Below, one piece after another: positions 1 through 62,206 of a stretch of 62,206 nucleotides of DNA. The DNA is from Spirochaetota bacterium. GTDB taxonomy: Bacteria; Spirochaetota; UBA4802; UBA5368. The stretch is from the NCBI GenBank assembly GCA_035477215.1, contig DATIKU010000019.1:1-62206 (forward strand), in the 5' to 3' direction. Position 1 is the first letter of the stretch. The number at the start of each line of letters is the position of its first letter. The notes beneath the pieces were generated by a model. The model ran no database searches. It was not told the DNA's origin and was given only the letters and a program-made list of their open reading frames with translations. Both the position numbers and the translations under genes were made by a program.

Positions 1-63
1 ATCCGTGTTTCCAGTGGGATGTAACTGTACATTTCTATTTGGGTTTTGTTATCTGTTCCTCTC

Positions 64-261
64 ATGATTGCTTTATTATTTGCCTTGACTGTTTTGGCAA
101 TTATTTTCTATACTTTAATTGAGTTTTTCAGGAAACTGTTAAACAGCAGAACCGCTGCAAAGCTCCGCCGGGAGGCGTGCTCCGCACCCGTATGGCCGAC
201 GATGTCCGGTGGATGGCCGGTGGATGGCCATCGGTTGTTTCCATTTCCACCGCCGAAGTGA
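64..261 (+). CDS. possible small membrane protein, unrecognised
   Basis: A short frame whose first 25 or so residues are strongly hydrophobic (a single membrane segment), followed by a basic stretch (RKLLNSRTAAKLRR) and a proline-rich tail. An in-frame TTG lies at 46 and an ATG at 64; neither has a clear ribosome binding site. The tail spans an 11-base tandem duplication (about 205-226), which suggests it may be non-coding or decaying. I do not recognise a family. It could be a real short membrane protein with an extended tail, or chance. Confidence 0.25.
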   Translation: MIALLFALTVLAIIFYTLIEFFRKLLNSRTAAKLRREACSAPVWPTMSGGWPVDGHRLFPFPPPK

Positions 262-392
262 GCTCCTCCACCGATGCCGCCTGGTTCTGTGAATTGTCGG
301 AGAAATAGACCTGTTGAAAATTTCAGTGATCCGGGGTTTCCCCCCGCCAAAGCGAAACAGTCAGTCCGGCGGATGATTTTACGGTCCACCCG

Positions 393-575
393 CTATTCGT
401 CGATTTCCTCAACCACCGCATCAGGCGCGTTCCTCTTGACCGACTCCACACCGTTCAGGCAGGCCTGTTTGGAATAATACGCCTCCCCCGTCGCGATAAT
501 CTCACCGTTCGAGGCCTTCAGCCTGAAACGATACTTCTCGCTGGCGTCCCTGTACACTTCGAATTTTCCCGCCAT
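393..575 (-). CDS. DUF1508 / YegP-family small protein
   Basis: The 60-residue product is a single DUF1508 unit: it opens with a strand of the type GKFEVYRDASEKYRFRLKA, continues with a 'NGEIIATGEAY' turn and ends in an acidic tail. Members of this family are small alpha/beta proteins, often in tandem copies (YegP in E. coli); their biochemical role is not established. This copy is a single repeat, a normal length for one-unit members. It stands alone, with no neighbour on the same strand nearby. Identification of the family is firm; function is unknown. Confidence 0.85.
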   Translation of the reverse strand: MAGKFEVYRDASEKYRFRLKASNGEIIATGEAYYSKQACLNGVESVKRNAPDAVVEEIDE

Positions 576-864
576 GGCTCCCTCCGGTTAAAGGATTATG
601 ACAGTCAATGCGCCACGGGATTCTCTACGTGGTTTCATATCCGATCCCGTCCGTATGCGTATACCGCCCGGATAAACGCGCGTCGGTATGTCCTCATATT
701 TCTTCCCATGGCCGCAATAGCCGTCATGCGCCAAGTTAATTAAAAAACACCGGTAAAGTCAATAAAATGGGCAGCCGCGGGATTACAAACCCGCTGGTGC
801 GCATGGCGCGATTGCTCCCCCAATCATGATTTTAAATATTGTTCAGGAAAATCCTTGAAATGAC
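576..864. other. intergenic region without a recognisable gene
   Basis: No plausible coding frame was seen between the DUF1508 gene and the cyclic-nucleotide regulator. It contains AT-rich patches around 738-770 and a small 5-bp hairpin (GCGGG/CCCGC, 777-794). It should hold the promoters of the two divergent flanking genes; only the right-hand one is convincing (865-892). Confidence 0.5.
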
Positions 865-892
865 TTGATTTTATGCCGATTTTTACTAAAAT
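865..892 (+). promoter_or_regulatory. sigma-70-type promoter for the cNMP-binding regulator
   Basis: TTGATT (865-870) and TAAAAT (887-892) are separated by 16 bases and lie about 65 bases before the ATG at 957. The predicted start of transcription (about 899) is downstream of the longer in-frame ATG at 873, which is one reason for choosing the 957 start. Confidence 0.5.
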
Positions 893-956
893 CGCTCATT
901 ATACAGGAATCATATGGATTTTGATTCCCTTCGGCGGCAAAGGGCAAAGAGGAAGA

Positions 957-2177
957 ATGGCACCCACGCAATTTAAAGTAGAAAACTACATGGCAAAGTC
1001 CTTTATCACCGTAGAGGGAAAAAAAGATTCGGGAAATTTTTACATCATCAGGGAGGGCAAAGTCCGGGTGATGCGGGAAAATCCGGTCGCCGGCATTGAG
1101 CCTTTCTCGGTCCTCGGCCCCGGTGATTTCTTCGGCGTTGTGTCCTGCATGAGCGGCCATGCGCGCACGGAGACCTCGGTCAGCCTTTCAGGCGTATCGC
1201 TCATTTCCGTCGAGCGCGACCAGTTCGGAATCCTCATTCAGAAAAACCCTGCAATCGCGATGAAAATCATCCGGTTTTTCAGCAAGCAGCTCAGGGAGTT
1301 CGACCAGGCGATTACCCATCTCACTTTCAAGGGAACGGCCGAGGAAGACCCCGAACACCTGTACAATATCGGCGAATATTATCTCAAAAAACGCGCCCTG
1401 AACCACGCCGCATACGCATTTCAGCGTTATGTTCAATACTGTCCCGCCGGGCCCAACCGGGATAAAACCATCGAGCGCCTGAAAACGCTCAAGGCGCCCC
1501 TCAAGGTGCCCGACAATCCGCAGGGCGGCACCATGACCCGCAATTACCGCGACAGTACCATGATTTTCTGCGAAAACGAGCCCGGCAACGAGCTCTATAT
1601 CATACAGACGGGCAAGGTCAAGATCACCAAGATCGTCGACGAGGAGGTGCTTCTTGCCGTGCTCAAGTCCGGTGACATTTTCGGCGAAATGGCTCTCCTC
1701 GAGAACCGTCCGCGCAGCGCGTCGGCGATTACCTTCGGGGACGTTACCCTTCTTGCCATCAACAAGTCCAACTTCGAAAACATGGTGCAGGCCCAGCCCC
1801 AGCTTGCGACGCGGCTCATCCAACTGTTGAGCGAACGAATATGGACCGCGTATCGCCAGCTTGAAAACCTCATGATACGCGACCATCTCGGAAGAATCTA
1901 CGATACGCTGCTTATCCAGATTGAAAAACAAAAAATAAAGATCGCCCCTAAGCAGTCGCATAATTTCGAATTCGGCTTCCGCGAGCTTTTCAACATGGTC
2001 GGACTCCCCGCCGAGAAAACCGATATGCTCTCCGTTCAGGTCCTCGAAGACAAACATTTCAAGCTTGAGGAAGGAAAGCTGATCTGCACAGACCTCGATG
2101 AACTCGAGAAGAACGTGCATTTCTATCGGAAGAAGTCCATCATGGAAAGAAAACGTGAAGCGCAAAAAAGTTCTTAA
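957..2177 (+). CDS. double cyclic-nucleotide-binding domain regulator with TPR-like linker
   Basis: About 406 residues: a first cNMP-binding beta-roll (residues ~5-120), a short TPR-like helical pair (EHLYNIGEYYLKKRALNHAA, ~135-175), a second cNMP-binding roll (~190-300) and a C-terminal region that may be a degenerate winged helix. The second roll has a good phosphate-binding cassette (FGEMALLENRPRSASA with the Glu and Arg expected to contact cyclic nucleotide); the first reads FGVVSCMSG and lacks the Glu, so it probably no longer binds nucleotide. The start was set at 957: a purine-rich GAGG lies just upstream, and the alternative ATG at 873 precedes the predicted -10 box. The gene overlaps the following AsmA-like gene by 23 bases, implying co-transcription. 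It may be a Crp-like transcription factor or a non-DNA-binding sensor. Confidence 0.85.
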   Translation: MAPTQFKVENYMAKSFITVEGKKDSGNFYIIREGKVRVMRENPVAGIEPFSVLGPGDFFGVVSCMSGHARTETSVSLSGVSLISVERDQFGILIQKNPAIAMKIIRFFSKQLREFDQAITHLTFKGTAEEDPEHLYNIGEYYLKKRALNHAAYAFQRYVQYCPAGPNRDKTIERLKTLKAPLKVPDNPQGGTMTRNYRDSTMIFCENEPGNELYIIQTGKVKITKIVDEEVLLAVLKSGDIFGEMALLENRPRSASAITFGDVTLLAINKSNFENMVQAQPQLATRLIQLLSERIWTAYRQLENLMIRDHLGRIYDTLLIQIEKQKIKIAPKQSHNFEFGFRELFNMVGLPAEKTDMLSVQVLEDKHFKLEEGKLICTDLDELEKNVHFYRKKSIMERKREAQKSS

Positions 2178-4239
2178 AATCACGATCGTCATACTCCTGC
2201 TGCTTATGCTCGCACTCGCCGGTGGCGTGGTGCTTCTGTACAATTTTTACCCTAAAGACAGCGTACTGACCATTCTCTCCGCACAGGCGGGCAAGGAGCT
2301 TAAACGCACTATCGTCATCGAAACCCTCGATTACAGCCTGCGGGGCATTGTGCTGCATAAGCTCAAGCTGCACAACGGGGCCAAAGACTGCCCCGGAGTG
2401 TTTGCGTCCGCGGATGACGCCATAGTCAGGTTTTCCCTCCTCAAGCTCATTTTCAAGAGGGAGTTCGATATCAATTTCGTCAACATCGTCGGCCTGAATT
2501 TAAATATCTGCTACAGGGACGGCGCGTCAAACCTTGAAAATCTTATAGCCGACCTCAGTACCGACGATTCAACTTCCTTTGCCGCCCGGCTCGACACCAT
2601 CAGGCTTTCCCGGGCCAGGATAAGCCTGCGCAACCCCCCATCGTATCTTAAACCGCTCGAGGGCGAATATCTGGTGGACGGCATCATCGACTTCACCGGG
2701 GAAAAATCCCTGACGTTTTCAGACGCCGCCATCACTCTTCCCGAGAAACGGGGCACCCTTTTCCCCGATCTGCGCATTATTCTACTGAAAAACGATTTCG
2801 AGATATCCGGGACTGTTTCGCTCGAACGGTGCGCGCTTGGATGGGTTTACCGTTGGGGGACCGATCTCACACTGCCCTATCAGGATTTTTCCGGGAAGGT
2901 TACGAACCTTAAAATAAGCCGAAGATCCGTGGAGGGCTCGCCCAGGGGAACATCCATTCTGCCGGGCAACAGACCGCTTATGGTCAACGGTTTCTGTCGT
3001 GTAAATATCGATGGTGAACGTGTTTTCATTTCCAATACCCAGGGATCGGTGCTGTCATCCTCCTTTCTCATCGAGGATTTCCTCTTTGACTTCCACGGAA
3101 ATATCAGAAAGTTCTCTATCAAAAACATCGACGCTCGAATCGACGACATTCGTCCCGTACTCCCATTCCTTCCGGAAGAGCTTAACGGAACGGCCAAAGG
3201 CTCCCTGGCGCTCACGGAATCGGGTTACAACGGAACGCTGCAGATAAACGCCGGTTACGGACAGGGTGACGCTATCGTCAAAAACGCCCACGCCACCGTT
3301 ACGATCAGCGCCAATCGGATCCAATGGACCCCGGCCAAAGCCTTGCTTTTCAACCAGCCTTTCGACATTACCTTCAGTTCCACGGATGGTGCATTCCGCA
3401 AGTTCCAGATAAACGCATCGGGTGCCGAATTCATACTGCCGCAAAACCTGAAAAAAACCATCACCCAAAAGCCGCCCGATACGCAAAAAACAATGACGGA
3501 ATTACCCTTCGACGTATCCGGCACCGTTTCGGTCGGGACGCTTACGATCGACCAGTTTTCGTTCGGACGCACCTCCGCCGTCTATTCGCTCTCGCGCAAG
3601 CGTCTTAGCTTTGGACCGGTGCAATCCGAATTCATGGGGGGCGAAGTACGCGTTAAAGGCTCGGTCGATCTCGCCCATCCCAATACAATGGTGGATTGTT
3701 CGGTCAACTTCGACCGTCTGCGGGTGCAGAATTTAAGCCGGTTGAGTGAACGTTTTAAGGACCGTATATTCGGGCTCGCGAGCGGTAATGCGGAATTGAA
3801 TTTTTCGCTTTCCGAAAACATCGAATTTCATAAATCGCTTCGTGGAAAGATGGAATTCACCATCGACCGGGGCAAACTGGTGGATACCGGCATTCAGAAC
3901 GGTCTCGGGATACTGCTTTCCGATTTAAAATACAAGCTCAAAGACCTGGAGTTCAGTAAGATATATGGCAATTTCACGATTTCTGGAAACGAGTATCAGA
4001 TCAATTCGTTCCTGTTTTCCGCGCCGGACGTACGGCTTAAGCTCGACGGATACATCAACACCGAGCTCGAAGGCGATCTAAAAATCGATCTGGAGTTCAC
4101 CCGCCAGTTCATCCAGGACCTGCCGAACCCTGTGCTTCTCCAGTTAAACAAGTATAAAAGAGACCGCTGGTTCGTTATTCCATTTCAGTCCAAAGGAAAG
4201 GACGTTTCCGACAGCAAAAATATCATACGCCTTCAGTGA
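2155..4239 (+). CDS. AsmA-like inner-membrane-anchored protein
   Basis: About 694 residues. A basic N terminus (VKRKKVLK) precedes one membrane helix (residues ~7-28); the rest is beta-rich and predicted periplasmic. The C-terminal third resembles AsmA-type domains, with the pattern of a repeated strand region, a '[11 protein letters not shown]' segment and a '[15 protein letters not shown]' segment. AsmA-like proteins are long bridge-like or envelope-homeostasis proteins thought to affect outer-membrane lipid content. The GTG at 2155 was chosen because GGAAAGA lies 5 bases before it and the hydrophobic helix begins right after; an upstream ATG (2098) lies deep in the preceding gene. The gene overlaps the regulator upstream by 23 bases and leuD's 3' end by 7. 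Family assignment is moderately sure. Confidence 0.75.
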
Positions 4240-4736
4240 TTACCGCCGGCCAGTTCGCTTTTCACCTTGTTCATCAGACCTCCCTTCGCGATAAGATCCT
4301 GCATAAATGGAGGAAACGGCTTCGCCGTGTACTCGCGGTTCTGCGTGTGGTTTATAATTTTACCCGTATCGAAATCCACCTCTACGATATCCCCCTGCGC
4401 AATTCCCTTCGCCGCCTCCGCCGACTCGACAATGGGCAGACCGATGTTGATGCTGTTGCGGTAAAAAATACGGGCGAATGAATCCGCAATTACGCATGAG
4501 ATGCGCGCCGCCTTGATAGCGATTGGAGCGTGCTCGCGCGAAGACCCGCAGCCGAAATTCTTTCCGGCCACGATGATGTCCCCCGGCGCGATCTTCATCA
4601 TGAATTCGGGATCGGCGTCCTCCATGCAGTGTTTTGCCAGCTCGTCCGCATCGAATGTGTTGAGGTATCGGGCGGGGATTATCTCGTCAGTATTGACATC
4701 ATCGCCGAAGCGCCACGCCTTGCCCTTTGCCTTCAC
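4233..4736 (-). CDS. leuD: 3-isopropylmalate dehydratase small subunit
   Basis: The 167-residue protein is the swivel subunit of isopropylmalate isomerase, which converts 2-isopropylmalate to 3-isopropylmalate in leucine synthesis. Diagnostic segments are [15 protein letters not shown] near the N terminus and [14 protein letters not shown] around residue 60. The length and motif style fit the short archaeal/thermophile-type LeuD rather than the ~200-residue enterobacterial form. Start is a GTG with an AGGAGG five bases upstream. It follows leuC by 21 bases on the same strand. leuA and leuB are not in this window. Confidence 0.95.
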
Positions 4737-4757
4737 TTTGTCCTCCTGGAACCATTA

Positions 4758-6017
4758 TTATTTCAATTCGTCGGGATGGGCGATCCTGCCCAGTACCGCC
4801 GAGGCTGCGGCGACCGCCGGTCCGGCGAGATAAACCTCGCTTTTCGGGTGCCCCATCCTGCCGACGAAGTTCCTGTTGGTCGTGGCGAGGCAGCGTTCTC
4901 CCTCCGCGAGGATGCCCATGTGCCCGCCGAGGCAGGGGCCGCAGGTCGGGGCGGATACGGCAGCTTCGGCCTGAACAAAAATATCGAGCAGCCCCTCGGA
5001 CATGGCCCGGCGGTATATTTCCTGCGTCGCTGGAATTATAATCAGCCGTATGTTTTTGTGGACCTTTCGATTTTTGAGCAGTGCGGCCGCCTCGCGAAGG
5101 TCCTCGATCCTGCCGTTGGTGCACGAACCTATCACCACCTGGTCTAACCCGACACCCGACTCCCGGGCAGGCCTGACGTTTTCGGGAAGATGCGGGTACG
5201 CAACGAGCGGTTCAATACGGGAAACGTCATACTCCCGCACAGCGGCATAACGCGCGTCAAAATCGCTTTTATAAACGGTGTACGGACGCGAGCTTCTCTT
5301 TTTCACGTATTCAATGGTCTTAGTGTCCGGCGCGAATATCCCGTTTTTAGCGCCGGCCTCGACGGCCATGTTGGCCATGGTGAGCCTTCCCTCCAGGGAG
5401 AGCCCGTCGATCGCTTCGCCTGTGAATTCCATCGCCATATAAAGCGCGCCGTCAACGCCGATATCGCCTATTGTATGAAGAATGAGGTCTTTGCCGTTCA
5501 CATATGGATTGAGTCTACCCCTGTAGACGAATTTCATCGATTCCGGGATTTTAAACCATGCCTTGCCGGTTGCCATCGCGGCGGCCATGTCCGTTGACCC
5601 CACGCCTGTGGAGAAGGCCCCCATCGCCCCGTAGGTACAGGTATGCGAGTCGGCCCCGATGATGAGCATACCCGGGCGCGTAAGCCCGAGCTCCGGGAGG
5701 AGCGCGTGCTCCACGCCGACTCTTCCCACATCATAAAAGTGGACGATTCCGTATTCCCGCGCGAAATCCCTGAGTATCTTGACCTGCTCGGCCGATTTAA
5801 TATCCTTATTCGGGGTGAAATGATCGGGGATGAGCGCGATGCACTCCCGGTCAAAAACATCCTTAATTCCCAGATCTCGAAATTCCTTGATCGCAATCGG
5901 CGCGGTAATATCATTACCCAGCACCAGGTCAACGCGCGCCTCGATCAGATCACCCGGCTCGACCGACTCCCTGCCGGAATGTGCCGCGAGTATTTTTTCC
6001 GAAATAGTCATTCCCAT
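4758..6017 (-). CDS. leuC: 3-isopropylmalate dehydratase large subunit
   Basis: The 419-residue aconitase-superfamily subunit carries the cysteines for the labile [4Fe-4S] cluster in the segments IGSCTNGR and [11 protein letters not shown] and the early motif [11 protein letters not shown]. It works with LeuD in leucine synthesis. The length matches the archaeal-type large subunit (about 420 residues), consistent with the short LeuD partner. Homoaconitase is the main alternative, since this subfamily includes both; the nearby ilv genes in the window favour LeuC. The first ATG is preceded by GGGAG at good spacing. Confidence 0.93.
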
Positions 6018-6132
6018 TGAAAACTCCCGTACGCAGTCTCACTTTAATCTTGTTTCACCGTTTAACGAAGCGAAAAAAATCGGAGAACAAAAGTAGCCAT
6101 GAGGGTTTCAAATTGCAAGCGCCTTTTGAGGT

Positions 6133-7617
6133 TTATTCTCCGGTCGCAAGCACTTCATTGACAGCCTGAAAGAGCTCCTGAAGATCGAAGGGTTTAATGA
6201 GTACCTTTTCCACAAAACGTGTCTCCGATGCGTCCATCACGAGGAAGTTGCCCGATATTATAATTATCCTGGGGCGGTTTTTCCTCGTCTTGAAATGCTT
6301 GACGACGTCCCATCCGTTGAGATCGGGCATCTGTATATCGAGGAGCATGAGGTCAACAGGTTCTTTTTCAACGTAGTCGATCGCGCGGACACCGGAATAT
6401 TCCGATCTCGCGTCCGCGTTTTTTGACGCGAGCGCCCGGACCAGCAGATTGTTCAGCTCGACCTCGTCGTCGACAACCAGTATTTTTTTCCCGTTGAAAT
6501 CGAACTCGGTGTAATTCTGAGAGACCTCCCTGTCAAGGGCCTCCACGGTGCTTATGGGGATTTTGATGAGGAAAGTCGAGCCTTTCCCGGATTCGCTTTC
6601 GACTTCGATCGTGCCGCTGTGTTCCTTTACTACTCCGGCCGCAACGGAAAGCCCGAGCCCGGTTCCTGGAATAGAGCTGGACCCCAGCGGGCCCTTGGTC
6701 GTGAAAAAGGGGTCGAATATTCTGTCCTGCATCTCGTGAGGTATGCCGGCCCCCCTGTCCTGGATTCGGATAAAACCATGGCCGTCGTCTTTGCCCGTCT
6801 CGATGGTTATCTTTTTATCCTCGCTGTCGATCATCGCGTCACGGGCATTTATCATAATATTCATTATGGCCAGGCTTATCTTGGTCGCGTCCAGAAACAT
6901 ATCATCGAGTATGCTCTTGTGCATGATTTCGATGCTGATCCCCTGGCTCGAAAAGTCCGGACGCAGTATCTTCACACAGCCGTCCACTATATTCTCGAGA
7001 TTGACCAGCACTCGTTTGGACGGTTTCTTGTTCGCGAAAATTAAAAGCTGGTCTATCAGGTGGCTGGCGCGCCGTATTATTTTAAGGATGGTGCTCATAT
7101 CCTGCGCGGTCTCGCCCGACAGATTGCTCTGCGACAGCACCAGTTCCACCAGGCCGTAAATGCCGGCGTTCATGTTGTTGAATTCGTGGGCAATCCCAGC
7201 GGTCAGCGTAGTTATTGTAAGGTTTTTTTCGAGCTCCACGAGCTTCTCGCGGGCCATAAGGTCCCTGTCAAGGATAATATGAAGGAATACATGTCCCTTT
7301 TCGCCGTTTTCAATCTCCGCCGGGATGATCCGGCATCGAACATCCTCCTCGTACTCTCTTATCCGTATCTTCTGGCGTACTTTCAGCATCCCCGTGGGAA
7401 TGACGAAGTCCATGTGGTCGATTGGGCATGCCGTACCGCGCCGGGCGCATGCGCTGAAGACTTGCGAACAGTTTTTACCCAGCAAGTCCGTGTTTCTGTA
7501 CAGACGCCTCGCGAAATTATTCACCCCGACGACCGCCCTGTTCCTGTCGATTACAATGACGGCGTTCGGAATGGCGTTTATGACGCTCTGATAATCGAAT
7601 TTTATCTTTGTGGACAT
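6133..7617 (-). CDS. hybrid sensor histidine kinase with C-terminal receiver
   Basis: 494 residues in the order PAS sensor (~10-120), HisKA dimerisation helix with the phosphoacceptor His144 in GIAHEFNN, HATPase (N box IMINARDAM, G boxes DRGAGIP and GTGLGLS) and a receiver domain (~375-490) with the phosphoacceptor Asp in LLDIQMPD and the Lys in VLIKPF. No membrane segment is seen, so it should be a soluble sensor. The PAS domain carries three closely spaced cysteines (50, 57, 64), which could hold a metal or sense redox state. It is a single gene with no cognate partner beside it; the output of the receiver is unknown. Confidence 0.92.
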   Translation of the reverse strand: MSTKIKFDYQSVINAIPNAVIVIDRNRAVVGVNNFARRLYRNTDLLGKNCSQVFSACARRGTACPIDHMDFVIPTGMLKVRQKIRIREYEEDVRCRIIPAEIENGEKGHVFLHIILDRDLMAREKLVELEKNLTITTLTAGIAHEFNNMNAGIYGLVELVLSQSNLSGETAQDMSTILKIIRRASHLIDQLLIFANKKPSKRVLVNLENIVDGCVKILRPDFSSQGISIEIMHKSILDDMFLDATKISLAIMNIMINARDAMIDSEDKKITIETGKDDGHGFIRIQDRGAGIPHEMQDRIFDPFFTTKGPLGSSSIPGTGLGLSVAAGVVKEHSGTIEVESESGKGSTFLIKIPISTVEALDREVSQNYTEFDFNGKKILVVDDEVELNNLLVRALASKNADARSEYSGVRAIDYVEKEPVDLMLLDIQMPDLNGWDVVKHFKTRKNRPRIIIISGNFLVMDASETRFVEKVLIKPFDLQELFQAVNEVLATGE

Positions 7618-7896
7618 TAGTGGTTAGTTCGGTCGCACTTATCACCTATATGTAACATATACTCCACAATCAAGGCGGCATCCAATATTTTATTTCATAA
7701 TTCTTGTTATTATTGCGTCCGCTGCGATCTCGATGAATTATTGCCCGGCAAACAATAAATCGGCATCTCCGCGCACATGATTCCCCCGGTATCACGGGAA
7801 AAACCACCGATTTTTTGGATATTCGTATGTCTTATAACATCAGGCTCGAATGCGCAAGTATAAATGGCAGGCTGTTTGAATTACGATCCGTTTCAT

Positions 7897-8703
7897 TTAC
7901 GGCCAGGGTTCCCAGTCACCCCAGTTCGCAAGGTATTTGGCGAACGCCGGTGTCCGGGCTACATTGTCCTTAAGGAATTCCTTCGTCTTCCGTACGATCT
8001 CCTGCTCCCTGTCACGCGAAATTTCCCCCGTCATGACCCGGCTTCTCAGGAAAACAAAATAGGTATCGAGCACATCATGCGTGCAGTAATCATTGATCTG
8101 CCCCGATTTCCCCTCAAGAAACAATGAATAAACCTCGTCTCCTGTCGTACCTATTTTACCCGGCTTTCCGAGCACCTTGGCCAGCAGGTTCAATCCGCCC
8201 TGCATCTTTATCGCATTGAAATTGGAAAGCCAGTCGTGAAGATCGATGTGGCGTGTGCCGAACCGATATCGTGCACCGAACTTGTCTTTAAGGTGTCGCT
8301 TGAGTGGAACCGCGTATCTGTATGCCATCAGTTCGAGTAGAGGTATATCGAAACCCCGTCCGTTGAAGCTTACAAGCGATGCCTCTGAATAATTATTTTC
8401 CACCCCGTCCCAGAAAAGCCGTGTCATCTCGGCCGGCCTGAATTTTGGAAAATCGAGCGAAACCATTTCGCCCATCGTGAAATCCTCGGCGATCTTCGCC
8501 ACGCATATCGAGACGGGGTACTGAAAGGTGACCGGGATAAATGACGAGACACCCTGGGAATTTACCAGCATTTCGTCCTGGAAATTCTTGATCACCCGAG
8601 CATCGTCTATGTCCTGTCCGGGATACTTGACCATGCGTATCAGCCGCGCGTCGGGAACGGACTCTATGTCGAACACGAGGTATTTAACGGCCTTTTTATC
8701 CAA
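7897..8703 (-). CDS. predicted 3'-5' exonuclease, PolB-like (PF10108-type)
   Basis: An RNase-H-fold exonuclease related to the proofreading domain of family-B DNA polymerases. The three exonuclease motifs are visible: FDIES near the N terminus (Exo I), FNGRGFDIPLLE in the middle (Exo II) and YCTHDVLDTY (Exo III). It lacks any polymerase domain. The TTG at 8703 was preferred because AGGAG lies seven bases upstream and family members begin close to this point; an ATG at 8736 would add 11 residues. It stands alone between a kinase gene and a HEAT-repeat gene, so the neighbourhood does not narrow the role beyond nucleic-acid processing. Confidence 0.82.
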   Translation of the reverse strand: MDKKAVKYLVFDIESVPDARLIRMVKYPGQDIDDARVIKNFQDEMLVNSQGVSSFIPVTFQYPVSICVAKIAEDFTMGEMVSLDFPKFRPAEMTRLFWDGVENNYSEASLVSFNGRGFDIPLLELMAYRYAVPLKRHLKDKFGARYRFGTRHIDLHDWLSNFNAIKMQGGLNLLAKVLGKPGKIGTTGDEVYSLFLEGKSGQINDYCTHDVLDTYFVFLRSRVMTGEISRDREQEIVRKTKEFLKDNVARTPAFAKYLANWGDWEPWP

Positions 8704-8810
8704 TTTCCGGCTCCTGTCATGACTTTGAAAAGGCATGCGGCTTATCCTGTCGCCGCATGCCCCTGCAGGATGCGCATGGTGCGGGTATATGGCGTTTTAG
8801 ACCTCTGACG

Positions 8811-9278
8811 CTACTTCTTTTTCATCTTCGCTTCCATTTTATCAATATAATCTCTGATGTACGGATCTGTTTCTTTTTCCCTGGCGGCCCTAAGGGCATC
8901 GATGGATTTCGTTGAGCCTATCCTCGATATCGCAAGAATTGCGGCGTATCGAACATCGGCGCTAGAGTCGTTAAGCAACGCCTCGTTGAGCGCATGAATA
9001 CCACTCTCATCCCCTATCAGTCCAAGCGCCACGCAGGCGTGCATCCTGGCTTTTGCGCTCGAGTTATTTTTAATAACCAGAGCGATGGACGGAACGGCCT
9101 GCTTTTCTCCGTCATCTCCAAGCTTATCCGCGGCGGCCACTACGGCGGCCTCATCTTTACTCGACAGATCTGCGATATACTCCTGCGTTGATTTTTGTTT
9201 GGCCTTTCCGGAGTCCTGCGCGAACGACACCGACGCCATAAGCGCCACGGCAAGCCCAGCGATAAGATATTTATTCAT
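8811..9278 (-). CDS. exported HEAT-repeat protein
   Basis: 155 residues: a signal peptide of about 20 residues (cleavage probably after SFA), then about three HEAT-type helical repeats (for example ADVRYAAILAISRIG and ARMHACVALGLIG), ending in a lysine-rich tail. HEAT repeats are protein-binding scaffolds, so a periplasmic partner-binding role is likely, but no partner is evident. A GGGGAG lies six bases before the ATG. The gene is monocistronic by spacing. The repeat class is clear; function is unknown. Confidence 0.85.
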   Translation of the reverse strand: MNKYLIAGLAVALMASVSFAQDSGKAKQKSTQEYIADLSSKDEAAVVAAADKLGDDGEKQAVPSIALVIKNNSSAKARMHACVALGLIGDESGIHALNEALLNDSSADVRYAAILAISRIGSTKSIDALRAAREKETDPYIRDYIDKMEAKMKKK

Positions 9279-9490
9279 TTTAAGCTCCCCTTTTGTATAG
9301 TAAAACAGCGTTATAACCGTCTGGATTCTTCATAAATTCTACACCCGTAATTTCACACTTCCATTTAAGAATGTCAATTATTTTATACCGCCAACTTCAT
9401 GTTTTCACCGGCACCGAATAAACCATGATCAAATCGAGAAACACCATATGGAGTTGCAGACTGCCATGATTATTCAAACAACAAACATCA

Positions 9491-9520
9491 TTGATACTCC
9501 TGGAAAAATTAGGGCATAAT
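9491..9520 (+). promoter_or_regulatory. sigma-70-type promoter upstream of the S1-domain gene
   Basis: TTGATA (9491-9496) and CATAAT (9515-9520) are 18 bases apart, each matching consensus at five of six positions. A second TTGACA at 9535-9540 lacks a convincing -10. The rest of the 314-base gap between 9279 and 9592 holds no gene. Confidence 0.5.
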
Positions 9521-9592
9521 AGCAAAATTATGATTTGACAGGAACAAGGGGACATAAAGCATACAGGCATTAAAACAGCACCGGGAAAGGCC

Positions 9593-11029
9593 ATGGACGA
9601 CGACAGGATGGAACAGGAAAGCTTCTCCGCGCTTCTCGAGGAATCACTCAAAGGCAACGACAATTTTTTGATCGGTGACGAAGTTACGGGCAGAGTTGTA
9701 TTCATCACCGCAGACAGCGTTTTCATCGACATGGCGGGCAAGAGCGAAGCTATAATCGACAGAAAAGAGTTCCTCGACTCCCGGGGAAACCTCGGCGTCA
9801 AGATCGGTGATATAATACGCGCGTACGTCGTTTCTCTCAGTCGCGGGGAAATATCCCTTTCGACAAGGATCGGAAGTGGTCCCGTATCGCCCGAGCTTAT
9901 CGAGATAGCGCGCAGCCACGGCATACCCGTTGAAGGCACTGTTGCTTCGACCACCAACGGCGGCTACCGTATATCGATCTCCGGCATCGAATGCTTCTGC
10001 CCGTTTTCCCAGATCGACATCAGGTCTCCCGCAAAACCAGAAAGCCTTATCGGCAAAACCATGTCGTTTAAAGTCACCCAGGTGACCGAAAAAGGACGCA
10101 ACATTGTCCTGTCCAGGCGTTCACTTCTGGAGGAGGTGCGCCAGATCAGGGAGGGCGAGCTTCGTAAAACATTGAAAGTCGGCGACCTGGTTACCGGCAT
10201 AATTTCGTCCCGGCAGGATTTCGGGCTTTTCGTCGATCTCGGCGGTGTCGAGGCGCTGGTACCGAGGGTGGAGGTTTCGTGGAGTCGTTCCAGCGGCATG
10301 GACGGTTTCGCCGTCGGCGACGAGGTCAGGGCGGTTGTCCTCTCAATCGACTGGGACAATCGCCGGCACAGCCTGAGCATCAGGCAGGCACTGCCGCACC
10401 CCTGGGGCAATATCGGCAAATACTCTCCCGGCTCGGATATTAACGGCACGGTCACCAACATCATTAAAAGTGGGGCCTTCGTGGAACTGGAGCCGGGCAT
10501 AGAGGGCTTTTTGCCCATCTCGAAGATGAGCCATACCCGCCGTGTCGACAGGCCCGAGGACGCCGTTTCGATCGGATCCCCGGTCAACGTGAGGATCATC
10601 GATATCGATACCAACGAAAAAAAGATATCGCTCGAGCTTCTCACCGGCGAAGCCGATCCCTGGCAGGCCGACGCGGCATCGCTCATGGATTCCTTTTTCG
10701 ACGCGAGCGTCGAGTCCGTTCGCTCCAACGGCGTTACCGCCCGGCTCTCCAACGGCATGCTCGGGTTTATTCCCCGTGAAGAATGCGCACAGCCTCGCGG
10801 GACCGATCTTCAGAACGCATATCCCGCCGGAAAAGACGTTAAAGTGGTCATCAAATCTCTCGATAAAACCGGCAGAAGACTTACGTTGAGCGAATCGGGC
10901 GCCATTAAAAAAGAAGAGCGCCAGGAATATGAAAAGTTCATGAAGAGTTCTGCTTCGACTGATGAGAGCTCTTCATTCGGACGCCTTTTCAAACAGAAAT
11001 TCGATGAAATCCAAAAAAAGGGGGATTGA
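9593..11029 (+). CDS. S1 RNA-binding protein, five tandem S1 domains (ribosomal S1-like)
   Basis: 478 residues with about five S1/OB-fold repeats, starting near residues 24, 105, 195, 280 and 365. Repeats three and four are the best conserved (GIISSRQDFGLFVDLGGVEALVP and GTVTNIIKSGAFVELEPGIEGFLP type strands); repeats one, two and five are divergent. This is the architecture of ribosomal protein S1 (four to six repeats), which helps mRNA binding to the 30S subunit, but shorter and with an acidic N-terminal lead. It could be the main S1 or a paralogue. It is followed after 12 bases by a small conserved-looking gene, probably in one transcript. Confidence 0.82.
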   Translation: MDDDRMEQESFSALLEESLKGNDNFLIGDEVTGRVVFITADSVFIDMAGKSEAIIDRKEFLDSRGNLGVKIGDIIRAYVVSLSRGEISLSTRIGSGPVSPELIEIARSHGIPVEGTVASTTNGGYRISISGIECFCPFSQIDIRSPAKPESLIGKTMSFKVTQVTEKGRNIVLSRRSLLEEVRQIREGELRKTLKVGDLVTGIISSRQDFGLFVDLGGVEALVPRVEVSWSRSSGMDGFAVGDEVRAVVLSIDWDNRRHSLSIRQALPHPWGNIGKYSPGSDINGTVTNIIKSGAFVELEPGIEGFLPISKMSHTRRVDRPEDAVSIGSPVNVRIIDIDTNEKKISLELLTGEADPWQADAASLMDSFFDASVESVRSNGVTARLSNGMLGFIPREECAQPRGTDLQNAYPAGKDVKVVIKSLDKTGRRLTLSESGAIKKEERQEYEKFMKSSASTDESSSFGRLFKQKFDEIQKKGD

Positions 11030-11041
11030 TCCGCATCGATA

Positions 11042-11395
11042 ATGATCAAACTCAAGAACGGTTTCGAAGTGCCCTACAACCGTGACATCGACGCGTTTCT
11101 GAACTTCCTGGCCCGGTCTATAATCCGCGAATCGATCCATTCATCGTTGATACCCCGGGATACCTCCGAGGATATCAGGAATGAAGCGGTGCTCAGGGAG
11201 ATTATGGATAACTGCATTTATGTAACACACCAGGTATTCGAACTCTTCAAAACAGATGAAACCGCCGGAAAGCTGCTCGCCACCGGCTTCTTATTCAACT
11301 TCGTTATTCTTTTATTTCAAACCATGGAAGGCTCCGGAACATCCTCATCCGGGCCCCCGGCATCTGACTCAGAATATCCCGAAACGACTCATTGA
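11042..11395 (+). CDS. unrecognised 117-residue protein downstream of S1
   Basis: I do not recognise this protein. It is predicted soluble and helical, with segments such as IDAFLNFLARSIIRESI and a hydrophobic helix LATGFLFNFVILLF; the last 25 residues are low in complexity and rich in Ser, Pro and Gly. The gene begins 12 bases after the S1-domain gene, so it is probably translated from the same mRNA and may be functionally linked to it. Its end overlaps the convergent CheX-like gene by seven bases. Confidence 0.65.
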   Translation: MIKLKNGFEVPYNRDIDAFLNFLARSIIRESIHSSLIPRDTSEDIRNEAVLREIMDNCIYVTHQVFELFKTDETAGKLLATGFLFNFVILLFQTMEGSGTSSSGPPASDSEYPETTH

Positions 11396-11814
11396 ACGGC
11401 GGCATCCCCTATTGAAATGCAGAACCTTCCCATTCGCGATGAGAATACCAGCCTGTTTGCAAAGGGGCTTTCTGTGTCGACGTTCGCTTTTTCAGGGGGA
11501 TGGATGCGTGTCGTTTCACCGCAACCCGTTAGCGCGTTCCCCGCGATTATGTTCGCCATTTCGCCCATGAAATCGTAGTCTAATTCCCCCTGTTCCCCTG
11601 AAACCGCGCCCATGCGCTCCTTGAGGGAATCGAGCATCCGTCTCTCCATATAAAAAGAGAATATTTTGTCCCCGTGATACGACATTCGCATGTCAACTCC
11701 CACCAGGTCGTCCGCGATGATGTCGCTCTCCTTTTTCAAATAGAGCCTGCTTCCGAAGAAGAGTTTGAACACCTTCCTTGCGGAACGTACTATTTCGTGG
11801 TCCAGTTTTTCCAT
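11389..11814 (-). CDS. CheX-like protein
   Basis: About 141 residues. The segment DYDFMGEMANIIAGNALTG matches the conserved CheX/CheC signature (Glu, Asn and a following G-N pair), which in CheX forms the active site for dephosphorylating CheY-P. The start at 11814 was chosen because GGGGGAG lies a few bases before this ATG; an upstream in-frame ATG at 11934 would add a basic, unconserved leader. No other chemotaxis gene is in the window. In other bacteria such stand-alone CheX proteins act on CheY-type receivers or as scaffolds; the true substrate here cannot be read from context. Confidence 0.75.
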   Translation of the reverse strand: MEKLDHEIVRSARKVFKLFFGSRLYLKKESDIIADDLVGVDMRMSYHGDKIFSFYMERRMLDSLKERMGAVSGEQGELDYDFMGEMANIIAGNALTGCGETTRIHPPEKANVDTESPFANRLVFSSRMGRFCISIGDAAVQ

Positions 11815-12139
11815 TGACACTCCCCCGCATTTGAATAATCTGACTTTTCGTAAAATACGGAATCTTTGCGAAATTGCCGGCCATGGCCGGAGTAACCCGT
11901 TTCCACTTTTTCCGCGAAGAATCCGTCGATACATATGCTATATTAATCGGTGATATCGTCCCTACTTGATAAGCTTTTTACATCACGCGATATTCAATAT
12001 GGGTTTATAGTATGGTTATTGTATATTAGGGTAATACTGCGGGAATCCGCCAGCCTGCGGCGGGAAAAATTCAATATTTTCTAACTTGCGGCAATTTTTC
12101 TGTTATAAACGATATATCCTTGGACGCGGGAGAGAATGA
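11815..12139. other. intergenic region between divergent CheX-like and HAD genes
   Basis: An AT-rich gap with several -10-like boxes, including TATAAA at 12104-12109, about 30 bases before the HAD gene; no matching -35 is clear. A short GC hairpin (CCGCC/GGCGG, about 12046-12062) lies within it. No gene or known RNA was recognised. Confidence 0.45.
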
Positions 12140-12850
12140 ATGATTAAAGCCGTGCTGTTTGATATCGACGGAACCATACTCAACTGCCACGGGGCCGGGC
12201 GCCTTTCGCTCGAACGGGCCTGTGCTGATGTATTCGAGACCATCGGCCGTATGGCCGATATCAATTTCCAGGGCAAGACCGATCCTCTGATAATTTATGA
12301 ATCTCTTATACCCGTCGGATTTTCGCGCGAAAATATCGACGCCCGCCTTGGCGAGCTCAGGGCGCGCTATACCGGATATCTTTCATCCCTGATAAACGAG
12401 CACGAGGTCGTACTCCTTCCGGGGATCGTTCCGCTGCTCATGGAGCTCACTTCAATCGAGAACGTTATTATCGGCCTGTTGACGGGTAATTTTGAGAAGG
12501 GGGCGTCGATAAAGCTTTCGCGGGTTGATCTCGGCGGGTATTTTTCTTTCGGCGTGTTCGGTGACGATACCGCCGACCGCAATGAAATGCCGCCCATCGC
12601 GCGCGAAAAGATCCACCTGCTTTATGATCACATCATCGAGTTCAGCGACATGGTTGTCATCGGCGACACGGTCCACGACGTGGAATGCGGCAAGAGGTCC
12701 GGGACCCGCACCATTGCCGTGGGTACCGGATGGGCCTCGCGCGAGGAACTGCTGCTCCGTGGCCCGGATTACTACTTCGCAGACCTTGGAGATACGCGCG
12801 ACGTGCTCGCCGCGCTCACGGACGCGCTCGGCCTCGAGACCGTTAACTGA
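12140..12850 (+). CDS. HAD-superfamily phosphatase, phosphoglycolate-phosphatase-like
   Basis: 236 residues with all HAD motifs: motif I FDIDGT (nucleophile Asp near residue 8), motif II LLTGN, motif III Lys region, and motif IV VIGDTVHDVECG. A helical cap is inserted between motifs I and II, as in Gph and beta-phosphoglucomutase-type enzymes. Substrate cannot be told from sequence; phosphoglycolate or another small sugar phosphate is likely. Its end overlaps the convergent mutase gene by eight bases. GGGAGA precedes the ATG. Confidence 0.85.
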   Translation: MIKAVLFDIDGTILNCHGAGRLSLERACADVFETIGRMADINFQGKTDPLIIYESLIPVGFSRENIDARLGELRARYTGYLSSLINEHEVVLLPGIVPLLMELTSIENVIIGLLTGNFEKGASIKLSRVDLGGYFSFGVFGDDTADRNEMPPIAREKIHLLYDHIIEFSDMVVIGDTVHDVECGKRSGTRTIAVGTGWASREELLLRGPDYYFADLGDTRDVLAALTDALGLETVN

Positions 12851-14201
12851 ACATGCCGGAGAAGTGACGATAAATCTCACCGGCGTGGTTCTCGTCCCTG
12901 CCCTCAACGATAATTCTGAAAATCGGCTCGGTGTTTGATGAGCGCAGGTGTACCCACCCCCCCCGAAAAGGTCCGTCTTTTACGAAATCTATCCGCAGTC
13001 CGTCTATATTGCTGATGCGCTCTTTCCCGAACTTATTCCTGATGCCCGAAAGGATCGAAGGGGTATCGGCGCCGGGCGGAAGGGCGACCTTCCCCTTCTT
13101 CATGATATAGCGCGGGAGGTCCGCGACGATCCTCGACACGTTCTCGCCACGTTCGGCCATCATCTCGAGCACGTACGAGATGCCGGCCAGGCTGTCCCTG
13201 CCAAGATGAACGTCCGGAGCGATCACCCCACCGTTACCTTCGCCCCCTATCCGGGCCCCCAACTTGCGCATCCGTTCGACCACGTTTATCTCGCCCACCC
13301 TGGTACGTGTGAAGGGCGATCCATGGCGTTTTGCTATGTCCTCGATCGCGCGCGTCGTCGAAAGGTTGACTACAACCCTGCCAGGCTTCTTCGAAAGCAA
13401 ATGTTCCGCTACAAGGGCCAAAGTGTATTCCTCGCCGATCGGGATTCCCCGTTCGTCAACGATCGCGAGCCTGTCGGCATCCGGGTCCTGCGCGAAACCT
13501 ATGTCCGCGCCGGATTCCTTCACGATCGCGCAGAGATCCTTGAGGTTTTCGGCGACCGGTTCCGCGCCGCGCGGAAACGTGCCTGTTATTTCGCAATGCA
13601 CCGGTATGATATCGCACCCCAGGCGCGAGAGGAGGTCTTGTGTAATTAGTGAACCGGCACCGTTTACTGAATCCAGCGCCACCCCGAAACGTCGTCGTGC
13701 GATTTTTTCGACATCAACGGTTTTAAGCACTCGTTCTATATGAATGTTCGCGGTATCGGTGAGCGATAATATCCTGCCCGTTGAATTCCATTTTTTAGAC
13801 GGGTGATTGCGCTCCATAAGCGCGAAAAATTTGTCCATTTCCCTCTGCCCCAGGAAGGTACCGGATTTACCGATCAGCTTGAACGCGTTCCATTCGATCG
13901 GGTTGTGTGACGCCGAGACGACAATGCCTCCGGACGCACCAAGATGTTCCACCATCACCTGAACCGTCGGAGTGGGAACTATTCCAAGGTCCACCACATC
14001 GCATCCGTAGAGCGCGAGCGCCGATTCGGTCATGCCGGCTATCGCCTCGCCGGTTATCCTGCTGTCACGCCCCACAACGACAGTTCCGTAGCGGCAATAA
14101 CGCGCGAAGGCCGCGGCCACTTTAAGTATAAGCTCCGGCGTGAGGCTTTCTCCGACGATTCCGCGAATCCCGGAGACGCTCTTCATCAGTCCGTCCTGCA
14201 T
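12843..14201 (-). CDS. glmM: phosphoglucosamine/phosphomanno-mutase family protein
   Basis: 452 residues of the alpha-D-phosphohexomutase family. Visible signatures are the phosphoserine loop SASHNPIEWN, the metal loop DPDADR, the sugar loop GEGNGG and the phosphate-binding RSSNTEP near the C terminus. The start ISVSGIRG-type segment (KSVSGIRGIVG) fits GlmM-like enzymes, which make glucosamine-1-phosphate for cell-wall precursors; phosphomannomutase or phosphoglucomutase activity is possible and cannot be excluded. Either the first ATG (14201) or the ATG at 14186, which has AGGA seven bases upstream, may be used. It lies two bases downstream of secA. Confidence 0.82.
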   Translation of the reverse strand: MQDGLMKSVSGIRGIVGESLTPELILKVAAAFARYCRYGTVVVGRDSRITGEAIAGMTESALALYGCDVVDLGIVPTPTVQVMVEHLGASGGIVVSASHNPIEWNAFKLIGKSGTFLGQREMDKFFALMERNHPSKKWNSTGRILSLTDTANIHIERVLKTVDVEKIARRRFGVALDSVNGAGSLITQDLLSRLGCDIIPVHCEITGTFPRGAEPVAENLKDLCAIVKESGADIGFAQDPDADRLAIVDERGIPIGEEYTLALVAEHLLSKKPGRVVVNLSTTRAIEDIAKRHGSPFTRTRVGEINVVERMRKLGARIGGEGNGGVIAPDVHLGRDSLAGISYVLEMMAERGENVSRIVADLPRYIMKKGKVALPPGADTPSILSGIRNKFGKERISNIDGLRIDFVKDGPFRGGWVHLRSSNTEPIFRIIVEGRDENHAGEIYRHFSGMFS

Positions 14202-14203
14202 GA

Positions 14204-16939
14204 TCAGTTCCGTCGGCTCCGGCGCGTCTTCTTGCGTTTCACTCCGCCCGTAACCGGAGCCATGTCGGCGTCGTCTTTCCGCCTCGGCTGCGCCGGCTGC
14301 GGCGCAAGCGGGATGCCACCTTCGCCGAACTGGCCTATCTCGTGACGAAATTCCTCCCCTATTTTTTTGAATTCGACCTCTTCCTCTATTTTCTCTCTTA
14401 TTTGCACCTTCATGAGAAACTCGACGATATCCTGTCGCATACGCTCGAGCATCATGTTGAAGGACTCGAAAGCGCGAAGTTTATATTCTACCAGCGGATT
14501 ACGCTCGCTATAGCCTACCGCCCATATCCCGTCACGCAGTTCGTCCATCGCGAGAAGGTGCTCACGCCATTTCGTGTCTATTACCTGCAGCGATATCATC
14601 CTTTCAACGGCCCGCATGGGACCGGGCCCGACTTCTTCTTCTTTCTTACGGTATTCACCGAGCATCTTCTCCTGGAGCGCAGCTACGAAGTCCTTGTACG
14701 AAAGCTTGTGCGGATCCACCTCGTTATAATCAAGACCAACCAGAAAGGTGCTCTTTAGCCATAACTTAAAAGCGTCGAGGTCCCAGTCTTCAGGGTGCTT
14801 TTTACCATCTGAATAAATTTCCACCCCGATCTCGCATGCACTCCGTATATAATTTCGTATGTTTTCCGATATATCCTCTCCCTCAAGGAGATCGGCGCGC
14901 TCGCGATAGATGTATTCGCGCTGGGAGTTCATCACGTCATCGTACTCGAGCAGGTGTTTTCGTATTTCGAAATTGCGGCCCTCAACGCGTTTCTGAGCGT
15001 TTGCAATCGCCTTGGAGACCATGGTGCTTTCAATTTCCTGGCCTTCCTCCATGCCCAGCCGCTGCATAACAGCGGATATGCGCTCAGAACCAAAAATACG
15101 CATCAGGTCGTCTTCGAGCGATAGATAGAACCTCGAGGAGCCCGGGTCACCCTGACGACCGGACCGCCCGCGGAGCTGGTTGTCGATGCGGCGAGATTCA
15201 TGCCGCTCGGTGCCGAGTATATGAAGTCCACCCGCATCGACCACTTTATTGTGGTTGTCTATCCATTCACCCGCTGAACGAATAACATGCTCGGCCTTGT
15301 TTTTATCCTGCCCTATCATTCCGTTGACAAGAGAACGCATTTTGTCAATCCTTCCGGCGAGAGTATCGAGTTTGAACTCGCTCCAGACCGTCGCGTCGTG
15401 CACGGGGACATGGCTTTCCAGCTCATCCATATAAGAGCGCCTGCCGCCCAGCACTATATCCGTGCCGCGGCCGGCCATGTTGGTTGCGATCGTCACGGCC
15501 GCGGGCCTTCCGGCCTCCGCCACAATCCGGGCCTCGTGCTCGTGATATTTCGCGTTGAGAACATTATGCGGTATGCCCCGCTGGCGAAGCATATTGGAGA
15601 GCTTCTCCGATTTTTCGATGGAGATGGTTCCCACCAGAACGGGCTGTGACTTTGCCCTGAGTTCATCTATTTCAACGACGATCGCGTTGAATTTTTCACG
15701 TTCGGTACGGTATACGCGGTCGGGATAATCCCTGCGAATCATCGGCTCGTTGGTTGGTACGACCACCACGTCCAGTCCGTATATCTTTCTGAACTCCACC
15801 GCCTCGGTATCGGCCGTACCGGTCATGCCGGCCAGTTTCTTGTACATCCTGAAAAAGTTCTGGAACGTGACCGTGGCGAGCGTCTGGCTTTCGCGGGCGA
15901 TCGTGACGTTTTCCTTCGCCTCCAGCGCCTGGTGAAGGCCGTCGGAGTAGCGCCGCCCCGGCATCAGCCGTCCGGTGAACTCGTCCACGATGACAACCTG
16001 CCCTTCCTTGACGATATAATCGACGTCCCTCTGGAACAGGGTATGGGCTTTTAACGCCTGATTGACATGGTGCACCAGCTCAATGTTTACGTTGTCGTAG
16101 AGGTTGTCGATTTTCAGCAGACGCTCAACGTGTTTTACCCCCTGCTCGGTAAGGAGCGCGTTACGGTCCTTCTCGTTTACCTCGTAATCTTCGCCTTCGA
16201 TCAGGCTGGGAATGATTCTGTTTACCAGATAATACTTTTTGGTCGATTCGTCAGTCGAGCCCGAAATGATAAGCGGCGTACGCGCCTCGTCGATAAGAAT
16301 CGAGTCAACCTCGTCCACGATACAGTAATTAAGCACGCGCTGCACCTTGAGACTTTGATGCTCAACCATGTTGTCCCGCAGGTAATCGAAGCCGAATTCG
16401 TTGTTGGTGCCGTAGGTTATATCGCAGCCATAGGAACGCTGGCGCTCCCCGTGATCCATATCGTGTTGAATAACACCGACGCTAAGCCCGAGGAATCGGT
16501 AGATCGGACCCATCCATTCGGCGTCGCGACGAGCAAGGTAATCATTGACGGTTACAATATGGGCCCCCAGGCCCCCGAGGGCATTTAGGTAAACTGGAAG
16601 TGTCGCCACGAGCGTTTTCCCCTCGCCCGTCTTCATTTCCGAGATTTTACCCTGGTGCAGGACGGCGCCGCCCATCATCTGAACGTCGAAATGGCGCATG
16701 CCCAGCGTACGGATCGAGGCTTCTCGGACAAGCGCGAAGGCTTCCGGTAGAATTTCGTCAAGGGATTCGCCCTTTTCAATCCGCCCTCTGAACTCCGTGG
16801 TCTTTGCCCTCATCTCGTCGGCAGTGAGCGCTTTAATCCCCGGCTCGAGGTCGTTGATGCGGGCAATCAGCGGTCGGAGCTTTTTAATATCCCGCTCATG
16901 CTTCGTTCCGAAAAATATACTGAGAATCTTATCAACCAT
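14204..16939 (-). CDS. secA: preprotein translocase ATPase SecA
   Basis: About 911 residues. The DEAD-like motor is intact: MKTGEGKTL (Walker A), [16 protein letters not shown] (Walker B region), and [10 protein letters not shown] plus [10 protein letters not shown] (nucleotide-binding domain 2). SecA drives export of unfolded proteins through SecYEG. The start at 16939 gives the usual MVDKIL-type N terminus and has GGAG eight bases upstream; an ATG at 16999 would add 20 atypical residues. The C terminus ends in a basic [11 protein letters not shown] tail and lacks the cysteine/histidine zinc finger found in many SecA proteins. It is followed two bases later by the glmM-like gene. Confidence 0.97.
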
Positions 16940-17167
16940 TAGGACGCTCCTGGAAATGTTCGGTTCGGCGACTTTAAACTGCCGCCTGTAAATCGCCATG
17001 ACGCAAACGCCCGACCTCAGGCATGAATGCCGGAGTCCAGCGGACGTTTTTCAGCTTGATAGCGGCGTCTTTTCAATTCGCGACGGCTTTACCAACTATA
17101 GGGTCGTGCTCGATCGCGAAGTTACATGGCGATTAACAGCTTGACGCTATTATTGCAACCATAATCC

Positions 17168-18286
17168 CTATATCACATCGTAGATTATCATATCATCACG
17201 GTTGATGACTTCCTTGTAATAGGTCCCGCTCAATATTCCGCGAATTTCTCGGGTCTTTTTCCCCTTGATCAGGCCCAACTCGGCCGCGCTGTAATTGCTT
17301 ATCCCCTTGCCGATAGCGGTCCCGTTTGCGTCCATAACGTCGACCGCGTCTCCCTGATTGAACTTTCCGGTAACGTCGATGACCCCCGAGGCAAGGAGCG
17401 ATTTATTACTTCCAACGAGGGCGCTGACCGCTCCACCATCGATGGTTATAACCCCGGAAGATTTCATATTGAAGGCAATCCATCGCTTGCGGCTCCGCAT
17501 GTGGTTTTTACCACCCGTGAAGAGGGTCCCGATTCGCTCCCCTCGCAAAAGCGCCGGGAGCACACCGGGTCTTCTACCGTTTGCGATAAGCATAAGCTCC
17601 CCGGATTTCATGATTATTTCGGCCGCCTTTATTTTAGTCGCCATGCCCCCCGTGCCGTGCGCGCTCCCCGTTCCTCCGGCACGACGCCGGACATCCTCGT
17701 CAATTATTCGAACCTCCTCGAGTGGAATTTCATCGGTCAATTCCCTGTAAAAGCCCTCAACGTCGGACAGGATGATCAGAAGACCGGCCTCGACTATGTT
17801 CGCAACATGCGCCGAAAGCGTGTCATTATCGCCGAACCTGATCTCCTTGACCGCGACCGAATCGTTTTCGTTTACTACCGGCACAACTCCCATTTCAATG
17901 AGCGCGTTGAAGGTGTGACGCGCGTTAAGAAAACGCCGCCGGTGCTTTACATCGTCCTCGGTCAAAAGAATCTGCCCAATCGTACGGCCATGCTTATGGA
18001 AACATTTGCGGTACTCGTCCATAAGGATACTCTGGCCTACGGCGGCCATTGCCTGCTTTTCCGGGATACTGAGGTTTTCGCGCTTTTTCTCAAGGGCTCC
18101 GGCACCCGCGCTTATGGCCCCGGAGGTTACCACCACCACCTGGTATTTTTGCTCGATCAGTGCCGCGATATCGCCGACAAGACGTTCGATGCATCGCCGG
18201 GATATCTTTCCTTCTTCGGTTATCAGGGACGTGCCGATCTTGACGACTATCCGCTTGACGCCTTTGAGTATCCCCTTGCGCGGCAT
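17168..18286 (-). CDS. proB: glutamate 5-kinase
   Basis: 372 residues: an amino-acid kinase domain (~1-255) and a C-terminal PUA domain (~275-370). Signatures include VKIGTSLIT at the N terminus, VTSGAISAG, and NENDSV with FGDNDTLSA in the substrate-binding region; 'GTGGMATKIKAA' binds ATP. It catalyses the first step of proline synthesis. The gene starts three bases after obg, with GGAG as ribosome binding site inside the end of obg, so the two are co-transcribed. proA, its usual partner, is not in the window. Confidence 0.95.
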   Translation of the reverse strand: MPRKGILKGVKRIVVKIGTSLITEEGKISRRCIERLVGDIAALIEQKYQVVVVTSGAISAGAGALEKKRENLSIPEKQAMAAVGQSILMDEYRKCFHKHGRTIGQILLTEDDVKHRRRFLNARHTFNALIEMGVVPVVNENDSVAVKEIRFGDNDTLSAHVANIVEAGLLIILSDVEGFYRELTDEIPLEEVRIIDEDVRRRAGGTGSAHGTGGMATKIKAAEIIMKSGELMLIANGRRPGVLPALLRGERIGTLFTGGKNHMRSRKRWIAFNMKSSGVITIDGGAVSALVGSNKSLLASGVIDVTGKFNQGDAVDVMDANGTAIGKGISNYSAAELGLIKGKKTREIRGILSGTYYKEVINRDDMIIYDVI

Positions 18287-18289
18287 ACG

Positions 18290-19270
18290 CTACTCCATAA
18301 GTTCTTCTATAACGTTGATCAGCCTGTCGAGATTCAGCCCGCTTATCGACGAAACCGGAATAACCCTTTCGTCTTTAAACAGTGACTCCATCCGCAGTAC
18401 ATCACTCTCATCCGCCAGGTCGACCTTGCTCAGGAGGACCGCGGAGGGACGAGACAGCATTTCCGGATTATAGGTTTCAAGCTCCGATCGCAGTAATTGC
18501 AGCGCATATACGGGATCTTCGGCGGTGATGTCGATCAGAAACAGTATGACCCTGACGCGCTCGATATGCCGCAGGAAAGAAAGGCCGAGCCCCAGACCCC
18601 TGTGAGCGCCCTCTATTATTCCCGGAATATCGGCAAGCCGTATACTTGTGCCGTCGGCTCTTTGCACGACCCCCAGGTTTGGGATAAGGGTTGTAAACGG
18701 ATAATCCGCGATTTTTGGTTTGGCGTTTGTGAGTTTTGACAGCAGCGTGGATTTTCCCGCATTGGGCAGCCCGACAAGGCCGACATCGGCTATGAGCTTG
18801 AGGTTAAGCCGTACGCGTTTCTCTTCTCCAGGCATACCAGGCTGCGCGAAACGCGGCGTTTGGTTTGTGGGAGATTTAAAAAAGGCGTTCCCCTTGCCGC
18901 CGATTCCTCCCGCCGCAAGCAGCATCGCGGGCCCTTCCTCCGTAAGGTCGAAGAGTATCTCCCCCGATTCATCGTCGAATACTTCCGTACCGGGCGGAAC
19001 TTTAATCACAAGATCGGCACCGCGCCTGCCGCTCTTGTTGTTTCCCATTCCAGGCTGTCCGTTTTCGGCTTTGTAAATCCTGTCCTTGAAAAAGTGGGAT
19101 AGATTGTAATATGAATTCCGGGTCTCAATGTATACGTCACCGCCTTTGCCGCCATCGCCTCCGTCCGGTCCGCCTTTTGGAACGCATTTTTCCCTGAAAA
19201 ATGATACCGCTCCCGCACCGCCTTTACCGGCGCGAACATTTATAGAGATAGAATCGGTGAATTTGGCCAC
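18290..19270 (-). CDS. obgE: Obg-family GTPase
   Basis: 326 residues: the glycine-rich Obg fold (~1-158, with [11 protein letters not shown] and [17 protein letters not shown]) followed by a G domain with G1 [10 protein letters not shown]2 region [10 protein letters not shown]3 DIPGI, and SKVD as the G4 box. Obg assists 50S subunit assembly and stress signalling. It has no C-terminal extension (OCT domain), so it is the short form. GTG start. It sits in the conserved rplU-rpmA-obg order. Confidence 0.97.
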
Positions 19271-19410
19271 ATTATTTCCCGCTGTCGATAAAATGATAAA
19301 TCGCGTGCCGCGGGGACGCTCAATACTGCGTCTCTACGACACGCGATCCTTCCCTGTGTTATGATCGGGCAAACTCACGCCCTGAGCGGCCCCGTGCGTC
19401 CGGAACTCCG

Positions 19411-19668
19411 TCAGGAAGCCGGATATACGGAAACCCTTTTCCTCGTTTTGTTGACAAACTCGAACTTTATTACCCCGTCGATTGTCGCGAAGAGCGTATC
19501 ATCGCCGCCTTTGCCGACATTATTGCCCGGATGTATTTTCGTACCGCGCTGTCGCACGATTATCGTTCCGCTTTTCACGAGCTGACCGCCGAATCTTTTG
19601 ACACCCAGCCGCTTCGACTGCGAGTCTCTTCCGTTTCTTGTCGAACCGCCGCCTTTCTTATGAGCCAT
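19411..19668 (-). CDS. rpmA: 50S ribosomal protein L27
   Basis: 85 residues, beginning [16 protein letters not shown] and containing [14 protein letters not shown]: a canonical L27. The mature-type N terminus starts directly at the ATG, which has AGAGG upstream, and a stop codon lies in frame five codons upstream, so there is no N-terminal extension of the kind removed by the Prp protease. This matters because a prp gene sits immediately before it. It belongs to the rplU-prp-rpmA-obg-proB transcript. Confidence 0.98.
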
Positions 19669-19723
19669 CTCGTACCTCTTTCACTGTTGTATAAAACCAC
19701 CGCTTTAAGTCGCGGCATCATGT

Positions 19724-20077
19724 CTATCGTATACTTATTTCGAGACTTCCGGGGTATTCTCTTTCAATCTCCCTCAATCCCGCAAACATCGTTTCGACAA
19801 TAATTACAAGCGCCTTCTTTCGGGACTCGGGAACGCCAACAAGCGCTATCCTCGTTTCAAGTAAACCCTCATCCTGTACGACGTCCTGTTGTATCCCGGC
19901 AACCTTCGTTATTCCTACAACCGCGGCCTGCACAATCGCCGAAATACCCGCGCAAACAACGTCCGTTCCCTTCGAGCCAAGCCCCGCGTGTCCTTCTATT
20001 CTGATTCCCAGCTCATCGATGCCAGCCGCGTCGTGCCATGAAACGGCGCCGCGGCTATCCAGAATAACCCGAACCAC
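19724..20077 (-). CDS. prp: ribosomal-processing cysteine protease Prp
   Basis: 117 residues between L21 and L27, the standard position of Prp. The catalytic pair is visible in GHAG (His) and VCAGISAI (Cys), spaced as in the family. In Firmicutes and relatives Prp removes an N-terminal extension of L27. Here L27 has no such extension, so the substrate or role is unclear. GTG start, overlapping nothing but only four bases past the L21 stop, so clearly co-translated. Confidence 0.88.
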   Translation of the reverse strand: MVRVILDSRGAVSWHDAAGIDELGIRIEGHAGLGSKGTDVVCAGISAIVQAAVVGITKVAGIQQDVVQDEGLLETRIALVGVPESRKKALVIIVETMFAGLREIEREYPGSLEISIR

Positions 20078-20081
20078 ATCC

Positions 20082-20396
20082 TTACTTGATAACGAGGTCC
20101 TGTATCTTTACCTGAAGATAACGCGGGCGAAAACCAAGGGTGCGGGTATAATTCTTTCTTCTTTTAAACTTGATCCCGCGGACCTTTTTCCCGTTTATCT
20201 CTTTAAGAATCGCGGCCGAAACCTTCACATTGCTCAGATACGGCCGACCGACCATGATTCTCTCTCCATCTACGATCATGAGCACCTTCTCGATGGCGAG
20301 CTTGTCGGTTTTGCCCTGGAGCGTCCGGTCGACATTTAAAACCATGTCTTTTTCGACCTTGTATTGCTTTCCGCCTATTTCAACTATCGCATACAT
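20082..20396 (-). CDS. rplU: 50S ribosomal protein L21
   Basis: 104 residues starting MYAIVEIGGKQYKVEKDM and ending with the basic KFKRRKNYTRTLGFRPRYLQVKI region, both diagnostic of L21, an early-assembly 23S rRNA-binding protein. It is the first protein gene of the rplU-prp-rpmA-obg-proB series and lies about 80 bases downstream of a CAU tRNA gene on the same strand. Confidence 0.98.
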   Translation of the reverse strand: MYAIVEIGGKQYKVEKDMVLNVDRTLQGKTDKLAIEKVLMIVDGERIMVGRPYLSNVKVSAAILKEINGKKVRGIKFKRRKNYTRTLGFRPRYLQVKIQDLVIK

Positions 20397-20452
20397 TGTT
20401 TTCTAACCCTGTTATCCTTAAAATCGCGTTTGCTGTGCCCGCATAACAACAA

Positions 20453-20469
20453 GGGGAGCTCCACTCCCC
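20453..20469 (-). terminator. possible weak terminator or attenuator between tRNA and rplU
   Basis: On the minus strand GGGGAG-TGGAG-CTCCCC forms a 6-bp hairpin followed by TTGTTGTT. It lies directly after the tRNA and before rplU, so it could end the tRNA transcript or reduce readthrough into rplU. The U-tract is imperfect. Confidence 0.4.
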
Positions 20470-20475
20470 CATACG

Positions 20476-20549
20476 TGGGCCCACAAGGATTCGAACCTTG
20501 GACCCCCTGATTATGAGTCAGATGCTCTAACCGACTGAGCTATGGGCCC
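20476..20549 (-). tRNA. tRNA with CAU anticodon (elongator Met or Ile2)
   Basis: A 74-base cloverleaf can be folded: acceptor GGGCCCA/TGGGCCC, D stem GCTC/GAGC, anticodon stem TCTGA/TCAGG with loop CTCATAA (anticodon CAU), T stem CAAGG/CCTTG with loop TTCGAAT. The 3' CCA is not encoded. A CAU anticodon is read as elongator methionine, initiator methionine or, after lysidine modification, isoleucine (AUA); the paired first acceptor base rules against initiator. Sequence alone does not decide between Met and Ile2. A weak promoter (TTGACG, 18 bases, TACCGT) lies upstream on the minus strand. Confidence 0.93.
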
Positions 20550-20711
20550 CGAAGAGGTGACACGGTACAACAATACGGCATTTTTCGTCAACCAAATAAT
20601 TATGTCCTTTCACGCATTCCAAGGCGGTCAGCATCAGGGATTGTGTAAATCTCACCGTTTTCGTCACATGAGAAGGTCTAACTGCGCCAGGCCAGCGTAA
20701 AAACGCGATAA

Positions 20712-21299
20712 TCAGTCGCCGCGCCGGTTCTCCACCACTGCAACATATGGAGAATGGGACCGCCCGAAACCGTAGTAAAACCGTTTTTCGTTGATTTCGA
20801 TGGCGTCATTGTATGCCTCGACCATCCCGACTACATGTATTATGGCCGCGACGACAAAGAGCAGACCCGATACAATCAACATGGATTTCCTTTCCGTACC
20901 CGATGAATCTCCAAGGAGCGCCGCGTATAAATAATAGCCCGACGCGGAATAGCCGACCACCGAAAGCAGGCAGAATGATATGCCTTTGAGATCTTCTTTT
21001 AGATAAATATGACCGCCTCCCGGTATTATCAGGGAAAGCATGCAGGCCAGTCGCGGATCCTTCTCCTGATAAACAGCCTTAGCGTCTCTGCGCTCCTGCG
21101 CCTTGGTCCCCAGTTCATCATAATACTGGGGGGCCGGGCGCTCCCGCTTTCCGGCCGCTTCCTCTACCGTAACTGCGTACAGTGAAGGAACAAGGTGAAA
21201 GTGCGCCATAAACATCCCCATGACGAAGAGGGTGATTCCTCGTTTCCATCCCCCGCGCGGGAAGGTGGAAAAGCCGGCGTTTGTGTGTTCTGCCTTCAT
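20712..21299 (-). CDS. membrane protein, TM2/DUF5683-like
   Basis: 195 residues. An N-terminal hydrophobic segment (~19-42) may be a signal peptide or anchor; a loop rich in charged residues follows, then a pair of membrane segments. The motif LACMLSLIIPGGGHIYLKED resembles the 'PG-G-x-Y' turn of small TM2 or DUF5683-type membrane proteins often found in spirochaetes and Bacteroidetes. Function is unknown. GGAG precedes the ATG. The gene is alone between the tRNA and the cyclase gene, with 100-160 bases on either side. Confidence 0.75.
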   Translation of the reverse strand: MKAEHTNAGFSTFPRGGWKRGITLFVMGMFMAHFHLVPSLYAVTVEEAAGKRERPAPQYYDELGTKAQERRDAKAVYQEKDPRLACMLSLIIPGGGHIYLKEDLKGISFCLLSVVGYSASGYYLYAALLGDSSGTERKSMLIVSGLLFVVAAIIHVVGMVEAYNDAIEINEKRFYYGFGRSHSPYVAVVENRRGD

Positions 21300-21406
21300 T
21301 GCCCGCTCCAGTATATCGTATAAACGGCCCCTCGGTACGTTAATATCCTTTGCAGGCGAATCCTACATCCTTTACCGGAGTAATTGCAAGTACTTTTCCA
21401 CACCCT

Positions 21407-22465
21407 CTATAAAAACGAGACCCTGTTCCTTCCGGTTGCCTTCGATAGATACAACGCCTTATCCGCCCGTTCGATGAAGCTTTTATTATCTTTATCGACG
21501 GAAGGCTTGAATTCTGCAATGCCGAGCGAAATCGTAACACCCAGTGTTTCGCCATCGCATTGCACCTCTGACTTCTCCACATTTATGCGTATTCGCTCCG
21601 CGACTATTATGGCGACGTCACGCGTTGTGCCGGGAAGCACCACCGAGAATTCCTCGCCGCCGTAGCGGGCGGCAAGGTCTATTTGCCGCACGTTCTGCAT
21701 GACTATATTCGCTACATTTTTAAGGACCTCGTCACCGCAGGTATGACCGTGCTCGTCGTTGAATTTTTTAAAATGGTCTATATCTATCATAATTAGCGAC
21801 AGCGGCGTCTTCTGGCGGACCGCCCGCTCCCGCTCCTCTATGAGCGCGGCCTGGAAATAATGGTGTATCTTCAGCCTGGTCATCATATCCGTGGTAGCCA
21901 TTTCATACAGGTATGAGTTTTGTATGGCGATCCCCGCAAGGGTGGATATATTGAGCATGTATTCCTTTTCAGATTCCGTAAACGTTTGTTCGTTGATCCT
22001 CTCACCGAGAACGATGATACCATTCAGCTTTCCTTTGGACTGCAGCGGCACGACCAGTATGGGCATGATCACGTTCATGGTGTCCATGACCGGATCATCG
22101 CCGAAAATCGCGGCAAGTTCGTTCATCGTGAAGCAGCGGAGCTTCTGTTCAAGAAACGCTATGAGTTTTGAATCGACAGGTATTTCATATTCGACGGTGT
22201 GGTCGAGTTCAAAACCTTTATAATTCCGGTGGAGGACGTACGCGTCGGAGCCGATGGTCTTTTTTAGAAAAATGCCGGCCTTGAACAGCTGCATCTGCCC
22301 CATGCAGGTAAGCAGGATCGATTCGATGAGCTTGTTGTAGTCCAGGGTCGAGTTGAGGCCTTTCCCTATTTCTATGAGCTGCTTGAGATCATAAATTTTC
22401 CGCTCGTACTGTTCTATTTCGATCGGCAGCTTGATTTCAACGTCATACTTTTTTTCATCGTTCAT
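21407..22465 (-). CDS. GAF-GGDEF diguanylate cyclase
   Basis: About 352 residues: a coiled N-terminal segment, a GAF sensor domain (~35-190) and a GGDEF domain (~195-350) with the active-site signature RYGGEEF. The inhibitory-site RxxD (RQID) lies five residues before GGEEF, so both catalysis and product feedback should be intact. It makes the second messenger c-di-GMP from GTP. PilZ-type proteins elsewhere in the window are possible receptors. An ATG at 22465 is preferred; a GTG at 22483 would add six residues. It lies about 65 bases after hisA on the same strand and may be co-transcribed with the his genes. Confidence 0.92.
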   Translation of the reverse strand: MNDEKKYDVEIKLPIEIEQYERKIYDLKQLIEIGKGLNSTLDYNKLIESILLTCMGQMQLFKAGIFLKKTIGSDAYVLHRNYKGFELDHTVEYEIPVDSKLIAFLEQKLRCFTMNELAAIFGDDPVMDTMNVIMPILVVPLQSKGKLNGIIVLGERINEQTFTESEKEYMLNISTLAGIAIQNSYLYEMATTDMMTRLKIHHYFQAALIEERERAVRQKTPLSLIMIDIDHFKKFNDEHGHTCGDEVLKNVANIVMQNVRQIDLAARYGGEEFSVVLPGTTRDVAIIVAERIRINVEKSEVQCDGETLGVTISLGIAEFKPSVDKDNKSFIERADKALYLSKATGRNRVSFL

Positions 22466-22531
22466 CAAAGCGGCACCAGGCACATCTTGATCGGTCCGGA
22501 CAGGTCCGGTCCGTTGCGCAGGGCGCGCGCA

Positions 22532-23248
22532 TCAACCCATCGCCAGCGCTTCCGCGGCGTTAACGCGCCCGTCGTAAATCGCCTTACCTACAATGCAGCC
22601 CTTCAGTCCACGCGGGACAAGGGCCGCAAGACGCTCTATATCCTCTATCGACGATACACCGCCCGACGCGATCAGCGAAATACGGCCCACCTCATCGAGT
22701 ATGTTTTCCATCGCCTGTATGTTCGGTCCGCCAAGCATCCCGTCGGTGGAAATATCCGTATAAATGAACTCCACAAGGCCCATTTTTTTCAACTCTTTAA
22801 TCAGGTCAACCGCCGCCACGCTGGTAATGTTTTTCCAGCCCCGGGTCGCCACCATGGAGTTTTTCGCATCAACTCCGGCGACGATAAAACTTCCATACCG
22901 CTCTACGATCGCCTTCGGGTCTCCCTCCAGCACGGCCGTCCCGAGTATGATTCGCGTAATTCCGGCGTTGAGGTATGTCCGCACCGCCTCTAAATCGCGA
23001 ATCCCCCCGCCGATTTCGATTGGAATGGTGAGCGATTTTTGAATCGACATAACAATATCGATGTTGACCGGCCTACCCTCGAAGGCGCCGTCCAGGTCTA
23101 CGACATGAATAAGCTTGGCCCCCATTCGCTGGAATTCAAGCGCCATCGCGACGGGATCGTTCGAATATATCGTTTCTTTTTCCGGATCACCCTGTTCAAG
23201 GCGGACGCATTTGCCGTTTTTAATATCGATTGCGGGTATTACGAGCAT
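22532..23248 (-). CDS. hisA: phosphoribosylformimino-AICAR-phosphate isomerase
   Basis: About 238 residues, a TIM-barrel isomerase of histidine synthesis. It begins MLVIPAIDIKNGKCVRL; the two phosphate-binding halves are seen as GGGIRD and ASGGVSS, with catalytic aspartates in AIDIKNG and YTDISTDGM. The start at 23248 was chosen by family alignment and a GAGGG upstream; the longer frame (from 23386) lies inside hisH. hisA overlaps the end of hisH by 10 bases. Confidence 0.95.
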   Translation of the reverse strand: MLVIPAIDIKNGKCVRLEQGDPEKETIYSNDPVAMALEFQRMGAKLIHVVDLDGAFEGRPVNIDIVMSIQKSLTIPIEIGGGIRDLEAVRTYLNAGITRIILGTAVLEGDPKAIVERYGSFIVAGVDAKNSMVATRGWKNITSVAAVDLIKELKKMGLVEFIYTDISTDGMLGGPNIQAMENILDEVGRISLIASGGVSSIEDIERLAALVPRGLKGCIVGKAIYDGRVNAAEALAMG

Positions 23249-23850
23249 ACCGCCCTCACAAAATTTTCGACTATCCTCAGGCCTGTCCGGTGACTTTTCT
23301 CGGGATGAAACTGCGTTGCGACCAGGTTTCCCCTCCCGACGATGCAGGGGAAACGTACGCCATATTCCACCTCGCCGAGAATCCACTCGGTGTCATCGAC
23401 GGTCGGATAATAGCTGTGAATAAAATAAAAGTAACTGCCCTGGTCTATCCCCGCCAGAAATTGAGAGCTTCCGCTCAACTCGACGCTGTTCCAGCCCATG
23501 TGGGGCACCTTCAGCCGGGTGGATTCAAATCGTACCACCCTGCCTGGAATGACACCAAGACCGCGATTATGACCGAATTCCGCGCTCGATTCGAACAGAA
23601 GCTGGTATCCCAAACATATTCCCAAGAAGTATCCACCGGCTGCAATAAACTCTCTGAGCGGCGAAACCCACCCCTTCTCCACAAGGTGCTGCATCGCCAT
23701 TCCGAACGCCCCGTCACCGGGCATAACGAGCCCGTCCGACGAGCGTATCGATTCAGGATCGCTTGAAACACGCACGTCCGTGGTGTACTTTTCGACGGCT
23801 TTTACCACGGAGCGTAGATTTCCCATCCCATAATCAACGACCGTGATCAT
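23239..23850 (-). CDS. hisH: imidazole glycerol phosphate synthase glutaminase subunit
   Basis: About 203 residues of class-I glutamine amidotransferase. The nucleophile Cys is in GICLGYQLLFE, and the His/Glu pair in TQFHPEKS. It supplies ammonia to HisF in histidine synthesis. The ATG at 23850 (preceded by AAAGGGG) gives the standard MITVVDYGMGN start and overlaps the hisB stop by four bases (ATGA), typical of translational coupling. Its partner hisF is not adjacent; a hisF lies about 38 kb away at the window end. Confidence 0.95.
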   Translation of the reverse strand: MITVVDYGMGNLRSVVKAVEKYTTDVRVSSDPESIRSSDGLVMPGDGAFGMAMQHLVEKGWVSPLREFIAAGGYFLGICLGYQLLFESSAEFGHNRGLGVIPGRVVRFESTRLKVPHMGWNSVELSGSSQFLAGIDQGSYFYFIHSYYPTVDDTEWILGEVEYGVRFPCIVGRGNLVATQFHPEKSHRTGLRIVENFVRAVCS

Positions 23851-24437
23851 GAAATGGTCCCCTTTGTCGAGGGGACGACATCCCCATAGTCCGGCTGGAT
23901 GGTACATGCCCGCCGCAACGCCACGCCCAGCGATTTGAAGACCGCCTCGTGGATGTGGTGACGATTGTCGCCGTAATACAGCAAAACGTGCAGGTTGATC
24001 TCCGCGTTCGCCGAGAATGACCTGAGAAATTCCATCGTCAGTTCTTCACTGTACCGGTTGATGTATCCGCTCAGTTCAGGACCCGTGTATTTAAAATAAG
24101 AGCGCCCCGACAGATCCACTACACTCATCGCCAGCGCATCATCCATGGGAATCACGGCCTGCCCGAAGCGTTCGATTCCGGCCTTTTCGCCGAGTGCCTT
24201 CCTGAGCGCCTTGCCGAAGCATATCCCCGTATCCTCGACGGTGTGATGATCGTCCAGCTTATAATCCCCGGTGCAGGCTATTTCGAGAAAGATATGGCCG
24301 TGACGCGCCGTGGCATCGAGCATATGATCGAAAAAGGGCACGCCCGTACTGATACTCGATTTTTCAGCGGAGTCGAGCACCAGCCGTATGGCTACATCGG
24401 TCTCCGACGTCTTCCGTTTTATTTCCGCTTTTCTCAT
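23847..24437 (-). CDS. hisB: imidazoleglycerol-phosphate dehydratase
   Basis: 196 residues, the monofunctional dehydratase form (no N-terminal phosphatase domain). The manganese-binding histidines are seen in FFDHMLDATARHGH, DDHHTVEDTG and NRHHIHEAVFK. It is the first gene of the hisB-hisH-hisA run, each overlapping the next. Downstream on the same strand is a diguanylate cyclase gene. Confidence 0.96.
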   Translation of the reverse strand: MRKAEIKRKTSETDVAIRLVLDSAEKSSISTGVPFFDHMLDATARHGHIFLEIACTGDYKLDDHHTVEDTGICFGKALRKALGEKAGIERFGQAVIPMDDALAMSVVDLSGRSYFKYTGPELSGYINRYSEELTMEFLRSFSANAEINLHVLLYYGDNRHHIHEAVFKSLGVALRRACTIQPDYGDVVPSTKGTIS

Positions 24438-24468
24438 AATGTTATCATTCCACCCGGTGCGCGCGGGG

Positions 24469-24775
24469 TTATTTCGCTTCCGGTCCTGTGCGGTATATCC
24501 GGTATTCGAAGCCGTGGTTGAAGGTTATCTGCCAGTCGCCGAGGGTCTTATAATAATACGGCCATGCATAGTCAAGCTTTAAAATGATGATCCGATAAAT
24601 CGTAAACCCGGATCTGTATCCAAATCATCGAACTCCCCTGTCTCGGGGTCGATACCATTGAAAGAGTCATCCCCGGTAAAGCCGAAATCGAAAAAAAAAC
24701 GTCTTTATCGACCTTAGTCCACCGAAAAGGGTAGAGCCGGCAGGCAACGATAGCCGTTATGAAAAAAGTCCCCGG
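24469..24775 (-). pseudogene. decayed C-terminal fragment of a predicted outer-membrane protein
   Basis: On the minus strand three successive reading frames carry what looks like one protein tail: RLYPFRWTKVDKDVFF up to a run of nine T (about 24691-24699), then a second frame FDFGFTGDDSFNGIDP followed by ETGEFDDLDTDPG, then a third frame reading LKLDYAWPYYYKTLGDWQ, ITFNHGFEYRIYR and ending at a TAA at 24469-24471. The alternating aromatic, amphipathic pattern is that of beta-barrel strands. There is no good start codon and no single frame spans it, so a gene seems to have been disrupted by at least two frameshifts and a 5' deletion. Sequencing error in the T run is an alternative. Family not determined. 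Confidence 0.4.
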
Positions 24776-24865
24776 CGGCAGGCATATCGGGTTAAATCGC
24801 TCAATCGCAATGCACCTGTAAAAGGTACACTCCCCAATAAAAAACCTAAAGATTTCGTTTTTTGG

Positions 24866-24894
24866 TTGCTTATTGAGACACTGTACCCTATCAA
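24866..24894 (+). promoter_or_regulatory. probable promoter of the 6S RNA
   Basis: TTGCTT (24866-24871) and TATCAA (24889-24894) are 17 bases apart, placing the transcription start near 24901, where the 5' strand of the 6S closing helix begins. The -35 match is weak. Confidence 0.4.
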
Positions 24895-24900
24895 GTAACA

Positions 24901-25085
24901 AGTGCCTGCGGTGCCCGTGATAGGAACCTTATATTTTTGAACCAACACCAAGCGAAAGGGGTCCCCACATCCGCAGGTGGAAATCAGGCTGCCCGAAAGG
25001 GGAGTAGGTTGAAGCAGGCGTGCGGGAACCCACCTGTGATAACAGGTTCAAAATTTCGCTTCCTACACGGCATTCGCGGGTGTTA
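24901..25085 (+). ncRNA. ssrS: 6S RNA (SsrS-like), RNA polymerase regulator
   Basis: A non-coding stretch of about 185 bases whose ends pair into a long, bulged rod as in 6S RNA. The closing helix joins CCTGCGGTG (24905-24913) to CATTCGCGGG (25071-25080) and CGTGATAGG (24916-24924) to CCTACACG (25062-25069), in the same arrangement as the terminal helix of E. coli 6S (CCUGAGAUG with CAUCUCGG). Inside are perfect 9-bp helices TTTTGAACC/GGTTCAAAA (24935-24943 with 25045-25053) and CGCAGGTGG/CCACCTGTG (24972-24980 with 25030-25038), enclosing a large asymmetric bubble. 6S RNA mimics an open promoter and sequesters housekeeping RNA polymerase. It ends about 18 bases before the next gene. Assignment is by structure and terminal sequence, not by covariance search. 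Confidence 0.7.
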
Positions 25086-25102
25086 TAAAAAGAGAACCGC
25101 CC

Positions 25103-26122
25103 ATGGACACCATATTCGGAATCAGATGGAGAATCGCGGACTACACCGAGATTCTGCTGGCATTCATCATTATACTCGTGATACTTACGTTTTTCGGTTT
25201 GCTTCGCTACAACCAGCGCCTTAAAAACGAAAAGATCCAGGCCGAGCAGCTCTTTCTATTCAAAATCAAACAGCTCGGCCTCAGCAATTTTCAGGTGAAA
25301 ATTCTGGACGGGCTGGTGCACACGCTCCGCCTGCCCGACGCGAGCATGATTCTCGAAAACCAGGGCCTTTTCGAATCCGCCATCGGAAGTTTCCTGGCAT
25401 ACCTCAAATCGCGCGGTGAAAAAGAGGATTCTCTCACATCCATTTGCCGCGATCTTATCATCACCTACGAGAAACTCTACAACCAGTCCACCTTTAGAAC
25501 GCCTCTCCAGATGATAACCGAAATGGAAATCGGCCTGCTTCTTTTCATCACGACGAAAAGCGGGACCATCTTCATCGGCAAAATCACTCAAATCGAACCC
25601 GGACAACTTACGCTCGCCACATTCCGAAGCACTCGCGAAATCAACATCCTGGAGGGAACCGATGCGGACGCGTTTGTCTGGAGAGCGGGAGACGCTGAAT
25701 ATTCTTTTAAAACCAGGACTCTTTCCATCGCCGACAAATCCGTCTCGATACTGCTGCCGGAAGAATTCAACAGGGGAAAGGAAGTTCGACATCCCTTCAT
25801 CGACACCATCATCCCCTGCACCATCACCAAGATCGCCGCGGCCCAGCTGGATTCCATAAAAAACGATACCGCTCCACTCAGTGCCGTCATCCATAAGATC
25901 CACCAGGACGAGCTTATCGTACGCACATCCAGAAAACTCGATTACCGCCAGTCATACACCATAGACTTCATACTTTCCGATTTCAAGATGCGCATTACCG
26001 CCATCGTCATCGCCGACAGGACCATCCAGGAGGAAAATGTCTTTTACCTCACGTTCAGATATACCGAAATATCCGAAGCCGCCAGGAGCCTTTTAAAGAA
26101 ATACATCCAGGAACACCTGTAA
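25103..26122 (+). CDS. membrane-anchored protein, possibly PilZ-like
   Basis: 339 residues with one N-terminal membrane helix (~16-36) followed by a charged linker, a helical region (~45-140) and a beta-rich C-terminal half. Part of this half (MEIGLLLFITTKSGTIFIGKI) resembles the N-terminal domain of YcgR-like proteins, and RGKEVRHPF resembles the arginine motif of PilZ domains, but the usual 'D-x-S-x-x-G' motif is not clear. A c-di-GMP receptor role is therefore only a suggestion. It starts about 18 bases after the 6S RNA and may be expressed by readthrough from it, as ygfA is from ssrS in E. coli. Confidence 0.7.
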   Translation: MDTIFGIRWRIADYTEILLAFIIILVILTFFGLLRYNQRLKNEKIQAEQLFLFKIKQLGLSNFQVKILDGLVHTLRLPDASMILENQGLFESAIGSFLAYLKSRGEKEDSLTSICRDLIITYEKLYNQSTFRTPLQMITEMEIGLLLFITTKSGTIFIGKITQIEPGQLTLATFRSTREINILEGTDADAFVWRAGDAEYSFKTRTLSIADKSVSILLPEEFNRGKEVRHPFIDTIIPCTITKIAAAQLDSIKNDTAPLSAVIHKIHQDELIVRTSRKLDYRQSYTIDFILSDFKMRITAIVIADRTIQEENVFYLTFRYTEISEAARSLLKKYIQEHL

Positions 26123-26399
26123 GGACTGAGATCGATACAAATAAACAGGGAGGGTGTCCAAAAGGGTATCCTCATTTCATATTGTTAGGTGGGATAATTC
26201 TTCAAGAGGACCATCCGTCCCGGTTGAATAAATGCGAGGAGCTGGAGCGGATATGCAATGATGCGATGGGGGTTGATTTCCCCGGCCTGCAATTTCCTGA
26301 AAATGAATAGAGCACCGGCCTGAAAAAGGCCAAAGAACGCAACCAGGGCCGACCCTGTTTTGAGTCGGCCCCCGGTATCACAGAGTACCTTTACCCGGA
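26123..26399. other. gap with hairpins and a short open frame
   Basis: No gene is convincing. One frame stays open to a TAG at 26308-26310 and ends with a helical-looking LNKCEELERICNDAMGVDF, without a good start or ribosome binding site. An 8-bp hairpin GGGCCGAC/GTCGGCCC (26346-26371) lies just past the ilvE stop codon but has no U-tract in either direction. Confidence 0.4.
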
Positions 26400-27455
26400 T
26401 CAGATCCTGATCTCGTCAAGCCAGCCAAATTTGTCCTCGGCCTCGCCGGTGCGTATTTTCGAAAGGCGGTCGTAGAGCTTCGTGAGCACCGGTCCCGGCT
26501 GGTCGCCGTTTCCGAAGGTCAAGTCCTTGCCACGGAAATGGATCGTGTTGACGGGAGTAATGACCGCCGCCGTACCCACCGCTCCGACCTCGTCGAAGCT
26601 CTCGACTTCCGCGATGTCTACCGGGCGGCGCTCCACCTTCATTCCCATGTCCTCGGCTATCTGCGCAAGGCTCTTGTTCGTAATGCTTGGGAGGATGGAT
26701 TCCGAATCCGGTGTTATATAGCTGTTCCCCTTGATCGCGATGAAGTTCGATGTGCTGAACTCGTCGACAAAGCGCTTTTCCTTTGGATCGAGGTAGAGCA
26801 CCACCGGATACCCTTTATTCTTTCCGTATGTCTCCCCGCGCAGACCGGCCGCATAGTTGCCGCCGACCTTGCAGTCACCGACCCCCTGGGGGGCCGCACG
26901 GTCATATTCCTCCACGACCAGCGCCTTAACCGCCTTGAAGCCTCCCTTGTAATAGGGACCGACGGGCGTAACGAAGACCAGGAAGATGTATTCCTCCGCG
27001 GGTCCGAGGCCCACCCGGGCGCCGGTGCCGATGATGAGCGGCCGCGCGTACATGCTGGCCCCCTTGCCATAGGGCGGAACGAAGCGGGCGTTGGCCTTCA
27101 CCACCTTGTGTACGGCTTCCCGGAACATCTCGATGGGAACGATAGGCGTGAAAATGCGTTCGGAGCTTTTCTGTAGACGTTTGGCGTTTTCCTCTGTACG
27201 GAAGGCTACGATACGTCCGTCAACCATCTCGAATATCTTGAGTCCTTCGAACGCTTCCTGGCCGTAGTGCAGGCAGGGGGCCGCCATATGCATTGGAATA
27301 AACTCATCGGCGGTCACATCCGCTTCCGACCATTTTCCTTCTCTGAAATAATACCGAACATTGTAATCCGTTTTGACATACCCGAAGGGCAGCTCACCCC
27401 AGTCCAGATCCGCTTTTTGAATCTTCATTGATTTATCCGCTTTCATCGTCTTCAC
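26400..27455 (-). CDS. ilvE: branched-chain amino-acid aminotransferase
   Basis: 351 residues of PLP fold-type IV, of the longer group-II (BCAT-like) branch. Recognisable segments: LHYGQEAFEGLK (substrate loop), GDCKVGGNYAAGL with the PLP-binding Lys, and VDEFSTSNFIAIK. It interconverts branched-chain amino acids and their 2-oxoacids in isoleucine, leucine and valine metabolism. A GTG at 27455 (AAAGG five bases before) or ATG at 27446 could start it. It is single, far from ilvD and leuCD in this window. Confidence 0.94.
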   Translation of the reverse strand: MKTMKADKSMKIQKADLDWGELPFGYVKTDYNVRYYFREGKWSEADVTADEFIPMHMAAPCLHYGQEAFEGLKIFEMVDGRIVAFRTEENAKRLQKSSERIFTPIVPIEMFREAVHKVVKANARFVPPYGKGASMYARPLIIGTGARVGLGPAEEYIFLVFVTPVGPYYKGGFKAVKALVVEEYDRAAPQGVGDCKVGGNYAAGLRGETYGKNKGYPVVLYLDPKEKRFVDEFSTSNFIAIKGNSYITPDSESILPSITNKSLAQIAEDMGMKVERRPVDIAEVESFDEVGAVGTAAVITPVNTIHFRGKDLTFGNGDQPGPVLTKLYDRLSKIRTGEAEDKFGWLDEIRI

Positions 27456-27686
27456 CCGTGCCTTTCAACACTTTGCCTAAACCCCGGCTTCTGGCGCAAT
27501 CCGCAAGATCTCATTCCATATTTCGGGAAAATCCGTGCGCCCAAACCGCGCCATGCGTCCGGATGCAAAGTGTGCACGCTACAGCGGAGAAATAAAATTG
27601 TCAACAAGAAACCGCCGCGGCGCGGCTTTTCATTTGTTTTCTTTAGCGTGCGAGGAAAATGAAGCGCGGAAAGCGCCCGCGTGCAT

Positions 27687-27998
27687 TCAGGGTGTCCGCC
27701 TGTTGTTGATAATGCGGCTTATGGTTTCGAATTCTTCGCCGGTTTCGAGCAGGAATTCGACACCGTACTCGCCGGAGACCTTCCAGACCACCCTCGATTT
27801 AAGGGCCCGGCCCGCGCCGCTTTCGAGATAGAGTGAGATGATATCGCCCGTCCCGAGACTTCCGCCGGATACAATGCAGGCCCCCGTGACGGATACGTTT
27901 TTGAGCGTACACATCACCCTTCGCGACATCTGCTCCGAAAGACAGTAGAAGTCTCGGCCCGCTTCCATCCTCCGGCTTTTTCTTCTTTCTCCGGGCAT
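27687..27998 (-). CDS. PilZ-domain protein
   Basis: 103 residues forming one PilZ domain. The c-di-GMP binding signature is present: RRKSRRMEAG at the N terminus (arginine motif) and NVSVTGACI (D/N-x-S-x-x-G motif) about 25 residues later. Single-domain PilZ proteins act as c-di-GMP receptors for motility, polysaccharide or gene-control outputs; the target is unknown here. About 130 bases separate it from the ABC-ATPase gene upstream on the same strand. Confidence 0.88.
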   Translation of the reverse strand: MPGERRKSRRMEAGRDFYCLSEQMSRRVMCTLKNVSVTGACIVSGGSLGTGDIISLYLESGAGRALKSRVVWKVSGEYGVEFLLETGEEFETISRIINNRRTP

Positions 27999-28129
27999 CT
28001 CATTTCCCCACGATGATTAAACCCTGACACAGCATGTCACAATCCGGGCAGAGGAGCAAGCGGGAAACCGTGGGTGGGGCGAAAGGAATTTTATCCGCGC
28101 GAATGACGGCCGGGCATTCCATACCGGCG

Positions 28130-28867
28130 TCAATAGATGTCGATCGGACCCTCGATTTGGCCCTCGATAAACTGGCGGGCGAACAGGTCTTCTTTCGAGA
28201 AAAAGCTTTCGGTATCGCCGTGGTACACGATCCGGCCGCCGTATAAGAGCGCCACCTCGCGTGCCACCTTCTCGACCAGTTTCAGGTCGTGGGTTACGAC
28301 GACCGATGTTGCCGAGGAACCTTCCGATATGTCGAGGATGAGGTTGGCGATCGAATCCGAGAGAATTGGGTCGAGCCCTGCAGTGGGATCGTCGTACAGG
28401 ATTATCTCCGGATCGAGACAAATAGCGCGCGCGAGCCCCACCCTCTTCTGCATGCCGCCCGAGAGCTCCGAGGGGAGCTTCAGCTCGCTGCCCGCGAGCC
28501 CGACCCTGGCGAGCGCCCCGGTAACGAGTTCTTCGACCCGATCCTCGTGCACACCCCTTCGCCTGAGTCCAAAGGCGACATTATCGAACACGTTCATCGA
28601 ATCGAAAAGACCGCCCTTCTGGAAAACGTACGCTATCGACACACCAGAACCCGTCGCGCCCGCCATTCCGCGCGGATCCCGGCCATCTATGGTAATACCC
28701 CCCTCGTATCCGGCTATAAGTCCGGCAAAACATTTAAGAAGCACCGATTTGCCGCAGCCGTTCTTTCCCATAAGGGCCGTGCGTCCGCCCGTGGGGACAT
28801 GCATGTCGATGCCCTCGAGAACCATCCGGTCGCCGAAACCAAGGCGCACGCCCGTCGCGTTGATCAC
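28130..28867 (-). CDS. mlaF: ABC transporter ATPase, MlaF-like
   Basis: 245 residues, a single ABC ATPase with Walker A GKNGCGKS, Q-loop VFQKGGLFDSM, signature LSGGMQKR and Walker B IILYDDPTAGLDP, and the switch His in VVTHDL. The KGGLFDSMNVFDNVAF and SGGMQKRVGLARAI segments are typical of MlaF/Ttg2A ATPases that power phospholipid transport between inner and outer membranes. The permease (MlaE) and MlaD-type partners are not adjacent; instead the ATG overlaps the rsgA stop by four bases. Confidence 0.85.
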   Translation of the reverse strand: MINATGVRLGFGDRMVLEGIDMHVPTGGRTALMGKNGCGKSVLLKCFAGLIAGYEGGITIDGRDPRGMAGATGSGVSIAYVFQKGGLFDSMNVFDNVAFGLRRRGVHEDRVEELVTGALARVGLAGSELKLPSELSGGMQKRVGLARAICLDPEIILYDDPTAGLDPILSDSIANLILDISEGSSATSVVVTHDLKLVEKVAREVALLYGGRIVYHGDTESFFSKEDLFARQFIEGQIEGPIDIY

Positions 28868-29799
28868 TGGTATTTCCTCTCGTGTGACTCCCTGAGCGAC
28901 TGGAGTATGTTAAGGTACGAAATGTACCGGTCTTCGTGTATCCGGCCCGCATCCACCATCCGCTTCACCCCGCAGTCCGGTTCGTGATCGTGGCTGCACG
29001 GACGAAAGGCGCATTCCTCCGCGAAATCGCCGAACTCGTAAAAATAATCCCCCGCCGTCTCCGGCTCGATGTCGACCAGCCCGAACTCACGCAGTCCCGG
29101 AGTATCAATAATCCTGGTCCCATCAACGGAATAAATCATCTCGACATTGGTCGTTGTATGCCGGCCCTTTCCTGTGCTTTCGGATATCTCCGAAACGCGC
29201 AGATCGAGGTCGGGGTGCAGCCGGTTCAGTATGCTGGTCTTGCCGACTCCTGAATACCCCACGAAAAGCGATGCGTTCTGCGCAATAAACCGGCCGAAAT
29301 CTTCAATTCCCTCTCCAGTTTTGGCGCTGACCAGCGCAAGATCGATGGGCGCATTATCGTAGTACTCCATTATATGGGTCACGTCGCCCTTTTCGGCAAG
29401 ATCGCGCTTGTTTATGCAAAGCAGCATCGGAATGCCGTCCTTGCACGCCCGTACCGACAGGCGGTCGACGAAACGAAGGTTGAGCCTGGGATTGTCGAAT
29501 GATTGCATGATAACGATGCGATCGAGGTTGCTTGCGATAACGTCTTCTTTCCTGTTGCGCCCCTTTTCCTTGCGGGAAAACGCGTTTTTCCGCGGGAGAA
29601 TCTCCGAGATGACCCCTGTCCCCTCTCGGTCAAGCTCGATCCGGGCAAGGTCGCCGACCGCCACGGGATCGGAGTATTTTCGCACACTCTTTTCCCGGCG
29701 CATCCTTCCGCGCAAAACACAGTTTATCCTTCGACCTTCATAGAGAACGGTAGAATACATGCCGAAGACCTTTACGACCGTACCGATTCCCTTCTCCAT
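28864..29799 (-). CDS. rsgA: ribosome small-subunit GTPase RsgA
   Basis: 311 residues: N-terminal OB fold (~1-75), circularly permuted GTPase in the order G4 (INKRD), G5 (SAK), G1 (GYSGVGKTS), G3 (DTPGLREFG), and a C-terminal zinc knuckle with CAFRPCSHDHEPDC. RsgA checks maturation of the 30S subunit. Its stop codon overlaps the start of the mlaF-like gene (ATGA), so the two unrelated functions share a transcript. Confidence 0.95.
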   Translation of the reverse strand: MEKGIGTVVKVFGMYSTVLYEGRRINCVLRGRMRREKSVRKYSDPVAVGDLARIELDREGTGVISEILPRKNAFSRKEKGRNRKEDVIASNLDRIVIMQSFDNPRLNLRFVDRLSVRACKDGIPMLLCINKRDLAEKGDVTHIMEYYDNAPIDLALVSAKTGEGIEDFGRFIAQNASLFVGYSGVGKTSILNRLHPDLDLRVSEISESTGKGRHTTTNVEMIYSVDGTRIIDTPGLREFGLVDIEPETAGDYFYEFGDFAEECAFRPCSHDHEPDCGVKRMVDAGRIHEDRYISYLNILQSLRESHERKYQ

Positions 29800-29848
29800 G
29801 ACTCAGGCCGCATCGTGCGGTATTCCGCAGCGAAAGACGTAAATCAAA

Positions 29849-29874
29849 GAGGCGGGGCCGCTACACCCCGCCTC
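29849..29874 (-). terminator. intrinsic terminator downstream of the Loa22-like gene
   Basis: GAGGCGGGG pairs with CCCCGCCTC (9 bp, 8-base loop). Read on the minus strand it is followed by TTTGATTT and lies about 45 bases past the stop codon of the lipoprotein gene. Confidence 0.7.
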
Positions 29875-29917
29875 CTGTAGTAAACATGTAGTTATGCTCA
29901 TAAGAACGACAGAGCGC

Positions 29918-30415
29918 TTATTTTTTGGGAACGACCTTAAAGGTTACGCGTCGCTGCTGCGCGTCCTTGGGATCAACGCCGGGAAGCAGTTCCGACGATC
30001 CGACGCCCGTGTAGGTCATCTTGGGAGAGGTCACCCCTTTCGCCTTTAGCGCGTCGAAAACGGCCTTCGCGCGGTCAGCGGAAATTTTGATATTTCCGGG
30101 CTTCGCGCCCACGGGGCCTTCGGGTCCGCGTGCGTCGGTGTGTCCGGTTACCTGAAGCACATAGCCCTCGGGAAGCTTGTCGATGACGCCCCTTACAACC
30201 GGGGCCGCGGCAGTCGCCCATTTGTCCCATTTCTGGGCCGGAACTTTCGAGCTCTTGTAGTCGAAGCCCTCTACGGGTATGCGTGCGAGCTGTTCGTTCT
30301 GGGCCCCGACGATGGTGCCCGACGGTGACGCGTCCTGTTTGACTTCAGGCGTCGTTTTGCATGCGAACGCGAACGCTATTAGGCTGATGAAAGCGACAAT
30401 AGTTAATTTCTTCAT
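29918..30415 (-). CDS. OmpA-family lipoprotein resembling leptospiral Loa22
   Basis: 165 residues. A signal peptide with a spirochaete-type lipobox (AFAFAC, lipidated Cys near residue 19) is followed by a short linker and an OmpA-like peptidoglycan-binding domain with VTGHTDARGPEG, SADRAKAVFDAL and DAQQRRVTFKV. The insertion between the TGHTDA strand and the ADRA helix (EGPVGAKPGNIK) is the same as I recall in Leptospira Loa22, a surface lipoprotein linked to virulence. It should tether the outer membrane to peptidoglycan. AAGGGG lies before the ATG. TTGACA is seen upstream on the minus strand (30491-30496) with a poor -10. Confidence 0.88.
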   Translation of the reverse strand: MKKLTIVAFISLIAFAFACKTTPEVKQDASPSGTIVGAQNEQLARIPVEGFDYKSSKVPAQKWDKWATAAAPVVRGVIDKLPEGYVLQVTGHTDARGPEGPVGAKPGNIKISADRAKAVFDALKAKGVTSPKMTYTGVGSSELLPGVDPKDAQQRRVTFKVVPKK

Positions 30416-30618
30416 TCCGTTTATACCCCTTACCTGTACCTGATTTTAAGGCCATTGGCCCTGCCCCGAACCTATCAGAATATAAAGGACTGTCAAGACA
30501 AAAAGTAAAAAATTCAGGAGTCCCGCCGAAACGCTCAAGTTTTTGGAGTTACATGCCGATATTGTCATAACAGGGTTCAATATGGCAATTCCCTCCCGAT
30601 TATTGTTATATTGAGGCT

Positions 30619-30690
30619 CCTGGCACTGCGCGTAAAAGTCGTTTATGAAAGGCAGAATAGCCGCCCAGCTATTCTGCCTTTTGTTTTTTT
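30619..30690 (+). ncRNA. candidate small RNA ending in an intrinsic terminator
   Basis: No plus-strand gene lies upstream, yet a perfect terminator ends at 30690. TATATT (30607-30612) with a poor -35 about 18 bases upstream would start a transcript of about 72 bases. No family is recognised. Evidence is the terminator plus a plausible -10 only. Confidence 0.35.
30648..30690 (+). terminator. strong plus-strand intrinsic terminator
   Basis: AAAGGCAGAATAGC (30648-30661) pairs perfectly over 14 bp with GCTATTCTGCCTTT (30668-30681), loop of six, followed by TGTTTTTTT. The U-tract is on the plus strand, opposite to both neighbouring genes. On the minus strand the hairpin also sits just after a stop codon but lacks a U-tract there. 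Confidence 0.8.
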
Positions 30691-31085
30691 CATTTGCCCT
30701 CGGGGAGCCGCAACAGCGCCAGCGGGACGAAATTCTTGAGGTCCCCGATCATGATCCCCATTTCCCCGACGTCGTTTACCGTGAAGGTCACCAGGTACTC
30801 CATTCCATTATGAAGGTTATGAAATGCGCTCCGTTTCTTTTTATCTTTTATCAAGGCCTCCACGTCAAACTCGATATCGATGTTTTTGCTGTCGTAAAAC
30901 ACAAGCTTATTGAATACGGTATCGAGGTATTTCAACCGGAGGCGGAGCGTAAGCGTTTTACCCTTGTATGAAGAAATATTTTCCTCGATATCAGCTAAAT
31001 TAATATCTTCATATTCCTGCGCCGGAAGCGCGCCGGATATCGTTAGCACCACGCATAACGTAAAAAAAATCCCGGCGCGAATCAT
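30690..31085 (-). CDS. secreted protein of unknown function
   Basis: 131 residues with a signal peptide (~1-22, cleavage probably after LPA). The mature part is a small beta-rich domain that includes YKGKTLTLRLRLKYLD and EYLVTFTVND strands, reminiscent of an OB-like fold of periplasmic proteins, but I cannot name a family. AGGAGGGAG precedes the ATG. It is monocistronic by spacing. Confidence 0.78.
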   Translation of the reverse strand: MIRAGIFFTLCVVLTISGALPAQEYEDINLADIEENISSYKGKTLTLRLRLKYLDTVFNKLVFYDSKNIDIEFDVEALIKDKKKRSAFHNLHNGMEYLVTFTVNDVGEMGIMIGDLKNFVPLALLRLPEGK

Positions 31086-31416
31086 GCAGGCTCCCTCCTG
31101 AATGGATGATTTTCAGTTTAACCCCGGACTTTAAAGCGCGGCAGTAAAGATGGCAAGCAATTAACCGCTGTCTTTAGGAGAATGTGCGCGCGTCGTCAGG
31201 GGAAAATGTTGTTACAATGCCACGGGCTTTCAGCGCGCTAAAAATGCAAACGTCCATTTCGAAGCGCTGCATGAAAACTCATTATGAATCTTTATATACT
31301 GCTGCAGACCACCCTTGTCTGAAACCCGGCATTTAATAGCGTTAATTGCCGATAAAAAGACCAATAGAAACTGTCCGCCGCCGGGGAATAAAAATCCCCG
31401 GCAGGCGACCGGATGT
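31086..31416. other. intergenic region with a GC hairpin
   Basis: No gene was recognised. A hairpin CCGGGGA/TCCCCGG (31381-31401, 7 bp, 7-base AT loop) lies just beyond the receiver-protein stop codon and could end the hydrogenase operon on the minus strand, though no T-run follows directly. The remainder is AT-rich and featureless. Confidence 0.45.
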
Positions 31417-31791
31417 TCAGATTTTTAACGCCCTCTTTATGGTGGAAATCAGATGAGATGGCGAGACCGGTTTCTGGAAAACGCCGTCAAAACCGAGCCT
31501 GTCGATTTCGATATTTGACGCCGTCGCCAAACCTATGCTGCTGAGGAGGTATACGGGAGCGCCCTTCCCCTGTTTTTTAATCTCCTCGGCCACTTTGGCG
31601 CCCGTGTCGATTCGCTCCATCATCATGTCACACAGTATCAGCGCGGGGTTAGACCTCGAGCTTTTTTCGACACCTTCGTCCCCGCTCATCGCCGTCTCGA
31701 CCGCAAAGCCTTCCGTGGCAAGGATCGCGGAAATCGATTCGAGGATATCGGGATCGTCATCGATTATCAGTATGAGTTTCCTGTCGTCCAT
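31417..31791 (-). CDS. stand-alone receiver-domain protein
   Basis: 124 residues, one response-regulator receiver domain: acidic pair IIDDDPD, phosphoacceptor Asp in LILCDMMM, the Ser in LLSSI, and the Lys in VFQKPVSP. There is no output domain. It begins 14 bases after the hydrogenase maturation protease gene on the same strand, so it is probably the last gene of the hox operon. Stand-alone receivers act through protein contacts (CheY-like) or in phosphorelays; the partner kinase is unknown. Confidence 0.92.
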   Translation of the reverse strand: MDDRKLILIIDDDPDILESISAILATEGFAVETAMSGDEGVEKSSRSNPALILCDMMMERIDTGAKVAEEIKKQGKGAPVYLLSSIGLATASNIEIDRLGFDGVFQKPVSPSHLISTIKRALKI

Positions 31792-31805
31792 GGTATGTCT
31801 CCTGA

Positions 31806-32321
31806 CTAATGTTGAACATCACGCTTACCGGCATTCCCGGTGGTTTGCAACCTTTCCATCGCCTCAACGGATGATTCACCGATAACGCGCACAATAAAGG
31901 ACAACGCCCTCTCCAGGCCTCTACTCGCTTCAATCGAGAGCCCCTCGCGAAGGTCCCATTCGTACCCGCGGATCGCCAGCATAAACGCCACCGGGGAACG
32001 TCCGTTTATCTCCTCGCACAGCGCGAGAACCGATTCCGCATCCAGGGAGTGCGTGGTGAAGCTTATATTCCGCGAAGGCAGAATCCGGGTGAATTCAAAA
32101 GGGGGATTCGATTTCATGGACGCGTCAACGAATACGACCACATCCGCACCGGCTATATCGTACGCGTCCTCAATATTGAGCTGGTAGTTCGCCTCGCAGC
32201 GGACAACATCCGGCTTTTCGCACTCCACGCGGCGTACCAGTTCTATGCCAAGACCGTCGTCGCTGCGCCCGGGATTTCCGATCCCCCATACGAACACCCT
32301 GAGCCGATCTCCAACGGTCAT
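31806..32321 (-). CDS. hoxW: hydrogenase maturation protease
   Basis: 171 residues of the HyaD/HybD/HoxW endopeptidase family. The conserved start VWGIGNPGRSDDGLG contains the nickel-binding acidic residue, and VVFVDAS gives the second. The protease checks nickel in the immature large subunit and then removes its C-terminal extension. Its ATG overlaps the hoxH stop by four bases, as expected for an enzyme that acts on HoxH. A long C-terminal part beyond the usual ~150 residues carries no recognised motif. Confidence 0.92.
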   Translation of the reverse strand: MTVGDRLRVFVWGIGNPGRSDDGLGIELVRRVECEKPDVVRCEANYQLNIEDAYDIAGADVVVFVDASMKSNPPFEFTRILPSRNISFTTHSLDAESVLALCEEINGRSPVAFMLAIRGYEWDLREGLSIEASRGLERALSFIVRVIGESSVEAMERLQTTGNAGKRDVQH

Positions 32322-33769
32322 TTTCTCAAGACGTCGAGGGTCACGCCCTGTTCGTCGACGAGCTTCACCTCCAGCGGCATCCTCCCCAGCGCATGGGTCG
32401 CACAGCTAAGACACGGGTCATAGCACCGGATGGCCACTTCGACGGCGTTGAGCATGCCCTCGGTTATCTCTTTCTGTCCGTTGAGTTTTTCCTTCGCGAC
32501 GTAATTGACGGCCCTGTTCATGGGCTCGTTGTTGTTCGTCGTCGAAACGATGAGGTTCGCCATGGCGATCTGATCGTTTTCGTCGACCCTGTAGTGATGG
32601 AACAGGGTTCCCCGCGGCGCTTCGATGAGGCCCACGCCCTCGCTCTTTCTGGCTCCCTTCACGACGAGGTCGTTTTTTAGCAGATCCTTATCGTTAAGAA
32701 GTTCCTGAATAACCTCGCCCGCGTGCAAAAGCTCGATCAAGCGCGCCCAGTGCATATGCATGGACATGTGATTCGGCTTGCCCTTGGTGTAGGCCTTGTA
32801 TATCTCGAACTCTTTCTGTGCGAGCGGAGAAGGAATGAAGTCGCAGGTGTTCAGTCGGCCAAGCGGGCCGACGGTGTACCACCCGTCCGATTTCCCGATC
32901 GACCTGAGGTACGGGAACTTCATATAGCTCCACGAGCGCACCTCTTCCCCGATGTACTTGAGGTAATCCTGGTAGTCGACATCATCGAGGATCTTTTTCC
33001 CGTCTTTGTCGACCGCCCGCAGCACTCCGTGGTAAAAGTCGAGCGCTCCGTCCCTGCGGACGAGGCTCAGGTGGCTCGACGGGAATACCGCGAAATTGTC
33101 GATGAACGCCGCGTTCTTTTTATGGTATCCTATAAAGAAATCGATTGCTCCCTGTGCCCACTCGATCATTTTCCTGATATTGAGCGGATCAGCCCCTTTA
33201 ATAAATTCATCTCTCTCTTCAGGGCTGAGGCACTTGTTGATGCCGCCCGGTATCGCCCCGGTACCGTGAATTTTCTTGCCGGCGGTCGCGCGGATGATCT
33301 CCTGCCCGAACTTGCGCATCATGACGCCCTGCACCGCGAGGTCCTTGTGGTGGATGGCGACCCCGATTACGTTGCGGATCGCCGGATCCGCGTCAATCCC
33401 GAAGAGCAGATCGGGCGATACAAGATGGAAGAAGTGTAGCGCGTGCGACTGAAACATCTGCCCATAGTGCATGAGCCTGCGCATCTTCTCCGCTGTCGGG
33501 GTAAGCCCGTCTCCAGTACCGGCCCCTACGATGACGTCCATCGCCTTCGCCGCGGCGAGGTGATGGCTGACCGGGCAGATACCGCACAGGCGCTGTACCA
33601 GCACGGGCGCCTCCCAGTACGGCCGTCCCTGTACAAAACGTTCAAAACCCCTGAATTCCACTATATGGAACCGGGTGTCCGTCACCCGGCCCTGCGGGTC
33701 GAGCTGAATGGTCACCTTGCCGTGCCCCTCGACGCGTGTTACCGGTTCTATCGTGATTTTTCTTCCCAT
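32318..33769 (-). CDS. hoxH: NAD-linked [NiFe] hydrogenase large subunit
   Basis: 483 residues. The nickel is held by cysteines in LCGICPVSHH near residue 62 and in DPCLSCATH near the C terminus; the latter is followed by a 24-residue tail (ALGRMPLEV onwards) that the HoxW protease should remove. The length and the sequence around these sites fit the bidirectional HoxH (group 3) type rather than membrane-bound uptake hydrogenases. It forms the catalytic site for H2 oxidation or evolution with HoxY. Confidence 0.96.
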   Translation of the reverse strand: MGRKITIEPVTRVEGHGKVTIQLDPQGRVTDTRFHIVEFRGFERFVQGRPYWEAPVLVQRLCGICPVSHHLAAAKAMDVIVGAGTGDGLTPTAEKMRRLMHYGQMFQSHALHFFHLVSPDLLFGIDADPAIRNVIGVAIHHKDLAVQGVMMRKFGQEIIRATAGKKIHGTGAIPGGINKCLSPEERDEFIKGADPLNIRKMIEWAQGAIDFFIGYHKKNAAFIDNFAVFPSSHLSLVRRDGALDFYHGVLRAVDKDGKKILDDVDYQDYLKYIGEEVRSWSYMKFPYLRSIGKSDGWYTVGPLGRLNTCDFIPSPLAQKEFEIYKAYTKGKPNHMSMHMHWARLIELLHAGEVIQELLNDKDLLKNDLVVKGARKSEGVGLIEAPRGTLFHHYRVDENDQIAMANLIVSTTNNNEPMNRAVNYVAKEKLNGQKEITEGMLNAVEVAIRCYDPCLSCATHALGRMPLEVKLVDEQGVTLDVLRK

Positions 33770-33783
33770 TGTCTCTCTCCGTA

Positions 33784-34323
33784 TCAGTCAAACTTCACGA
33801 CTTCATAAGGCAGGTCTAAGGGCTTGCCCTCCAGAAGCGCCACGAGCGCGTTCCAGATGAGGTCCGCCATCGGCGGGCACCCCGGCAGGTAGTAGTCGAT
33901 CTTCACGATCTCGTGCAGGGGATACACCCGGTCCAGGATCATCGGAAGCTCGTCGTCGTTGGGTATGATCCCGTCGTCCACGGTGGGACAGTTCAAATAT
34001 GCCTCCTCCAGGCATTCCTTTACCGGGATGCCGTTGCGCATGGCCGGCAACCCTCCCATGATCGCACATTCCCCGAGTGCAATCAGTATTTTACAGTGTT
34101 TGCGGAAAAGCCGCAGGTTCTCGACGTTCTCGCTGTTGCAGCATCCTCCCTCGATGATGCCGATATCGCACTGTTTCGTGAAGGTCTTTATATCGTCGAT
34201 AGGCGACTTGTTGAACTCCACGAGGTCTATGAGGGTAAGTATACGCTCGTCGATGTCGAGCACCGACATGTGGCATCCAAAACATCCGGCAAGCGACGCC
34301 GTCGCGACAACCGGCTTGCTCAT
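33784..34323 (-). CDS. hoxY: NAD-linked [NiFe] hydrogenase small subunit
   Basis: 179 residues, short as in soluble HoxY proteins, with cysteines for one [4Fe-4S] cluster in AGCFGCHMS, GGCCNS, GECAIMGG and LPGCPP. It passes electrons between the nickel-iron site in HoxH and the HoxFU module. No twin-arginine signal, so cytoplasmic. It starts after GGAGG and is separated by 14 bases from hoxH. Confidence 0.95.
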   Translation of the reverse strand: MSKPVVATASLAGCFGCHMSVLDIDERILTLIDLVEFNKSPIDDIKTFTKQCDIGIIEGGCCNSENVENLRLFRKHCKILIALGECAIMGGLPAMRNGIPVKECLEEAYLNCPTVDDGIIPNDDELPMILDRVYPLHEIVKIDYYLPGCPPMADLIWNALVALLEGKPLDLPYEVVKFD

Positions 34324-34353
34324 ATCGTTTCCTCCATTATTGTCTCGAATTGT

Positions 34354-35049
34354 CTAGGCGCGTTCGAGCTCGCCGCCGATCGGCGTGCCGTCGTATTTAC
34401 GCTTTCCGATGGGCACCGCGTACCCCACCCCCTTCCTGATCAGAGATCCCACCGGACACAGTTCCATGGCTCGCTTCGCCTGTTCTTCGCCAAGCGATGC
34501 CGCGAGCTCGGGATCGTGGCCGATGCGCACCCTGCCGCCGCGATCGACAAGGCCGAAGACCTTTCTTCCATCGGCGGCGGTAATGCCCCTGACGCACCGC
34601 AGACACTGGATACAGCGGTTGCCGTCCTTGTATAGCTTCGGAATCGACGCGTCAACACTCCGCCTGGGCCATAGATACGGGAAGCGCGGGGCGAGCATGA
34701 GATACCGATAGGCGAGCGCCTGCAATTCGCAGTTGCCGCTCTTTTCGCACACCGGGCACATGTGATTGCCCTCGACGAACAGCATTTCGATGATTGATTT
34801 GCGCATGTCGTTGATCTCGGGAGTATTGTTTTCCACCATCATCCCGCTGGCGACCGGAGTGGTACAGGCCGCCATGTTCCTCCCGGCGACACTCACCGTG
34901 CATATTCTACAGGCGCCCGCGGGTTTGAGCCCGTCGTAATTGCAGAGCGTCGGAATATATACACCGCTGGAACTCGCGGCCTCGACGATGGTCTGCCCGG
35001 CCCTGGCCGTGCATTCTTTTCCGTCTATGGTGAATTTAATCTCGCTCAT
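34354..35049 (-). CDS. hoxU: hydrogenase diaphorase subunit HoxU
   Basis: About 231 residues. The N-terminal plant-type [2Fe-2S] domain has CNYDGLKPAGACRIC and a fourth Cys in AACTTPV; a NuoG-like region follows with the His/Cys cluster site (NHMCPVCEKSGNC) and a C-terminal [4Fe-4S] site (CIQCLRCVRG ... LCPVG). It wires HoxF to HoxY. The start at 35049 was chosen from the GAGGAGC upstream and the usual MSEIKFTIDG-type N terminus; a longer frame (from 35094) overlaps hoxF. Confidence 0.94.
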   Translation of the reverse strand: MSEIKFTIDGKECTARAGQTIVEAASSSGVYIPTLCNYDGLKPAGACRICTVSVAGRNMAACTTPVASGMMVENNTPEINDMRKSIIEMLFVEGNHMCPVCEKSGNCELQALAYRYLMLAPRFPYLWPRRSVDASIPKLYKDGNRCIQCLRCVRGITAADGRKVFGLVDRGGRVRIGHDPELAASLGEEQAKRAMELCPVGSLIRKGVGYAVPIGKRKYDGTPIGGELERA

Positions 35050-35050
35050 C

Positions 35051-36868
35051 TCAGTGCTCCTCGTGGACGTTTGGTATTCTTCCGGCCGCTTCACAGGAGG
35101 CCTTCACGGCCCGGGAGAGATCGAACTCGGTCGCATAGTCTACGTCCTTACGGACTTTCGCCTCGTATATCTCCCTGAAATTCTTGAGCGTCGTTTGGAT
35201 GGGATTGGGTGATGTCTGGCCCAGGCCGCACCTGCTCATGGACTTGACCGTCAGACACCACGACTCGAGCTCTTTTATATCGGCCATCGTGCCGTGGCCG
35301 TCCATTACCTTTTCCAGCTTGTTGAGCAGCAGGACGTTGCCCGCCCGACAGGGCACGCACCATCCGCACGACTCCTCGACGAAGAATTCCATGAAGTTCT
35401 TCACGATTTGAAGCAGGTCCCTGTCGGGGCCGATAACGATCACCGACCCGCCGGTGGAGAGATCCTCGTACCCGATCCTGTGCCCAAAATCCTTCTTGCC
35501 CACGCAGGCCCCGGATGGACCGCCGATCTGAACCGCCTTCGCCGTCCTGCCCTCCACCATCTCGAGCAGCGTCTGGACGGTCGTTCCGAACTCGATCTCG
35601 TATATCCCGGGCTTTTTACAGTCGCCGGAAACGCTCAGCAGCTTGGTGCCGGCGGACTGGTTGGTGCCGAACTTGCGGAACCATTCCCCGCCCTCGATGA
35701 TGATGCGCGCGGCCGCGCAGTAGGTCTCCACGTTGTTCACCGTGGTGGGTTGATTGAGATACCCGGCCTCGACGGGAAATGGCGGCCTGTTTCGGGGCTC
35801 GCCTCGCCTGCCTTCCGCGGACTCAATAAGCGCGGATTCCTCGCCGCATATATAGGCCCCGGCACCTATTTTTATCGTAATGTCGAAATTGAAGCCGCTT
35901 TTCCCGCCGGCGTTCTTTCCCAGAACATTCTTCTCCCTGAGTTTCCCGAGCACGTCCTGGAGGTACTCTCTAAGGTAGAGATACTCAGCGCGAAGATAGA
36001 GAATTCCTTCTTCCGCCCCGACGGCATATCCTCCGACGGCCATGCCTTCGAACAGCAGGTGCGGCAGCTCGGTAAGAATCACCCTGTCCTTGAAGGTCCC
36101 GGGCTCTCCCTCATCGGCATTGCATACCACGTAGCGTTTGCCGGCCTTCGCCTTGCCGCAAAACTCCCACTTCATCCCTGTCGGGAAACCGGCGCCGCCG
36201 CGTCCCCGGATATTGGATATCTTCATCTGTTCGATTACGTCCACCGGCTTCATCGCAACCGCTTTTTTGATCGAATCGCCGGAGGTAAAATCCCCGAACA
36301 GCACGGGACCCTTTCTCCGGATATTGTTGCGGACCATTGACCTGATGAGATCCGACTGGTTCGCACCGTCGCCGAACTCTTCAACCAGTTCCGCGACCTT
36401 TTTGCCTGCCTTCATCCCGGCGACGAGCGATTTCGCCCTGTCCGGCGTCAACCGGGTAAACACGATACCGTTGATCAGCGCCGCAGGTTCCTGGTCGTTC
36501 ATTCCGATACAGGAGGTATCGAAAAGGCCTATCGACCCATCGGCGGTCGTGCCGCCAAAGGCCGTCCCGGCCGCCTCCGCGAATGCCTTCGCTACCGCTG
36601 CGCGGCCATTCATAACGGCCGTCACACCGTTGTTGAGATAAACTGAATACTTGCCGACTGGAGTCTTTGAAAAGAAATGGTAAAACGTCACCACCCCGTC
36701 CACATCGACCCGCGAAAGATTCATCATGCCGGCGATTTCGGACACGGACTCGTCGGAGACGCATCTCAGCTCTTCCTGGACATCCCTGATGATGTCGAGC
36801 ATTCGGCCCCTGTCGCCGCCATATTTATCGACGATGCTTTTGATCTTTGATGAGACATTGTTTCCCAT
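35051..36868 (-). CDS. hoxF: hydrogenase diaphorase subunit HoxF (NuoE-NuoF fusion)
   Basis: 605 residues: a NuoE-like thioredoxin-fold domain (~1-160) fused to a NuoF-like flavoprotein (~180-590). The FMN/NADH-binding stretch is GRGGAGFPTG with NADEGEPGTFKDR; the [4Fe-4S] cluster cysteines are in ESCGWCVPCRAG and SRCGLGQ. This is the NAD(H)-oxidising/reducing module. In the NuoE-like part only one cysteine remains (TSCIGMND), so a [2Fe-2S] cluster there looks unlikely. GAAGAGG precedes the ATG. It is the first gene of hoxFUYHW plus receiver; hoxE is not separate. Confidence 0.95.
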   Translation of the reverse strand: MGNNVSSKIKSIVDKYGGDRGRMLDIIRDVQEELRCVSDESVSEIAGMMNLSRVDVDGVVTFYHFFSKTPVGKYSVYLNNGVTAVMNGRAAVAKAFAEAAGTAFGGTTADGSIGLFDTSCIGMNDQEPAALINGIVFTRLTPDRAKSLVAGMKAGKKVAELVEEFGDGANQSDLIRSMVRNNIRRKGPVLFGDFTSGDSIKKAVAMKPVDVIEQMKISNIRGRGGAGFPTGMKWEFCGKAKAGKRYVVCNADEGEPGTFKDRVILTELPHLLFEGMAVGGYAVGAEEGILYLRAEYLYLREYLQDVLGKLREKNVLGKNAGGKSGFNFDITIKIGAGAYICGEESALIESAEGRRGEPRNRPPFPVEAGYLNQPTTVNNVETYCAAARIIIEGGEWFRKFGTNQSAGTKLLSVSGDCKKPGIYEIEFGTTVQTLLEMVEGRTAKAVQIGGPSGACVGKKDFGHRIGYEDLSTGGSVIVIGPDRDLLQIVKNFMEFFVEESCGWCVPCRAGNVLLLNKLEKVMDGHGTMADIKELESWCLTVKSMSRCGLGQTSPNPIQTTLKNFREIYEAKVRKDVDYATEFDLSRAVKASCEAAGRIPNVHEEH

Positions 36869-37118
36869 GACACCTCTTCATCATAGTTTTCAATATTCAG
36901 GGTTGCCGCATAAACGGACATCCAGCTTTTAAAAATATACAGGAATTCCGCGTCCGTTAAAAACAGGCACCCCAGTATACACCTATATTAGGGAGGTCGC
37001 AGGAGAAACCATCACCGAAATTTTGTCAATATCATTCTTTTTTATTTTTAACTGGACTGACCGGAGCGCACCCCTGAAACTGGAGTGATAAAACTTTGTT
37101 TTCGGGGGAAACAGACGC

Positions 37119-37268
37119 ATGATACGGAGACGACATTACACGGAAGAATTCAAGCGAAAAATATCGTTAGAGATGATTCCTGGAACAACAGATACAGGCG
37201 GTGCGCGATTCCGGTATAAAGGGGTTTCCGCTTGGGAATGCAAGGCAGGAGTATTGCGAACCTCTTAG
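37119..37268 (+). mobile_element. IS3-family transposase remnant (OrfA start)
   Basis: A 49-codon frame opens with MIRRRHYTEEFKRKISLEMI, the usual start of IS3-group OrfA proteins (helix-turn-helix, 'RR-x-Y-T-x-E-F-K'), then loses similarity and stops. A GGGGGAAA sequence sits before the ATG. No OrfB or downstream end was found, so this is a dead 5' fragment. The transposon's left end may lie near 37045-37065 but was not proven. The rest of 36869-37118 contains an inverted repeat (TAAACGGAC/GTCCGTTAA) and no gene; it should also hold the hoxF promoter. Confidence 0.6.
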
Positions 37269-37405
37269 GGCTGTCACCGGTTACTTCGCCGAAAAAACCG
37301 CCGAAAGGTGATTTCGGATTCATCGACCGGGAAGGGTTTTTAACTATCCACGTGCGTTCATCCGATAACTATAAAGCAAATATTTCATCTCACAGGTCGG
37401 CATAA
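37238..37405 (+). pseudogene. short frame with helix-turn-helix-like segment, probably more IS debris
   Basis: A 55-codon frame in another phase from the OrfA fragment contains GRSIANLLGLSPVT, which looks like the recognition helices of a transposase, followed by unrelated low-information sequence. It ends ten bases before pabB. I regard it as remains of a second or the same element rather than a functional gene. Confidence 0.3.
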
Positions 37406-37414
37406 TCACAGGCC

Positions 37415-38371
37415 ATGATAAACACGATGAATTATCTCGGTTCACGACGAATTCCCTTCCTGTTTATCGTCGATTATGAATGCGCCGACCCGGTGGTAAT
37501 TCCCCTGGCGGAAATTGATGAGAGCGGCATTATTTTCGATATCAACGGTTTCTCCAATTCACCGGAGATATACCTGCCGAACAGACGCATCACTCTCGTC
37601 AGGCACCCCGTACATGAGAGCGAATACAGAAAAGCCTTCGATCGTGTCATCGATCATGAAAAAAACGGAGACACATATCTTCTCAATCTGACGTTCCCTA
37701 CCAGAATTGAAATCAATATCTCCCTCCGGGAGATATTCCATCGGTCGGTAGCGAAATACCGGCTTCTGTTCCGAGATCGTTTCGTCGTTTTCTCTCCGGA
37801 GACCTTCGTGCGAATTGAGGGAACATTTATATCCACCCATCCCATGAAGGGGACGATCGACGCGTCGATACCGGACGCAGAGTCCGTCATCATGAGCGAT
37901 GAAAAGGAGACCGCCGAACACCTCACCATAGTGGACATGCTTCGAAACGATCTTTCAGCGGTTTCCAGAAACGTCACGGTTCGTCGTTTCCGTTATATCG
38001 ACAGGATAATGGCCGGCGACTCCGAGCTGCTCCAGGTGAGCTCTGAGATAACGGGCGAGCTCGAACCCGACTTCAACAGGCGCATAGGAAACATTATCCA
38101 CTCCATGCTGCCCGCCGGTTCGGTGACCGGCGCTCCTAAAAAAATCACCGTCGACATCATTAAGTCTATTGAAAACGGCCCGCGCGGATTTTACACAGGG
38201 GTGTTCGGCATATTCGACGGATACCGGCTTGACAGCGGTGTCATGATACGCTTTATCGAAAATAGAGACGGGACATACTTTTTCAGAAGTGGCGGGGGCA
38301 TAACCGTTTACAGTAACCCCGAAAGCGAATACGCTGAACTTATACGGAAGGTCTATGTGCCGGTTGTTTGA
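37415..38371 (+). CDS. pabB: aminodeoxychorismate synthase component I-like (PabB-like)
   Basis: 318 residues of the chorismate-binding superfamily, lacking the long N-terminal domain of typical PabB/TrpE (450 residues or more). The catalytic core is present: HPMKGT, ETAEHLTIVDMLRNDL, PAGSVTGAPKK, FYTGVFG. It should convert chorismate with glutamine or ammonia to aminodeoxychorismate for folate. The next gene, overlapping by 17 bases, is a PabC-like lyase, which supports this role over anthranilate or salicylate synthesis. No glutaminase (pabA) is adjacent. Confidence 0.88.
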   Translation: MINTMNYLGSRRIPFLFIVDYECADPVVIPLAEIDESGIIFDINGFSNSPEIYLPNRRITLVRHPVHESEYRKAFDRVIDHEKNGDTYLLNLTFPTRIEINISLREIFHRSVAKYRLLFRDRFVVFSPETFVRIEGTFISTHPMKGTIDASIPDAESVIMSDEKETAEHLTIVDMLRNDLSAVSRNVTVRRFRYIDRIMAGDSELLQVSSEITGELEPDFNRRIGNIIHSMLPAGSVTGAPKKITVDIIKSIENGPRGFYTGVFGIFDGYRLDSGVMIRFIENRDGTYFFRSGGGITVYSNPESEYAELIRKVYVPVV

Positions 38372-38951
38372 AACGATCCGGATTGAACACGGGATTATAA
38401 AAAACATTGTCTTCCACAATGCCCGAATGAACGCGTCGCGGCTCGCCCTTTTCGGGACGCACAATCCCATCGATCTCGAATCGGTCGTCACGCCCCGCAT
38501 TCCGCCAAAAGCCGGAATATTCAAATGTCGCGTTGTTTACTCGGAAAGAATCGAGTCCGTGGAAATCATTCCGTATGTCAGAAAAGCCGTGTCGAGCCTG
38601 AAAATCGTGCACGCCGATGATCTCGATTATTCTCACAAATACAGCGACAGGAATCCCCTGAATCTCCTCTTTGAAAGGCGCGGCGATTGCGACGATATTT
38701 TAATCATCAAAAACGGGTTCGTTACTGACACATCGTTCAGCAACGTTGCGTTCCTCGATCGTGGGCGATGGGTCACCCCCTGTTCGTACATTCTGGCCGG
38801 GACCAGACGTGCCGGACTGCTGGCCGCCGGCGGTTTATTTCGCGGACCTGTCCGTATCGGCGACATCCATCGTTTTTCGACGGTCTGCCTGATAAACGCC
38901 ATGCTGGAGCCCGGAGAAGTATCAATAGACACCCGCGATATCATTGCCTGA
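38355..38951 (+). CDS. pabC: aminodeoxychorismate lyase-like PLP enzyme (PabC-like)
   Basis: 198 residues of PLP fold-type IV, shorter than usual (about 270). The N-terminal half begins MCRLFETIRIEHG; the sequence HKYSDRNPLN is where the PLP lysine is expected, and DTSFSNVAF matches the cofactor-binding turn. It should release pyruvate and p-aminobenzoate from aminodeoxychorismate. It overlaps pabB by 17 bases, so it is co-translated. Because both genes are small, they may be a compact two-gene p-aminobenzoate unit. Confidence 0.82.
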   Translation: MCRLFETIRIEHGIIKNIVFHNARMNASRLALFGTHNPIDLESVVTPRIPPKAGIFKCRVVYSERIESVEIIPYVRKAVSSLKIVHADDLDYSHKYSDRNPLNLLFERRGDCDDILIIKNGFVTDTSFSNVAFLDRGRWVTPCSYILAGTRRAGLLAAGGLFRGPVRIGDIHRFSTVCLINAMLEPGEVSIDTRDIIA

Positions 38952-39091
38952 CAACCACCATAAAAAACCTTGACAGCCCTTCATAATGTGACCCATCCTC
39001 AAACCCACGCACGCTCACGGAAGCCGCCGCGTAAAGCTCCCGTCACGCTCGAGCGCGCCATTAATTGTTGAATCAACCACGGAGAAACGCC

Positions 39092-40753
39092 ATGAGAAGC
39101 GATTTAATGAAAAAGGGAATCGAAAAGGCGCCGCACCGCTCTCTCTTTCGCGCGGCCGGGCTCACCGACGAGGAGCTCGCGCGCCCCATCATAGGCATAG
39201 CCAATTCGGCCAACGAGATCATACCCGGCCACATTCACCTCAATACGATCGTCACCGCCGTCAAAAAGGGCATCCTCGCCGCCGGCGGCACGCCGCTCGA
39301 GTTCTCGACCATCGGCGTGTGCGACGGCATCGCGATGAACCACAAGGGTATGAAATACTCGCTGGGTTCGCGCGAACTCATCGCCGATTCAATCGAAATA
39401 ATGGCCATGGGCCATCCCTTCGACGGGCTGGTGCTGGTGCCCAACTGCGACAAGATCATCCCCGGAATGCTGATCGCGGCAGTGCGCCTCGATATCCCCT
39501 CCATCGTCATAAGCGGCGGCCCCATGTTCGCCGGCAGGTACAAGGGACGGAAGATCACGCTCTCCAACGTCTTCGAGGCGGTGGGAAAGGCCGCAAAGAA
39601 GTCAATAACCCTGGAGGAGCTCCATGATATCGAATGCGCCGCCTGTCCGGGCGCGGGCTCGTGCGCGGGGCTCTTTACCGCGAATTCCATGAATTGCCTT
39701 ACCGAAGCGCTTGGACTCGCTCTTCCCTATAATGGCACCATCCCGGCCGTTATGGCCGATCGCCTGAGGCTCGCCAAGGAGAGCGGTAAGCTCATCCTCG
39801 AACTCGTCAAGAAGAACATCACCCCGCGCAAAATCGTTACACGCAAGGCTATAGAAAACGCGCTTGCGGTGGACATGGCGATCGGCGGCTCGTCGAACAC
39901 GGCCCTGCACATCCCGGCCATCTCGCACTATGCCGGCATTCCCATCACCCTTAAAGACATAAATCCGGTGTCGGAGCGCACGCCGCATCTGTGCACAATC
40001 GCACCCACGGGGACGCATGTCATGGAAGACCTCCACGAGGCCGGCGGCATCCCCGCTGTGATGAGCGAGCTGTTGAAACACCGTCTTCTGCACGGAGACT
40101 GTCTCACGGTGTCTGGAAAAACTGTCGCGAAAAACCTTCGCGGCCGCGATATTCTCGACGAGTCGGTGATACGCCGCGTCAAGGCCCCGGTACACGCCGA
40201 TGGCGGGCTCGCCGTGCTCACCGGCAACATCGCTCCCGACGGCTGCGTCGTCAAGCAGGGCGCGGTCGACCCGTCCATGCTCAGACACACCGGGCCCGCG
40301 AGGGTCTTCACCTCCGAGGAGGCGGCGATGAAGGGCATCATGGGCGGCATAATCAAAAAAGGTGACGTGGTGGTCATCATCTATGAGGGGCCCAGGGGCG
40401 GCCCCGGCATGCGCGAGATGCTCACGCCCACCTCGGTGATAGCGGGAATGGGCCTCGACAAGGACGTGGCGCTCGTCACCGACGGACGCTTCTCGGGCGC
40501 GACGCGCGGCTCGTCCATCGGGCACGTTTCGCCCGAGGCGGCTGCCGGTGGACCGATAGCGATCGTGCGGGACGGCGACATCGTGGAGATCGACATCCCG
40601 GCCAAGCGGCTCAACGTGAAGCTTTCCGACACGGAGATCCAAAAGCGCCTCGCCGCGTGGAAGGCGCCCGCGCCGAACATCACCACCGGTTACATGAGCC
40701 GGTACGCGAAACTGGTATCCTCGGCGGACAGGGGAGCGGTGTTTGAGAGTTGA
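39092..40753 (+). CDS. ilvD: dihydroxy-acid dehydratase
   Basis: About 553 residues. Iron-sulfur ligands are seen in PNCDKI and ACPGAGSC, the metal site in KGGIK-like and GGSSNTALH regions, and the C-terminal GRFSGATRG signature. It produces the 2-oxoacid precursors of valine, leucine and isoleucine. The start at 39092 has GGAG 8 bases before it; an earlier in-frame TTG at 39065 would add nine residues. The gene is followed after a few bases by panE. Confidence 0.96.
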
Positions 40754-40757
40754 TTCC

Positions 40758-41666
40758 ATGAAGGCGGGCATTGTCGGCGGCGGGGCGGTCGGTTCGCTCT
40801 TTGCAGCGTTCTTTCATTCCGCTGAAGTCGAGTTTACACTTTACGAAAAGGACCCGGTCCTTGCGCGCGCCATGGCCGGAGGCCTTACCGTAAACATGCC
40901 CGATGGTGAAATATCATTCCGCCCCGATATCGCATCAATCCCGGCAATCGTCGCCGGGTGCGACATCGTCTTCATCTTCGTGAAGAGCTACTCGACGGAC
41001 GACGCGATGCGGGATATCACTCCCGTGCTTAAAGACTCAACACTGGTCGTTACCCTGCAGAACGGTATAGGCAACCGCGAGATTGTCGAACGCCATCTCC
41101 CGGCTGAACGCGTCGTCTGCGGATCGTTGACCATCGGCGCCACGCGCATCGACGCCACCACGGTGTCCTACGGCGGGACCGGCAGCGTCGTAATCGGCGG
41201 ATCGGACCCCGGCGCCGTCGGGGCCGTCCAAGCGCTTCTTGAGCTCGCCGGCGTCCCCGTTGAAACGCAGGGCCGTCCCGATGAGGTAATCTGGCGCAAG
41301 GCCGTAATCAACGCGGCTATCAACCCCATCGGCGCGCTTCTGGAAATCCCCAACGGCGGGATACTCGAAAGCCCCGACGCGTTGGTTTTACAGGAGGCCG
41401 TGGTGGACGAATGCGCGGCCGTAGCCGCGTCCAGGGGGATCGCGATCGACGCGCGCGAGTTGAACGAAGCGACGCGCGACGTATGCCGGAAGACCGCGGC
41501 GAACCTGTGCTCGATGCTGCAGGACCTCCGCGCCGGAAGGCGCACCGAGATCGACAGCATCAACGGCGCCATGGCGCGCTTCGGCCGCGAGGCGGGGATC
41601 GCGGCGCCGTATAACGAAGCGCTCTTCCGGCTTGTCAGGGCGAGGGAGCGCCTGGGCCGCCCCTGA
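40758..41666 (+). CDS. panE: 2-dehydropantoate 2-reductase
   Basis: About 302 residues with an N-terminal Rossmann motif GIVGGGAVGSLF, the catalytic Lys in VFIFVKSYST and in WRKAVINAAINP, and a C-terminal helical domain with a Glu/Asp-rich DSINGAMARFG. It uses NADPH to make pantoate for coenzyme A. Its substrate derives from the valine branch, so pairing with ilvD is sensible. The ATG at 40758 is used; a TTG at 40743 within the end of ilvD would add five residues. Confidence 0.9.
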   Translation: MKAGIVGGGAVGSLFAAFFHSAEVEFTLYEKDPVLARAMAGGLTVNMPDGEISFRPDIASIPAIVAGCDIVFIFVKSYSTDDAMRDITPVLKDSTLVVTLQNGIGNREIVERHLPAERVVCGSLTIGATRIDATTVSYGGTGSVVIGGSDPGAVGAVQALLELAGVPVETQGRPDEVIWRKAVINAAINPIGALLEIPNGGILESPDALVLQEAVVDECAAVAASRGIAIDARELNEATRDVCRKTAANLCSMLQDLRAGRRTEIDSINGAMARFGREAGIAAPYNEALFRLVRARERLGRP

Positions 41667-41746
41667 CGCTGGTTTCGGTTCGGCCTGCTCGAGAGGAGGA
41701 AGGCTGAAGCCGGTCGCACCGGCAACGCATGCTTTGGTATCAAGTT

Positions 41747-43039
41747 CTACACGCTTTTACCCGTAATCTCGCGAAAGGCCAACAGCACCGATTCGTTCCC
41801 CACATCGCCGCCGGCACCGGGCGCCGCGACCGAATCCCCCACCAGGAACACTCCCTCAAGGCCCGGAACACGCACGCCGGGTCGTTTGTCCTCGGTCTGG
41901 TCCACGTTGACCTGCACGCCGTCGATCATGGCGAGCGCGCACTCGCGCTTCCAGAGCAGGTGTTTCTCGATTCCCGGCAGGCAGCGGCGCACCGCCGCCC
42001 ACAGCTCCTTTTTTCGTTTTGCGATGACGGCCCTGTCGCGCATGTCCCCGAGCGAAGTCGGATAGAACATGGTGAGAAGCTGTTTTCCTTCCGGGGCTAT
42101 CCCCGGTGAAAGATTGGACGTGATGCATCCGTACGCAGCGGGCTTTATGGTGTAAAAGAGGCCGGAGAGTTGCGAAACGACCGAATCCAGCGCCGCGTCC
42201 ACGAACACGCCCGAGGTGGGAACGAGCTTTTTGCATAGCGCGGCGTATCCCGGAGCGAGCAGTTTTGCCGGGAATAGGGGAATCGCCTGCTGGACAGGCG
42301 CGTTGATGACGACACGATCGGCGCGATGGATCTTTCCGCCAACCTTCACGCCGACCGCTTTCCTCCCGGAGAACACCACTGCCTCCACCTTCGCTCCCGT
42401 GACAATCCCGCCGCTGCGCCCGATGGTTTCCAGAAGCGCGTCGTGAATCGGTTCCCAGCCGCCGATCGGGTATTCCGCCGAATGGCCGGTGGAAAGTACC
42501 TTGCGCAGGTTTCTGAACATCTCGCCCGCCGAGGTCTTCTCGACAAACGGACACACCATCACCGATGCGCTGACAAGCTCGAAGTAGGTGCGTATGCCGC
42601 CGCCTACCCCGTTCGCCTTCATCCATTCGCCGAGCGAGACGCCCATAAGTTCATCGTAGCGTCCGCGCTTGATTGCGACGAGAAGCCCCAGTATTTGCAG
42701 CTTCTCCCGGAAGGTGAAAAGATCGCTTTTGAATATGCCGCCGGGACTGGTCGGAAAGAGCTTCATCATCCCCCCGTCGTGAACGTATGAAGCGCCGAGC
42801 TTCCTGAAGCGTACAACGTGCCCTATCCGACGCAGTATCGCCGCCACGGCGCTTTTCGGGCCGAAGCGCGTGAGGTGAATGCCGTAATCGACGGAGAATC
42901 CGCCCTTTTTGAGCAGAAAGGCCCGTCCTCCCACGCGACGGCTTTTTTCGAAGACGACCACCTCGTCGCCATCGTGCGCAAGGAGCGCCCCCAGTAAAAG
43001 GCCGTTGATCCCCGCGCCCACGATGATCGTTTTAGCCAT
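41747..43039 (-). CDS. phytoene-desaturase-like FAD oxidoreductase
   Basis: 430 residues of the amine oxidase/carotenoid desaturase family: FAD-binding GAGINGLLLGALL at the N terminus, GGRA in the following arginine-rich loop (RRVGGRAF), and the C-terminal FAD contact VFLVGDSVAAPGAGGD. Members of this family desaturate or isomerise carotenoids, but many bacterial paralogues act on other lipids. A prenyl-diphosphate synthase lies at 53-54 kb, which keeps a carotenoid role open, but no phytoene synthase is in the window. GGAGG precedes the ATG. Confidence 0.82.
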   Translation of the reverse strand: MAKTIIVGAGINGLLLGALLAHDGDEVVVFEKSRRVGGRAFLLKKGGFSVDYGIHLTRFGPKSAVAAILRRIGHVVRFRKLGASYVHDGGMMKLFPTSPGGIFKSDLFTFREKLQILGLLVAIKRGRYDELMGVSLGEWMKANGVGGGIRTYFELVSASVMVCPFVEKTSAGEMFRNLRKVLSTGHSAEYPIGGWEPIHDALLETIGRSGGIVTGAKVEAVVFSGRKAVGVKVGGKIHRADRVVINAPVQQAIPLFPAKLLAPGYAALCKKLVPTSGVFVDAALDSVVSQLSGLFYTIKPAAYGCITSNLSPGIAPEGKQLLTMFYPTSLGDMRDRAVIAKRKKELWAAVRRCLPGIEKHLLWKRECALAMIDGVQVNVDQTEDKRPGVRVPGLEGVFLVGDSVAAPGAGGDVGNESVLLAFREITGKSV

Positions 43040-43235
43040 GACACCCTCCGAACGTGATTCTTATCACCGGAACCATATCATTGGCCGCGGGCCCTGTCAA
43101 ATCTTTGCCGCGTTCGCGTGGGATAAAACATTTGACATTACGATCCAGGAGTAACCATATAACCCATTCACCCAAATAATCACCCCGCACCGTGACACGG
43201 CCGGGGGCACTACGACCACAGGAGAAGATCGAGCA

Positions 43236-44024
43236 ATGAGCACGGACAAAAAATACTGCTCGTATACAGTCGACGAGCGCGGCGTTGCGCTGATGGTGGT
43301 GGACAACCCGCCCATGAATACGCTTTCACAGAGCGTGCTTACCGATATAAAAGACGCCGTTACCCGCGCTAACGCGGACCCGGCGGTCCGCGCGGTCGTC
43401 TTCACCGGCGAAGGCAGGGCCTTCATCGCCGGTGCCGACATTAACGAATTCGTCCCCAAAAATACGAAGAAGGACGGTGCCGGCCATCTCGAGAACGGCC
43501 AGGAAATGACCAGCCTCATCGAGAACTCCGACAAGCCCTACATAGCGGCCATCAACGGCTACTGCCTCGGGGGCGGGATGGAAACGGCGCTCGCCTGCCA
43601 CATACGCCTGACCGACGAGACGGCGCAGATCGGCCTGCCCGAAATAAAGCTCGGCATCATCCCCGGCTATGGGGGCACACAGCGATCGGCCAGGCTGATC
43701 GGCCGTGGTCGCGCGCTCGAGCTCATCCTGTCGGGAAACTTCATCTCGGGCAGGCAGGCCGAGCTTTACGGCATCGTGAACCGGGCCGTGCCGCAGGGAC
43801 AGGTTGTGGAGGAGGCGAAGAAACTGGCCGCGGCGATCGCCGCGAGGAGCCGCTGCGCGGTTAAAAACGCCATGCGCGCGGTAAGCGAAGGACCGGGGAT
43901 GGAGTTTGCCGGGGCCATGACATTGGAGCGCGAGCTCTTCGGCGAACTCTGCGAAACGGCGGACAAGAAGGAAGGCATCGCCGCGTTCCTGGAAAAGCGC
44001 GAGGCGAAATTCACGGACCGCTGA
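43236..44024 (+). CDS. enoyl-CoA hydratase/isomerase (crotonase)
   Basis: 262 residues. The oxyanion hole segments AGADINEF and NGYCLGGGMETALA, and both catalytic glutamates (in GGGMETALACH and LPEIKLGIIPG), are intact, favouring a hydratase of 2-enoyl-CoA thioesters. The chain length range and pathway are not readable. AGGAGAA lies ten bases before the ATG. It is a single plus-strand gene ending at a hairpin shared with the convergent ACT-domain gene. Confidence 0.9.
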   Translation: MSTDKKYCSYTVDERGVALMVVDNPPMNTLSQSVLTDIKDAVTRANADPAVRAVVFTGEGRAFIAGADINEFVPKNTKKDGAGHLENGQEMTSLIENSDKPYIAAINGYCLGGGMETALACHIRLTDETAQIGLPEIKLGIIPGYGGTQRSARLIGRGRALELILSGNFISGRQAELYGIVNRAVPQGQVVEEAKKLAAAIAARSRCAVKNAMRAVSEGPGMEFAGAMTLERELFGELCETADKKEGIAAFLEKREAKFTDR

Positions 44025-44044
44025 AGCGTGCCGCATGAAACACA

Positions 44045-44076
44045 AAGGGGCCAAACGGCAATGCCGGACGGCCCCT
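44045..44076. terminator. shared hairpin terminator between convergent genes
   Basis: AGGGGCC (44046-44052) pairs with GGCCCCT (44070-44076), with a smaller CGGC/GCCG inner stem. It lies between the crotonase stop and the ACT-domain stop and is followed by short pyrimidine-rich tracts in both directions. Confidence 0.5.
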
Positions 44077-44101
44077 CTTCACTTTCGACAGCGGGATGCT
44101 C

Positions 44102-44530
44102 TCAGGACTTGTATATCTCGGCGCCGAAGGTCTTGACCCAGTGCTTCTTTAATACTTCCTTGGCCTCGTTGATCTTGTCGACCTCGATGATTATGATGGC
44201 CTCCTCGCCCCGCAGGTTAATGAAAGGATAGAGGGTCTCCACGTTCACGCTGGACTCAATGAGCGACCGTAAAACGGCGTTCAGCCCCCCGGGATGGTCG
44301 GGAGTCGCCACGGCGATTACCTCGCGCGTGCTGACGTTGAGCCCGCTCGAGCGGAGCACGGTTTCGGCCTTTGCCGGATCGCTTACAATCATATGCACCT
44401 GCACCGGGTTCATGACGGAGGACGCCATGATGGCTTTTATATTGATCTGCTCTTTCTCGAGGATATCGCAGATCTCGTTGAGTTTTCCCGGCCTATTCGC
44501 GACCGAAACGCTCACCTGGGTAATGGGCAT
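44102..44530 (-). CDS. tandem ACT-domain protein
   Basis: 142 residues containing two ACT domains (~3-70 and ~73-140), the fold that binds amino acids; the first has a NRPGKLNEIC turn, the second DHPGGLNAV. Proteins of this size are often encoded beside indolepyruvate/2-oxoacid ferredoxin oxidoreductases and CoA ligases, and here the gene lies 20 bases after the KorC-like subunit, same strand. It may sense a branched-chain or aromatic amino acid and tune the oxoacid oxidoreductase. The ligand is not readable. Confidence 0.85.
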   Translation of the reverse strand: MPITQVSVSVANRPGKLNEICDILEKEQINIKAIMASSVMNPVQVHMIVSDPAKAETVLRSSGLNVSTREVIAVATPDHPGGLNAVLRSLIESSVNVETLYPFINLRGEEAIIIIEVDKINEAKEVLKKHWVKTFGAEIYKS

Positions 44531-44549
44531 CGACGCTCACCTCGCGGAA

Positions 44550-45101
44550 TTAGAGTGAACCGTTGCCGAAGGGAAAGCCGTTGTAACCCTCCTCGACGGC
44601 GCGGTTGGTGATCTCCACCAGTTTTTTCCTCTCGCCCAGCATATACTCGACGCTTTTATAAATAGAATCCACTTTCAGGGCGTTTGTCAACTTTATAAAG
44701 GCGCCCAGCATCACCATGTTGGCCGAGCGATCGCTGCCGATTTTCCTTGCAATCTCGTTTGCGGGCACGGGAAACATGGTTACATCGCCGCGTCCGGTCA
44801 GCTCGCCCGCGAGATCCGAGTTGTAGAGCATCTGCCCGCCCGGCTCGAGCCTGGCGCTGAAGGCCGCCGCCGAGGGATGGTTGAGCGCCACGACGAAATC
44901 GGGAGCCGAGGCCACAGGCGAGGCGATCTCCGCGTCGGAGATGCTGACGGTGCAGTTCGCCGTCCCGCCGCGCATGGCGGCGCCGTAGGCGGGAAGGAAG
45001 GTTACATAAAAGTCTTCGAGCATCGCGGCGTTGCCGAGGATGTTGCCCATGGTGAGAACGCCCTGCCCGCCGCTGCCCGCGAATAATATTTTTACCAGCA
45101 T
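44550..45101 (-). CDS. korC: 2-oxoacid:ferredoxin oxidoreductase gamma subunit
   Basis: About 183 residues, the gamma domain of pyruvate/2-oxoglutarate-type ferredoxin oxidoreductases: GSGGQGVLTMG at the start and a central YGAAMRGGTANC. It closes the CoA-binding part of the complex. Start chosen at 45101 by family N terminus (MLVKILFAG); the longer frame lies in the beta gene. One base separates it from the beta-subunit stop. Confidence 0.88.
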   Translation of the reverse strand: MLVKILFAGSGGQGVLTMGNILGNAAMLEDFYVTFLPAYGAAMRGGTANCTVSISDAEIASPVASAPDFVVALNHPSAAAFSARLEPGGQMLYNSDLAGELTGRGDVTMFPVPANEIARKIGSDRSANMVMLGAFIKLTNALKVDSIYKSVEYMLGERKKLVEITNRAVEEGYNGFPFGNGSL

Positions 45102-45102
45102 C

Positions 45103-45855
45103 TCAGGCAGCCCCTCCCCTCTTGTCGGTAAGCACGCCGGGAACAAACTCCTTAACCATCACTTCGTTGATCCATTTGAACGAGTCCTCCGTACTCATCT
45201 TCCAGTTGGTGGGGCACGCTGAAAGCACTTCGATGATTGAATAGCCGAGACCGTCCACCTGCACCTGGAAGGCCGTCCGTATGGCCTTTTTCGTCCTTTG
45301 TATGCCGGCCGGGCCGTTTATCGCGGTGCGCTCGGCGTAGATTACACCGGGAAACTGCGCTATCATGTCTGTTATATGGAGAGGATATCCGTCGAACTTC
45401 GGGTCGCGGCCCCCCGGGGTCGTCGTGGTCTTCTGGCCAAGCAGCGTTGTGGGAGCCATCTGGCCGCCGGTCATGCCGTAGACGGCGTTGTTGATGAAGA
45501 CGACCGTTATCTGCTCGCCGCGGTTGGCCGAGTGGATCGTCTCGGCGGTGCCTATCGCCGAGAGGTCGCCGTCGCCCTGGTAGGTAAACACGAAGAGCTC
45601 GGGCTTGACGCGCTTTATTCCGGTGGCGATGGCCGTGCCCCTGCCGTGCGCCGACTCGATCATATCGATGTCGAAGTACTTGTAAGCGAGCACCGCGCAC
45701 CCGGCCGGGTTGACGCAGACTGCCCGCTTGCCCAGGTCCATCTCTTCTAAAAGCTCCGCAATGATGCGATGCACGACGCCGTGCCCGCAACCGGAACAGT
45801 AATGGGTAACCACGTCCCTTTTATAGTAAATCGGCCATTTGTTCAGCAGTTTCAT
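45103..45855 (-). CDS. korB: 2-oxoacid:ferredoxin oxidoreductase beta subunit (ThDP-binding)
   Basis: 250 residues with the ThDP/Mg signature GDGDLSAIG and NNAVYGMTGGQ, and cysteines CSGCGHG and NPAGCA that bind the proximal [4Fe-4S] cluster. It holds the thiamine diphosphate active centre for oxidative decarboxylation of a 2-oxoacid to acyl-CoA, reducing ferredoxin. Subunit order D-A-B-C matches Kor and Vor enzymes; the substrate (2-oxoglutarate or branched-chain oxoacids) cannot be fixed from sequence. Overlaps the alpha-subunit stop by four bases. Confidence 0.92.
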   Translation of the reverse strand: MKLLNKWPIYYKRDVVTHYCSGCGHGVVHRIIAELLEEMDLGKRAVCVNPAGCAVLAYKYFDIDMIESAHGRGTAIATGIKRVKPELFVFTYQGDGDLSAIGTAETIHSANRGEQITVVFINNAVYGMTGGQMAPTTLLGQKTTTTPGGRDPKFDGYPLHITDMIAQFPGVIYAERTAINGPAGIQRTKKAIRTAFQVQVDGLGYSIIEVLSACPTNWKMSTEDSFKWINEVMVKEFVPGVLTDKRGGAA

Positions 45856-46922
45856 TTTTCACTCTTCACTTGCCGCTGGTACTCGCGGTACAGTATGCGG
45901 GAGAATTCCACCGGTGTCGGCACCACGCCGCCCGGCCTGCCGTGGAAGACCACGCGCCCCCTGCCCTCCAGCGAGAGCAGCACATCCTCGACCATCTGTC
46001 CCGTGCTCATCTCGAAGACTACGAAGTCCTCGATGCGGAGGGCGAGATCCTGCAACGGTACTTTCGGGAACGGCCACAGGGTGATGGGCCGTAGCAACCC
46101 CGCGGGGACCCCCTCCTTTCGAACGCGCTTGATGGCCGCCTTCGCGATGCGCGCCGTGGTGCCGTAGGCGACGGCGACGATTTTGGCGTCGTCGAGCATA
46201 TATCCTTCGTACAGCGTTTCATTCTTCGTAATGACCTGGTACTTGCGCTCCAGCTCCCAGTTGTGTCGCTCCATCTCCATCACGTCGAGAATGAGCGAGG
46301 CCATGTAGCGGCTGGGGCCCTCGCCGCGCCCCTTGAGCGCCCATTCCTTTTCGGGAAGACCCACGAGAGGCTCGGGGAACTCCACCGGCTCTTTCATCTG
46401 TCCGAGCATGCCGTCGCCCAGAATCATTACGGGCGTGCGATACCGGTCGGCGACGTCAAACGCGACCCTGGTGAGATCCGCAACCTCCTGCAACGAGCCG
46501 GGCGCGAAAACTGGCGTGCGGTAATCGCCGTGCCCGCCGCCGCGAGTGGCCTGAAAATAGTCTCCCTGGGCCGGCGCGATATTGCCCAGACCCGGCCCGC
46601 CGCGCATCACGTTGACGATGACCGCCGGAAGCTGAAACCCGGCCAGGAAGGATATGCCCTCCTGCTTGAGGCTGATGCCGGGGCTTGATGATGAGGTCAT
46701 TACCCTCACCCCGGTCGCCGCGGCGCCGATGACCATGTTGATTGCCGCCGTCTCGCTCTCCGACTGTAAAAACACCCCGCCATTGCGCGGCAGGTGCTCG
46801 GCCATATACTCGCCAATCTCATTCTGCGGCGTGATTGGATAGCCGAAATAGCTGCGGCATCCCGCGCGTATGGCGGCCTCGCCGAAAGCATGGTTTCCGC
46901 TCATGAATACCTTACTCACCAT
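45852..46922 (-). CDS. korA: 2-oxoacid:ferredoxin oxidoreductase alpha subunit
   Basis: 356 residues of the alpha-subunit family, with N-terminal FGYPITPQNEI substrate-binding segment and TSSSSPGISLKQEG loop. Together with KorB it forms the ThDP active site. The N-terminal start overlaps the ferredoxin gene by 11 bases. Vor-type specificity is as likely as Kor. Confidence 0.9.
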   Translation of the reverse strand: MVSKVFMSGNHAFGEAAIRAGCRSYFGYPITPQNEIGEYMAEHLPRNGGVFLQSESETAAINMVIGAAATGVRVMTSSSSPGISLKQEGISFLAGFQLPAVIVNVMRGGPGLGNIAPAQGDYFQATRGGGHGDYRTPVFAPGSLQEVADLTRVAFDVADRYRTPVMILGDGMLGQMKEPVEFPEPLVGLPEKEWALKGRGEGPSRYMASLILDVMEMERHNWELERKYQVITKNETLYEGYMLDDAKIVAVAYGTTARIAKAAIKRVRKEGVPAGLLRPITLWPFPKVPLQDLALRIEDFVVFEMSTGQMVEDVLLSLEGRGRVVFHGRPGGVVPTPVEFSRILYREYQRQVKSEK

Positions 46923-47130
46923 ATACCTCTATCGCGACCTCGGGGCACACGAGCACGCACACTTCACACCCGGTGCATTCCTTTTCATCGTCGGGGCTGG
47001 CGTAATAATAACCGGCCTTGTTGAGGCCGGCGGAGGGGCCGAGGACCCCTTTCTTGCAATAGATGATGCACAGATTGCATCCCTTGCAAAACTCCGATCG
47101 TACGACAACCCGGCACTTTGTCTTGGCCAT
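46912..47130 (-). CDS. korD: ferredoxin-like delta subunit with two [4Fe-4S] clusters
   Basis: 72 residues with two cysteine motifs CKGCNLCIIYCKK and CTGCEVCVLVCPE, a bacterial-type 2[4Fe-4S] ferredoxin. As first gene of the D-A-B-C operon it should relay electrons from the ThDP centre to soluble ferredoxin. No isolated ferredoxin-only context exists here. Confidence 0.93.
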   Translation of the reverse strand: MAKTKCRVVVRSEFCKGCNLCIIYCKKGVLGPSAGLNKAGYYYASPDDEKECTGCEVCVLVCPEVAIEVYGE

Positions 47131-47228
47131 TGATGATACACCCGTATTTTCGCCGGGCCGCGCCTAACCGTCCCCGGCAGGCGGTCTCCGGATATGATTG
47201 ATAGAACCAAGTATTCATGCGCCTTTTT

Positions 47229-47264
47229 TGTCAAAGACTTTTTGCCCATAATTTTTCTTTGACA
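47229..47264. promoter_or_regulatory. divergent promoter region with inverted repeat
   Basis: TGTCAAAGA (47229-47237) and TCTTTGACA (47256-47264) form a 9-base inverted repeat 18 bases apart. Each half holds a TTGACA -35 hexamer pointing outward, to korD on the left and rimI on the right. A rimI -10 (GATAGT, 47281-47286) is spaced 16; the korD -10 is poor. The repeat could be a shared operator. Confidence 0.4.
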
Positions 47265-47298
47265 CGTATGCCGGCAAAGGGATAGTGGGAGGGTGGCT

Positions 47299-47727
47299 GT
47301 GAAGATACGAAACGCTCTGGACTCCGATCTGGACACCGTCTACTCCCTCGAAAACGAGTGGATGCAGTCACCGTGGACCCGCATGGGATTTGAGAACGAG
47401 CTTTCCAACACCTTCTCGCATTTCGTGGTCGTCGAAAATGAAGACGGGATAGCCGGGTATGCGGTGGCCTGGGAGGTCAGCGGCGAGATACAACTAAACC
47501 GCATCGTGGTGCGCGGCGACCTGAGGCGCAGGGGTTTCGGGCGAGCCCTCCTCGGCCATCTCCTCCGGGAGATGCGCCCGCCGGACGCCGGCAGGGTCCT
47601 GCTGGAGGTGCGCGCGCGAAACGACGCCGCCCGTTGCTTTTACCGCGCGGCTGGATTCATCGAAACGGGACTCAGGAAGCGATACTACGGAGACGACGAC
47701 GCCGTATTAATGGAGCGGACGATCTGA
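47299..47727 (+). CDS. rimI: ribosomal protein S18-alanine N-acetyltransferase (RimI-like)
   Basis: About 142 residues of the GNAT fold. Acetyl-CoA binding motif VRGDLRRRGFGRALL and the terminal FYRAAGFIETGLRKRYY are typical of RimI/Ard1-like enzymes, which acetylate the N terminus of S18. The GTG at 47299 has GGGAGGG just upstream; a GTG at 47293 overlaps that sequence. The stop overlaps the start of the next GTPase gene by one base. Confidence 0.85.
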   Translation: MKIRNALDSDLDTVYSLENEWMQSPWTRMGFENELSNTFSHFVVVENEDGIAGYAVAWEVSGEIQLNRIVVRGDLRRRGFGRALLGHLLREMRPPDAGRVLLEVRARNDAARCFYRAAGFIETGLRKRYYGDDDAVLMERTI

Positions 47728-48323
47728 TGAAGGTAAAAGACGTGAGCTTTTTAAAAAGCGTTTTTTCCGCCTCGGCGTTTCCGGCTCTGCCTTATCCTGA
47801 ATTCGCCTTTATGGGCCGCTCGAACGTGGGAAAATCGTCCCTTATCAATATGCTCACCGGCAAGAGGGACCTCGTCAAAACCGGTTCTCGGCCTGGAGTC
47901 ACGAAGAGCGTCAATTTTTTCATACTGAACGGCGGGATTACCCTGGCCGACCTTCCCGGCTTCGGATACGCCAGACTCCCGGCGTCGGTCCGAAGCGGCT
48001 TCCTCCCGCTAATTCACAGCTACATCCGGAACCGCGATAATCTCAGGCTCGTGTTTCTGCTGATCGACATCCGCCGTCTTCCGGGTGATTTCGAGCTGGA
48101 GATGATCACCCTCCTTGCCGAAAGGGGCGTTCCGGTCGCGGTGGTGGCGACTAAATGCGACAAGTTTACGCGCGGCAAGCGGTCGGCCTCCGCACGGGCT
48201 ATCGCGGACGCGCTTTCCGTGGGCGTCGATTCCGTCTTTTTTTCCTCGGCAAAAACAAACGACGGCAGGAAAGAGATGCTGGGGCTTATCGACGAATACA
48301 GCAGGGCCAAGGCGGTGGAATAA
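47727..48323 (+). CDS. engB: ribosome biogenesis GTPase EngB/YsxC
   Basis: About 198 residues: G1 GRSNVGKSS, G2 TKSVNF region, G3 DLPGFGYA, G4 TKCDK. EngB helps late 50S subunit assembly. The ATG at 47727 overlaps the rimI stop (TGATG), indicating translational coupling; a longer in-frame ATG (47634) lies inside rimI. Confidence 0.95.
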   Translation: MKVKDVSFLKSVFSASAFPALPYPEFAFMGRSNVGKSSLINMLTGKRDLVKTGSRPGVTKSVNFFILNGGITLADLPGFGYARLPASVRSGFLPLIHSYIRNRDNLRLVFLLIDIRRLPGDFELEMITLLAERGVPVAVVATKCDKFTRGKRSASARAIADALSVGVDSVFFSSAKTNDGRKEMLGLIDEYSRAKAVE

Positions 48324-48414
48324 TCAACACAGGGCCGGACGAACGCCTGACCCCGCCACACCCTGCGGTCCGGGGTAACGGAAATCACCGCACCCCGTCT
48401 GGAAGCACGGCGAT

Positions 48415-49119
48415 TCAGTAACTGGTCGACTCCTTGAGGAACTCGAACATCTGGCTGTCCGAATCCTTTATACCCTTTGCGTACGTTTCGGCGATGGAAA
48501 GGAGTACCTGGTAGAAGTATTCAAGATGCGGCACCATGAACTCCCGCTTCAGGCTGTTCCGCACCGGGAAGGCCGTGGAGTTCTTCACCTCGCCGAGGCG
48601 TCGACCGTCGAGGAGCTTTCTCCCGTTGATGGTATGAGTGAACACGATATCATCGGTTCCCGCCGCCGAAGGCGCGGTATCCATGATCGTCACCTGTGTG
48701 GAAAGAGCGCCATTATAATCGCGATCGATGATTTCCGACTCGATCTTCGAAACACCCGAACCCGTCGAGTATATCTTTATGATCTTTTTCCTCAAACGCG
48801 TGACCTGCTTGGTCAACTCGTCCCTCTCGAAGCTGTGCCGCTGGATTTCGATATGGCCGTCGCCAAGGATGTAGCTTACCTGAAAGGGCAGCAGCCGTAT
48901 GTCTTTGACCGTCATGAGCTTGTACCGGCTTATCACATCCTCGATCTTTTTGCTGATCGAAACGATCTGCTCATCGAGCGCCCTGCCATCGTTCTCGAGT
49001 TTTTCGGAAATTAGCGTACTTCCACGCTCTCCTTCCTTCTTCTCCTGAGACCAGACCGCCGGGGCCGTCAGCATCACCGCCGTCACCAGGCATACAACAG
49101 CCATTAAAACTCTTTTCAT
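48415..49119 (-). CDS. exported protein of unknown function
   Basis: About 234 residues: a signal peptide (~1-24, VWSQ cleavage region), a charged, probably helical middle (KLENDGRALDEQIVSISKKI, coiled-coil-like), and a C-terminal beta/alpha part. No catalytic motif was recognised. The start at 49119 is set by GGAGGATATC before the ATG and by the signal peptide beginning there; a longer frame (49209) would bury it. It is monocistronic by spacing. Confidence 0.78.
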   Translation of the reverse strand: MKRVLMAVVCLVTAVMLTAPAVWSQEKKEGERGSTLISEKLENDGRALDEQIVSISKKIEDVISRYKLMTVKDIRLLPFQVSYILGDGHIEIQRHSFERDELTKQVTRLRKKIIKIYSTGSGVSKIESEIIDRDYNGALSTQVTIMDTAPSAAGTDDIVFTHTINGRKLLDGRRLGEVKNSTAFPVRNSLKREFMVPHLEYFYQVLLSIAETYAKGIKDSDSQMFEFLKESTSY

Positions 49120-49459
49120 CGTGATATCCTCCGCGAAAATGCCCCTGATGCCATTACTGGGGTCACTGCATTGCTTCCCACCGCCGGAAACCCCATCCCC
49201 GCAAGCCATTAAGAATCACCGGGCGACAACGGTTATACAACACGTCTGATAATAGCACAGGGAAACGAACCGGCCCAGTTATATTTTCGCAAAAATACGC
49301 GTCTAATTCAAGGACATTTTAAGACCGATCGCGCCGACATAGCATATAATTCTTTTTACCGGTATTACCGATAATACACCATAAGCCCTGGAGACGGGAA
49401 TCCCATCGTGGATAGTCACCGCGTCAACCGGGTATTCAAGCCATTGAGACGGTGCTCCA
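49120..49459. other. intergenic region between divergent genes
   Basis: No gene was recognised. TATAAT at 49345-49350 is a perfect -10 box for the plus-strand receiver-ATPase gene, but no -35 accompanies it. An imperfect hairpin-forming TACCGGTATTACCG stretch lies at about 49357-49370. Confidence 0.45.
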
Positions 49460-50407
49460 ATGTACAACATCCTGGTCGTCGACTTTTCCCCGGATCGCGA
49501 AACCATCGCGCGGATATTCCGCGAGGCCGGATACGCGGTCATCGCCTGCGAGTCCGCCTTCGACGCCATGGCAAAGCTCAAATCGAACGATTTCGACCTC
49601 ATAGTTTCCGAGGTGGAGCTTCCCGGCGACAACGCCTTCGACCTGTACAACTATATCAACACCTACTACCCCTTCATCCCCGCCATCATGATAACCGAGA
49701 AGGACATCGATACGTTCTTCGAGCACATATTCCGCGAGGGGATAGGCAATGTTTTACGCAAGCCGCTGCGGGAAAAGGAACTTGTGAGCCTGGCCCGGAA
49801 ACTCATCACCCGGAAAAACATCTTCGGGCTGGACAATTACATGGACGCCCCCGCGGAGGGAATCCGAAAGATCCGTATTAACGCCTCGGACCAGATACGT
49901 CCAGCGATAACGGCCCTCTTACAGCAGTTCGAGGAGTGGAGCGTCAAAGTGAAAAACAAATCGGTGCTCAACCTCATCCTCAACGAACTCATCATCAACT
50001 CGGTCTATCACTCGCACGGCCACACGAAGGAGAAAGAGGAGCGATTGCCGGTGAAGCTTAAAAAGGGCGAATTCGTGGACCTTTTTTTCTCTCAAAACGA
50101 GCAGGGTTATGGAATCTCGATCACCGATTACAAGGGCAACCTGACCAAGCAGAAGATACTGGAGAGCATCAGGAGAGCGGTCGAGGAGTCCCAGATGATT
50201 CTGCGCGCTTTCGAGACGGGAGAGGAGATATCGGACAAGGTCTCCGAAACCGGCCGGGGCATCGACCTGGTTCGAAAGCTCACGACCGAGTATTACTTCG
50301 TCATCCGTAACAAGGTCCGCACCGAGATCATCCTGCTCTTCGACCGCGAGCCGCCTGCCGGATACGAAACGCACTCCTCGCTCAAAATCATCGAAGACCC
50401 AAACTGA
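49460..50407 (+). CDS. degenerate receiver fused to a histidine-kinase-like ATPase
   Basis: 315 residues: a receiver domain (~1-118) followed by a HATPase-type domain (~140-305) with N box LILNELIINSVYH, and GRGIDLVRKL as the glycine-rich lid. This is the style of anti-sigma-factor kinases (RsbW-like) rather than a histidine kinase: there is no phosphoacceptor His helix. In the receiver the phosphoacceptor Asp is replaced (LIVSEVELP has Glu), so phosphorylation is unlikely or mimicked; the Lys in LRKPL remains. It probably controls a sigma factor or anti-anti-sigma protein, but no such gene is beside it. Its 3' end overlaps the convergent symporter gene by 20 bases. Confidence 0.85.
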   Translation: MYNILVVDFSPDRETIARIFREAGYAVIACESAFDAMAKLKSNDFDLIVSEVELPGDNAFDLYNYINTYYPFIPAIMITEKDIDTFFEHIFREGIGNVLRKPLREKELVSLARKLITRKNIFGLDNYMDAPAEGIRKIRINASDQIRPAITALLQQFEEWSVKVKNKSVLNLILNELIINSVYHSHGHTKEKEERLPVKLKKGEFVDLFFSQNEQGYGISITDYKGNLTKQKILESIRRAVEESQMILRAFETGEEISDKVSETGRGIDLVRKLTTEYYFVIRNKVRTEIILLFDREPPAGYETHSSLKIIEDPN

Positions 50408-51815
50408 ACGCCCGGCCGGCCGCGAATGCCACCGCCAGGCAGACGAAAAAACCCACGGCGACGTACCACAGCCAGAACAGACCGGTGAACGCCATCACCG
50501 CCGTCACCGTCGCCACGCCCGCGAAAACACCGCAAAGGGCCGCGCGGTCATCGACGCCTGAAGTGAACCGCCCCAGTACAAATATCCCCAGCATGCCGCC
50601 ATACGTGACCGATGCTATCGAGAGTCCCACCTCGACCAGCGGGTTTTTGGAGTCGTGAAAGAGCATTGAGACGCCTATGATCGCGAGCGTCCAGAAAAGG
50701 GCGATTCCCCGCGCAACGGCCACCTTTTTTCGCTCCGGGATGGAGCGTTCATCCAGCCGCAGAAGGTCCAGCGCGGTTGACGACGAAAGCGAGTTGATCG
50801 ACGAGCTGAGCGTGGACATCGCCGCGGCGAAGATTCCGGCGAGCATGAGGCCGCGCAGCCCTACGGGGAGATGGTTCACGATGAAATACGGAACCACGGA
50901 ATCGCTCGATGCGAAGGGCCGCGCGTCAAGAAGCACCTTAATGAATAGTCCGAACAGAAGAAAGAGCGCTATCTGGGCTATGACAACCAGGCCGCTTCCA
51001 ATCATCGCCTTCCGCGCCGACTCCATGTCGCGGCAGGCCAGCACGCGCTGCACCAGCAGGTGATCGGTGCCGTGCGAGGCGAACGAGAGAAATGCGCCAC
51101 CGATGATGCCGGTAAAAAGGTTATAGGAGCCGAACAGCTTCCCCGCCACTCCTCCGAGTCCCGTCGAGATGAATGACAGGTCAGCGGCCGGAATGAGGGC
51201 GAAGATTCCTCCAAACGAAAGTGCAAGTTCCTCCATTACACACCAGAGCCCCAGCCCCACGCAGAACAGGTACAACGCGAGCTGCAACGCGTCGGTCACG
51301 ATGACGGCCCGTATTCCTCCATAGAACGTGTATATGAACGTGGCGGCTCCTATGACCGCGAGGGACAGCCGGTAGTCCCATCCGATCATCACCGTGAGCG
51401 GTATGGCGGTGGCGAAGAGGCGCACGCTGTCGGCGAAAAGACGCGTTACGTGAAATATCACCGATACCGTTTTGCGCGATGCCTGACCGAACCGGCGCTG
51501 GAGGAACTCGTAGACGGTCTCGTACTCGCCCTGAAAATATTTCGGCAGCAGAAAAGCGGCGACCAGTACGCGGCCAAGAAGGTAGCCGAAGGTTACCTGT
51601 ATAAATCCCGTCCCGCTTGCGTAGGCGAGGCCGGGAATCGAGATGAAGCTTAGGCTCGATGTCTCCGTCGCGACTATCGAGAGGCACACCAGGCCCCAGT
51701 GTACCGAGCGATTGCCGAGGAAATAGTCGCGCACGCTCGTCCCGCCGGAAAACCGAAGTCCGATTATATTGATGATTACGATGTATAGTACAATGACGGC
51801 GATGTCGATGGTCAT
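50388..51815 (-). CDS. sodium:solute symporter family protein (SSF)
   Basis: 475 residues with about 13 membrane helices. The SSF signatures GYLLGRVLVAAFLLPKYF region and SLSFISIPGLAYA (helix 2) fit the family. Substrate not readable; SSF proteins carry sugars, amino acids, carboxylates or vitamins with sodium. It begins by overlapping the upstream TetR gene by four bases, so that regulator may control its expression. Confidence 0.9.
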   Translation of the reverse strand: MTIDIAVIVLYIVIINIIGLRFSGGTSVRDYFLGNRSVHWGLVCLSIVATETSSLSFISIPGLAYASGTGFIQVTFGYLLGRVLVAAFLLPKYFQGEYETVYEFLQRRFGQASRKTVSVIFHVTRLFADSVRLFATAIPLTVMIGWDYRLSLAVIGAATFIYTFYGGIRAVIVTDALQLALYLFCVGLGLWCVMEELALSFGGIFALIPAADLSFISTGLGGVAGKLFGSYNLFTGIIGGAFLSFASHGTDHLLVQRVLACRDMESARKAMIGSGLVVIAQIALFLLFGLFIKVLLDARPFASSDSVVPYFIVNHLPVGLRGLMLAGIFAAAMSTLSSSINSLSSSTALDLLRLDERSIPERKKVAVARGIALFWTLAIIGVSMLFHDSKNPLVEVGLSIASVTYGGMLGIFVLGRFTSGVDDRAALCGVFAGVATVTAVMAFTGLFWLWYVAVGFFVCLAVAFAAGRAFSLGLR

Positions 51816-52462
51816 CGGGCTTTTTTCAGCATCATCTCCATTACCTGGGCCTTGATTCTGCCGGTGTATTCGGCATAGTTGAACGCGGCCCTGTCGAGCA
51901 CGTACTGGATGATGGCCCCCTGGATGAGCGAAACGATCACCATGGCGATGTAGGGGACATCCACCCTGCGGAAGATGCCGTCCCGTATCCCCTCGTTGAG
52001 AATCGCGCCCACCTCTATCCGGAAGCTCTCGAAAAGCTTGACGTTGGCCCGGCGTATGCGTTCGTTGTGATTGATCTGCGTCCAGAAATCGATGAGCACG
52101 TGGAAGTAGTCCTTCTCCCGCTCGACCAGGTTGAAGGCCTGGTCGAGGAATATCGAGAGCTTCTCGCGGGGATCATCGGATTTCGCGAGCGCCCTGTTGA
52201 GGTAGACACGCAGGTTGGTGTTCATCTCCTTGAGCAGTGTGAAGAGGAGCTCCTGCTTGTCCTTGAAGTAGTAGTGTACAAGCCCGGTCGAGAGACCGGC
52301 CTCGCGCGCGATGTCCTTGATGGTGAAGTTGTAATACCCCTTGCGGCTGACCACACGGTAGGCCGCCGCCGTTAGCTGGGTGCGGCGAAGGTTGATAATG
52401 TCTTTGTTGTTACGCTGCGCCGGCGCCTTCGTCCTGGCGGCGCCTTTTTCCTGTTTCTCCAT
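51812..52462 (-). CDS. TetR-family regulator
   Basis: About 216 residues. The N-terminal helix-turn-helix is clear (FTIKDIAREAGLSTGLVHYYFKDK), and the C-terminal helical domain should bind a ligand. It lies between another TetR gene (two bases upstream) and the symporter (4-base overlap), so all three are co-transcribed. The ATG at 52462 has GGAAG before it; a longer frame (from 52627) overlaps the other regulator. Confidence 0.9.
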   Translation of the reverse strand: MEKQEKGAARTKAPAQRNNKDIINLRRTQLTAAAYRVVSRKGYYNFTIKDIAREAGLSTGLVHYYFKDKQELLFTLLKEMNTNLRVYLNRALAKSDDPREKLSIFLDQAFNLVEREKDYFHVLIDFWTQINHNERIRRANVKLFESFRIEVGAILNEGIRDGIFRRVDVPYIAMVIVSLIQGAIIQYVLDRAAFNYAEYTGRIKAQVMEMMLKKAR

Positions 52463-52464
52463 TA

Positions 52465-53157
52465 TCACTTCCGCACTCCGATCGCCCTGCGTATGAAATC
52501 CACCATTCCCTTGATAACGCGCTCGTCGTCCTCGAGAGCGTCCTCTCCGATGAAGGTGAGGAGGCGCTCCTTGTAATACTCGGACGTGTATGAGAACTGC
52601 ATAAGGACGATGATGTTGTCTATGCAATACGAGGCCACGCGAACGTCGATTGCGGGATCGACCAGTCCCTGAGCCTTGGCCTCCATCAGATAATTGCGGT
52701 AAAAGACCGCCGATATGTTCTCGATTTTACGGGAAAGCCTGGCAGAGAGATGAGCGAGGCTCTCGGTGGTGATGTCCTGGTAGAGCTGCACGAACTGGGG
52801 GTGCGAGCGCGAGTGCCTCTGGGCCACCCTGATGATCGTTTCGAGTTTTTGAAAGATGTCGCCGTTTGCCAGGTCGGCGCCGGCGAACGCCTCCTCGAGC
52901 AGCTTGTAGCCCTCGTCGACAATGGTTAAAAAAAGATGCTCCTTGCTTGAAAAGTAATTGTACATTGAGCCGATGCTTATTCCGGCCTTGTTCGCGATGA
53001 CGTTTACGTTCGCGCCGTTGAATCCCTTTTCTGCGAATTCCACGGTTGAGATTTTAATGATCTTCTCACGCTTCTTGTCCGATATTTTATCGAAGGTGTC
53101 CTTATGATATTTGCCCGATGCTTCTTCAGGGATACGCCTTTTCCTTGCTGCGCTCAT
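52465..53157 (-). CDS. TetR-family regulator
   Basis: 230 residues. HTH segment NVNVIANKAGISIGSMYNYFSSKEH near residues 50-75 and a long helical ligand-binding domain. It is the upstream one of two adjacent but quite different TetR genes; sequence identity between them is low outside the HTH, so they are not a recent duplication. Target and ligand are unknown, though the prenyl-synthase and symporter neighbours are natural candidates. Confidence 0.9.
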   Translation of the reverse strand: MSAARKRRIPEEASGKYHKDTFDKISDKKREKIIKISTVEFAEKGFNGANVNVIANKAGISIGSMYNYFSSKEHLFLTIVDEGYKLLEEAFAGADLANGDIFQKLETIIRVAQRHSRSHPQFVQLYQDITTESLAHLSARLSRKIENISAVFYRNYLMEAKAQGLVDPAIDVRVASYCIDNIIVLMQFSYTSEYYKERLLTFIGEDALEDDERVIKGMVDFIRRAIGVRK

Positions 53158-53235
53158 TTCCGCTCCTTTTGTATCCGTCCCCGGTTCGTTTATTGGTTTA
53201 TTCCGGCGACAGTTGTTGGTTTCCGTTTCATTTCG

Positions 53236-54336
53236 TCATTTCAGCGCGCCGATCGCCTCACACAATCCCAGGAGGACGTCCCTTCCCTCTCCGTCCATTC
53301 CCAGCGAGGGAACGGCCCCTACGGCCTCGCGGACCAGACTCCGGTGCATCTCTTCGGAGGCGGCCAGCGCACCGCTTTCCCGCATGATGGTCCGAATACG
53401 CGAAATGTCGGTCTTCGTCTTTCCGGGCCTGGTAAAGAGCGTCTCGAAGTGCTTTCTTCCACCGGCATCGAGGCGCTCCATCGTATTCTGCACCAGCACG
53501 GTCTTCTTTCCCTCAATAATATCGGAGTCCGCAGATTTCCCCATCTCGATTTTATCGCCGAAGACGCCCAGTATGTCGTCGCGCACCTGAAACGCGTGGC
53601 CCAGCGGCAGGGCAAAGCGCTTGATGGCGCGCCTCCGGCGGGCGGTGGCCGCTCCCGCCAGCGCGCAACCCATAAGCAGCGGATAATACGCGGTGTAATA
53701 AGCGGTCTTCATCATCCCTATCTCCCAGGCTGACGTATCGCCGGTGCGGAGGGCAAGCGGCATGGTATTGATGATATCGAGAATCTGTCCCCAGGCCGTG
53801 CGCTCGTAGGTGCGCGCGAAAAGCCCGAGGAAGCTCTCTCTCGCCGCGCCGTCGATCTTCGCTCCGAGAATGAGCTGAAGCGCATCACAGAAAAGCACAT
53901 CGGCGGCGACCAGGGCGACGTCGCTCCCAATGCACGAATTTCGCGTAAGGCCTGCGAACCGCCGCTGCATGACCAAATGAAAGGCCTCGCCGCCGCGCCG
54001 CACCGCGGATCGGTCGATAATATCGTCCTGTATGAGAAGGAAGGAATGCATTATCTCGAGCGAAGAGGCGATCGCCACGATTTCCTTCAGGATTGACGCT
54101 TCGCCGCCGTACCCGCGGAACGCCGCGATGAGCACCAGCGGCCTGATGCGTTTACCCGGCCTCAGGCAGTATTCCGCAAGGTCGCTCCAGATGCCGGCCA
54201 TGAATTCGTGTTCGGCGCCCTTTTTTTTGCCTGCGAAGTATTTCTCTATTGACAGGTCGATTCGCGGGGAATACTTTTCAGCGAACCGGTTAAAGTGCCG
54301 CGCCTGCGGTGTCGGATTTTCTTTCGTCTCTTTCAT
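53236..54336 (-). CDS. polyprenyl diphosphate synthase
   Basis: 366 residues of the trans-isoprenyl synthase family. First Asp-rich motif LIQDDIIDRS (DDxxD) and second QVRDDILGVFGD (DDxxxxxD), plus the allylic-binding RPGKRIRP. The product length (farnesyl, geranylgeranyl or longer) is set by residues I cannot read reliably. It may feed quinone, carrier-lipid or carotenoid synthesis. It is 78 bases upstream of the two TetR genes on the same strand. Confidence 0.88.
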   Translation of the reverse strand: MKETKENPTPQARHFNRFAEKYSPRIDLSIEKYFAGKKKGAEHEFMAGIWSDLAEYCLRPGKRIRPLVLIAAFRGYGGEASILKEIVAIASSLEIMHSFLLIQDDIIDRSAVRRGGEAFHLVMQRRFAGLTRNSCIGSDVALVAADVLFCDALQLILGAKIDGAARESFLGLFARTYERTAWGQILDIINTMPLALRTGDTSAWEIGMMKTAYYTAYYPLLMGCALAGAATARRRRAIKRFALPLGHAFQVRDDILGVFGDKIEMGKSADSDIIEGKKTVLVQNTMERLDAGGRKHFETLFTRPGKTKTDISRIRTIMRESGALAASEEMHRSLVREAVGAVPSLGMDGEGRDVLLGLCEAIGALK

Positions 54337-54438
54337 CGTCTGTAGGGCGGCGGACCTCTTGCCGAGCGTGATTACGAAGTGAGGAGCTTAAAGCGGGCGC
54401 ATGATCGTGTCAATAGATTTTCTCCGCGCGGCGGCCGC

Positions 54439-56085
54439 ATGAGAAACGCCGCATACATAACGCTGGCACTCGCCATCCTCGTTTGGCTGCTTTTTGTAAA
54501 CGATTACCGTTACGGCCGTTTTTCGCCGCCGCTCGATCCGGCCGCGCTAAATGACCGTGAAATTACCCCGAACGCTCCGGCGCGCCGTACACCGCAGTAT
54601 CCGGCCGTTCTCCTGTTCATCCTCGACGGCGCCACGCGCGACGCGCTCTACAACCCGTCCCTCTGCCCCGAGATTACGTCCCGATGGTTGAAGTTCGGAC
54701 TGCGCTACGAGGACGCGAGGGCGATGCCCCCGTCGGTGTCCGCGCCGAACTACTTTTCCATCTTGTCAGGTGCTCCCCCTTCGGTTCATGGCATCGTCAA
54801 CAACGAGGTCCGGTCCCGGCGGGACCTGCACGCACCCACGGTTTTTCAGTCAATCTCGGATGCCGGTCTTGACTCGCGCCTTGTGGGCTTCAACTGGTAT
54901 AAAGATTTGTTCGGCCACCTGGCGTCGTATACACCGGCGGAATGCTGCGAAAAGGACGACCCCGCGGAGGTCGCCGGCGCCGTTTCGGACATGATTCGAC
55001 ATGCCGACCTTCCCTTCTTCACGGTCGCGCATTTTCTCTCGCCGGACAACGCGGCGCACGCCACGGGGTCCAATAAAAGCGAGCGCTATCTCGGTTCCAT
55101 TAAAACGATCGACAGCCTTCTCGGCGGCATCTTCCGCCTGCTCGACCGCGTATATCCAGGGGCGCTGGTCATCATAACGTCGGACCACGGTATGAACGTG
55201 GACGGAAACCACGGCGGGCTGGACATGAACTCCATTCGGGTGCCGCTGTACCTGCTCTCGCCGTCGCTTCCGCACGCCGGCGTCTCCCGCACGGTTTATC
55301 ACGCCGCCATCGCGCCCACCGTCGCCGCGGCGGCCGGAGCGGCCCTTCCTGTGCTCTCCGCGGTTCCTCCGCTTGCCGAAGCGCTCGATGCACGCGCAAA
55401 GGAATACCTGAGGGATTCAATCCGGCTGCGCGAGCGCATGATTGCCGCCTTCCGCTTCATGTATCCGATCATCCCCGCGCCGAAGTTCGTCGCGCACGAG
55501 GACGACGCACAGCGTGACGCGCGCCTCACCGCCGCCATAATGGAAAGACCCGCGCGCGACAAGGAAACGCTTTTGCTTTACCAGCGGCTTGCGTTTTCAC
55601 TCGCGCTTCTTTTTCTCGCGGCCATGGCCATGCGTCGCATGCCGGCGGGCACAACCACCGTCCTGCTCGTTAACGGAACCGTGGTGGCGGCCGCGGGGGT
55701 CGCCATGCGCGTTGTTTTTTCGGCGCATGCGTATGCCGCCGCGGCATCGATTTACACTATCGTTATTGTTATCATCACGGGGCTGAGTATTGCACTGCTG
55801 CGACGAAGCCCGCTGTATCTGCAACTGCGCGTCCCCGGATCGTTCATTGATCTGGCGGCGCTCCTGTTGCTTGAAACCGCGATCATCGGCGCCTGCTTCC
55901 TTCCGCTTTACACGTTCGCGCCCGATGAAAATATATTCGGCGTGCGCTTCCTCGCCCTCGCGCTGTGGTCTCCGGCCATCATGATGCTTCTTATAAAACT
56001 GATAATGGCGGTGGAATCCCGCGTATTCCTGCTGGCCGGCGCAACCGCAGGGGCGCCTGTCGGCGGCGATCATCACCCCGCCTGA
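54439..56085 (+). CDS. membrane phosphodiesterase/alkaline-phosphatase-superfamily protein
   Basis: About 548 residues. A short N-terminal membrane segment is followed by a periplasmic type-I phosphodiesterase domain (~40-330): LFILDGATRDA with the metal-binding Asp, SAPNYFSILSG with the nucleophile Ser/Thr position, DHGMNVDGNHGG metal sites. The C-terminal 180 residues contain about four membrane helices. Family members hydrolyse nucleotides, phospholipids or transfer phospho-groups to lipids or glycans; the substrate is unknown. The start at 54439 gives MRNAAY and the membrane segment; a longer frame begins at 54379. Confidence 0.8.
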   Translation: MRNAAYITLALAILVWLLFVNDYRYGRFSPPLDPAALNDREITPNAPARRTPQYPAVLLFILDGATRDALYNPSLCPEITSRWLKFGLRYEDARAMPPSVSAPNYFSILSGAPPSVHGIVNNEVRSRRDLHAPTVFQSISDAGLDSRLVGFNWYKDLFGHLASYTPAECCEKDDPAEVAGAVSDMIRHADLPFFTVAHFLSPDNAAHATGSNKSERYLGSIKTIDSLLGGIFRLLDRVYPGALVIITSDHGMNVDGNHGGLDMNSIRVPLYLLSPSLPHAGVSRTVYHAAIAPTVAAAAGAALPVLSAVPPLAEALDARAKEYLRDSIRLRERMIAAFRFMYPIIPAPKFVAHEDDAQRDARLTAAIMERPARDKETLLLYQRLAFSLALLFLAAMAMRRMPAGTTTVLLVNGTVVAAAGVAMRVVFSAHAYAAAASIYTIVIVIITGLSIALLRRSPLYLQLRVPGSFIDLAALLLLETAIIGACFLPLYTFAPDENIFGVRFLALALWSPAIMMLLIKLIMAVESRVFLLAGATAGAPVGGDHHPA

Positions 56086-56119
56086 ACCGCGCCACGCCAT
56101 AATTATTTTAATCGTTTCA

Positions 56120-56148
56120 TTGACATTTCGGCCGCTTTGTCGTACATT
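56120..56148 (+). promoter_or_regulatory. sigma-70-type promoter of the predicted barrel gene
   Basis: TTGACA (56120-56125, perfect) and TACATT (56143-56148) are 17 bases apart. The transcript would have a leader of about 125 bases, in which GGAACA/TGTTCC can pair, before the ATG with its strong GGAGGAA site. Confidence 0.6.
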
Positions 56149-56279
56149 GAGTCCTTGCGGCGATCCTAAAATCCGGAACAGTTTTAACGAAAGTATGTTC
56201 CGTTATCGCTGAAGCGATACGGGAAAGCCGGTTTTCCTTTCCGTTGCATGCGTCACGTTTATAAATCTGGAGGAACGAC

Positions 56280-57134
56280 ATGAGGAGAATCTCTGGCAAT
56301 CTGGCGAAGCGCCTTGCGGTTTTGGTCTTCGTCGCGGCGTTCGGAACGCAGGCGTTCGCGGACGAGGTTAACAGCACAAACGGCGGACTCATGCTGCACG
56401 GCGGTATCGGCGCGGGGAGCGCGATATTCGGATTCGTCCAGAACACGGACAGCAGCTCCGAGCTCGGGACGGGCAGCAGCACCGGATTCGACTTGGGCAT
56501 GCTCCTGAACTACCACATGTTCGCGGCGGGCCTTGGATTCACGCGCGTATCCTTCGATACGCTGGAGTGGAAAGAAGAATCTGGAGGTACTGAATATGAG
56601 CTTGAATCCGAGGGCTCAGGCTATTTCTGGACTTTAGATGCCACCTTCGGCATTAAGGCTTTTACTGAAGCCGGCGACATGGGATTCACTCACTTCTTCG
56701 TCGGTTTGCGTGCGTGGAAGGCATTTCGCGAACAGGATAGTGTCAGTTCTGATCTTGGACCGCTCCCCCCTGGAGTCAGTACGGGCAAATACGAAATGTA
56801 CGGAAGCGGATGGATCGCCGGCTTCCGCGATTTCAGCACGCTCCCGCTGGGAATTTTTTCACTTGCCCTGCAGTCCGGTCTGTGGGTATATCATGCTCCA
56901 ATACGCGATTTGAAGGTAAACGATAGCGGAATAAAAATAAAGGATGATCAAAGCGTCGGATTCGGGCTGGAACTTGGAATCGGCGCGGCGTTCGAAGAAA
57001 TGGGCCTGTCGATAATCGGCGGCCTCAAGATGGACATCACCGCGACGGCGTTTACCTATACATCCATAGACGCGGTCGCCGGCGCGGGATACGCGCAGTT
57101 CTTTCTTGTGCTGAAGAAGGAGTTCGCGCTGTAG
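56280..57134 (+). CDS. predicted outer-membrane beta-barrel protein
   Basis: 284 residues with a signal peptide (~1-27, cleavage after AFA) and a mature part made of alternating hydrophobic strands (for example FDLGMLLNYHMFAAGLGFTRV and FGLELGIGAAFEEMGLSIIG), ending in a strand finishing LKKEFAL. This is the pattern of an outer-membrane barrel of perhaps 8-12 strands. It has its own promoter and a strong ribosome binding site (GGAGGAA), consistent with an abundant protein. No family name can be given. Confidence 0.82.
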   Translation: MRRISGNLAKRLAVLVFVAAFGTQAFADEVNSTNGGLMLHGGIGAGSAIFGFVQNTDSSSELGTGSSTGFDLGMLLNYHMFAAGLGFTRVSFDTLEWKEESGGTEYELESEGSGYFWTLDATFGIKAFTEAGDMGFTHFFVGLRAWKAFREQDSVSSDLGPLPPGVSTGKYEMYGSGWIAGFRDFSTLPLGIFSLALQSGLWVYHAPIRDLKVNDSGIKIKDDQSVGFGLELGIGAAFEEMGLSIIGGLKMDITATAFTYTSIDAVAGAGYAQFFLVLKKEFAL

Positions 57135-57164
57135 GCCCGCATTCGGAAGCACCGCGCAAGGCGA

Positions 57165-58379
57165 TTAAAACCGTATCGCGGTTTTAATCGCCTCGTATCG
57201 CGACTTGTTCAGGTTCACCCCGATCATGGCGCGGTAGTCGTCGATCGGAAAGGTATGCGTGAGCATATCGTCCACCCGCACCTTCTTCTTCGCGATGAGC
57301 TCCAGGGCCGTCTCGAACACCTGTTTCTTCCCTCCGCCTTTTACCGGGTTGTACCGATAGCCGTAACACCCCCTGACCGTCTGAAGCTTGAGCCACAGCG
57401 GCGTGAGGTCCAGGTTGACGTTCTTGCCGATTCCGATAACCGAAAGCGTCCCATCGGCGGCCAGTATCCGCAGCGAGAGGTTCAGCGTGTCGGCATGCCC
57501 CACCGTATCGTAGATCCGCTCGAACCCGCCCATCACCACGCGCTCACCGAGAAGCGGCCGGTAGGCCCTTCCTCCGGCGAGGTCCACGGCCGCCTCGATG
57601 AGGCCGCCGGCGACGACCCGGTCGGCCCCCGACTGTTTGCAGTATTCGGCGCTGTGCGGCGCGGGCTCGACCACGGTGAGGTCGCACCGGCTTCCGAGCG
57701 CCCGAATGGACTTGACGACCATCGCGCCGATCACGCCCCCTCCGATGACGAGTACGCGGTCCCTGTGTCCCGGCATGTTGTCTATGACCGCCTGCAGGCC
57801 GACCGCGAGCGGCTCGGTGAGCGTCGCCGACTCGGCGCTCACGCCTTTGGGCAGGCAAAACACCTGGCTTTTATGCGCCACAACGTACTCGGCGAAACCG
57901 CCGTTCACGTCGCGGCAGATGCCGGTGAACATCCCCGGGGAAAAGGCCCCCTCCGCGAAGTTCTCACAGTTTCCCGGAATGCCCGCCGCGCAGCTGCGGC
58001 ACACGGGCTTTATCCCCCGCGGCACGCAGCCGAGGAACGGCATTACCGCGACCATGTCGCCGCGCGCGCAGTTCCGGACGTCCCTGCCGGTCTCGACGAC
58101 CTCGCCGCAGAACTCGTGGCCGGGCACGCAGGGAAACGAGGTGAAGGGCGACGCCGTGGGAGAATCTTTAAGCATGATGAGGTTGATGTCGCTCCCGCAG
58201 ACACCGCAGAGGTGAGTTTTGATTTTGACCCACTCCGCCGAAGGAAGGGCCGGTTCGGGTATATCGGCCAGCCTGATCGTGGATAATGGTCCGGTATAAC
58301 AGGACTTCGCACTGACTGGCCGAAGGGCCTGTATGGCCAGGAACTTCGCGACGTTCACGTTGAAGAGCAGCGCTTTCAT
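57165..58379 (-). CDS. zinc-dependent medium-chain alcohol dehydrogenase (MDR family)
   Basis: 404 residues. Catalytic zinc site CGVCGSD and PGHEFCGEV; NAD-binding VIGGGVIGAMVV; a cysteine-rich structural-zinc region with CRSCAAGIPGNC. An N-terminal extension of about 50 residues precedes the usual start of the fold. The substrate is an alcohol, sugar alcohol or 2-oxo compound and cannot be fixed. It follows the ThDP enzyme by 18 bases, so the two are co-transcribed and may act in sequence. AAAGGAG precedes the ATG. Confidence 0.88.
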   Translation of the reverse strand: MKALLFNVNVAKFLAIQALRPVSAKSCYTGPLSTIRLADIPEPALPSAEWVKIKTHLCGVCGSDINLIMLKDSPTASPFTSFPCVPGHEFCGEVVETGRDVRNCARGDMVAVMPFLGCVPRGIKPVCRSCAAGIPGNCENFAEGAFSPGMFTGICRDVNGGFAEYVVAHKSQVFCLPKGVSAESATLTEPLAVGLQAVIDNMPGHRDRVLVIGGGVIGAMVVKSIRALGSRCDLTVVEPAPHSAEYCKQSGADRVVAGGLIEAAVDLAGGRAYRPLLGERVVMGGFERIYDTVGHADTLNLSLRILAADGTLSVIGIGKNVNLDLTPLWLKLQTVRGCYGYRYNPVKGGGKKQVFETALELIAKKKVRVDDMLTHTFPIDDYRAMIGVNLNKSRYEAIKTAIRF

Positions 58380-58397
58380 AGTGTCTCCTTTCAGACC

Positions 58398-60068
58398 TTA
58401 TTCCATCTTCAGCGCCTGGTAGAAGAGCGGCGTTGCCGGGCTCGTGACGGTCGGATCGGTCATCACGTTCACGCAGGCCGGCCTGCCCGATGCGAGCGCC
58501 CGCCTGAGGGCCGGTACGATCTCTTCGTCCTTCGTTACGAACTCGCCGTGGCCGCCAAGGCCCTCGACCATCTGGTCGTAGCGCCTCATGCCAAGCTCGG
58601 CGCACTGCAGGCGGTCGCCCCCGATCGACATCTCCTGGCTGTGCTTGATCATGCCCCAGGCGCAATCGTTGTTCACCACGACGACCACCGGAATGTTGTG
58701 CCGCACCATGGTGTCGAATTCCATGGAGTTGAACCCGAACGAACCGTCGCCGTTGAAGACCACGACCGGCCTTTCGGGACGCGCGAGCTTGGCTGCGACC
58801 CCGAAGGGGATGCCGGTCCCCAAACAGCCCAGAAGACCCGAGGCGCTGCCGATGACCCCGGCCTTCTGCCGCGTAAACAATCCCACCTGCCCGAAATAGC
58901 TGGTGTCGCCGCCGTCGACCACGTAGAGCGCATCCTCGCCCACGACCTCCTGAATCTTCGCGACAAGCCGGATCGGATGGATGGGGTCCGACGCCGTTTC
59001 GCGCGCCTTGAGCTCCGAATCTATGAACGAGTAGCTTGCCGCACGCAGGGTCTTGACCCACTCGCCATGGTTTTTCTTTTCAACGAGGGGCAGCAGGCGA
59101 CCGAGCACCGAACCGACGTCGCCCACCAGCCCGGCGTCGGCCTTCCGGTTGCGGTCTATCTCGCGCGGGTCGATGTCGATCCGCACCACTTTCGCGCCGG
59201 CAGGAATTACATCGCCCGACATGAAGAGCCAGTTGAAGCGCAGGCCCGCGGCCACGATCACGTCGGCCTGGCCGAGCGTTACCAGCAGGCCCACGTTTCC
59301 ACAGTCCCAGATTGAAAGCGGATGGCGGTCGGGAAGCTCGCCCCGGCCGTAATTGAGGAGCATAAACGGGATGCCGGTCTTCTCCACGAAGGCTCCCAGG
59401 CGGTCCGAGCAGGCGCTGAATCCTACGCCGGTACCGCCGAGGAAGAGCGGCTGCTTCGCGTTGTTTATTATATCCGCGGCGGCTTTAAGCTCTTCGTCCA
59501 CGGGGACGACCGCGTAATTACGCGCGACCCTGACGGGCATTGGCGCGGATTCCAGCGGAATGGTTATGTTGAGGATGTCGGGTGGTAGTTCCAGAAACAC
59601 GGGTCCCGGCCGTCCCGCCGCGGCGTTGCGGAAGGCGATCGCCATGTATTCGGGAATACGCTTCGCATCGTAGCAGGTGGCGGCCCACTTCGTGATGGGC
59701 TTGACCATGTCGATCTGGTTCATCTCCTGCAGGGCGCCTTTCAGGTCGTCGCGCAACGGGTGCCTCCCGCAGAGCACCACCAGCGGCACATTGTCCATGT
59801 AGGCGTTCGCGATACCAGTGAGGCCGTTGGTGAATCCCGGGCCGGCGGTGAGGAAGCACACTCCCGGGCGCCCGGTGTAGACGGAGTACGCGTGGGCCAT
59901 CATGGCCGCCGCCTGTTCGTGCCGCACGTCGATGGTGCGGATTGAATACTCGGTGAAACCGTCAAGTATGGATTCGATGTGCCCGCCGGATATGCCGAAC
60001 ACGGTGTCGATCTTTTCCACTTCCTTTAAGTATTTCGCGACCAGGTGGCCGGCTTTGATATCTGCCAT
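58398..60068 (-). CDS. ThDP-dependent enzyme of the acetolactate synthase/2-hydroxyacyl-CoA lyase type
   Basis: 556 residues in the three-domain ThDP order: PYR (~1-170) with catalytic Glu51 in VRHEQAAAMMAHAY, central domain (~190-320) and PP (~360-550) with the metal signature GDGSFGFNSMEF and a following NND. The GISGGHIESILD and TAGPGFTNG segments resemble the group that includes 2-hydroxyacyl-CoA lyases and unassigned acetolactate-synthase-like enzymes rather than biosynthetic IlvB. No regulatory subunit (IlvN) is adjacent. The operon partners (MDR dehydrogenase, SCP2-like and epimerase genes) suggest acyl-CoA or lipid carbonyl chemistry, but that is inference. Confidence 0.82.
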   Translation of the reverse strand: MADIKAGHLVAKYLKEVEKIDTVFGISGGHIESILDGFTEYSIRTIDVRHEQAAAMMAHAYSVYTGRPGVCFLTAGPGFTNGLTGIANAYMDNVPLVVLCGRHPLRDDLKGALQEMNQIDMVKPITKWAATCYDAKRIPEYMAIAFRNAAAGRPGPVFLELPPDILNITIPLESAPMPVRVARNYAVVPVDEELKAAADIINNAKQPLFLGGTGVGFSACSDRLGAFVEKTGIPFMLLNYGRGELPDRHPLSIWDCGNVGLLVTLGQADVIVAAGLRFNWLFMSGDVIPAGAKVVRIDIDPREIDRNRKADAGLVGDVGSVLGRLLPLVEKKNHGEWVKTLRAASYSFIDSELKARETASDPIHPIRLVAKIQEVVGEDALYVVDGGDTSYFGQVGLFTRQKAGVIGSASGLLGCLGTGIPFGVAAKLARPERPVVVFNGDGSFGFNSMEFDTMVRHNIPVVVVVNNDCAWGMIKHSQEMSIGGDRLQCAELGMRRYDQMVEGLGGHGEFVTKDEEIVPALRRALASGRPACVNVMTDPTVTSPATPLFYQALKME

Positions 60069-60126
60069 AATCGTTCTCCCTGTTCTTAATTTCGCTTCGC
60101 GCGTACGGCGCGTTGAAAACCAACGC

Positions 60127-60486
60127 CTATTTCATCACCAGTTTGATGCCGTCGGTGAACCACTGGATGTAATAGGCCATACCCTCCACCTTCAACCCGC
60201 CCAGGGCGGCCGCTTTGAACGACTCCTCGTCGCTTCCGGACGCCATCACCCGAAACGCCGTTGCGGCGTCGGACCAGACAAGCGCTGCGTCCGCCGAATG
60301 TTCGCCGCCCGTCCGGGAAGAGAGCGTTCCCCTGTCGAAAACGAAAAGCCTCCCCCGCTTTCCATCCACGGTCTTGATGAGGATTTTAAGCCGCACCGTG
60401 CCGATATGACTCCGGTACGCCTTGTTCGTCTTAACCGCTTTTTTCAGTTTGCGATACAGAATGAACAGAAGTAGTGAAAGCTTCAT
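60127..60486 (-). CDS. small SCP2-like lipid-binding protein
   Basis: About 119 residues. After a hydrophobic N terminus (LSLLLFILYRKL) comes an alpha/beta fold with strands such as LKILIKTVDGKRGRLFVFD and DAALVWSDAATAFRVMASG, typical of sterol-carrier-protein-2 domains, which bind acyl-CoA or sterol-like lipids. The start at 60486 has GGGGAGG five bases upstream; a GTG at 60492 is also in frame. It lies about 60 bases before the ThDP gene on the same strand. Confidence 0.72.
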   Translation of the reverse strand: MKLSLLLFILYRKLKKAVKTNKAYRSHIGTVRLKILIKTVDGKRGRLFVFDRGTLSSRTGGEHSADAALVWSDAATAFRVMASGSDEESFKAAALGGLKVEGMAYYIQWFTDGIKLVMK

Positions 60487-60603
60487 CGACACCTCCCCGA
60501 CATGTGTTTATAGTGGATTCGCAGCAAATTCTAAAATTACCATGATTCCCGGTAATCAATAACCCCCTGTTCGCAGCCCTCACGTGTACGGCGCACCCGT
60601 TTT

Positions 60604-61578
60604 TCAGACATAGCGCTCCCTCACCCATGCGCCGATTTTTTCCATTGCCTTCGGGTAAGAAACCGTACTGCGCCAGCCGAGTTCCGAACGGGCAAGGGTG
60701 GTATCCACGTCGTTGTCCCTGCCCATCACGCCGGCGGCCAGCCGGGTAAGCGGCGCGCGGATGTTAAGCGGAGTGAGGGCCGCCTCGAGGAGCCGGCCGG
60801 CGGCCCAAGCGGCGCGGAAGGGCACGTTTCCCCTCGGGCGCTTGCCGATCATCGCGCCGAGGTCAGTCACGTAACGCTCCCAGCTCACCTCCCAGTCATC
60901 CCGAAAGTGATAGGCCCTCCCCGGAGCCGCGTCCATGGTTCCGGCGCGGATGATGCCGTCGACAAGGCTGTCCACGTACACGAGGCTCGCGCTGTGCCTT
61001 CCGCCGTCGATGAGCGGCACCATCATGTCACGCATGCGTTCGACGATATCGGTCACCCATACGCTCCCGGGGCCGGTGACGTTGGCCGGGCGCACGATGA
61101 CGCAGTCGATTTTTTCAGAATCGTGGTATTCGCGCACCAGCGCCTCGGCGTCGGCCTTCGCGTCGTTGTATGGAACGCCGGACTTGCGGAGTGCGGCGGT
61201 CTCCAATACGCCCTTCAGATGGGAGCCGAGCCCGAGCGCGGCGATGGAGCTTATATACACGAAACGCCCGGCGGTACCGGCGGCCTCGCGGAGCAGGTTT
61301 TCGGTCGCGCCGAAGATCGCGCCATAAAACTGAACGCGGGTTCCCCAGTCGGTGACGCGCGCGGCGAGATGAAACACCACGTCGGCCCCGGCGCAAACGC
61401 CCCCGATGCTCTCCCTGTCGGTAAGGTCACCCGGCAAAACCGTAACGCCCGCCCTCTCGAGGCCCTCCGTGTTTTCTCCCGGAAGCGCGAGCGCGTGAAC
61501 ACGGTGGCCCCTGAAGAGCAGTTCCCTTACGAGTACCGACCCGATGAAACCGGTCGCCCCTGTGACCAGCGCTTTCAT
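60604..61578 (-). CDS. NAD-dependent epimerase/dehydratase, 3-beta-HSD-like
   Basis: 324 residues, extended short-chain dehydrogenase. NAD(P)-binding GATGFIGS at residues 6-13, catalytic Ser in VYISSIA and Tyr/Lys in PYNDAKADAEAL. The C-terminal half resembles 3-beta-hydroxysteroid-dehydrogenase and hopanoid/lipid-modifying relatives more than sugar epimerases. It lies 111 bases upstream of the SCP2-like gene in the same direction, so a lipid-modifying operon is possible. Confidence 0.85.
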   Translation of the reverse strand: MKALVTGATGFIGSVLVRELLFRGHRVHALALPGENTEGLERAGVTVLPGDLTDRESIGGVCAGADVVFHLAARVTDWGTRVQFYGAIFGATENLLREAAGTAGRFVYISSIAALGLGSHLKGVLETAALRKSGVPYNDAKADAEALVREYHDSEKIDCVIVRPANVTGPGSVWVTDIVERMRDMMVPLIDGGRHSASLVYVDSLVDGIIRAGTMDAAPGRAYHFRDDWEVSWERYVTDLGAMIGKRPRGNVPFRAAWAAGRLLEAALTPLNIRAPLTRLAAGVMGRDNDVDTTLARSELGWRSTVSYPKAMEKIGAWVRERYV

Positions 61579-61876
61579 TCATCCCTCCACGCGTTTCTGC
61601 GTACGGCAACACTATGACATTATCAACCATACCTCCGCCGTTTTGTCGACCGTTCTTATAAACTGCAGCGAAAAAAAAGCCGGATCAGTTGCGGTTGTTT
61701 TTGATCTCCCCCCGGGGGGTATTTTCTAAACGCGGTGTTGAACGACGCGGAATAGAAGACTTCGGTTCTCTTTCCAACCGCAAATAATTATTTTTCTTGC
61801 CTCTCCGGCAAACTATTTATACACCTGCATGTGGTGTTCTTTTATGGCGTAACATTACAGCCGCCGGAGACCCTCC
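61579..61876. other. divergent intergenic region with a perfect GC palindrome
   Basis: No gene was recognised. A 12-base palindrome of six C and six G (61708-61719) stands out; it cannot form a hairpin loop, but it can be a protein-binding site. The leader before hisF is AT-rich and contains no clear promoter. Confidence 0.4.
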
Positions 61877-62206
61877 ATGGAAACCATCAAGATCATGCCC
61901 TGCCTCGATATGAAAGAAGGTCGCGTCGTAAAGGGCGTCAATTTCGTCAACATCCGCGACGCGGGCGACCCCGTGGAGAACGCGCGCTTCTACCAGGACG
62001 AGGGGGCCGACGAACTCGCCATGCTCGATATCGCCGCAACGCTCGAAAACCGGAAGACCCGCATCGAGTGGGTGCGGCAGGTCTCTTCAGTCATCAGCAT
62101 TCCGCTGACAATGGGCGGCGGCATCAATTCACTCGAGGACATCGAACTGGTGCTCGATGCGGGAGCGGACAAGGTGTCGATGAACAGCGCGGCGGTAAAG
62201 GACCCG
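61877..62206 (+). CDS. hisF: imidazole glycerol phosphate synthase cyclase subunit, 5' part
   Basis: The first 110 residues of HisF are present; the gene runs off the window. It begins [24 protein letters not shown] and includes [11 protein letters not shown], the phosphate-binding turn of a TIM barrel. HisF uses ammonia from HisH to make the imidazole ring. It is separated from hisBHA by about 38 kb. The ATG at 61877 is in good context after CCGGAGACC. Confidence 0.95.

Follow-up and report, generated by a model that had tools for sequence, protein, structure and literature searches.

The DNA at positions 24900–25086 of the window (the whole stretch of 62,206 nt that was analysed) is a genuine 6S RNA gene of an uncultured bacterium of the spirochaete phylum. 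We put at about 0.96 the probability of the explanation as a whole, namely a canonical 6S gene with its own sigma-70-type promoter, probable partial read-through into the next gene and the release route proposed below. 6S RNAs, abundant transcripts of about 160–200 nt whose level depends on the growth phase, shut down RNA polymerase at growth arrest: they mimic an open promoter and hold the housekeeping polymerase, which is released once it has used the bubble as template for a product RNA. The sole unusual trait of the gene described here is its position just 5′ of an uncharacterised membrane-protein gene.

Identification of the 6S RNA gene

The Rfam 6S model RF00013 is matched over its full length (model positions 1–187) on the forward strand, with 80.3 bits (E 3e-14) against a curated gathering score of 46.4 bits. 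A search of the 3.57-Mb Spirochaetota genome found one copy. A preliminary description, made from the letters alone, had called this stretch a probable 6S RNA and proposed, among its checks, two computational ones, a covariance search with the Rfam model and a search for compensatory changes in relatives. Both came out in its favour, the second among 38 aligned sequences, and a conserved promoter element supports it further. The location was also right, with the ends (24901–25085) each one base short of the model match. Its remark that 6S RNAs are easily missed in divergent phyla does not hold here, where a plain Rfam search detects the gene and the majority of relatives in the order lie above the cut-off. 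Table 1 collects the features of the locus.

Table 1. Features of the 6S locus, in window positions
Feature	Position	Strand	Basis and remarks
Predicted promoter	24866–24894	+	−35 TTGCTT (24866–24871), 17-base spacer, −10 TATCAA (24889–24894), T-rich tract before
6S RNA (SsrS) gene	24900–25086	+	RF00013 full-model match; single copy
Closing stem, 5′ arm	24904–24919	+	Pairs with about 25067–25082; 87.5% of cells paired, 7 pairs doubly changed
Helix P2, 5′ strand, and predicted product-RNA template	24935–24943	+	UUUUGAACC; perfect 9 bp with 25045–25053
Predicted product-RNA synthesis start	24946	+	Product 5′-GUUGGUUCAAAAAU..., GG at positions 4/5; Rfam alignment and the rule of PMC8414754
Predicted central-bubble collapse helix, 5′ arm	24950–24957	+	AAGCGAAA; partner 25054–25061, UUUCGCUU
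3′ central-bubble hairpin	25032–25047	+	ACCUGU-GAUA-ACAGGU; 88.6% of cells paired, 2 pairs doubly changed
Helix P2, 3′ strand	25045–25053	+	GGUUCAAAA; alignment and helix scan
Predicted central-bubble collapse helix, 3′ arm	25054–25061	+	Partner 24950–24957
Closing stem, 3′ arm	25067–25082	+	Rfam match, fold, 38-sequence alignment
Downstream gene, 339-aa protein	25103–26122	+	N-terminal membrane helix, YcgR/MotI-like (PilZN-PilZ) fold; predicted

Folded as a single strand, the RNA reaches −74.1 kcal/mol (z = −3.7), and 1 of 200 shuffles folded equally well. The stretch had been described as lacking coding potential. The open reading frames that overlap it on either strand (24572–24901, 24757–24951 and 24937–25224) are all short, and the one submitted to Pfam, 24572–24901, matched no family. 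A protein-coding reading was rejected on these grounds. An origin from phage was rejected as well, similar DNA being found in 0 of 50,697 phage records.

RF00013 passes the cut-off in 46 of 59 relatives and is near-universal in the window's order. Of 247 Spirochaetota genomes sampled across the phylum only 81 pass, and the sequences from the order could therefore serve as a starting set for finding overlooked 6S genes in the rest of the phylum; elsewhere in Spirochaetota, either the 6S gene has been lost or its sequence has diverged beyond the reach of the Rfam model.

Structure, conservation and a proposed release route

In a structural alignment of 38 sequences, all from the window's order, the closing stem, an internal stem and the terminal loop are conserved through compensatory change. 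The pairing ends that had been likened to the terminal helix of 6S RNAs, CCTGCGGTG/CATTCGCGGG and the extension CGTGATAGG/CCTACACG, are both present. Two further perfect helices of 9 bp had been described; one is exactly that and the other has 8 Watson–Crick pairs, an alternative second 9-bp helix with one G-U pair lying at a different site (24972–24980/25030–25038). At least two perfect helices of at least 8 bp arose in 1.1% of 1000 shuffles.

Helix P2, found by the helix scan as TTTTGAACC/GGTTCAAAA, flanks a central bubble (24944–24957/25029–25044, by inspection), and the two together form a putative open-promoter mimic. In the alignment 87.1% of its cells are paired and 4 of its pairs are changed on both sides. 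P2 and the hairpin on the 3′ side of the bubble are mutually exclusive at 25045–25047. The predicted collapse helix consists of 8 Watson–Crick pairs, AAGCGAAA/TTTCGCTT. Computed energies place the P2 conformer at −73.6 kcal/mol and the conformer with the 3′-bubble hairpin and the collapse helix at −74.1 kcal/mol, only 0.5 kcal/mol apart. Such a switch of conformers in the central region would agree with the known mechanism of 6S release.

The Rfam-derived core with P2 has 84.9% of its pair cells standard and 25 pairs doubly changed, with a covariation score of 0.298 (0.160 when shuffled); replacing P2 by the 3′-bubble hairpin gives 85.0%, 23 pairs and 0.325 (0.167). No shuffle matched the observed score for either structure, although these controls ignore relatedness, which inflates the statistics of shuffles and permutations alike. 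When the structures were slid by one to three columns, a control that retains relatedness, only 36–46% of pair cells were standard. RNAalifold, run independently, returned the core together with some of the 3′ hairpin; of its 33 pairs, 19 are doubly changed. For the collapse helix, pairing averaged −3.8 kcal/mol with the native partner and −2.0 kcal/mol with exchanged partners (0 of 5000 permutations), a comparison that is likewise inflated by relatedness. This helix is strong in family 1, in one genus of family 3, and in genus 12 and one other genus of family 7; in several other families of the order it is absent or weak, so that the mechanism in the order does not generally include it. The spirochaetal 6S RNAs collected here span the order, with covariation supporting both conformations, and the collection aids the annotation of these uncultured genomes.

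From what is known of the family, the RNA would fold to a rod whose internal bubble imitates an open promoter, and in cells growing slowly or not at all the rod would capture the housekeeping RNA polymerase holoenzyme. Once nutrients return, the polymerase would begin copying at about 24946, on the 5′ side of the bubble, and proceed into P2, thereby opening P2; the hairpin and the collapse helix could then form, and their formation would eject the polymerase. The analysis shows that the window RNA belongs to the family, that its fold and promoter element are conserved and that its helices exclude one another; that it is expressed, binds polymerase, templates a product RNA, is read through into the next gene and follows this release route is what we infer. 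Short antisense products from near 24946 would read GUUGGUUC..., and an adenine directly precedes the predicted start. Verified cases carry GG at positions 4/5, with an adenine upstream of the start (PMC8414754), a pattern that the putative start at about 24946 fits.

Promoter, gene neighbourhood and the downstream gene

The RNA probably starts from its own predicted promoter, because a −35-like TTG[AC] occurs at a fixed spacing, 30–35 bases 5′ of the RNA, in all 40 RNA-bearing genomes of the order against 11% of control windows. In these genomes the element is usually preceded by an A/T tract. The −10 of the window, TATCAA, is imperfect and ends five bases 5′ of 24900.

On the 5′ side, hisB, hisH, hisA and a GGDEF gene lie on the opposite strand; ilvE, a PilZ gene and an ABC ATPase lie on the 3′ side of the locus. 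The window's ilvE is 62–93% identical to that of many Spirochaetes/Spirochaetota metagenome-assembled genomes, which places its source among the uncultured members of this phylum; the best of 80 ilvE loci carried the phylum name. None of ten loci around ilvE in relatives carries a 6S gene, and among the loci seen 6S adjoins ilvE only in the window species. A recurring neighbourhood is found in several families of the order (6S loci L143 and L141, for example): his genes and a large protein of about 840–985 aa, surface- or peptidase-like, diverge upstream of 6S, and a pyruvate:ferredoxin oxidoreductase-like gene converges downstream, the names being assigned by eye. The window's genus has no such large protein at the 6S locus, and the window species has ilvE in the place of the oxidoreductase. 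The ∼460 bases between hisB and 6S (24438–24899) hold no convincing gene where relatives carry one of ∼3 kb, and are possibly a deletion scar in which only the promoter was retained.

The preliminary description had the RNA ending about 18 bases before a membrane-protein gene, and saw in this an echo of ssrS-ygfA with a different gene. The adjacency stands, at a corrected distance of 16 bases, and the arrangement is indeed alike, with a YcgR/MotI-like gene in second place; the linkage belongs to part of the order only. The same gene lies directly 3′ of 6S, on the same strand, in 11 of 40 genomes of the order, which come from families 1, 4 and 6 and five genera, have gaps mostly of 9–23 bases and include five from a single genus. 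A homologue of the protein is present in 35 of 59 relatives, and in many other genomes of the order it is located elsewhere, without the RNA. In the window, a simple scan found no terminator between the RNA and the gene; a transcript common to both is likely, with part of transcription probably running on into the gene. The simple scan did not cleanly separate linked from unlinked genomes by their 3′ U-runs or terminators.

The 339-aa protein is predicted to be membrane-anchored with a YcgR/MotI-like PilZN-PilZ fold. It matched no Pfam family at E≤1, PilZ included, and 2 of 20 relatives' proteins gave a weak PilZ match (best E 0.0019). In the AlphaFold2 model (mean pLDDT 84.1, pTM 0.59) an N-terminal helix and a helical region are followed by two beta barrels. 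The nearest solved structures in Foldseek were MotI/DgrA, VCA0042, YcgR and MrkH (MotI E 5.8e-11), the two-domain match having a low TM-score (0.29 of the query) and single PilZ domains about 0.6–0.7 of the target. The c-di-GMP motifs RxxxR and (D/N)xSxxG were sought by eye in the alignment of the protein family, which shows a conserved RGKEVR in the linker and no evident DxSxxG.

This linkage could mean that the RNA is no free-standing 6S RNA and serves instead as a 5′-leader regulator, a riboswitch or attenuator, of the membrane-protein gene. The short distance to the start codon, the scan for terminators and the recurrence of the pair in 11 genomes would suit a leader, but 29 genomes of the order in which the gene was not found 3′ of the RNA still have the 6S structure and the promoter element (in a few of them the contig ends near the RNA), many of these 29 have the homologue elsewhere without the RNA, and the full 6S model is matched. 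A leader was rejected on the retention of the RNA in those 29 genomes, and we consider it very improbable. A chance fold or functionless relic is contradicted by the full-length model match, the covariation and the conservation of the promoter element, and has a still smaller, almost negligible probability.

It is also conceivable, though unlikely, that a regulatory operon made up of 6S and the YcgR-like protein couples polymerase sequestration to motility or second-messenger output. Same-strand linkage with short gaps recurs in three families, the fold resembles MotI/YcgR, and the window holds a GGDEF gene and another PilZ gene nearby; yet most of the order lacks the linkage and often has the gene elsewhere, the PilZ ligand motif DxSxxG is not seen in the alignment, nearly half of the linked genomes (five) share one genus, and 6S neighbours are known to be lineage-specific, as in lactic acid bacteria (PMC8414754). 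Slightly more doubtful again is the broader proposal in which an operon of this kind, conserved in part of the order, ties polymerase sequestration to motility or c-di-GMP and is combined with release through both an E. coli-type hairpin and a B. subtilis-type collapse helix. We prefer the canonical 6S gene with partial read-through, and treat the linked YcgR-like gene as a lead, not a result.

Comparison with known systems

The window RNA is like the 6S/SsrS family of RF00013 in length, closing stem, central bubble, P2, terminal stem-loop, template strand and full-model score; it has no feature outside the range of the family, and its sequence is lineage-specific. It is an ordinary 6S RNA, and what is new here is the linked gene only, whose functional tie to 6S is unproven. 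The 6S RNA of Borrelia burgdorferi (Bb6S), predicted by Barrick et al. 2005, was detected by RNA-seq and is raised by the stringent response (PMC6041397). It belongs to the same family and phylum in a distant lineage; since 6S has thus already been described in Borrelia, the window RNA is another member of a known family.

In E. coli, ssrS-ygfA likewise has a 6S gene followed by a protein gene (PMC2848244, PMC7641849), directly and on the same strand as in the window. There, however, the second gene encodes a folate enzyme, whereas that of the window encodes a membrane-anchored YcgR/MotI-like protein, and co-transcription in the window is only predicted. With the c-di-GMP effectors YcgR, MotI (DgrA) and VCA0042 the window protein shares two beta-barrel domains and a C-terminal helix; it differs from them in its N-terminal membrane helix and helical segment, in having no Pfam PilZ match and in the DxSxxG motif, which was not seen.

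Release of polymerase proceeds through a 3′ hairpin in E. coli and through a collapse helix in B. subtilis and Aquifex (PMC8876501, PMC4227106). Both elements can be drawn in predicted folds of the window RNA; the hairpin excludes P2, and the RNA would adopt either the P2 fold or the one with both elements. The window's genus combines the two, with a hairpin of 6 bp rather than 9; several related families lack the collapse helix.
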